A DNA stretch of 34,564 bases. Source: Desulfobacteraceae bacterium (GTDB lineage: Bacteria; Desulfobacterota; Desulfobacteria; Desulfobacterales; Desulfobacteraceae). How positions within the stretch are numbered: position 1 is the first letter of the stretch; every line of letters begins with the position of its first letter. Below the pieces are notes generated by a model. It was not told where the DNA came from and searched no databases. It saw only the letters and a list, made by a program, of their open reading frames with translations. Location of the stretch: assembly GCA_003353855.1 (NCBI GenBank), contig PIVS01000008.1, positions 1-34,564 of the forward strand, read 5' to 3'. The translations under genes were made by a program, and so were the position numbers. Positions 1 to 34,564 of the stretch are shown in pieces.

Positions 1-54
1 AGGGCAATATATTCAGGGCAATGGGCAATGTTGCATCTGACTACCTTTTAGAGA

Positions 55-843
55 TTGAAAATGATTGATACCCAGAATCAACCCGATTTCAGAAAAATAC
101 CCATCGATAAAGTTGGCATCAAAGGGCTTAAATACCCAGTAAAAGTCCTGGATAAAACCAGGGGGATCCAATCCACAGTGGCTGAGATTTGTATGTATGT
201 GGATCTGCCCCACCACTGCAAGGGTACTCACATGAGCCGCTTTGTGGAAATTTTGCATTCATCCAGAACCCAGGTTTCCCTGGAGTCTTTAACAACGATT
301 CTCGGGGATATGAAAAAGATTCTGGAGGCTGAATCCTCCCACATTGAAATCACATTTCCCTATTTTATTGAAAAAGAATCCCCCAGTATCGGTGCCAAGG
401 GGCTCATGGACTATACCTGTTCCATATTCGGCTCCTTGGATGCAAATAATAATACCGATATTGTATTAAAGGTGGCGGTCCCGGTCACATCGGTTTGCCC
501 CTGCTCAAAGGAAATCAGTGAGTATGGCGCCCATAACCAGCGGGGTGAGGTGCTGGTGAACACCCGGTTTAAAAAGCTCATCTGGATTGAAAATATTGTT
601 GATATCGTAGAAAACGCTGCCTCCTGTGAAATTTTTTCCGTACTCAAAAGAGAGGATGAAAAATTTGTCACCGAAAAGGCCTACAACAATCCAAAGTTTG
701 TTGAAGACATTGCAAGAGATGTGGCAAAGGCCCTGATGGCGGATGAAAATATTACCTGGTTTTCCGTGAGTGCGGAAAATTTTGAATCCATCCACAACCA
801 CAGTGCCTACGCCTATATTGAAGGCGGAACAACCCCGAAATAG
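55..843 (+). CDS. folE2: GTP cyclohydrolase FolE2 (GCYH-IB)
   Basis: 262-aa ORF; motifs typical of FolE2 (ISTVAEICMYVDLP-like N-terminus, 'GTHMSRFVEIL', 'VTSVCPCSKEISEYGAHNQRG', 'NHSAYAY'). True start may be ATG at 61. Confidence 0.93.
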   Translation: MKMIDTQNQPDFRKIPIDKVGIKGLKYPVKVLDKTRGIQSTVAEICMYVDLPHHCKGTHMSRFVEILHSSRTQVSLESLTTILGDMKKILEAESSHIEITFPYFIEKESPSIGAKGLMDYTCSIFGSLDANNNTDIVLKVAVPVTSVCPCSKEISEYGAHNQRGEVLVNTRFKKLIWIENIVDIVENAASCEIFSVLKREDEKFVTEKAYNNPKFVEDIARDVAKALMADENITWFSVSAENFESIHNHSAYAYIEGGTTPK

Positions 844-861
844 GCAGACAGACTACCTGCT

Positions 862-1137
862 CTAACGGATCAGTTCTGTAATGACCTCATAGATATCCCT
901 GCGGTGTCCAATGGCATAGATAATGACCGTTTTGTTCTGATCATCAATTTGATATATTGCACGGTAGCGTTTCATTTTCAAAGATCTGAAGTCGATCAAT
1001 TCATCCTGCAATGCTTTCCCCATGTGCGGGGTGTCGTATAGCGTTTTGAGTCTTGATTTGAGCTGTCTTTTGATATCAGGGTGCAGGCGGTTAAATATTC
1101 CTGCAGCAGTGGGTGTCAGTTTAACCTGATAAATCAA
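862..1137 (-). CDS. RelE/ParE-family toxin
   Basis: 91 aa; 'FNRLHPDIKRQLKSRLKTL...YRAIYQIDDQNKTVIIYAIGHRRDIYEV' is RelE-like; overlaps upstream antitoxin by 4 bp. Confidence 0.88.
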   Translation of the reverse strand: MIYQVKLTPTAAGIFNRLHPDIKRQLKSRLKTLYDTPHMGKALQDELIDFRSLKMKRYRAIYQIDDQNKTVIIYAIGHRRDIYEVITELIR

Positions 1138-1397
1138 AGAAAATCCTCCAGATCAACTAATTTCCTATTTTCCTTTAACTCATTTCCGGAGCGCCGTATC
1201 TGCTCCATCATATCTTTATCTCCCAGGATTGCCATGGTCTCACGCATTGTTTCGTACCGCTCCATGGACATGATGACAGCCGTTGGAATACCATTTTTTG
1301 TGATGGCTATGGTATCCTCACTGTCATTAATTGTTCGTATCACGTCCAGTAGCATGGTTTTAGCCTTTGTGACGGGGATGTAACTGTCAATCTGCAT
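1134..1397 (-). CDS. Phd/YefM-family antitoxin
   Basis: 87 aa; 'ITKNGIPTAVIMSMERYETMRET' is the Phd/YefM core; coupled to the RelE ORF. Confidence 0.87.
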   Translation of the reverse strand: MQIDSYIPVTKAKTMLLDVIRTINDSEDTIAITKNGIPTAVIMSMERYETMRETMAILGDKDMMEQIRRSGNELKENRKLVDLEDFL

Positions 1398-1427
1398 GGG
1401 TGCCTCTTTATAGTGTTAGATTATTAA

Positions 1428-1451
1428 GACCATTATAATGACCATTATAGT
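1428..1451. promoter_or_regulatory. Tandem 12-bp direct repeat upstream of the Phd/RelE pair (candidate operator)
   Basis: gaccattataat followed directly by gaccattatagt; AT-rich and just upstream of the minus-strand antitoxin start. Confidence 0.5.
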
Positions 1452-1472
1452 ATTTCTCAAGACATTTATGTT

Positions 1473-1496
1473 AATGTGTTTTACAATGTGTTTTAT
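1473..1496. promoter_or_regulatory. Tandem 12-bp direct repeat upstream of the MazE/MazF-like pair (candidate operator)
   Basis: aatgtgttttac followed directly by aatgtgttttat, in the intergenic region before the plus-strand antitoxin at 1538. Confidence 0.45.
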
Positions 1497-1537
1497 TATG
1501 CGTATTATATTGAGCATAGAAACTTAAGGAGGATAAT

Positions 1538-1786
1538 ATGAGCACTGAAATGGTCCGATTAAACATTACGCTTCCTTCATCCATAACTGAAGAACTGAAT
1601 CAATTTGCAGCCCCACGCAAAAGAAGCCAGTTTATTGCTGAAGCTATAAAGCTGCGGATTAGACAGCTGAAAGAAAAAAAGATTGAGGCATCCCTTGAGG
1701 AAGGGTATCTGGCAACAAAAAATGAAGGATTGGAAATAACAAAAGAATTTGAAGCCATCGATATCGAGGGTTGGGATGAATATTAA
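1538..1786 (+). CDS. Ribbon-helix-helix antitoxin (MazE/CopG-like)
   Basis: 82 aa; 'MVRLNITLPSSITEELNQFAAPRKRSQFIAEAIKLRI' RHH pattern; Shine-Dalgarno-like aaggagg upstream; overlaps MazF-type ORF. Confidence 0.82.
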   Translation: MSTEMVRLNITLPSSITEELNQFAAPRKRSQFIAEAIKLRIRQLKEKKIEASLEEGYLATKNEGLEITKEFEAIDIEGWDEY

Positions 1787-2126
1787 ACGGGGAGAAATAT
1801 TTCTGGCAGCACTTGATCCCGTGATAGGCAACGAAATAGAAAAAACCAGGCCTGTGATTGTTGTATCCAATGATGTAGGCAATAAATATTCAGGAACCGT
1901 GACTATAATACCGGTTACATCAAAAGACCTGTCAAAAATATATCCTTTTGAAATTTATCTTCCAAAGGAAACCAGCAAGTTGAAAAAAAACTCTAAAGGG
2001 AAAGCTGACCAGATTCGGACTTTGGATAAAGTAAGATTGATAAAACCGATTGGACGACTGAATAGTGAACTGGTGAATAATGTCGATACCGCGATTAAAA
2101 TTCATTTGAATTTAGACTGTGAATGA
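1749..2126 (+). CDS. MazF/PemK-family endoribonuclease toxin
   Basis: 'MNIKRGEIFLAALDPVIGNEIEKTRPVIVVSNDVGNKYSGTVTIIPVTS...GKADQIRTLDKVRL' is MazF-like. Likely start is the internal ATG near 1779, so the annotated N-terminus may be too long. Confidence 0.9.
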   Translation: MKPSISRVGMNIKRGEIFLAALDPVIGNEIEKTRPVIVVSNDVGNKYSGTVTIIPVTSKDLSKIYPFEIYLPKETSKLKKNSKGKADQIRTLDKVRLIKPIGRLNSELVNNVDTAIKIHLNLDCE

Positions 2127-2159
2127 TATCCCCAGAAAGTTCAGAATAAAACCACAAAC

Positions 2160-2243
2160 AACACCCTGTTGAGTCGGTTCCCTCAGATCGAATGGAAAAA
2201 AGCCAAAGGCATGAGAGATATCATAAGCCACCTTCCTGCATAG
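2160..2243 (+). pseudogene. C-terminal relic of a HepT-like (HEPN, DUF86) toxin
   Basis: Frame without an ATG reads NTLLSRFPQIEWKKAKGMRDIISHLPA*; 'FPxIxWKxxxGMRDxIxH' is the HepT C-terminal signature. Confidence 0.65.
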
Positions 2244-2305
2244 ATATGCCCGGGGAAAATTAAAACGCCTGAGTCAGAATTATAGATATTTATATTTGGA
2301 TATAT

Positions 2306-2497
2306 ATGACAGATATTCTGAATAAAGTTAAGTTTGTCAAAGAAGCAGCAAATGAACTACGAGAATCTGTTGGCTGGTATGAGCTGAGCGCTGAAGGCCT
2401 CGGTCTAAGGTTCATGGATGAAATAGACAGCACTATTGAAAGAATAACGCTTAATCCTGCTCTATATCAAAAAATAACCGCTAAAAAAAGAATCTGA
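2306..2497 (+). pseudogene. Truncated RelE/ParE-family toxin
   Basis: 63 aa 'VKFVKEAANELRESVGWYELSAEGLGLRFMDEIDSTIERITLNPALYQKI' matches the ParE N-terminal half; stops before the usual C-terminal strand. Confidence 0.65.
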
Positions 2498-2581
2498 TCT
2501 TTTCTGCAGAGCTCAAACAACTCCTTTAAACGGGTGGAAAGATCTGTAGCTGTTTCTATTGGTGTTTTTAAAGTGTATTTC

Positions 2582-2614
2582 GATCATCATGATCAAGAAT
2601 TCGCAAAAGCTTGA
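2582..2614. repeat. 33-bp direct repeat, copy 1
   Basis: gatcatcatgatcaagaattcgcaaaagcttga; 30 of 33 bases match 3336-3368. Confidence 0.8.
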
Positions 2615-2696
2615 TATAATCCTTCCTTCTCCTTTATTGACAGATAACGGCCCAAATGGTATTTATATATTATCATATCAAGGAGGTATATAAAAT

Positions 2697-2951
2697 ATGC
2701 ATACTCAAAAGGTTGCTATTACTATTCCAAAAGAATTAGTAGCGATGATCGATGACATCAGTAAGAAAAGGGGCCTGTCCAGAAGCAAATTTATATCTAT
2801 TGTGCTCAGAGAAAAACTCATGTCGGAAAGAAATAGGTTTATAAAGGATGCTTACGACAATGCTTTTTCAGATGAATCAATAAGAAAAGAACAACATAAT
2901 TGCGTAAAATGGTTTGATGGATTGGGATCTGACGAGGGACAAGAATGGTAA
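2697..2951 (+). CDS. Ribbon-helix-helix antitoxin (second MazE-like)
   Basis: 84 aa; 'KVAITIPKELVAMIDDISKKRGLSRSKFISIVLREKL' RHH motif; overlaps the following toxin. Confidence 0.82.
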   Translation: MHTQKVAITIPKELVAMIDDISKKRGLSRSKFISIVLREKLMSERNRFIKDAYDNAFSDESIRKEQHNCVKWFDGLGSDEGQEW

Positions 2952-3289
2952 TCAGGAAGGGGTCTGTTTATTGGGTGGATTTTTCATCCTCCAAAGGTTC
3001 TGAACCGATGGGCAGACGTCCTGGACTTGTAGTTCAAAATGATCTGTTGAATGACAGCAAATTGAACACGGTTATTGTGGTGGCAATTACGTCAACTTTG
3101 AAATTTGGTGAACTGCCAGGCAATGTGACTCTACGGAAAGGAGAAGCAAATCTTTCCAAAAGATCAGTGGTTAATATGACACAGATAAAAACTGTGGATA
3201 AATTCAGCCTTAAAGAAATGATCGGCAGCCTGACCAAAGACAGAATTGCGGAAGTTTACAAAGGTATGAAGCTTGTTATGGACATCTGA
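2945..3289 (+). CDS. MazF/PemK-family toxin (second)
   Basis: 114 aa; 'VIRKGSVYWVDFSSSKGSEPMGRRPGLVVQNDLLNDSKLNTVIVVAITS...NMTQIKTVDKFSL' is MazF-like. Confidence 0.92.
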   Translation: MVIRKGSVYWVDFSSSKGSEPMGRRPGLVVQNDLLNDSKLNTVIVVAITSTLKFGELPGNVTLRKGEANLSKRSVVNMTQIKTVDKFSLKEMIGSLTKDRIAEVYKGMKLVMDI

Positions 3290-3335
3290 GCTATGAATTT
3301 TAACCCATCCTGCCCTTATCTGGGTGATTTATAGA

Positions 3336-3368
3336 GATCATCATGATCAAGAATGTGTAAAAGCTTGA
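3336..3368. repeat. 33-bp direct repeat, copy 2
   Basis: gatcatcatgatcaagaatgtgtaaaagcttga; 754 bp downstream of copy 1. Confidence 0.8.
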
Positions 3369-3369
3369 G

Positions 3370-3564
3370 TTGGGACGACCAGTCAGGAGCACCGCTTGCC
3401 AAGAAAGCCATTGGTTCAAACGAACCGGAGTTAAACGACTCCGGGTTCAAGGGTTTGGTTTAGAAATCATTTCAAAAGAAGATATAGATGATTTAAAATT
3501 ATTAAAAGCCACAAGAAAAGAGGAATCTATTCCCTTTAATGAGTATCTGGAAAATGAAAATTAA
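3370..3564 (+). pseudogene. Possible antitoxin C-terminal remnant
   Basis: Second half 'ISKEDIDDLKLLKATRKEESIPFNEYLENEN' resembles small antitoxin tails; the first half looks non-coding. Confidence 0.35.
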
Positions 3565-3588
3565 TATTCGCAAAAGTGCCGGTAGAAG

Positions 3589-4776
3589 TCAGTTGTCTTT
3601 TGTAATCATGTTGACCCGACGGAGCAAGTCCCGGTGAATGGAGTCATACCTTTTGTTTTTTTTATTGATCATGATCACAAAGGGGTATAATCTTTTGTCA
3701 TTTCCCCGGATAAAGCCGGCCCGGCATCTGACATCGGACAGGGTGCCGGTTTTATAATATTCCTCTCCCTTGATCTCCAAAAGGCCATGAAACGGCATAA
3801 ACTCCATTAGAATCTTGAGCATCTGGTTGGGAGAGATCCTGTTCTTCCTTGAAATGCCTGATCCCTCTGCAAGGGTTAATTGTGTCAGCCCTAATTTTTT
3901 CCGGCTAAATACTTCAAGAACGTTAACACCCTTTTCAAGAGTGGCAGGGGCGCCTTCTTTGTCTGCTCCCATGGCCAAAATCAGCTGGTTTGCCATGAAA
4001 TTATTGGAATATTTCAAAAGTTTTTGAATGATCTCTTCAAGTGTGAAAGGAGACTCAAAGGTAAACTGTCCCTTTGCTGGATCAAAAGACCCCTGGCTAA
4101 TTATGCCTGTGACAGGCACTCCCTTTTTTGTAAGGAAAAATTTGATCAGCAACCCAGGATAATCCCGACGCTGTTTTGGGGAAAGTAAAATTCTGCCCTG
4201 TTTTTGTCCCGAGGCTTTAACCTCCCCAAGAAAAGAAGGGAGAAGGGGAGTCTGGGGTTCTGCACTTACATATCCTCTTTGGATGGGGCTCCATTTAAAT
4301 GACAGTGTATTGAAGTTTGCGCACAGGGCCCCGCTTGTGGCGTCATAGGGGTTTAAGGAATTTCCTGTCCCCGGGATCTGGATATCTTGATGGAAAAAGG
4401 AGTGGTCCAGGATAATGTTATTTATGGTTCTCGCCTTTGTTTTTGCTAAAATTTGTCCGCATAGCTCCTGGATCACTTCGGAAATAAACAAGGGATCTCC
4501 AAATCCTTTGATATAAAGATTTTTAGAGATTTTGTCATAGGCATAAAGGGTCTTAAACCTATGATCCATCCCAAAATAATCTACAGCAGCAAGGCTGGTA
4601 AGTATTTTCAGGATGGAAGCCGGGGTGAATGGTCTGTCTTTGTTCCGGGAATATAAAATTTTTCCCTGGTCATCGGCCAGTATAACCCCAGTATCTTTGT
4701 CCATGGCCATTGCCGGCGGGGCAATGAAAATCAATATAATGCACAGCAAAGTAAATTTGAAAATTTTCTTATTCAT
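3589..4776 (-). CDS. D-alanyl-D-alanine carboxypeptidase/endopeptidase, S13 (PBP4/DacB) family
   Basis: Signal peptide; 'PASILKILTSLAA' (SxxK), 'SNNFMANQL' (SxN), 'YKTGTL' (KTG). Confidence 0.9.
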   Translation of the reverse strand: MNKKIFKFTLLCIILIFIAPPAMAMDKDTGVILADDQGKILYSRNKDRPFTPASILKILTSLAAVDYFGMDHRFKTLYAYDKISKNLYIKGFGDPLFISEVIQELCGQILAKTKARTINNIILDHSFFHQDIQIPGTGNSLNPYDATSGALCANFNTLSFKWSPIQRGYVSAEPQTPLLPSFLGEVKASGQKQGRILLSPKQRRDYPGLLIKFFLTKKGVPVTGIISQGSFDPAKGQFTFESPFTLEEIIQKLLKYSNNFMANQLILAMGADKEGAPATLEKGVNVLEVFSRKKLGLTQLTLAEGSGISRKNRISPNQMLKILMEFMPFHGLLEIKGEEYYKTGTLSDVRCRAGFIRGNDKRLYPFVIMINKKNKRYDSIHRDLLRRVNMITKDN

Positions 4777-4796
4777 CTGGTTTTATTCAATTGGTT

Positions 4797-6230
4797 CTAT
4801 TCAGGGCTGTTGTAAAATGCCTTGTATCCTTTATAGGTCATGTAGACATCTGTTTTGCCGGCAACTTCAAAGGGAGAGTGCATGGATAAAATGGCAGGTC
4901 CGCAATCAAGGACATCCATGCCGAACTGAGCCAAAAATTTTGCCACGGTTCCGCCGCCGCCCTCATCGATTTTTCCAAGTTCACCGGTCTGCCAGGCAAT
5001 CTCATTCTTGTTGAACAGGGTTCTGATATGGCCCACAAATTCGGCGCTGGCATCATTGGACCCTGATTTTCCTCCAACCCCGGTAAATTTTGTCAGGCAG
5101 ATACCAAATCCCAGCTTTGGGGCATTTAATTTTTCATGAACCTCTTTAAAATCAGGATCCATGGCAGCATTTACATCTGCTGACAGGCACTGGGAGTTGA
5201 TCAAGGTTTTTCTCAGGGTCCTATTGTCCGTTGGCTCCTTGTTCAAAAACAGCAGGTCTGAGATAAAATCTTCCAAAAAACTGGACTTTGCCCCTCCGCT
5301 GCCTTCGCTGCCGATCTCTTCCTTGTCAAAAAAAAGGGCAATGGCTGTTTTTTCGGGGGATGGAGTATCAAACAAAGCTTCCAAACTTGTGAAAGCGCAA
5401 ATCCTGTCATCCTGGCCATAGGCTCCGACCATGGAGCGGTCAAAGCCAATATCCCGTGCGCTGCCGGCCGGAACAGCTTCTATTTCCGCGCTTATAAAAT
5501 CCTCTTCAATAATATTGTATTTATCATTGAGCAATTGCAAAATTCCAAGTTTAAAACGCTCCTTGACACTTTCACTGCCCAGGGGGAGGCTGCCGGCAAT
5601 CAGGTTCAGTTTTTCCCCGACAAAGACATCTGAAATCTTTTTATCTCCCTGGAGCTTGCCTGCCAGGTGGGGCAGAAGGTCTGTCACAGTGAAAACAGGA
5701 TCGTCAATAGCTTCGCCAATGGTGATATCAATTTTTTCTCCATTGGCTTTGATGATACTTCCATGGAGGGCCAGGGGAATAGACAGCCAGTGATATTTTC
5801 GAATGCCCCCGTAATAATGGGTTTTCATCAGCCCCATACTTAAATCTTCATAAATCGGGTTTTGTTTTAAATCCAACCTAGGTGAATCAATATGGGATGC
5901 AATAATTCGGGTCCCAAAAGAAATTTTTTCCTGGCCCAACACGGCCATGGCAATGGTTTTGTCCTTGAAAAGACGGAACACCTTTTGGGGGGGGGATTTT
6001 TTGGTTTTTTGAGCCAGGAGCCCATCAATATCGACAAATCCTCTTTCCGCTGCCAGGGCCACAATTTTGTCTGCCGCCTCTCTTTCTGTCTTGGCTGCGT
6101 TTAAAAAATCCTTGTACTCATCCCCAAGGGTAAAAACAGCTTCTCTCTCCTGTTTACCTAACCTATCATAGGCAAGTGAGGTCTTTTTAAATAATTTCTT
6201 TTTTTGTTTTTCAGCTTCAGTTTTATTCAT
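4797..6230 (-). CDS. M18-family aminopeptidase
   Basis: 477 aa; 'RIIASHIDSPRLDLKQNP', 'FFDKEEIGSEGSGGAKSSF', 'DVNAAMDPDF' typical of M18 metallopeptidases. Confidence 0.93.
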   Translation of the reverse strand: MNKTEAEKQKKKLFKKTSLAYDRLGKQEREAVFTLGDEYKDFLNAAKTEREAADKIVALAAERGFVDIDGLLAQKTKKSPPQKVFRLFKDKTIAMAVLGQEKISFGTRIIASHIDSPRLDLKQNPIYEDLSMGLMKTHYYGGIRKYHWLSIPLALHGSIIKANGEKIDITIGEAIDDPVFTVTDLLPHLAGKLQGDKKISDVFVGEKLNLIAGSLPLGSESVKERFKLGILQLLNDKYNIIEEDFISAEIEAVPAGSARDIGFDRSMVGAYGQDDRICAFTSLEALFDTPSPEKTAIALFFDKEEIGSEGSGGAKSSFLEDFISDLLFLNKEPTDNRTLRKTLINSQCLSADVNAAMDPDFKEVHEKLNAPKLGFGICLTKFTGVGGKSGSNDASAEFVGHIRTLFNKNEIAWQTGELGKIDEGGGGTVAKFLAQFGMDVLDCGPAILSMHSPFEVAGKTDVYMTYKGYKAFYNSPE

Positions 6231-6290
6231 GGTTTTTGGTCCTTATCTCATCAATATTATGACGGTTGCCGTCAAAAAGAACAATGGTTT

Positions 6291-6836
6291 TTATTTGAAT
6301 AATAGTAAAAAGTCATGGAAAAGTGCTTTTATTTTGTATTTCATCTTAAGGGTTTCCCATTGATCCGGGAATGCAATGGGGGCAAATTGGATCCGGGCGG
6401 TATATCCATAACCGCCCAGGTCATCATCATATGCCAAGACAGAAAGCGCAATCGGTGTGACAATCATCCCCTCGTAACTGATTATAGTCTCATGATTATG
6501 GGTTTTAACAGATTTTAATCCTTTTTGTTCCAGGACGTGTTTTAGGGCATTTTCCTTTGCATGGGTGTCAATGGTCTGTTTGGATTCCCCGGGATCGGCA
6601 GATATGATATTTGAAACCTGCGAAGGTGAAAATTTTTCCGCCCTGAAATCATTATTTGCCGGGACCATGGTTAATCGTGCATCTGTTATCTTGTTATTGC
6701 CGGACTTAATATCATACCGGATATAATAACGGTCAATCCCTTCCGATGCCCTTGCAGGCGAATGGATACCAAACGTTGAATACAAGAGGATCAACATGGC
6801 TAAAAAAAGTATCTGATTTTTGAAAAAGAAAGGCAT
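6291..6836 (-). CDS. Hypothetical secreted protein
   Basis: 181-aa ORF with N-terminal signal-like hydrophobic segment; no family recognised. Confidence 0.6.
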   Translation of the reverse strand: MPFFFKNQILFLAMLILLYSTFGIHSPARASEGIDRYYIRYDIKSGNNKITDARLTMVPANNDFRAEKFSPSQVSNIISADPGESKQTIDTHAKENALKHVLEQKGLKSVKTHNHETIISYEGMIVTPIALSVLAYDDDLGGYGYTARIQFAPIAFPDQWETLKMKYKIKALFHDFLLLFK

Positions 6837-7025
6837 GAATTTTGTATGTCTGTCTTTATAATTGTTTGTGTGTTTTGTAATGGTGTTTTTATAACCCCAT
6901 AATTAAAGTTAACAGCAGTTCCAGTCGATTCCTCTTTTATCATGAAGTTTTGTCTGGAATCAATGTTAAAAGGGGAGTGTCGGTTCTATTACCCCTGTTA
7001 ATTAAGAAAAATTAGGAAGGGAAAA

Positions 7026-7553
7026 ATGAAAAAATTTGTTTTGTTGTTAGCAGCTCTTTTGGCTTTGTCTTTTTTCGGGTGTTCAACCTACCAGTCCACG
7101 GCCAGCTCCCCTGGCGGCGTCATTGGTTCTCCCGGGGGCAATGTGGATAACCACAAAGTTGTTTCTTTCTATGTTATCGGCAAAGGGCTTGAACCTGAAA
7201 ATGCCCTTACCAAGGGGGAGGCCGTTTTAATGGCTGAGCGGGCAGCCGTGGCAGACGGTTACCGGCAACTTGTGGAAAAAGTCCGTGGCGTCTATGTGGA
7301 TGCGTTCATGAAGGCCGGCAGGGGGACTATAAATCATGATGTGATTCAGGTTCACACCCAATCCTGGCTCAGGGGAACAGAACTAATGGAGATCACCCAG
7401 GGGGAATATGGAATTACAAATGCCAGACTCCGGCTGAGAATTAATTTTTCTAAAGATGGAATGGTCTGGTGGCCGGTGGGTCTAGGACAAGACGTTAAGC
7501 CGGTAGTGACCTCAAGCAGTTCTGTTACATCCAGTGGTGGCGGACCATCCTAG
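7026..7553 (+). CDS. LPP20-like lipoprotein
   Basis: 'MKKFVLLLAALLALSFFGCSTYQS' lipobox; 'KGEAVLMAERAAVADGYRQLVEKVRGVYVD' typical of LPP20-type lipoproteins; aggaaggg RBS upstream. Confidence 0.75.
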   Translation: MKKFVLLLAALLALSFFGCSTYQSTASSPGGVIGSPGGNVDNHKVVSFYVIGKGLEPENALTKGEAVLMAERAAVADGYRQLVEKVRGVYVDAFMKAGRGTINHDVIQVHTQSWLRGTELMEITQGEYGITNARLRLRINFSKDGMVWWPVGLGQDVKPVVTSSSSVTSSGGGPS

Positions 7554-7635
7554 GAAGGTTATAATATCAAACTTAAGATAGCGGTTAAATGGGGCCTATT
7601 TACAATGGTCCGGCAAATTTGTTCTGGAGGTTATT

Positions 7636-8592
7636 ATGGGAAGGTTGCGGTTTAATATCAGGTCCTGGGTCTTTGTTGTGTTTCCGGCAGTGTCGGTTTT
7701 TATGATTATTTTTTTCTCCCAGTCTGTTGCCGCCGGGTATTATGAAGAAAAATTAATACACACAGATGCCTATTCCACCATGGAATTAAAATCTATTCTT
7801 GAAGATTACCAGATCAAGGCCAGTGTTTTGGATGCTCAGATAGCAGAAATCAAAAAAGACATTGACTGGCTGATCCTGAAGATTAATCGCATCCAGGATG
7901 CCGGGAAAAAAGCACCCCACGGCTTAAAAGAGTCTGTCTCAGTTAAAGAACAAAAAGTCATAACACTGCTCAAAGAAAAAAGCAGATTAGAAAAAGTCTT
8001 GTCTCATTATAAAAAAGAGTTTGATCTGAGAAAAAAAATAGAATCCGACAAGATTCTGGCAGCTAAAACCCCTAAGCAAAAAGGGGCGTCAGAAACAATA
8101 ACCACCAAAAAGATTTCTCCTGAAGCTTCAAAATCAATTATTGACCCATCAAACACCATTAAAAAGTCTCAAATTGAAGCAGCCGTTAAAAAAGCAGGCC
8201 TTGGGGACTGGGTGGAAGTAAACGGGGATGATACCTGTCTTCGGATCGAAACCACTCTTCCTATTCTTTTTTCCTCGGGAAGCGCAAAGGTATCCAAAGA
8301 GTACCAGTCCTTTTTTAAGAAGCTTGCTTCCTTTTTAAAACCCTATGATGTCAAGGTTCTGGTAAACGGTTATGCAGACACACTTCCCATCCACACCAAA
8401 CAATATCCCTCCAATTTTGAACTGGGGGCCACAAGGGCTGCCAATATCATCCATACACTGGTGAAACACGGTCTTAAACCCTCAATTTTTAAAATTGAAA
8501 CCACGGGGGAATACAGGTTTGCCGCCAAAGAACCCTCAAAACAAAAATCCTTCCAAAGAAGAGCCCAGGTCACGGTGATTTTCACTGGATAA
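7636..8592 (+). CDS. OmpA/MotB-like C-terminal domain protein with coiled-coil N-terminus
   Basis: N-terminal TM segment, Lys/Glu-rich helix, then 'LPILFSSGSAKVSKEYQSFFKKLASFL...VNGYADTLPI...GATRAANIIHTLVKHGL...RRAQVTVIF'. Confidence 0.85.
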   Translation: MGRLRFNIRSWVFVVFPAVSVFMIIFFSQSVAAGYYEEKLIHTDAYSTMELKSILEDYQIKASVLDAQIAEIKKDIDWLILKINRIQDAGKKAPHGLKESVSVKEQKVITLLKEKSRLEKVLSHYKKEFDLRKKIESDKILAAKTPKQKGASETITTKKISPEASKSIIDPSNTIKKSQIEAAVKKAGLGDWVEVNGDDTCLRIETTLPILFSSGSAKVSKEYQSFFKKLASFLKPYDVKVLVNGYADTLPIHTKQYPSNFELGATRAANIIHTLVKHGLKPSIFKIETTGEYRFAAKEPSKQKSFQRRAQVTVIFTG

Positions 8593-8642
8593 GTAGACCT
8601 GACAATGAACACTGGGGAGGCATCTCAGTCGTTAATATTTTC

Positions 8643-9671
8643 TCAGGTAAGCATGATTTTTTGAAACAGCTTCAGATGTTGTTTAGCGGAGTTTTCCCAA
8701 TTGTATTTTTTGGTTTGCTCTAGTCCTTTTATTATTAGATTTTGTCGTAAAGTTTCATTTTGGATCATCTCCAACATTCCTTTCCGAATGCATTCCACAT
8801 CACGGGGATTAATGTAATACGCTGCATTGCCACATACCTCAGGTAGCGATGCCACATTGGAGGTTAACACCGGCGTACCACAAGCCATTGCTTCGACAGG
8901 GGGGATGCCAAACCCTTCATAAAGAGAGGGATAAACAAAAAACAGTGCTTTTTGGTAACATTCAACCAACTCGTCGTTCGTAACATCTTCCCGAAATTCG
9001 ATGGCAGGATGGGCAAAGGCTTTTTGAAGCAATTGTTGCTCTTTTTGGGAAAATATGAAGATATCAGAAAAATGTCCTATAAGCATTAACTTGCAATCCA
9101 CATGATCAGCAATTAACAGATAGGCCCTAAGCAGACGGATTAAATTTTTCCGTTTATTAAAGCTGCCCACAAATAGCATGAAAGGTTCTTTTTTTACGTT
9201 AACATCATGTGTATTTCGCTGGTCCACACCATTATGGATAACAAATGTTTTGCCCCTTGCATTTGGATAATATGCTTCGATCTCACATTTGCTGAAATGG
9301 GAAACTGTCACAATAGCATCGGACACATTTATGATTCTTGGGGTAAGAAAACGGTAATAGTAATAGAATGGCTTGGAAACTGTATCAGAGTATTTTAAAA
9401 ATGCTATATCGTGAATAGTTGCTATTATTTTAACTTTTTTGGGTTTAAATATCGGTGAACTCGAAGGAGAAAATATTAGATCAAATTTTTTTGCTTTCAA
9501 TGGTAATAAACTATGTTCCCAAAGGTGCTGTACATATTTGTTTTTTGTGTTTGGTTCTACACAAGTCAGTGATATGTGTTTATATAAGTTTTTTAAAATC
9601 TGCTCCGCATAAACTTCAACACCCGTTTTTACAGGGTGTTTAAAGATTCGGCCATTAAAAATTAATTTCAC
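8643..9671 (-). CDS. Glycosyltransferase family 4
   Basis: 342 aa; '[18 protein letters not shown]', '[41 protein letters not shown]'. Confidence 0.92.
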
Positions 9672-9721
9672 TTACATCCTTTTTTTGCTTGTACGCACTC
9701 TCTTTAATTTACAAATGTAAA

Positions 9722-10576
9722 TTAAAATATTCTTTTTCTGTTATAAAGCATAAATCCTTTCCAAATCCCACACCATTTTGTCATTAGGAATCGCATTTTT
9801 TTTACATCGAAATGTAAGAGACTTACGATTATTCCCCCCATACTTCTATAGGCTAAATATCTCATAAATAAGACAAACCCATATCTCATAAAAATATGCT
9901 TAGCAACCAAAGCGCCAAGTGCTAAACCTCTTTTTTGGGCTCTGTGTAAATTGCTGATATCTTCATCTGAGGGTGGGTGGTATACAACAACTTTATCCGG
10001 GCGGTAAAAACCAGTCCAACCATTGTGCAATAATCGCATTAAAAGATCATTTTCTTCTTCAGCATAAAATGTGCTGCCCATCCCAAAATCTTCATCAAAA
10101 TTAATGGATTCTTTATGCTTCCCAAGAAGGTTAATGAATAATGTAGTAGAGCTTCCTGCAAAACACAAAGGTTTCATTCTAAAATTGTGATAATTTTTTT
10201 TCCCGGCTACAATTTTACCTGTAGATATGTCGATGGTTTTACCCATCAGAATATTAGCTGGTAATGTGTCAAACAATTGTTTCACATTCTTTAACAAATC
10301 AGGAGGGTATTGACAGTCATCATCAGGAAACGCCAACAACTCTCCTGAGCTGTACGAAATACCGAGGTTTCTGGCTTTTGAAAGCCCTCGATCCGCTTTT
10401 AGTATTTTAATAAAAGAAAATTTATACTTTTTTACAAGTTCAGAGATTTTATTATGATGATTTTGATCAACAATAATCAATTCATATTCCTGGCATGTTT
10501 GTTGAGCAAGAGAATTTAAAAAAAGATTGACTGTCTTAAGTCGATTAACCGTACATAAAATAATAGAAAACATCAC
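9722..10576 (-). CDS. Glycosyltransferase family 2
   Basis: 284 aa; 'SIILCTVNRLKTVNLFLNSLAQQTCQEYELIIVDQN...ADRGLSKARNLGISYSSGELLAFPDDDC'. Confidence 0.9.
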   Translation of the reverse strand: MMFSIILCTVNRLKTVNLFLNSLAQQTCQEYELIIVDQNHHNKISELVKKYKFSFIKILKADRGLSKARNLGISYSSGELLAFPDDDCQYPPDLLKNVKQLFDTLPANILMGKTIDISTGKIVAGKKNYHNFRMKPLCFAGSSTTLFINLLGKHKESINFDEDFGMGSTFYAEEENDLLMRLLHNGWTGFYRPDKVVVYHPPSDEDISNLHRAQKRGLALGALVAKHIFMRYGFVLFMRYLAYRSMGGIIVSLLHFDVKKMRFLMTKWCGIWKGFMLYNRKRIF

Positions 10577-10581
10577 TAATA

Positions 10582-11226
10582 TTATAAAGCTCTTAATACA
10601 TTATAAAATTTATAAAACGTTGGTATACTAATCACATCTATATCACGAAATAGCAATTTGTTATCCTCCGTACTTCTTAAAATAAATTGAATATTGTTTC
10701 CTTTTGCCGCTTCATAATCTGCGTTTGCATCTCCAATAAAAACACATTCAGATAGTTTTAGTCCTGCTTCAGTTATAATCATTTTTACCCATTTTGTTTT
10801 ACTTGTTGGCGAACCATGCACACTTTTAAAAAACGGTTGCAAACCTTTTAGTTTAATAATTCGCTTGATTTCTTCATCTGGAGTGGCAGAAACTATATGG
10901 CATCGAAATTCACTACTCTGTTTTTGAAGGAATGTTTTTATTCCATCTACAAGGGGGGCTTTTATAACTTTCTCCAACACAATTTCTGAAAAACAGTTTG
11001 CCAATTTGTTCACATCCTCTGAAGATAAGTGAGTATTGAGAAAATGCTTGTGATAATGAACAAACTTATCAAAACGTGACATGCCGCCATTTGCCAGGTG
11101 ATGCAGCTTTATTAATTTGGCAATATCTGCGCCATAGGGTAGATACATTTCATAAAACGCATCTGTTTTAATTGAAACAGATTCACAAATTACACCGTCA
11201 AAGTCAAAAAAGATAGTTTTAATCAC
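10582..11226 (-). CDS. HAD-superfamily hydrolase/phosphatase
   Basis: 'IKTIFFDFDGVICES', 'HIVSATPDEEI', 'KTKWVKMIITEAGLKLSECVFIGDANADYEAA' are HAD motifs I-IV. Confidence 0.88.
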   Translation of the reverse strand: MIKTIFFDFDGVICESVSIKTDAFYEMYLPYGADIAKLIKLHHLANGGMSRFDKFVHYHKHFLNTHLSSEDVNKLANCFSEIVLEKVIKAPLVDGIKTFLQKQSSEFRCHIVSATPDEEIKRIIKLKGLQPFFKSVHGSPTSKTKWVKMIITEAGLKLSECVFIGDANADYEAAKGNNIQFILRSTEDNKLLFRDIDVISIPTFYKFYNVLRAL

Positions 11227-11316
11227 AGCGTTAGAACCTCATTACCTGTGGCTGTTTACTCTTCACGACACAAGACAGGATATCTCTTTGGGAAATACCA
11301 TAAATAGCAATAGTCA

Positions 11317-12009
11317 TCAGTCGTCCACCTCGTATGCGTAAATAGTACAAGGCAGTGCATCGGAATCCTGAATGAATAATGGTGCAATAATGATCTTTTT
11401 AAAAATTGATTTTTCAGAACATTTTGTTAAGTCCATATCTTCAATCAATAATATTGGCTTATCTGGATTTAAAAATGCCCTATGTGCTATTCGTCCCAAT
11501 GGACGGTTTGAAAAGCTTGATACAGAAAGCGTATCAAATCCAAAAGCACGGACACTGGGGAAATGATATCGAATATAATCAGCCACTTCCTGGGTGAAAC
11601 CGTAATTTTCCAAAATCTGTTCTCTATTCTTGCGTTGATAACAGAAGCCTGTTTTAACTAAAATAATATCGACGTCCTCTTTATTCTCAATGTTCTCCAT
11701 TAATGCAGTCAGTTGATCTGAAATAATCTGTGATTCTGGTTTCAGGTCAATTAATACCGGGTTATTAAAATGCCAGGAGATCAGGTCAAAATCATTCCAT
11801 ACTTGACCGTTGGCATAAAAATGCCGGGGTAAATCGATGTGTGTGCCACTATGTACGGTCATTGATAGGTACGTATCGTTTGCAGGGTCACCAGCATTTA
11901 TATTGCTTGTCTTCGACAGCACAACTCTATTTCGATCGCCATAGGTTGGGGTATCACTCTCAATCGGATAGGATAACAATAACATGTTAGTGTCCATTCT
12001 CCCTTGCAT
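11317..12009 (-). CDS. Cyclase-family protein (kynurenine-formamidase-like metal hydrolase)
   Basis: 'LSMTVHSGTHIDLPRHFYANG' (HxGTHxDxPxH), 'FGFDTLSVSS'. Confidence 0.85.
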   Translation of the reverse strand: MQGRMDTNMLLLSYPIESDTPTYGDRNRVVLSKTSNINAGDPANDTYLSMTVHSGTHIDLPRHFYANGQVWNDFDLISWHFNNPVLIDLKPESQIISDQLTALMENIENKEDVDIILVKTGFCYQRKNREQILENYGFTQEVADYIRYHFPSVRAFGFDTLSVSSFSNRPLGRIAHRAFLNPDKPILLIEDMDLTKCSEKSIFKKIIIAPLFIQDSDALPCTIYAYEVDD

Positions 12010-12886
12010 GTATTTCTTTGATACACTCTAAAATGCCTTGTCCCATATCAGTGTAAGGATTGGGAACCAGTTTTTTAGATACACTGGGATGAAATGAATA
12101 AGGCGTGATTTTGTAATGATGATCATCAATCTCATTGTTTAAAATAATATCGACTTCATTATTCAGGATTTCTTTCACCATTGTAAATAATTCTATTCGT
12201 CTCATCCGTTCGATTCCTGTCAGTATCAAATTCAAACAATTATATTGTACATCTTCAATAATATCCACGGACAACTTGGCAGCATCGTTGGCATGAATGT
12301 ATTCCCGCACTTCCTCTCCATCTCTGTCATGCTCAATTTTTTTATTCAAGATTGCATCTCGGAGTATATTGTACAGATAATTATTACCGTACGCCCGTTC
12401 ACCATATACTGAACCATAACGTATGATTGTAAAATTCAATCCAAAAGCTCTGTAGTATTCTTCAATTAGCTTTTCTGACGCCAATTTGCTGATACCATAA
12501 AATGAGCCTTTATTGCTCAAAGCATATGTGCTGCTGGCATATACAAAACGATTTATTTTTTTATTTTTACAGGCCTCTAAAATATTTAAATTACCAATAA
12601 CATTAGACTCAATCGTTTCAACAGGTTTTGTAACCGCTTCATCAAGATTTGCAAGACCCGCAAAGTTGTACACAAAGTCAACATCACTTGTGACAGCTTT
12701 TGCCACTGATTCTCGATCCAGAACATCACAATACTGAAAAACTGACTTGGGAAGATAGTCTGATTGCTGAATATCTGCAGCAACTACCTCATACCCTCGC
12801 CGGCAAAGTTCATCTACAACATAACCGCCAAGAAAACCTGCTCCACCAAACACAACCGCTTTATTACTCATTACTAAAAACCTCAT
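11987..12886 (-). CDS. NAD-dependent epimerase/dehydratase (extended SDR)
   Basis: 'AVVFGGAGFLGGYVVDEL', 'VYASSTYALSNKGSFYGISKLASEKLIEEYYRAFGLNFTIIRYGSVYG'. Confidence 0.92.
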   Translation of the reverse strand: MRFLVMSNKAVVFGGAGFLGGYVVDELCRRGYEVVAADIQQSDYLPKSVFQYCDVLDRESVAKAVTSDVDFVYNFAGLANLDEAVTKPVETIESNVIGNLNILEACKNKKINRFVYASSTYALSNKGSFYGISKLASEKLIEEYYRAFGLNFTIIRYGSVYGERAYGNNYLYNILRDAILNKKIEHDRDGEEVREYIHANDAAKLSVDIIEDVQYNCLNLILTGIERMRRIELFTMVKEILNNEVDIILNNEIDDHHYKITPYSFHPSVSKKLVPNPYTDMGQGILECIKEIHARENGH

Positions 12887-13817
12887 TCTTCAATTGTTGC
12901 CCTTTATGAAAACGGATCACTTCCTCAACCGCTTCCACTTCCATTGCTGTCCTGGAATCCACAGTGCTGGCTCCCATATGACACGTTAGAATACAATTTT
13001 CAAGGGTTGTCAAAGGTCCGTTATAAGGTTCTTGTTCAAAAACATCGACAGCAGCACCAGCAATAATATTTTTGCGCAACGCAACACAAAGGTCTGCTTC
13101 ATTAACGATCCCGCCCCTTGCTGTATTGATCAACATTGATGTTGATTTCATCTGTTTTAATTCTGTTATTTTTATCAAATCATGAGTATCTTTTTTTAAT
13201 GGTACATTTATTGAGACGACATCGCTTTCTTTTAGCAATTGTTCTTTTGCCACAAAGGAAACATTATTTAATTTACCAAAGGATAAATCAGGATTGATAT
13301 CATTAACAAGTATTCTCATATTAAAAGCAGATAGCAAATGAACCAAGCCTTTCCCAATACGACCCATGCCTATAATACCAACAGTCTTTCCATAAAGAAG
13401 CATCCCCATATAGCGGTGCCATATGCCAGATTTAATGTTCGTGTTTGTCTCAGATATTTTTCGTGCAACATCAAGTATCAACCCAACGCATAGTTCAGAA
13501 ACTGCCATAGACGGAGCATCAGGGGTGTATGCCACTCGAACGCCAAATTCTTTACATAACTCAAAATCGATACCATCAAGCCCTATCCCGACCCTTGAGA
13601 TGATTTTTAAATTGGGAGCATTTTTAAACACATCGCGTGTGATTTTTTCTGTTCCTGCAATGAGAGCATCGGAAGATTTAATCTCGGATGCCAACTCCCC
13701 AGTGCTGATTTTGCGTTCATACGGGTTGTGACGCACCTGTAAATTTGCTTTTTTTAATAACTGTCCGGGAATTTCTGATGTTTGGGAGAAAGGATGGGTC
13801 GATACAAAAATATTCAT
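12864..13817 (-). CDS. D-2-hydroxyacid/phosphoglycerate dehydrogenase family
   Basis: 'SRVGIGLDGIDFELCKEFGVRVAYTPDAPSMAVSELCVGLIL', 'GKTVGIIGMGRIGKGLVHLL', 'LINTARGGIVNEADL'. Confidence 0.92.
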   Translation of the reverse strand: MNIFVSTHPFSQTSEIPGQLLKKANLQVRHNPYERKISTGELASEIKSSDALIAGTEKITRDVFKNAPNLKIISRVGIGLDGIDFELCKEFGVRVAYTPDAPSMAVSELCVGLILDVARKISETNTNIKSGIWHRYMGMLLYGKTVGIIGMGRIGKGLVHLLSAFNMRILVNDINPDLSFGKLNNVSFVAKEQLLKESDVVSINVPLKKDTHDLIKITELKQMKSTSMLINTARGGIVNEADLCVALRKNIIAGAAVDVFEQEPYNGPLTTLENCILTCHMGASTVDSRTAMEVEAVEEVIRFHKGQQLKNEVFSNE

Positions 13818-13822
13818 ATTAT

Positions 13823-14596
13823 TTATTCTCTTTTTAATTGTCGAGTTACTTTTTGCATTCCAGTGACAGCCGCATCCCGCATAAAAAAGTAGTCAATGCC
13901 ATATGCTAAAAAAGTGCACCCTTGAGCAATCTTCTCATTTAGCTTTACAGGGTCTGTATCTACAACATGAAAACCGGATGGAATATTGTGTTCGTTACAC
14001 TTATCCAGCACGGTTTGTATCATCTTTTGCACTTCTGGCCGTTGAAACTCTCCTGGGAATCCCATTGAACCAGATAAATCATAAGGACCAATAATAGTCG
14101 CATCAATACCTTCAGTTTTGACAATGGCATCAATATTTTTAACGGCTGTAATATGTTCAATTTGAACAATTATTACCAGCTCATCGTTCACCCATTTCTT
14201 GTATTCTTCAAACCCCATTCCATATTTTTGTGCCCGGAACAATCCAACGCCTCTCTCTCCTAATGGAGGATATTTGGCATAAGCTACCGCTTTTCTGGCA
14301 TCCTCTTCTGAACAAACCATGGGAACGATGATACCATCTGCTCCCATATCAAGAACTCGCTTGATTATAACTTCTTCATTTTTACTGACCCGCACTAAAG
14401 CTTTCATCCCTTTAGCCTGAATGGTGGCAATCAGTATCTGAGTTGTTTCCAAATCAATAGAGGTATGTTCAATATCAACAACCAACCACTCAAACCCTGC
14501 CAAAGCCAAAACTTCAACACAGACTGGATGTCCTATCATAATCCATGAGCCAATTGTCAATTCATTATTGCGCAATTTTTGTTTTAAATTGATCAT
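13823..14596 (-). CDS. HpcH/HpaI aldolase family protein
   Basis: 'GSWIMIGHPVCVEVLALAGFEWLVVDIEHTSIDLE', 'RVSKNEEVIIKRVLDMGADGIIVPMV', 'IVQIEHITAVKNIDAIVKTEGIDATIIGPYDLSGSMG'. Confidence 0.92.
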   Translation of the reverse strand: MINLKQKLRNNELTIGSWIMIGHPVCVEVLALAGFEWLVVDIEHTSIDLETTQILIATIQAKGMKALVRVSKNEEVIIKRVLDMGADGIIVPMVCSEEDARKAVAYAKYPPLGERGVGLFRAQKYGMGFEEYKKWVNDELVIIVQIEHITAVKNIDAIVKTEGIDATIIGPYDLSGSMGFPGEFQRPEVQKMIQTVLDKCNEHNIPSGFHVVDTDPVKLNEKIAQGCTFLAYGIDYFFMRDAAVTGMQKVTRQLKRE

Positions 14597-15270
14597 TTCT
14601 TTATCCTAAAATGTTTATACAGAAGTTCTGCCAATTCAAAATCTTCTGGTTCATCAATGTCAACTGCTTCCAATTTGTTCATCTCAAAAAGTTGAGGTTT
14701 TAAACCAATACGTTTCTGTCCTGCAGCTGCAAAGGATTTTTTAGAAAAAATATATAAATTGGAATTTTCTTCATACAAAGGAGCTAAATCCTGTGTCCGT
14801 ATCAGCTCTTGTGGGTTATGGTTAACTGGGTCGGCGTTTTTGTCATAGAGCCGAGTCTGTATTTTTGTTACAGAAAAAACAGAATTGTATTGTTTTAAAC
14901 CCGAAGAATAAGCGCAAATGGCATCATTTATGGTTTTTGAGCTTATCAGAGGGTTTGTGCTGTGTGTTTGCAGAAAATGAGTTCCATCTAATTGGCCCAG
15001 GTCATAATCGATAATATCATTCATCGAAACATAGTCACCTTGAATATCAACAGGACGATCAATAATCAACACGTGATTACCAAAAGATTTCATGGCATCA
15101 TTTTTTATAATCTCGCTGTCCGTATTAATAACCACCTTTTCAACTTGTTCAGATTCAATAAGAGCCTTCATAACAGCATGATATAAAGGTGCCCCATCAA
15201 AATCACGCATATTTTTATTGGGGACACGTTCGGAATTGCCTTTCATTGGTAAAAGGGCCGTTAGCTTCAT
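14593..15270 (-). CDS. Acylneuraminate cytidylyltransferase (NeuA-like) family
   Basis: 'LTALLPMKGNSERVPNKNMRDFDGAPLYHAVMKAL', 'THSTNPLISSKTINDAI', 'ELNKLEAVDIDEPEDFELAELL'-type C-terminus. Confidence 0.9.
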   Translation of the reverse strand: MKLTALLPMKGNSERVPNKNMRDFDGAPLYHAVMKALIESEQVEKVVINTDSEIIKNDAMKSFGNHVLIIDRPVDIQGDYVSMNDIIDYDLGQLDGTHFLQTHSTNPLISSKTINDAICAYSSGLKQYNSVFSVTKIQTRLYDKNADPVNHNPQELIRTQDLAPLYEENSNLYIFSKKSFAAAGQKRIGLKPQLFEMNKLEAVDIDEPEDFELAELLYKHFRIKK

Positions 15271-15292
15271 TTCTTATCCTTTTATTCACATT

Positions 15293-16708
15293 CTAGTTGT
15301 AAAATTTTATTTCATCCAATCTAAAATTAGTTATTCCACCTTTGTTTTCAGGATAAAGTCGAATAGTAAAACCATCAAAATTGTTATACTCGAAATTCTT
15401 AGATGATCGATCAATTTCTATTTTTGATAACCTGATTTTTCCATTCTTGAATTTATCTGGTTTAATAAAAAAATGTCCATACTCCTTGTCATCTCGCAAT
15501 GAAATTGCAATCATTTTAAGCTTTTCATCTGGCAGTTTCATAGATATAAGTATTGACTCAATATTTTTAATACCCTTGAATTTTGTATCTAAGTATGCAA
15601 AGTTTTCGAAATCTTTTGTATCTAATTCTAAATGTCCATTTTCAAAAGTGATTTTTCCAGATTGATCAGTTTTCCACCGTAAAGCCTTAATACTTAGATT
15701 TCCGATCAGTTTTTTCCCTAATTGTTTTTGGAAAGAGGTGAATCTATAAGAAAAGGTATTTTTAATAGCAGTCGGTCTAAGAGTATTATATTTTTTTATA
15801 TTATAAAAGACTTCTTGTGTAAATTTTAATGCACCACTATGAGCCAGATGAGTATCGTCTTTAAAATCTTTATATTGCAAAGCAAAATCTTCAGGCCAAA
15901 AACTGCCAATAACTTTACTATCACCGATAGCAGTATTTAATGAATTTATGAGCATATCATCATATATTTTAGCTTCCTTAGCGTAATATTGTTGCCAAGT
16001 ATAGGTTGGGGTTAAAACTAATATTAATTCTGCTCCTTGCTTGTCAAGTTCTTCTTTTAACTTTTTGAAATATTTTATTCCATGTAATGATACTGGAAAT
16101 AATTCTAATGGTTCGTATATGAGTTTTGAAACCTTTCCTGACGAAAATTCATTGAATTTTTTATGTTTTAAGGCAGAATATCCATTGTTTTTTGAACGGT
16201 TTGTTGTTTCAAATTCTAGCGTCTGAACAAACGTTTGAAACGGGAAAAAATAATCGTTCTTTTTATTGTGATTAGTTTCTAAATACTTCCATTGATCATA
16301 ATTTAGAAGTATACTTTCATACTTGTTATATGGATAATATTTTTCACCTAACATGTGCGGTTCAAGTGTATAGTAGACTGTTTTTACCTTTGAAAATTTA
16401 TCTCTATTTTTCATAAATGATGTATACATCTCAAAAGGGGTAGCTGCATTTTCACCTATATTTACAATATCTTTTAACTCATAATCATGGTTCAGTTTTG
16501 CAATTTCCGCAGGGATGATATGATATTTAGCATGTGAACTGCCCATAATTACAATCTTTGGTTTTCCATTAACCCATGAGGCATCATCATACAGTTTAGT
16601 CAATAGATTTAAATTATAAATAGGTGTATGCTTAAATAGGAAAAATTGTCCTATTGGACCAAGAAATATAACACCAGTGATAATTATTAAAGTAAATTTC
16701 TTATACAT
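15293..16708 (-). CDS. SGNH/DltD-AlgX-like protein, partner of MBOAT
   Basis: N-terminal TM; 'IVIMGSSHAKYHIIPAEI' and 'FKDDTHLAHSGALKF' (SGNH blocks I and V-like); adjacent to MBOAT gene. Confidence 0.72.
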   Translation of the reverse strand: MYKKFTLIIITGVIFLGPIGQFFLFKHTPIYNLNLLTKLYDDASWVNGKPKIVIMGSSHAKYHIIPAEIAKLNHDYELKDIVNIGENAATPFEMYTSFMKNRDKFSKVKTVYYTLEPHMLGEKYYPYNKYESILLNYDQWKYLETNHNKKNDYFFPFQTFVQTLEFETTNRSKNNGYSALKHKKFNEFSSGKVSKLIYEPLELFPVSLHGIKYFKKLKEELDKQGAELILVLTPTYTWQQYYAKEAKIYDDMLINSLNTAIGDSKVIGSFWPEDFALQYKDFKDDTHLAHSGALKFTQEVFYNIKKYNTLRPTAIKNTFSYRFTSFQKQLGKKLIGNLSIKALRWKTDQSGKITFENGHLELDTKDFENFAYLDTKFKGIKNIESILISMKLPDEKLKMIAISLRDDKEYGHFFIKPDKFKNGKIRLSKIEIDRSSKNFEYNNFDGFTIRLYPENKGGITNFRLDEIKFYN

Positions 16709-16721
16709 AAGATGACATCTT

Positions 16722-18134
16722 CTAAAAATTAAAATACAAAAATGTTATAGGTCTATGCATGAAATACATTGCAGACAGCAATAATACCAAAGTATATGCA
16801 CCATATAACTTTGTGGGATTAAAGTCTTCTCTCCACTGCATTGAATTCCGCATAAATAAAGTAATCCCAAATGCCAGTATTGAAAAGACATATATATCAC
16901 TAGATTCTTTACTTTCTAATATTGCAATTTTTACTCCGAAATCCGGAACAGTTAAAAACATCCCTTTTAAAACTTTAATAGCGTTATTCCAATCGTTAGC
17001 TCTAAAAAATACCCAGGCTATATTGATAAAGTTAAAAGTGATAAACCATGCGAGCAGTTTTGGCATAGCAAACCGTAAAGGCTTCCAAAATCGATGAATA
17101 ACCAAAGCCATGCCATGGAGAAATCCCCAAAAGATAAATGTCCACCCTGCACCATGCCAGATTCCACCAAGGATGAATGTCATTAATAGATTGCTTGAGG
17201 TTCTGACAGAACTTTTTCTATTCCCACCCAAAGGAATATAGATATAATCCTTTAAAAAGCGGGAAAGTGTAATATGCCATCTTCTCCAAAAATCTTGAAT
17301 ATCTAATGCTTTATATGGACTGTTAAAGTTAATAGGAAGTTTGATATTAAAAAGCATTGCAGCCCCAATAGCCATATCTGTATAACCAGAAAAATCAAAA
17401 TAGAGTTGAAATGTATAAGATAATGATGTCAGCCATCCTTCGATAAAATTTAGTGTTGCTAATTGATCAAATCCTTTGGTTGACCAAATAGCAAATGTAT
17501 CTGCTATAATAACTTTTTTAAATAGCCCTATTGAAAAGATGAAAATTCCTGTAGCTATATTCTTATGATTTTTTACAAGATTACCTTTCGTTGCAAACTG
17601 AGGCATTATTTCTGCGTGATAAACAATAGGTCCTGCTATTAGCTGTGGGAAAAAAGTTACAAAAAGTGCATAATTTAAAAAGTCATCTTCTTGAATTTTA
17701 CCACGATAGGAATCAACAAGAAACGCTATCTGTTGAAAGGTAAAAAAAGAAATTGCGAGGGGGAGAGCTATGTGCAATAATGGAATAGAATTATCAAAGA
17801 CAAGATTTAAATTTTCAATAAAAAAATCTGAATATTTAAAATATCCCAGTAACGCAATATTTGCTATGATACCAATCGTCAATAATGCTTTTTTATGGGT
17901 TTTTACTTTTTCTATGCTCTTGTTATTGAAAGAGTTTCCTATCGCATAATTAAAAAGCATCGAAATTAAAATCAATGGCAAGTATTTTACATTCCAGAAA
18001 GTATAAAATAATAATGAAGCAAACACTAAAAAACTTTTCGCTCCTATTAATAATTTTTTTCCAAGTAAATAGAAATAAATAAAAAAAGTTATTGGCAAAA
18101 ATGCAAATATAAATAAATAAGAACTAAATAACAT
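16722..18134 (-). CDS. MBOAT-family O-acyltransferase (AlgI-like)
   Basis: 470 aa multi-TM; 'YFDFSGYTDMAIGAAMLFNIKLPINFNSPYKALDIQDFWRRWHITLSRFLKDYIYIPLGGNRK...LGGIWHGAGWTFIFWGFLHG'. Confidence 0.95.
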   Translation of the reverse strand: MLFSSYLFIFAFLPITFFIYFYLLGKKLLIGAKSFLVFASLLFYTFWNVKYLPLILISMLFNYAIGNSFNNKSIEKVKTHKKALLTIGIIANIALLGYFKYSDFFIENLNLVFDNSIPLLHIALPLAISFFTFQQIAFLVDSYRGKIQEDDFLNYALFVTFFPQLIAGPIVYHAEIMPQFATKGNLVKNHKNIATGIFIFSIGLFKKVIIADTFAIWSTKGFDQLATLNFIEGWLTSLSYTFQLYFDFSGYTDMAIGAAMLFNIKLPINFNSPYKALDIQDFWRRWHITLSRFLKDYIYIPLGGNRKSSVRTSSNLLMTFILGGIWHGAGWTFIFWGFLHGMALVIHRFWKPLRFAMPKLLAWFITFNFINIAWVFFRANDWNNAIKVLKGMFLTVPDFGVKIAILESKESSDIYVFSILAFGITLFMRNSMQWREDFNPTKLYGAYTLVLLLSAMYFMHRPITFLYFNF

Positions 18135-18250
18135 TTATTGAATCCCAACACGTATAATATTTTTGTCGTTATCATTCTTTTAAAAAAAACAAAAAATTTG
18201 TCTCTGCAAAAATAAGTTTAATCTAAATATAGTTACTAAGATTTAATATC

Positions 18251-18748
18251 TTAAAAGCAATTCAAACTTTTTGGATTAATATAAAATTGTTTTACAAGGT
18301 TAGTAATATAATTCACTTCGTCTGCTTTTATTCCAAAGAATAACGGCAAGCGAATTAGCCGATCACTTTCGCTGCAAGTATATCTTTCATCACCATTAAA
18401 TCTCCCATATCTAAGACCAGCCTCACTATTGTGTAAAGGGACATAGTGAAAAACAGCATTAACCTCATTTTTGAAAAGATAATTTATTAGGGCTGACCTT
18501 TCGTTTATATCCTTGACTTTAATATAAAACATGTGTGCGTTAAAATTGCAATACTCTGGTATGACAGGAACACAAACCAAACCTTGTGTGGATAAAGCGT
18601 TTAAAGCTTTTTTGTAAAAATCCCAGCTTTTTAGGCGATTTTTATTAATTTTCTCCGCCTTTTTAAGTTGTCCATAAAGGTATGCCGCTTTCAATTAATT
18701 CGGTAAATAGCTACTTCCAATATCTACCTAGCTGTATTCATCAATTTT
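18251..18748 (-). pseudogene. Degraded WecE/RffA-like aminotransferase (DegT/DnrJ/EryC1), C-terminal part
   Basis: Frame reads KIDEYS*VDIGSSYLPN*LKAAYLYGQLKKAEKINKNRLKSWDFY...AHMFYIKVKDINERSALINYLFKNEVNAVFHYVPLH. Stops TAG at 18728-18730 and TAA at 18695-18697; no N-terminal catalytic half. Confidence 0.82.
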
Positions 18749-18803
18749 AGAGAGTAGGGATTACAGTTCAATATTATCAACAACAATATTATTACTAAGG
18801 CAT

Positions 18804-19067
18804 TTACCTTTCATCAGAAGTGTCCTCAGACGTTGAAAAAAGATTTGCCAGAGAAAATCCAAACGACTCCATCCCCTGTGACCGTGTGGCCAGCAAAGCA
18901 GCGCCAACCAATATATCTGAGTTACAGTATGTCGCTCCATTTGCTACGTCTTCTTTGCAAAGAGCAGCGTATTTTTTTACGTTTGAAGCTTGGTCAGAAT
19001 TTTTTTTGATTTTGTCAAGATTCCTCTGGGAGGATCTTATGCTACCGGAAAGAACAAGTATATCCAT
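18804..19067 (-). CDS. Short ORF with flavodoxin/FMN-reductase-like N-terminus (possible fragment)
   Basis: 87 aa 'MDILVLSGSIRSSQRNL...ILVGAALLATRSQGMESFGFSLANLF'; resemblance is weak. Confidence 0.3.
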   Translation of the reverse strand: MDILVLSGSIRSSQRNLDKIKKNSDQASNVKKYAALCKEDVANGATYCNSDILVGAALLATRSQGMESFGFSLANLFSTSEDTSDER

Positions 19068-19383
19068 ATTGTTAACCTTATTATTATGATGCCTTAGTTT
19101 TAATTAACTTTAATTTTTTTAAATACCATTGCTGCTTAAAAAAATGCATTCATATATGTCCCTTCAAAGTTTATTCCAAAAATCATGGGCCTGTTCCTAT
19201 TACTGTTGTTCAACGTTCCCAAAGATTTAACTTTTCAGTGCAAGGTTTGCCAGAAAAATTAGAATTTGTCAATTTGATTCTATCCGCCTACAGGCCAAAC
19301 GCCTCTCTTCCTTTGCTGGTTCGTTGTGCTGTCAGAGATCGGAACCAGTTGGTATAATATCTATGCAGATCGAACCGAAGATG

Positions 19384-20036
19384 TTATTTCTCCGCAAAGA
19401 GGATTGATTTCTCTCCTGATATAAAATATGTACTTGTTATATTAGGGTCTTGTTCGATAACACTTACTTTTTTAAATCCTACAAACAAAAGGGTATCAAT
19501 CAGGGCTTTTCTATTCGGTCTCATTTCTAATAATTGGCGGATGTTGCCGCCAGTCAGCGTAACCTGATCTCTATTCATAAAATACCCGCCATTCCCCCGG
19601 AAACTTTCAGTAATCAACGGTGTATCACTTTCAATTACAGCATATTTATTTGTAATCTCATATAGATTTCTAAGAAATAAAACAGGGTTCTCCATGTGAT
19701 AGACAATCCCTAAACAAAAGCATAGGTCATACTTCTTTTTTATTGAAAACGCCCAATCAACATAGTCAAAATCAATCTTATATACATTTGTCTTTATATT
19801 CTTAAATGCATGAATGAGATTAATTATATCAATATTGACCTCATTTAACTCATATATGTCCATCTTTTTAAACCTTTAGCAAAATAATGATTTGCAACAA
19901 AACCTTCTGCTGCGGCTAAATCACATGCGCTCAATTTAGAATAATCAATGGAATTTTTCTTGAAATATAAATCAATGGCAGCAATCATTGCATCCACTCT
20001 TTTTGCATAAGCGCTGATATGGTTGACATTTGTCAA
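19384..20036 (-). pseudogene. Frameshifted class I SAM methyltransferase
   Basis: Two overlapping ORFs (19845-20036 and 19384-19863) give one protein: 'KLSACDLAAAEGFVANHYFAKGLKR | MDIYELNEVNIDI...YDLCFCLGIVYHMENPVLFLRNLYEI'; frame changes near an A-run at about 19850-19870. Confidence 0.7.
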
Positions 20037-20061
20037 GAAAAAATATTACCCCATGCCTTTT

Positions 20062-20265
20062 TTAAAATTCATTGCCAAAAAGCTTTTCATTCTTTGCAAT
20101 TTTATTGGTCTCGAAATACGGATTTTTTGTTTCCTCAACACGTGATAATAAACTGGAACCGTTAGACAAAACAAACTCTGATAATTTTCGAACTTTACAA
20201 TCCAATCCGAATTCATCACTTCGATAATAAGCATAGTCCTCTTTATCAAAGAAGGATATCGGTCT
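20062..20265 (-). pseudogene. ORF fragment without start codon, possibly the tail of the broken methyltransferase
   Basis: Frame reads RPISFFDKEDYAYYRSDEFGLDCKVRKLSEFVLSNGSSLLSRVEETKNPYFETNKIAKNEKLFGNEF*; missed by the ORF track, which reports another frame (20046-20249). Confidence 0.45.
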
Positions 20266-20843
20266 TTATCCCTTTTTCTGTAAATTTTGATGGTCTTTCA
20301 TTGAATTTAGATCATTCCAGCAATTGGTTCTCCAAATAAGTTCATGTATATCCTGAGGTTTTATTGCAACACCTGTTGAAACTTCACTTTTCATAATTAG
20401 AACGGAAAGTGGAATATGTTGAATCACACCAGTTGAAAGAACAAAATCAAAAGTCTGATCAGTAAAAACATTTAAAGTCGTTCCATCATTTTCTATTAGA
20501 GAAATATTGGGCATATCCCGTAAATAAATCTCAGCCTCTTTTAATATTTGATCTGAAATATCAACCCAGTTATAGACTTAACATAAATAGACAGCGGTTT
20601 CATGATTCGTCCCATCCCGCATCCAATCTCCAATAAATGGCCTTTGGACAGATCAAGTTTACTGTGGTGTGCAAAACGCTTTGCTAACCATGAAGCCAGT
20701 CTATTCCCATAAATTGCGAACTCAGCATCATTACTCGCATTGTTTTTTTCCAAAGTGACATATTCTTTCCCCGAGACATTTGCTCCAAAACTTTTAGAAT
20801 ATTCTTCTTTAAGCTGATCTTTAATTATCATATAAACCTCCAT
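20266..20843 (-). pseudogene. Frameshifted class I SAM methyltransferase
   Basis: 20541-20843 has 'HLLEIGCGMGRIMKPLSIYVKSITG'; one extra G restores 'VDISDQILKEAEIYLRDMPNISLIENDGTTLNVFTDQTFDFVLSTGVIQHIP' in 20266-20514. Confidence 0.75.
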
Positions 20844-20910
20844 TAATTAAGATTAAATTCATTTCATCTTTATATGATAAGACATTTGTCTATCCGAGAA
20901 AGTTAACCAC

Positions 20911-22902
20911 TTATTTCACGAATAAATCATTATAAGAGGCACGTTTAAAAATCTCAAGCTTACCTCCGATAGTTGCATTATAAATTTTCTTGCCATTTTC
21001 TTCATAAACTTTTTTTGCAAATTCATAATTCAGCCCAACCCTCTCAACTTTAGGATCATGCCATTTTTTCCCTTTTCCAAAATAATCTGGATGAAAATGG
21101 TTCACATCATCTTCATTTGATATTAATGTAGCTCCACGAGCCTCATCTGACTCTCTGATTTTATAAGAGAAATCCATACCAATCAAATATACCTTAGTGA
21201 AACCCAAATAATACGCTAGCTGCATATTCATGTATGTAACAGATTGGCCTGCATAAACTACATTTGAGGCGTCTTTTGAAAACCTTGGTTTACAAAATGA
21301 TGGATGATCACCTCTATAAAAACCAAGATCTGCTGCAAAAAAAAATGTATTATCCGTATTCTGAATTTTGCTTTTATAAAGTGAAGGAAAAAATTTATAC
21401 TTGCAGTCGTAATCATTAATTTGCTCAAGATTATCATCAACAACATGCCCATCTTCAACCATATAAAATGTCGGTACAAATCCCATTTCATCAGTTTTAT
21501 AAAAAATACCATTAACCCCAAAGGTATACTCATTTTGAAGTAATGATAAGTCACATTTGTTTAGTGATGGTCCGTTACCTATAATAAAGCAGCGTTTCCC
21601 TTTAAACCTATTTTTCAAGGCTGATAATAAATTGCATTCTTCTTTTGAGATTGACATTGCAACATCAAGCATCGGTATGGTTTTGTCGTTTTCTTCAGTA
21701 GGCAACTTATTTGTTTCTGTTAATTTTTCTTTGAGAGTCACTCTATCTTTAGTATTATGTTTTTGAGTTAAAGCATTCACTATATATCTGACCAAAGTTC
21801 TTCGTCTACTGTTAACAGGTAAAATGAATTTTGTCAGGTTATAAAACATTTGAATTTTTCTGAATGCTCTCAATTCAAGTTCGCATAACATTAATTTGTT
21901 CCTACAGGTTTCAAGTTCTCTAATCAACTCTTTGTCCGTGACATCATTCCCCGCACTTTTTGAAGTCAAAATAAGATTATATTTAGTATACAATATAGGG
22001 TCGTACTCTTCTAACTTTTGCAAAGAATCTGTCGTATTATAGTTGTTTTTTTCTATGGCCTCTATAACCTTTTTTACTAACTTGGTTTTGTCAAAATTAG
22101 CATCATTAAATAGAAAAATACGATCAATTAATCCCAAGGTAAAATGAAAAACTCTACGTATAAATTCTTTTTTGTATTTTTTATACACCCCATTTTTATT
22201 TAAAAAAGACTTAGTCATTTCCAACGCGGAAAATATATCATTTACGTGTTTTTCCGATACACTTTTACTAATCGACCCATTTCGGCGGAGCCAAAAATAA
22301 AATACTTCTTCCACGACACTTAATTTTTTTGCATGATAAATTAATTGACATGTAATAGGAATGTCTTCGTGATAAAGGTTTAAAGGATATCTAATCTCGT
22401 TATCGATAAAAAGTGTTCGACGATATATCTTGTCGCAAGCCATTGTTGACATTTTTCCAGCCAGCACTCGTTTGAATATTTCACCTTTTGACAAACCTTT
22501 TTTTATACCAGAAGTATGAAAAACACTTCCTTTTTCACAAACCTGCTCATATCGACATATCACAATATCAGATTGTTCTGATATTGCTTCTGTATACATT
22601 CTCTTTGCCATATCTTTATGGATATAATCATCGCTATCTAAGAACATTAAAAATTCACCGATAGCGGCTTCAATACCAATATTTCTAGCCCCGGAAAGGC
22701 CTTGGTTCTCTTGTGTTATTATTTTTAAACATGGATTATTATATTTTTTCAGAATTTCCAAGCTCGTGTCTGTAGAACCATCATCAATTGCGATAATTTC
22801 AATTTTATCTAAACTCTGATTTAATGCAGAGTTTATACATGTATTGAGATGTTTTTCTGTGTTATATACAGGAATAATTATACTAATTTTTATTTCATGC
22901 AT
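20911..22902 (-). CDS. GT2 glycosyltransferase fused to DUF115 (Maf/MptE-like) domain
   Basis: 663 aa; N-terminus 'SIIIPVYNTEKHLNTCINSALNQSLDKIEIIAIDDGSTD...MFLDSDDYIH'; C-terminus 'KGKRCFIIGNGPSLNKCDLSLLQNEYTFGVNGIFY...AGQSVTYMNMQLAYYLGFTKVYLIGMDFSY'. Confidence 0.87.
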   Translation of the reverse strand: MHEIKISIIIPVYNTEKHLNTCINSALNQSLDKIEIIAIDDGSTDTSLEILKKYNNPCLKIITQENQGLSGARNIGIEAAIGEFLMFLDSDDYIHKDMAKRMYTEAISEQSDIVICRYEQVCEKGSVFHTSGIKKGLSKGEIFKRVLAGKMSTMACDKIYRRTLFIDNEIRYPLNLYHEDIPITCQLIYHAKKLSVVEEVFYFWLRRNGSISKSVSEKHVNDIFSALEMTKSFLNKNGVYKKYKKEFIRRVFHFTLGLIDRIFLFNDANFDKTKLVKKVIEAIEKNNYNTTDSLQKLEEYDPILYTKYNLILTSKSAGNDVTDKELIRELETCRNKLMLCELELRAFRKIQMFYNLTKFILPVNSRRRTLVRYIVNALTQKHNTKDRVTLKEKLTETNKLPTEENDKTIPMLDVAMSISKEECNLLSALKNRFKGKRCFIIGNGPSLNKCDLSLLQNEYTFGVNGIFYKTDEMGFVPTFYMVEDGHVVDDNLEQINDYDCKYKFFPSLYKSKIQNTDNTFFFAADLGFYRGDHPSFCKPRFSKDASNVVYAGQSVTYMNMQLAYYLGFTKVYLIGMDFSYKIRESDEARGATLISNEDDVNHFHPDYFGKGKKWHDPKVERVGLNYEFAKKVYEENGKKIYNATIGGKLEIFKRASYNDLFVK

Positions 22903-22903
22903 T

Positions 22904-24472
22904 TTATTTCATAACCTTTTTTAAATCCGATAGTTCATTGTTGAATAAATGAAATATTCTGTATGTATATGAGTTCTCTTTGTTTTCTATCCAGTTTAAA
23001 ATAGAAGAAATAGATTTGTTCTGTTTTTCTATTATTTTTTTAAAAGCGCGGATTTCATTGTCTCTGGTATCTATTCGAATGTTCTGTTTTTCTATTATTT
23101 TTTTAAAAGCGCGGATTTCATTGTCTCTGGTATCTATTCGAATATTCTGTTTTTCTATTGTTTTTTTAAAAGCGCGGATTTCATTGACTCTGGTATCTAT
23201 TCGAATGTTCTGTTTTTCTATTATTTTTTTAAAAGCGCGGATTTCATTGACTCTGGTATCTATTCGAATGTTCTCTTTTTCTATTATTTTTTTAAAAGCG
23301 CGGATTTCATTGACTCTGGTATCTATTCGAATGTTCTGTTTTTCTATTGTTTTTTTAAAAGCGCGGATTTCATTGTCTCTGGTATCTATTCGAATATTCT
23401 GTTTTTCTATTATTTTTTTAAAAGCGCGGATTTCATTGTCTCTGGTATCTATTCGAATATTCTTTTTTTCTATCATGTGCTTCATTCCCAGACCCAAAAA
23501 CTTTTTACTCAGCACCAATCTTTTTAAAAATGTCAATATTCTCTTATGGTTATCTTGATAATCTATAGTTCCAGAACCTTGCGGATCAGGAACAAAAACC
23601 GACTCAACAGTTTCATTAATCGAAATCTTGCAATACCCATTAAGTGACATTATTTTTTCCAATGAGTATGCATTAAAGTTATACATATGTGCATGAGTCA
23701 GATATTCTAAAAAATCAAAATTATATGTTGAAACAGTATTATTTCTTTCAATACCAGGAACTTCGATATAAAGTATCCCTCTGTTTTTGAGCAACGTTTT
23801 GATTTTTGAAAGCTCTGCCTCTAAATCTATAAAATGTTCAAAAACATGACTCAGAATAATTAAATCAAAAGTATCAGTCATATTTGCAATCGTATCTAAG
23901 TCGCCATGTATGACGTTAACCCCATTTTTTTCACAGAGAGATAAACAGTCATGACTGTATTCAGTCCCCAATTCATCAATCTCAATGTTATGTAGTAACG
24001 CTTCGTTTTTAAATTCACGCAATACACTGCCAGTACCTGCTCCAATTTCTAGAATCGTCCATTTCTTTTTTTTAGGCAAACTGTGATTGACAATTTCGAA
24101 TATTTTTTTTCCTTGTCCAACCTGAAAAAGGGCTTGTAATCCATCTAACCTTTCTTTCCCGTAATTTAAAGGGTGATAAAAGTTTTCATAATAGTAAGGC
24201 AGTGACTCCTGTTTAATACGAGGATTAGTCAGAACAAGCCCACAATTTTTACAAATCAAACTTCCGAAAGGCAAGCCATAACGATCAATCTTTGTTAATT
24301 GTTCTAAATTAGTACTTCCGCATTTACAGACCGATATTTTTTCAATTTTAATCTTATCTTCATCAAGCTCCCGAATGAGTAAATCCTTGTGTTTTTTCGC
24401 AATATCATTCAGTTTGCGAGGTGTGACATCATCACGTAGCAATTCATCTCGATAGTGACTAAGAGAGTTCAT
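22904..24472 (-). CDS. SAM methyltransferase with N-terminal Cys4 motif and C-terminal 21-aa coiled-coil-like repeats
   Basis: 'CKCGSTN...GSLICKNCGLVLTNP' ; 'WTILEIGAGTGSVLREF', 'FDLIILSHVFEHFIDLEAEL'; then seven IIEKQNIRIDTRDNEIRAFKK units. Confidence 0.9.
   Translation of the reverse strand: MNSLSHYRDELLRDDVTPRKLNDIAKKHKDLLIRELDEDKIKIEKISVCKCGSTNLEQLTKIDRYGLPFGSLICKNCGLVLTNPRIKQESLPYYYENFYHPLNYGKERLDGLQALFQVGQGKKIFEIVNHSLPKKKKWTILEIGAGTGSVLREFKNEALLHNIEIDELGTEYSHDCLSLCEKNGVNVIHGDLDTIANMTDTFDLIILSHVFEHFIDLEAELSKIKTLLKNRGILYIEVPGIERNNTVSTYNFDFLEYLTHAHMYNFNAYSLEKIMSLNGYCKISINETVESVFVPDPQGSGTIDYQDNHKRILTFLKRLVLSKKFLGLGMKHMIEKKNIRIDTRDNEIRAFKKIIEKQNIRIDTRDNEIRAFKKTIEKQNIRIDTRVNEIRAFKKIIEKENIRIDTRVNEIRAFKKIIEKQNIRIDTRVNEIRAFKKTIEKQNIRIDTRDNEIRAFKKIIEKQNIRIDTRDNEIRAFKKIIEKQNKSISSILNWIENKENSYTYRIFHLFNNELSDLKKVMK
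23021..23461. repeat. Seven tandem 63-bp repeats inside the methyltransferase gene
   Basis: Unit ctgtttttctattatttttttaaaagcgcggatttcattgtctctggtatctattcgaatgtt; 441 bp separates equivalent positions 23021 and 23462; a few substitutions between copies. Confidence 0.95.
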
Positions 24473-26507
24473 ATCTTTTCATTCCATCTTTTGGCATAAC
24501 GATCAGGTCACACCATCCACGCCTATTTTTATTATGCTTTTGTAAGTATTCTACAAACCTATCAATATCTGATAGGTTGAGCCTGTTCTTAAACAGGTAC
24601 TTAATTGAATCTCCAATAAATCTTGGCCTCAGTGGTAATTCCGCCACAGCAAAGTTTTCTATGAGAAACTGTAAAAAATCTAAAGGATTTGTTCCTTGGG
24701 ATTTTAACCAGTGCGGAGCGAATTCTGTTTTTATAAACCAGTTGGAATTCGAGCTTAAAAATTTTAGTCCGCCTTCAAAAACTTGCTTCTCATATCCCTG
24801 TGTGTCAATCTTAATAAAATAGAACTCACAGTTAGCATCGGCTAATAATTTATCCAGAGTTACAGTAGTTGCTTGGATAATTTTCCACCCCTCATTCTCT
24901 CCAAGGACTCTATTATCTTGACTTCCTAGTGGATTTAACGCAAAATTTCGATCTAAATCAGGTTTCTCAGCACAGATAGCATTAATTATTTCATACTCGT
25001 TAATTTTATTTTGTTGAATATTCATCGCTATATATTCACATAATGATGGACATGGTTCTACTAAAGTTAAATGTGCATTAGGAAACTTTTTTTTAAAGAC
25101 AATCCCCGTATATCCATAATTTGCGCCGATATCAATTATTGCATCTGGATTAAATCGCTTTTTTATATCGTTATATAAAGTGTTATTAAGCTCTTCGTAA
25201 GAAGATTTTCCATCATACATTTTCCCACCAGAATCATTGCTGTCAATGGTGAGCTTGACATCGTCGAACATGTAAGTCTTATCAGATTTAATAGACTTCC
25301 CTTCCCAAGCATGCTTCAATGTCACATATCCAAAAAAACGGCTATTGTTATTTATAACATCTAAATGCTTTGTGCATCCTCGGTAAAGACATTCAGCACC
25401 ATCATTTATTGCCACCACAGTATTATAAGTTTCTGGATTCAGTATGTTTGTATGTTTAAAAAGAATCTCATAACGATTATCAGCCAAAGGAATCAGTTTA
25501 ACCTTGTCTATATCTGTTGCAATACCTGAAATATATTCTTCCTTGCTGTTCCAGATTGGCAATCCAACAATCAAATTTTTAGGTGAATACGATAGTTGAA
25601 AAGAGATTGAGAGGGCAATATCATCTCCAGTATGGCTTTGAGTGATCCTTTTTCCTGAATTGTTTATCCAAAAATGTGATATATTGCTGACTACATTTTT
25701 ATTATGAAAAAGGTTTCCATAAAAAGGTGTCGATGGTTTATGACTCAATTGATTGACACCCCGTTGCTTTTTTTTCAGCTCTCCTTGCTCTAAATATAAC
25801 TTAATCGCATCATCCGGAATTCCATCATACACAATACTGCCCTTATTAAGCACAAGAGCTCTGTCACAAAATAGTCTGACACTGTTCATAGAATGCGAAA
25901 CAAACACAACCGACATTGATTTTCGCATAGATTTTATTTTAGACAAACATTTTTGTTGAAAAACAAAATCACCGACAGCAAGAACTTCATCTAAAAGCAA
26001 AATATCAGGTTCAATCGACGTTACAATGCCAAACCCTAAACGAGATTTCATACCACTACTGTATGTTTTGACTGGTTGATTGATAAAATTATTTAACTCA
26101 GCAAACTCAATAACCTTCTCAGTTCTTTTTCTAATTTCATTGCCTTTATAGCCATTTATTTTTAGGTTCAGCCTAATGTTTTCCATTCCAGTAAGCTCAG
26201 CCTTGAGTCCTGATGTCACTTCTAAGATAGCTGCAATCCTTCCTTTTGTATTTACGCTGCCACGTGTTGGCGTTAATACTCCAGCAATAATCTTTAGAAG
26301 GGTCGATTTACCATCACCATTACGCCCAATTATCCCTAACGCCTCTCCTTTCTTTAGAGTTAAGGATGCATTAGAAAGAGCCTTGAATTCTTTATGATAT
26401 TTTTTTTTGAACGGGCTAAATACTTCCTTGACCCTATCTGTATTTTTTTTGTATAATTTGTATATCTTTGTGATATGCTTGGCTTCGACAACGACACTTT
26501 TACTCAT
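24459..26507 (-). CDS. wzt: Wzt-like ABC exporter ATPase with Wzt C-terminal domain fused to FkbM methyltransferase
   Basis: 682 aa; Walker A 'GIIGRNGDGKSTLLKII', 'YSSGM', 'ILLLDEVLAVGD'; middle 'GDDIALSISFQLSYSPKNLIVGLPIWN...' Wzt_C-like; C-terminus 'AIIDIGANYGYTGIVFKKKFPNAHLTLVEPCP...YFIKIDTQGYEKQVFEGGLKFL' FkbM. Confidence 0.93.
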   Translation of the reverse strand: MSKSVVVEAKHITKIYKLYKKNTDRVKEVFSPFKKKYHKEFKALSNASLTLKKGEALGIIGRNGDGKSTLLKIIAGVLTPTRGSVNTKGRIAAILEVTSGLKAELTGMENIRLNLKINGYKGNEIRKRTEKVIEFAELNNFINQPVKTYSSGMKSRLGFGIVTSIEPDILLLDEVLAVGDFVFQQKCLSKIKSMRKSMSVVFVSHSMNSVRLFCDRALVLNKGSIVYDGIPDDAIKLYLEQGELKKKQRGVNQLSHKPSTPFYGNLFHNKNVVSNISHFWINNSGKRITQSHTGDDIALSISFQLSYSPKNLIVGLPIWNSKEEYISGIATDIDKVKLIPLADNRYEILFKHTNILNPETYNTVVAINDGAECLYRGCTKHLDVINNNSRFFGYVTLKHAWEGKSIKSDKTYMFDDVKLTIDSNDSGGKMYDGKSSYEELNNTLYNDIKKRFNPDAIIDIGANYGYTGIVFKKKFPNAHLTLVEPCPSLCEYIAMNIQQNKINEYEIINAICAEKPDLDRNFALNPLGSQDNRVLGENEGWKIIQATTVTLDKLLADANCEFYFIKIDTQGYEKQVFEGGLKFLSSNSNWFIKTEFAPHWLKSQGTNPLDFLQFLIENFAVAELPLRPRFIGDSIKYLFKNRLNLSDIDRFVEYLQKHNKNRRGWCDLIVMPKDGMKRYELS

Positions 26508-27319
26508 TACAATACATCCCCGAAATGCGGTTTCAGACGCTTAAACGTAATGGCACCCACTAATAAAATAAAGACTGTAATTCCTAAAAAATAAAAGGCT
26601 TGCATGGGTTCCTCCCAAAACCATCTTTTATATAAAAAAGTATTACGATATCCTTCAATAATATATACCATTGGGTTTAACCGCATTAAATGCATATACT
26701 TCTCAGGCACTTTTTCTATTGACCAAAAGATGGGGGTAACCCAAAAGCCTAACTGCAAAATTACACCGATTAATTGAGCCATATCTTTGATAAAAACTCT
26801 TAAAGGAGACAACAACCAACCTGTGCCTATAAGTAAGATAGAAATCAAAAATAAATAGAAAGGTAGTTGTAGCCAGTAAATGTTGGGATAATAACCATGA
26901 GCGATGAGTATTACAAAATAAATCATCAAAAAAATGAAATGCAAAAACAATGTGGAACTAACCTTCACTATCGGAAGAATACTTACTCTAAACGCCACTT
27001 TTTTCACCAAGTAGCTATTACTAATTACAGAATTCATTCCGCCAAGAACAGCTTCAGAAAAGAAAAACCAGGGGATATATCCTCCCATTAAATATAGAAT
27101 AAAAGGAATGCCATTTGTTTCAACACGCTTAAACCCTACTGAGAACACGAAGTACACAGTAATGATAAAAATCAATGGGCGTAAAACCGCCCATACCAAT
27201 CCCAGGTAAGAACCTAGATATTGGCTTTTAAAGTCATCATATGCAAGGGTAAAAAGTAAACTTCTATTTTGATAAATATGCTTGATAAATCTTAAGAATT
27301 CTTTTGCAATTCGGAACAA
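26507..27319 (-). CDS. wzm: ABC-2 type polysaccharide export permease (Wzm)
   Basis: 270 aa multi-TM; 'YLGSYLGLVWAVLRPLIFIITVYFVFSVGF', 'YIIEGYRNTFLY'; overlaps wzt start. Confidence 0.93.
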   Translation of the reverse strand: MFRIAKEFLRFIKHIYQNRSLLFTLAYDDFKSQYLGSYLGLVWAVLRPLIFIITVYFVFSVGFKRVETNGIPFILYLMGGYIPWFFFSEAVLGGMNSVISNSYLVKKVAFRVSILPIVKVSSTLFLHFIFLMIYFVILIAHGYYPNIYWLQLPFYLFLISILLIGTGWLLSPLRVFIKDMAQLIGVILQLGFWVTPIFWSIEKVPEKYMHLMRLNPMVYIIEGYRNTFLYKRWFWEEPMQAFYFLGITVFILLVGAITFKRLKPHFGDVL

Positions 27320-27536
27320 CGTTATCTCCTAAAAAATTAATATTGCACACATGCAAAGGGTTTTGTCTCCGCAATGTTTTTGAAGGTGATTGACTCTTAA
27401 GCAGTTCCCTGTGTAAGAGATGAGATCGCGTGACAGAACACCTCCATCCTTCGAAACAAAAACTGTATCTAACACCTTTGAAAATGATCGTCAACCCAAA
27501 TCCACTGCCCCAAATCCACCGCCTATTTTTTTATAC

Positions 27537-27571
27537 ACCCCTCCAAAGCTAAATCAGGGGTTTTTTTTTTA
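27537..27571 (+). terminator. Weak stem followed by T-run
   Basis: acccct...aggggt stem followed by about ten T; no obvious plus-strand gene upstream, so function is doubtful. Confidence 0.25.
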
Positions 27572-27706
27572 AGATCGTGGGCATAGTTCGACGGAAATGA
27601 GCTTACCGAGGCCCAAACACTTGTGAGTGCCAATTTTTGGGTGCAACTATCCTTTGGCGTCAGATATATACTTAAATTCTGGGCGTGTATCTTGGTCATA
27701 AGTTTA

Positions 27707-28202
27707 TCCAGAAGGAGCCCAAGTTCCCTGTAACATCGCAATTCGGTTACGTGCCGCAATCAGTGTGTTAAAAGACAGGTGGCCTTTAGACAAATGCAAA
27801 AATAGACCACAGGAACCTTTGATGATCCTACCCGGGATGTTGATTATTGAAAATCTGATCCTCTTCATCAGTTTGTTTGCCATGGATAGGTTCTAAGGCT
27901 AACTTTTTCACCATTGTATTCAAATTTAAGGCTATGATTATTATTTACTACCACGCAGCATTCTCGCCAAAACCTGCGGAAGGAAGACTCCCTCCGGCCA
28001 AATCAATTTTCATAACCGCATGGACTTTCTTGCTTTTACCGCACCTTGCATGAAGCCTGTGAATGAGGTCTCTCCCCTTCATATTAACCGCTTTTATATT
28101 GGGGAATATGCCAAAAACCTTATGTTTTTTCGATTCTATCTGCATTGTAGGGAAAGGAAGAGGTAATTGGGGATCTTTTATATTGGGCAACCACTTTGGC
28201 AA
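27707..28202 (-). mobile_element. Decayed IS1380-type transposase, C-terminal part
   Basis: 'VKAVNMKGRDLIHRLHARCGKSKKVHAVMKIDLAGGSLPSAGFGENAAW' then in-frame stops (tgg tag taa), and after a frameshift 'MKRIRFSIINIPGRIIKGSCGLFLHLSKGHLSFNTLIAARNRIAML', both typical of IS1380 transposase C-termini. Confidence 0.72.
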
Positions 28203-28633
28203 GATCAGGGTAAACTGGCAAACCGGTCAGTGCTGTCATGCCGGAGTTTTTTTTCTTCTTCGTACTTGAACGGGAATACGCTTTGTGTCATAGTATGTTT
28301 AACCTCGTTGATGATAGTTTTTTGGTCGCACAAATATTCTATCTGCTTGAGTAATCAAGTACAACGGGTTTTTTTGTTTTTTTTGATGGTGGATTGGGGT
28401 AAAATTTTAACTGGAAAATTAAAGAGTGGATCTGTCCATTTTTTGTATTTTGAAAAACGTGACGTAACTCTAAAACCAGATTTTTGGGAAGGATCAATAA
28501 AGCTTTTGACAAAAATATTAGGCTTGATCTGAAATGAAAAATTTATAAAATGTTAAAAGCACATGGTTTTTTAAAACAGATTATTAAAGGTCTTTGGTTG
28601 TAACCGAAAGGGCGGAGCTATATCAAAAAAATA

Positions 28634-29761
28634 ATGAAGAGGGCTTTGAAAAGCCCCTTGCAAATCACCCATATTTTTAAAACCTATTTCCCTAATACTC
28701 ATGGTGGGTTGGAAGAGGCCATCCGGCAGATAGCAAGAGCTTCTGTAGAAGAAGGAATTAGTGTTTCAGTTGTTTCTTTATCAAAAAAAGCAAAAGAAGA
28801 AATTCATGAAGGGGTTAAAACACAATCTTTTTATGCAAATTTTGAAATATTATCTAATCCGTTCAGCTGGTCTCTGTTAAAGCATTTCCGTACGATTATA
28901 AAAAATTCAGATATTATCCATTTGCAATTCCCTTGGCCAACGGCGGAACTCCTAACTTTGCTTTTTAATGTTAAGAAACCAATTGTATTAACGTTTCATT
29001 GTGATATCCATAAAAATAAGATTTTAAAAAAACTTTACGAACCGTTTATTCATGCAGTTTTACGGAAAAGTAGTGTTATTGTTGTTACTAGTGAAAATCT
29101 AAAGAGAGCAACGCCTATTTTACAAGGGTATAGGCATAAGTGCCGGACTGTTAATCTGTGGCTCGATAAAGACAGGTTTGATGGTCTTTCGGAACCTGAC
29201 CAAGCAATAATTGATATGGTAAAAGAGATAGGTGTTTACGGGCTTTTTGTCGGTGTTTTGAGATGGTATAAGGGATTGAATATTTTGCTTGATGCTGCAA
29301 AAAATACGAAAGGAAATATAGTAATATTAGGTAACGGGTTGATGTTAGATGAATTAAAAAAACGCATTAAGGAAGAAAAAATTTCCAATGTATTTGTTTT
29401 GGGTTTTCAAAATGATAGTGCTTTGAAATATTTGTTAGAGAATTGTAGATTTACTGTTTTGCCATCAATTTCCCCTGCCGAGGCATTTGGCCAGGTCTTA
29501 CTGGAGTCTTGTTATTTTAAAAAACCTATGGTGACGACGGAGTTAGGCACGGGGACTAGTTTCGTTAATTTGAACGGGCAAACCGGATATGTGATACCGC
29601 GAAAGGATGTTTCATCACTGTTTGAAGCGATGAACAAGTTGTTTGTTTCGGAGGTTACCTGTGAAATGTTTGGACAAAATGCCTATAATCGGTTACAAGA
29701 ATATTTTACTCTCAACAAGCAAGCTAAAAAATATATTGAGATATATAAAAGTCTTTTGTAG
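28634..29761 (+). CDS. Glycosyltransferase family 4
   Basis: 'FKTYFPNTHGGLEEAIRQIARASVEEG', 'VGVLRWYKGLNILLDAAK', 'LPSISPAEAFGQVLLESCYFKKPMVTTELGTGTSFV'. Confidence 0.92.
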   Translation: MKRALKSPLQITHIFKTYFPNTHGGLEEAIRQIARASVEEGISVSVVSLSKKAKEEIHEGVKTQSFYANFEILSNPFSWSLLKHFRTIIKNSDIIHLQFPWPTAELLTLLFNVKKPIVLTFHCDIHKNKILKKLYEPFIHAVLRKSSVIVVTSENLKRATPILQGYRHKCRTVNLWLDKDRFDGLSEPDQAIIDMVKEIGVYGLFVGVLRWYKGLNILLDAAKNTKGNIVILGNGLMLDELKKRIKEEKISNVFVLGFQNDSALKYLLENCRFTVLPSISPAEAFGQVLLESCYFKKPMVTTELGTGTSFVNLNGQTGYVIPRKDVSSLFEAMNKLFVSEVTCEMFGQNAYNRLQEYFTLNKQAKKYIEIYKSLL

Positions 29762-29851
29762 ACGTCGAGAATTTCGAATTTTAAAATTTCCAAAGAACAA
29801 AAATAACAATAGACAAAAACCTAACCGGACATTACTGAAAATAGATAAAAC

Positions 29852-30814
29852 ATGAAAACAATTTTAATTACAGGAGCCTCCGGGTTTATCGGAAGAGCAG
29901 TTGCTAAAACTCTATTAGCTGATAATACAATAATTGCTTTTGATAAAAAAATATCACCGGATAAGGCTAATGGTTATATTCCAATTGTTGGAGATATCAC
30001 GAATGAAAACATGTTGAAATCAGTTTGCAGCATTTATGTTCCTGATGTTGTTATTCATTGCGCAGGAATCGCACATCAGCCGATCATAAGCTCACTGAGC
30101 ATGGATGCGTATGACCATGTGAATCATGTTGCAACAATTAATTTGGTAGTTGCTGCCGTGAATGCAAACGCAAATGTCCATTTTATTTTTCTTTCTTCCA
30201 TTTCAGTGTATGGAGAAAATTATAATTTTAAAGAAGTAAATGAAGAGGACCCGTGCTGGCCCTACTCAGCATATAGCAGCAGTAAAGCAGATGCTGAACA
30301 TGGATTGAAAACTTTTTTTAAAAATAGTTTTATAAAGAAACTAGATGTATTACGACTGGCCCCGGTTTATGATTCTACATGGAGCCTGAATCTTGAAAAA
30401 AGGGTTTTTGGCCCTCAAAAATTTGTTTATTTGAGGTTTGGATCAGGGAACCAGAAAATGTCTGTGCTTGCAAGGCAGAATCTGGTTGATTTTATTTTAT
30501 TCAGAATTGAAAATAATTCAACGCGAAGATTTTGCAATGTTTTGAATGTTACAGATAAAAGGCCTTGCTCTTTTTATAAAATCATTAAGATTTTTAAGAA
30601 ATCTGAATACCAGCCTGACAGGATGGTCGTTAAGGTCCCTCTGTGGTTTGTTTGGCTGGCAACTCGGATCGCTGGTATTATTATAAAGGGCAAAGTAATG
30701 TTGATCCATTCATTTTATGATAAGCTTGCGAATGATTTGGTTTTTGATAATAAAAGGATGCTTAATACAGGGTTTGATCCTAAGCATACAATAAAGTCTG
30801 TTTTTGTTAAATAA
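29852..30814 (+). CDS. NAD-dependent epimerase/dehydratase
   Basis: 'ILITGASGFIGRAVAKTLL', 'FIFLSSISVYGENYNFKEVNEEDPCWPYSAYSSSKADAE'. Confidence 0.9.
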   Translation: MKTILITGASGFIGRAVAKTLLADNTIIAFDKKISPDKANGYIPIVGDITNENMLKSVCSIYVPDVVIHCAGIAHQPIISSLSMDAYDHVNHVATINLVVAAVNANANVHFIFLSSISVYGENYNFKEVNEEDPCWPYSAYSSSKADAEHGLKTFFKNSFIKKLDVLRLAPVYDSTWSLNLEKRVFGPQKFVYLRFGSGNQKMSVLARQNLVDFILFRIENNSTRRFCNVLNVTDKRPCSFYKIIKIFKKSEYQPDRMVVKVPLWFVWLATRIAGIIIKGKVMLIHSFYDKLANDLVFDNKRMLNTGFDPKHTIKSVFVK

Positions 30815-31794
30815 TGGGGACGTATATAAATTTGAATATATTTGGTTTTTTGATGGGCGGATTGGGTGCTTTCCTTGCAATGAGATTTGGTGGCAGGATA
30901 GGAATAAATGATATTCCAAATCACAGAAGTTCCCATGAAGAAAGTATCCCAAGGGGTGGTGGGGTTGGTATTTTAATTGCTTTTATATCGGCAAGCCTGG
31001 TCCTGTCAATTCCTGTAGGGTTATGGTTGCCTTCTTTGGTCATTGCTTTAGTCAGCCTGTGGGGTGGAGATAAACATCGTCTGTCTGTAAAAGAAAGACT
31101 TGTTATTCAATTTGGCTGCAGTATGGTTTTTTTGGTTTTTCTTCTATATTCAAAACAGGTTGCCTTTAATACCTATTTTTTGATTATCCCCATATCTGTT
31201 TTTATAGTGGGCACTTCAAATTTTTATAATTTCATGGATGGAATAGATGGTATTGCTGGAATTACCGGGGTTGTGGGGTTTTCGCTGCTTTCTTTTTATA
31301 GTTATACTTTTGGAATAGATGACGGCTACCCGGCCCTATATCTGGTCCTGGCTTTTTCCTGCCTTGGCTTCCTCTGTTTTAATTTCCCCAGGGCAAAAGT
31401 GTTCATAGGAGATATAGGGAGCATTTTGTTGGGGTTTGTGTTTGCATGTTTGGTTATTACATTGTCTGATAATATGGTCGACTTTATTGTGATGATAGGA
31501 TTTCTGGCGCCCTTTTATTTTGATGAAATTTTGACAATGATTGTAAGAATTAAAGATGGTGATTCTTTGATCATCGCCCACCGAAAACATATTTACCAAC
31601 TGCTGGCAAATGAAGTTGGGATCAGCCATTGGAAAGTCTCTTTGGCCTATGGCCTTTTGCAGGCTATCATAGGGTTGTCCATCATAATAATAAAGCCAAT
31701 GGGCCTCTATTTTATATTGCTGGCCTATCTGGTTTACAGCCTGATATTTGTCTGGTTTTCAATAAGTGTTCGCAAAAAGGTTGCCGTTAAATGA
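30814..31794 (+). CDS. WecA/WbpL-like undecaprenyl-phosphate glycosyl-1-phosphate transferase (MraY/WecA superfamily)
   Basis: 'GINDIPNHRSSHEESIPRGGGVGIL', 'NFYNFMDGIDGIAGI', 'VFIGDIGSILLGF', 'LIIAHRKHIYQLL'. Confidence 0.93.
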   Translation: MGTYINLNIFGFLMGGLGAFLAMRFGGRIGINDIPNHRSSHEESIPRGGGVGILIAFISASLVLSIPVGLWLPSLVIALVSLWGGDKHRLSVKERLVIQFGCSMVFLVFLLYSKQVAFNTYFLIIPISVFIVGTSNFYNFMDGIDGIAGITGVVGFSLLSFYSYTFGIDDGYPALYLVLAFSCLGFLCFNFPRAKVFIGDIGSILLGFVFACLVITLSDNMVDFIVMIGFLAPFYFDEILTMIVRIKDGDSLIIAHRKHIYQLLANEVGISHWKVSLAYGLLQAIIGLSIIIIKPMGLYFILLAYLVYSLIFVWFSISVRKKVAVK

Positions 31795-33713
31795 AAGTAC
31801 GTCTTTCCAGAAATCTGTTTATTATCGTTATGGTAGATATTATTTTATTATGTACCTCTTTTTATCTGGCGCATTTGATCCGGTTTGATTTTGACCTACC
31901 CGACTGGGCTGGAGAAAAATGTATTGAACTGCTTCCTTATGTCCTGGGGGTAAAACTGTTTTGCTTTTATTTTTTTGATTTATACAAAGGCATGTGGCGG
32001 TATACAAGCCTTAATGACTTGATGAACATTGTAAAAGCGTGCACAGCAGCAACCTTTGGATTGATTGTCTTTGTTCTTTTTAAAAACCGGTTTGAAATGG
32101 TATCAAGATCTGTTTTCATCATTGACTGGTGCCTCACTCTTATGTCCATTCTCAGTGTTCGAATTATTACCAGGCTGTGCTTTGAAGAGTTTACAGAAGA
32201 TTTTGGTTTACGGGCAGTGTTTGATTCCTTCCTGAAAATATTTAAAAGAGGGCAGAGAAAAGGCAAGGGGGTTATTATCGTGGGTGCCGGAGATTGCGGT
32301 CAGAAAATCTGCCGGGAATTTATTGAAAATCCCTATGTACAGTCCCATGTGATCGGATTTTTGGATGATGATGTCTCTAAAATAGGAAGAAAGATTCACG
32401 GGGTGTCTGTTTTAAATGTGATTGATGAGCTTGAACATACGGTGAAATCCGCAGATGTGGATGAGGTCATCATTGCAATTTCCAATGCAGGTTCGCAAAG
32501 GATGAGGCAGATTGTGGGGGCATGCAAAAAAGCAGATATTAATTTTAAAACTATTCCCAATATGGGGGAAGTGATTGATGGAAAAATAAATATCAGCTCC
32601 ATCAGAAATGTTGAGTATCGGGATCTTCTAGGCAGGGAGCCTGTTAAGCTTGATAAGGAGGAAATTGGAAAATATCTTGGCAATAAGCGGGTGATTGTTA
32701 CGGGGGCAGGAGGCTCCATAGGAACCGGTCTTTGCCGCCAGATCTGCAGATATTCTCCTGAAAAAATTATCCTTTTTGAAAGAGCGGAAAGCCCCCTATA
32801 TGAGATTGATCTTGAACTTAAGAAAAGCTTTCCCAATGTTGAGGTCATACCGGTATTAGGGGATATCCAGAATAAGACGGAGTTGAATAAAATATTTGAA
32901 GAGTTTCAGCCTGATATTGTATTCCATGCCGCAGCATACAAGCATGTTCCCATGCTGGAAAAACATCCCTGGAAGGCAGTGGAAAATAATATTGAAGGGA
33001 CCCGGAACCTTGTTGAGGTTACCCAGAAATTTGAATGTGAAAAATTTGTGTTTGTCTCCACGGATAAAGCGGTAAATCCGACCAATGTCATGGGGACCAG
33101 TAAACGGATAGCCGAAATTTTGGTCCAGAATATGAATAATACGCAAGGGTCAAAAACAAGTTTTATCACGGTAAGATTTGGAAATGTGATCGGCAGTGTC
33201 GGCAGTGTCATCCCCTTATTTAAGAAACAGATAAACGAGGGCGGGCCGGTAACTGTTACCCATCCCGAAATGATAAGGTATTTTATGCTGATTCCCGAGG
33301 CCTGCCAGTTGATCCTCCAGGCAGGTTCCATGGGGAAAGGCGGTGAAATTTTCATCCTTGAGATGGGAAAACCTGTCAAAATAGACAGTATGGCAAGGGA
33401 TTTGATTAGGTTTTCAGGGTTTGAACCCGGGGTTGATATAAAGATTGAGTACACAGGATTGAGGCCGGGTGAAAAGTTGTATGAAGAATTGATAACGGAT
33501 CAGGAAAATGTTGTTCCCACAGGACATCACAAGATTATGATGCTCAACAGCTGCGGCATGGTGATGGACACATTGGACAAAGAGATTGAAAACTTGAAAA
33601 AAGAGGCTCAAAATAGAAATCCTGATAAAATCAGGGTAGCGCTGAAAAAAATTGTCCCGGAATATTCTCCAGGGTCATCCGGTTCGTCTGGTGGGGGGAG
33701 CCAAATAATATGA
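31791..33713 (+). CDS. CapD/WbpM-like membrane nucleoside-diphosphate-sugar 4,6-dehydratase
   Basis: 640 aa; N-terminal TM segments, 'GVIIVGAGDCGQKICREF', 'RVIVTGAGGSIGTGLCRQICRYSPEKIILFERAESPLYEIDLEL', 'VFHAAAYKHVPMLEKHPWKAVENNIEGTRNL'. Confidence 0.95.
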   Translation: MKVRLSRNLFIIVMVDIILLCTSFYLAHLIRFDFDLPDWAGEKCIELLPYVLGVKLFCFYFFDLYKGMWRYTSLNDLMNIVKACTAATFGLIVFVLFKNRFEMVSRSVFIIDWCLTLMSILSVRIITRLCFEEFTEDFGLRAVFDSFLKIFKRGQRKGKGVIIVGAGDCGQKICREFIENPYVQSHVIGFLDDDVSKIGRKIHGVSVLNVIDELEHTVKSADVDEVIIAISNAGSQRMRQIVGACKKADINFKTIPNMGEVIDGKINISSIRNVEYRDLLGREPVKLDKEEIGKYLGNKRVIVTGAGGSIGTGLCRQICRYSPEKIILFERAESPLYEIDLELKKSFPNVEVIPVLGDIQNKTELNKIFEEFQPDIVFHAAAYKHVPMLEKHPWKAVENNIEGTRNLVEVTQKFECEKFVFVSTDKAVNPTNVMGTSKRIAEILVQNMNNTQGSKTSFITVRFGNVIGSVGSVIPLFKKQINEGGPVTVTHPEMIRYFMLIPEACQLILQAGSMGKGGEIFILEMGKPVKIDSMARDLIRFSGFEPGVDIKIEYTGLRPGEKLYEELITDQENVVPTGHHKIMMLNSCGMVMDTLDKEIENLKKEAQNRNPDKIRVALKKIVPEYSPGSSGSSGGGSQII

Positions 33714-34312
33714 AACGATTTATTGATTTTTCCATCTCCCTTATTTTATTAATTGCTTTCATGCCCCTGCTTGTGGCAATTGCGGCATTGGTTCGGACTA
33801 AATTGGGCTCCCCTGTATTGTTCAGGCAGACACGGCCCGGATTAAATGGATACCCGTTTCTCATGTATAAATTCCGCACACTTACAGATGAAAGGGATGA
33901 TAAGGGAAACCTTTTACCGGATGCACACAGGATGACCCGGTTTGGTGCTTTGTTAAGAAAGTTGAGCCTGGATGAACTGCCGGAACTGACCAATGTTTTA
34001 AAAGGTGACATGAGTCTTGTGGGACCAAGGCCTCTTTTGATGCAGTATTTGAAAAGATATTCTATTGACCAGGCCCGTCGTCATGATGTTAAGCCAGGAA
34101 TTACAGGCTGGGCCCAAATTAACGGCCGCAATTTAATCTCCTGGCCGGAAAAATTTAAACTGGATGTCTGGTATGTGGATAACCAAAGTTTCAGGCTTGA
34201 TGTGAAAATACTCATATTGACAATTGTCCAGGTGTATAAGCGGGAAGGCGTCCAGCAGGAAGGACATGTTACAGCAGAAGAATTCATGGGGAATAAAGAG
34301 AATGGAAGATAG
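33710..34312 (+). CDS. Bacterial sugar transferase (PglC/WbaP C-terminal-like)
   Basis: 'MKRFIDFSISLILLIAFMPLL', 'GSPVLFRQTRPGLNGYPFLMYKFRTL', 'LDELPELTNVLKGDMSLVGPRPLL', 'RHDVKPGITGWAQINGRN'. Confidence 0.95.
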   Translation: MKRFIDFSISLILLIAFMPLLVAIAALVRTKLGSPVLFRQTRPGLNGYPFLMYKFRTLTDERDDKGNLLPDAHRMTRFGALLRKLSLDELPELTNVLKGDMSLVGPRPLLMQYLKRYSIDQARRHDVKPGITGWAQINGRNLISWPEKFKLDVWYVDNQSFRLDVKILILTIVQVYKREGVQQEGHVTAEEFMGNKENGR

Positions 34313-34564
34313 GTTTAATGAATGGAAATTTCCTGAAATCATTGATGGCAAGCCAACCATTTATAATTGGGTTGTGCAATACTCTGACGGATTGAAATTG
34401 GGCTACAAGACAGATATTGGCGCTTTTTCCTATATTAACGCCAGGTATGAAGTTGAAATTGAGGATTATGTCCAGATTGGCTCCCATTGTTCCATTTATT
34501 CCATTTCCACAATCGATGGAAAAAAAGGAAAAGTCACCCTAAAGAAAAATTGTCGTATCGGAAC
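34302..34564 (+). CDS. Hexapeptide-repeat acyltransferase, truncated by window end
   Basis: ATG at 34302 overlaps the preceding stop; 'MEDRFNEWKFPEIIDGKPTIYNWVVQYSDGLKLGYKTDIGAFSYINARYEVEIEDYVQIGSHCSIYSISTIDG' left-handed beta-helix pattern. Confidence 0.75.
   Translation, partial: MEDRFNEWKFPEIIDGKPTIYNWVVQYSDGLKLGYKTDIGAFSYINARYEVEIEDYVQIGSHCSIYSISTIDGKKGKVTLKKNCRIG

Follow-up and report, generated by a model that had tools for sequence, protein, structure and literature searches.

The locus

The stretch of DNA analysed here, referred to as the window, comprises 34,564 nucleotides from a Desulfobacteraceae bacterium and contains, at exactly 22904-24472 on the minus strand, an open reading frame of 522 aa that encodes a sugar-type SAM methyltransferase followed by a repeat-built coil (Table 1). 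The wzt and wzm genes lie directly upstream of it and the gene for a GT2/MptE-like fusion lies downstream. The Wzt_C domain (PF14524) of Wzt barely passes its cut-off, with 30.5 bits against 30.4, and is adjoined by a FkbM match at residues 459-615 (E 7.4e-13). This fusion is found only in the window, in OB14 of the same genus and in the Campylobacterota locus L010, while the Wzt proteins of L007, L009 and L011 are about 404 aa long and carry no FkbM domain. The order wzm-wzt-methyltransferase/coil-GT2 is kept in the window, in OB14 and in the Campylobacterota loci L007, L009, L010 and L011, L008 being a partial contig, and E. coli O9a (strain HS), O8 and O99 have the same order, wzm-wzt-wbdD-polymerase. 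The placement beside wzt and wzm, in the terminator position, that had been claimed from the sequence alone is thus borne out, and two traits of the coiled-coil terminator class are present: a catalytic head with an extended coil, alongside wzm, a Wzt_C-bearing wzt and glycosyltransferases.

Table 1. Positions of the methyltransferase/coil gene, its parts and its neighbours in the window
Feature	Position	Strand	Basis
Wzm: ABC-2 permease	26507..27319	-	PF01061
Wzt: ABC ATPase, C-terminal carbohydrate-binding domain of Wzt type and, fused behind it, a FkbM methyltransferase	24459..26507	-	Pfam PF00005, PF14524, PF05050
Methyltransferase/coiled-coil protein, 522 aa; candidate chain terminator and ruler	22904..24472	-	ORF, PF13489, AF2 model
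Cys pattern C49-x-C51 ... C74-x2-C77	24242..24328	-	four Cys invariant in six relatives; Foldseek
SAM methyltransferase domain, residues 126-280	23633..24097	-	Pfam Methyltransf_23 PF13489, E 1.8e-15
Single continuous helix (predicted), residues 326-521	22910..23497	-	AlphaFold2
Array, seven 63-bp units (21 aa, three heptads each)	23036..23476	-	TRF 96%, unit alignment
Unit 1	23414-23476	-	unit register
Unit 7	23036-23098	-	unit register
Eighth unit, truncated and diverged (IIEKQNKSIS...), running into the non-repeated C-terminus	22973..23035	-	sequence
Fusion of a GT2 glycosyltransferase with an MptE-like domain, in the place that the polymerase gene has in E. coli O9a	20911..22902	-	PF00535, PF01973, conserved neighbour

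Other genes of the window, all on the minus strand, were also noted. Two short open reading frames at 19384-20843 (100 and 159 aa) match both ends of an intact 560-aa methyltransferase frame in OB14 (L006:6191-7870), so that the window has a broken, or mis-sequenced, copy of this gene. A DegT/DnrJ aminotransferase at 18251-18694 is open for its C-terminal 147 aa only (profile positions 225-359 of 360) and is likely a broken gene. Consecutive cytidylyltransferase, HpcH/HpaI aldolase, 2-hydroxyacid dehydrogenase, epimerase and cyclase genes at 11317-15270, the first three of which are also consecutive in L011, perhaps serve to make an unusual, CMP-activated sugar acid.

The repeat array

TRF reports the array as 63 bp x 7.3 copies at 23017-23473 (96% match, score 844) and finds just one other array in the window, with a score of 51. 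When the seven units are aligned, pairs differ at 1-5 of 63 bases and 5 of the 63 sites vary; one of the variable sites is synonymous and the rest alter residues 1, 5 and 13. The open reading frame, TRF, the unit alignment and Pfam together confirm the seven near-identical 63-bp repeats behind a SAM methyltransferase described in the sequence-only reading. That reading had also spoken of seven copies of one 21-aa unit, which stands as regards near identity and the three heptads; since MIEKK opens the first unit and D13V is found in three, the seven copies are not identical and IIEKQNIRIDTRDNEIRAFKK is their consensus. An antisense frame at 22980-23558 on the plus strand mirrors the repeats and was rejected as a gene.

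Head and tail of the protein

The top Foldseek matches to the head, and its nearest solved folds, are the Zn-domain sugar C3-methyltransferases MtmC, KijD1 and TcaB9, at about 15-18% identity, and the cysteine pattern appears to be of the zinc-ribbon kind that sugar C-methyltransferases have in their N-terminal domain. In the AlphaFold2 model, a monomer prediction from an alignment of seven sequences, the head is folded, with a pLDDT of mostly 80-93 in the core blocks and low values at 242-259 and 299-337. Unlike the Zn-domain C-methyltransferases, the modelled protein lacks the C-terminal Rossmann-like third domain and its SAM domain passes into one helix; on our reading, the coil takes the place of the third domain of the MtmC/KijD1/TcaB9 type.

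The tail is predicted to be that single helix, with a pLDDT of 64-84 in the repeat blocks and about 50 at the C-terminus, and its approximately 196 residues (326-521) would extend over about 290 Å if helical throughout. Isoleucine occupies the a-position in 24/24 heptads over units 1-8, and the level of the 3.5-residue periodicity was reached in 0/2000 shuffles. The expectation of a helical coiled coil therefore holds for the predicted tail, and a non-helical repeat, which would have counted against the sequence-only reading, was not predicted. The d-positions cycle through Q/R/F and are mostly polar, so that the stability and the oligomeric state of the coiled coil are uncertain. The sole sequence match of the tail in the PDB is the gp26 tail-needle coiled coil (4lin). 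Neither a WbdD-type C-terminal recruitment region nor a clear membrane helix was found.

Copy number among relatives

The OB14 orthologue has about 2-3 diverged units against seven in the window, and the DNA flanking the array is 92% identical between the two on one side and 85% on the opposite side. This indicates that the array of the window expanded, or was homogenised, once the two lineages had separated. The Campylobacterota loci L008 and L009 differ by one mismatch over approximately 3.2 kb, yet L008 has two exact 84-bp (28-aa) units and L009 one; these are contigs of 3.2 and 4.5 kb from metagenome-assembled genomes (MAGs), binned to different taxa, and given the small size of the contigs and their differing bins the two may stem from one population. 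As the sequence-only reading had supposed, close relatives differ in copy number by whole units that keep the frame, in both pairs, and the unit count is not invariant. Units are 21 aa in the window, OB14, L007 and L011, 28 aa in L008 and 14 aa in L010, all multiples of the heptad, and irregular partial units also occur in OB14 and L007.

Among 144 kin genomes, only OB14 besides the window has a coil-bearing orthologue, with the coil-less G108 in addition, and 398 Campylobacterota genomes gave two relatives only, both already in the set. The viral contigs gave weak methyltransferase matches only and the plasmid collection gave no matches.

Coil arrays at other Wzt loci of Desulfobacterota

A sample of 100 stretches around Wzt_C matches in Desulfobacterota was compared with 40 random stretches from the same genome set, on which the background rate rests. 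Polysaccharide enzymes with in-frame coil arrays of near-identical units were present in 10/100 Wzt stretches and 0/40 controls (Fisher one-sided p = 0.03), and 9/10 arrays have periods in multiples of 7 (binomial p 2e-7), both p-values being descriptive only because the arrays were classified by eye after being seen. The array-bearing loci are L018, L023, L024, L025, L029, L033, L036, L065, L066 and L076, with periods of 13, 14, 14, 42, 14, 14, 35, 14, 63 and 14 aa, respectively. The heads of these proteins span several methyltransferase families and GT4 enzymes, from which it follows that the repeat-coil feature arose repeatedly. A search with the L033 family gave one 56% match, without an array, and a search with the L036 family gave none.

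Several particulars of these loci deserve mention. The FkbM/coil gene at L065:8190-9502 carries a 42 bp x 4.8 array (97%) whose coil frame differs from the FkbM frame, which suggests a frameshift or a sequence error at the array. L018, L024 and L036 have the reversed order DUF4214-coil-methyltransferase, with a C-terminal methyltransferase that is O8-WbdD-like. The motif S-W-[RK]-x-T-x-x-[LV]-R follows the coil in L022, L025, L029, L033, L065, L071, L083 and L187-L191, in methyltransferases, glycosyltransferases and one sulfotransferase-like protein; it resembles SRSWRMTKGYR of WbdD and is possibly a shared membrane or partner site.

Coil duplications in WbdD and group 3 capsule proteins

A link to the CHARACTERISED rulers is provided by L025, which is homologous to E. 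coli O8 WbdD over its full length (34%, E 6e-92) and whose coil contains an exact 42-aa duplication. TRF finds no tandem array in wbdD of E. coli O8, O9a or O99, and the length of wbdD is constant among the full-length matches listed for O9/O9a (48/48, the best 48 of 210 full-cover genomes) and among the matches listed for O8 (39/39, the best 39 of 302 genomes) and O99 (14/14). Plasticity of ruler length is therefore not universal, these E. coli rulers being nearly length-constant. An O8 WbdD allele on IncX5 plasmids (WP_064179390.1) nevertheless carries an exact 156-bp (52-aa) coil duplication, which is not a heptad multiple and is present in only 1/302 E. coli genomes with the O8 sequence (by places per record). 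Its carriers are Serratia marcescens NZ_CP020505.1 and E. coli ECONIH4 NZ_CP026400.1, and the wzm and wzt genes beside it have the same protein accessions as chromosomal O8; the two stretches (L179 and L182) are conjugative IncX5 plasmids with an O8 O-antigen export and synthesis cluster.

The head of the E. coli group 3B capsule methyltransferase shares 51% identity with L033. In strain ET350 the coil of this enzyme contains an exact duplication of 231 bp (77 aa, 11 heptads); four other group 3B clusters are without it and have an imperfect 96-bp (32-aa) pair instead. The records of both the O8 plasmid and the group 3B duplications are listed as complete. No group 3 methyltransferase/coil gene was found in the H10407 regions or the K11 plasmid, and the E. 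coli loci H55, H49 and H117 were set aside as IS-truncated wbdD remnants or another O-type. Two Pseudosulfitobacter plasmid records examined have no coil array, and in 30/30 records counted the match to the Pseudosulfitobacter methyltransferase gene covers 80% or more of its length. A separate observation concerns the Campylobacter plasmid p16187MP2 (L181:1-499), where perfect 42-bp x 5.7 and 32-bp x 4.9 arrays, probably iterons, lie upstream of the replication gene.

Comparison with known chain terminators

The window protein resembles WbdD of E. coli O9a/O8 and K. pneumoniae O3/O5 in its methyltransferase head and long coiled-coil tail, in the location of its gene between wzt and the polymerase gene, in the carbohydrate-binding domain of the accompanying Wzt and in its proposed role as terminator and ruler. 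Nevertheless, it has no significant sequence similarity to O9a WbdD (BLASTP against the HS protein, best E 0.26) and is absent among the O8 WbdD matches at E 1e-12; judged by sequence, it is not a member of the WbdD family, in line with the original proposal of an unrelated or divergent ruler. It differs further in lacking the kinase, the C-terminal recruitment region and the SRSWRxT motif, which L025 has, and in that its coil is a near-perfect tandem array, unlike that of O9a, O8 or O99 WbdD. A trimeric rod is a further trait of WbdD; the model of the window rod covers a single chain.

Insertions into the coil lengthen O9a chains and truncations shorten them (review PMC5082667), and a methyltransferase/coil protein of E. 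coli O101/O162 has been proposed as a ruler (PMC13168486). The part of PMC11231755 drawn on here describes coiled-coil terminators as widespread and coil proteins as a marker of this assembly strategy, and the K. pneumoniae O4, O7 and O12 terminators treated there resemble the window protein in having, at ABC-dependent loci, a terminator module set off from the polymerase modules by a coil; their heads are Kdo transferases or methyltransferase-kinases, and tandem repeats are not mentioned in that part. The group 3 capsule methyltransferases of E. coli likewise have a coil whose length varies naturally (PMC13171606), the exact 77-aa duplication shown here included, but they belong to another family, that of the L033 homologues, and to a kps capsule rather than a Wzt_C context. 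Rulers made of coils, and coils of varying length in E. coli capsule enzymes, are thus already published, while an expansion mechanism by tandem units was, provisionally, not found described in the open-licence literature, where a search on WbdD with tandem repeats or duplication likewise found nothing relevant. What is new is that tandem units, usually of whole heptads, encode the length of the rod, that they change from one close relative to another, and that unrelated terminators, those of E. coli among them, show the same.

Discussion

It is probable that the window protein is a chain-terminating methyltransferase on a repeat-built ruler rod, WbdD-class in function. The array, the predicted helix with its heptad pattern, the shared gene order and the differing unit numbers of relatives speak for this reading, as do the coil duplications of L025, the O8 plasmid allele and the E. 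coli capsule methyltransferase. As a terminating sugar methyltransferase of a Wzm/Wzt ABC-transporter polysaccharide system, it would carry its head at the end of a parallel, and we infer oligomeric, coiled-coil rod that serves as a molecular ruler, such that the growing lipid-linked glycan would be methylated only once it is long enough to reach the catalytic head. The methylated end would then be recognised by the carbohydrate-binding domain of Wzt and exported. Slippage or unequal recombination may add or remove whole 63-bp units, each of which would shift the head by about 31 Å (21 x 1.5 Å) while the frame and the heptad register are kept.

Several observations count against the terminator reading: the nearest folds are those of nucleotide-sugar C-methyltransferases, which act before polymerisation; Wzt has a FkbM methyltransferase of its own as another possible cap enzyme; neither the recruitment region of WbdD nor a clear membrane helix was found; the d-positions are mostly polar; and the E. 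coli O9/O9a, O8 and O99 rulers hardly vary in length. The protein may instead be a sugar C- or O-methyltransferase acting on the nucleotide sugar or within each repeat unit, with a coil that merely oligomerises it or tethers it to the membrane or the polymerase complex and whose length is near-neutral. Such a role, which we consider unlikely, would suit the dTDP-sugar C3-methyltransferases MtmC, KijD1 and TcaB9 as nearest solved folds, the existence of a relative without a coil (L004/G108, 350 aa) and the expectation of the authors who described coil-length variation in the group 3 capsule enzymes that it is not critical (PMC13171606). However, the coil is present in all relatives adjoining wzm/wzt, and the stretch fetched around the coil-less relative holds no Wzm or Wzt homologue; furthermore, the unit lengths among relatives of the window protein remain heptad multiples, which argues that the rod is under selection to stay a rod, and in the characterised analogue coil length sets chain length (PMC5082667).

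If the Wzt-fused FkbM methyltransferase were the capping enzyme, coupled to the carbohydrate-binding domain, the coil protein would be a scaffold of the polymerase complex. The adjacency of FkbM to Wzt_C, in a fusion shared with OB14 and L010, is consistent with this, but L007, L009 and L011 retain the coil protein where FkbM is missing, making the coil protein the more constant part and the scaffold role improbable. It is also highly improbable that the repeat number reflects an assembly artefact or a duplicated region that drifts slowly and neutrally and does not vary today. Metagenome-assembled genomes are indeed among the Desulfobacterota and Campylobacterota loci used, the short contigs L008 and L009 with their differing bins included. 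Nevertheless, the longest exact repeat within the window array is 67 bp, which 150-bp reads resolve, so that short-read assembly is unlikely to have distorted the count of seven units; a single exact unit separates L008 from L009, whose DNA is otherwise identical; and the O8 plasmid and group 3B duplications lie in complete records.

Beyond the preferred reading of the window protein as a terminator and ruler, it is tentatively suggested that coil rulers across phyla are a repeat-encoded, evolvable device for setting the length of surface polysaccharides, in which tandem units, usually of whole heptads, expand and contract far faster than the rest of the gene and so change polysaccharide length in reversible and heritable steps. 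On the same tentative footing, repeat-encoded rulers could be compared to contingency loci, acting in an analogue manner rather than on/off. Rapid switching of copy number within one population is possible.

Protection of the cell surface, sensitivity to phages and recognition by the immune system all depend on the chain length of O-antigens and capsules. To our knowledge, the ruler principle is known but not how natural lengths arise and change, and the in-frame duplication of coil units is a mechanism for natural length change that is suggested by the DNA itself. Pairs of natural alleles with hardly any difference other than the length of the rod, such as O8 WbdD with and without the 52-aa duplication or L008 and L009, make the evolution of rulers directly testable and changes in chain length predictable from sequence. 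If the mechanism is true, a change in the number of repeats may be how bacteria adjust the length of their surface sugar chains.
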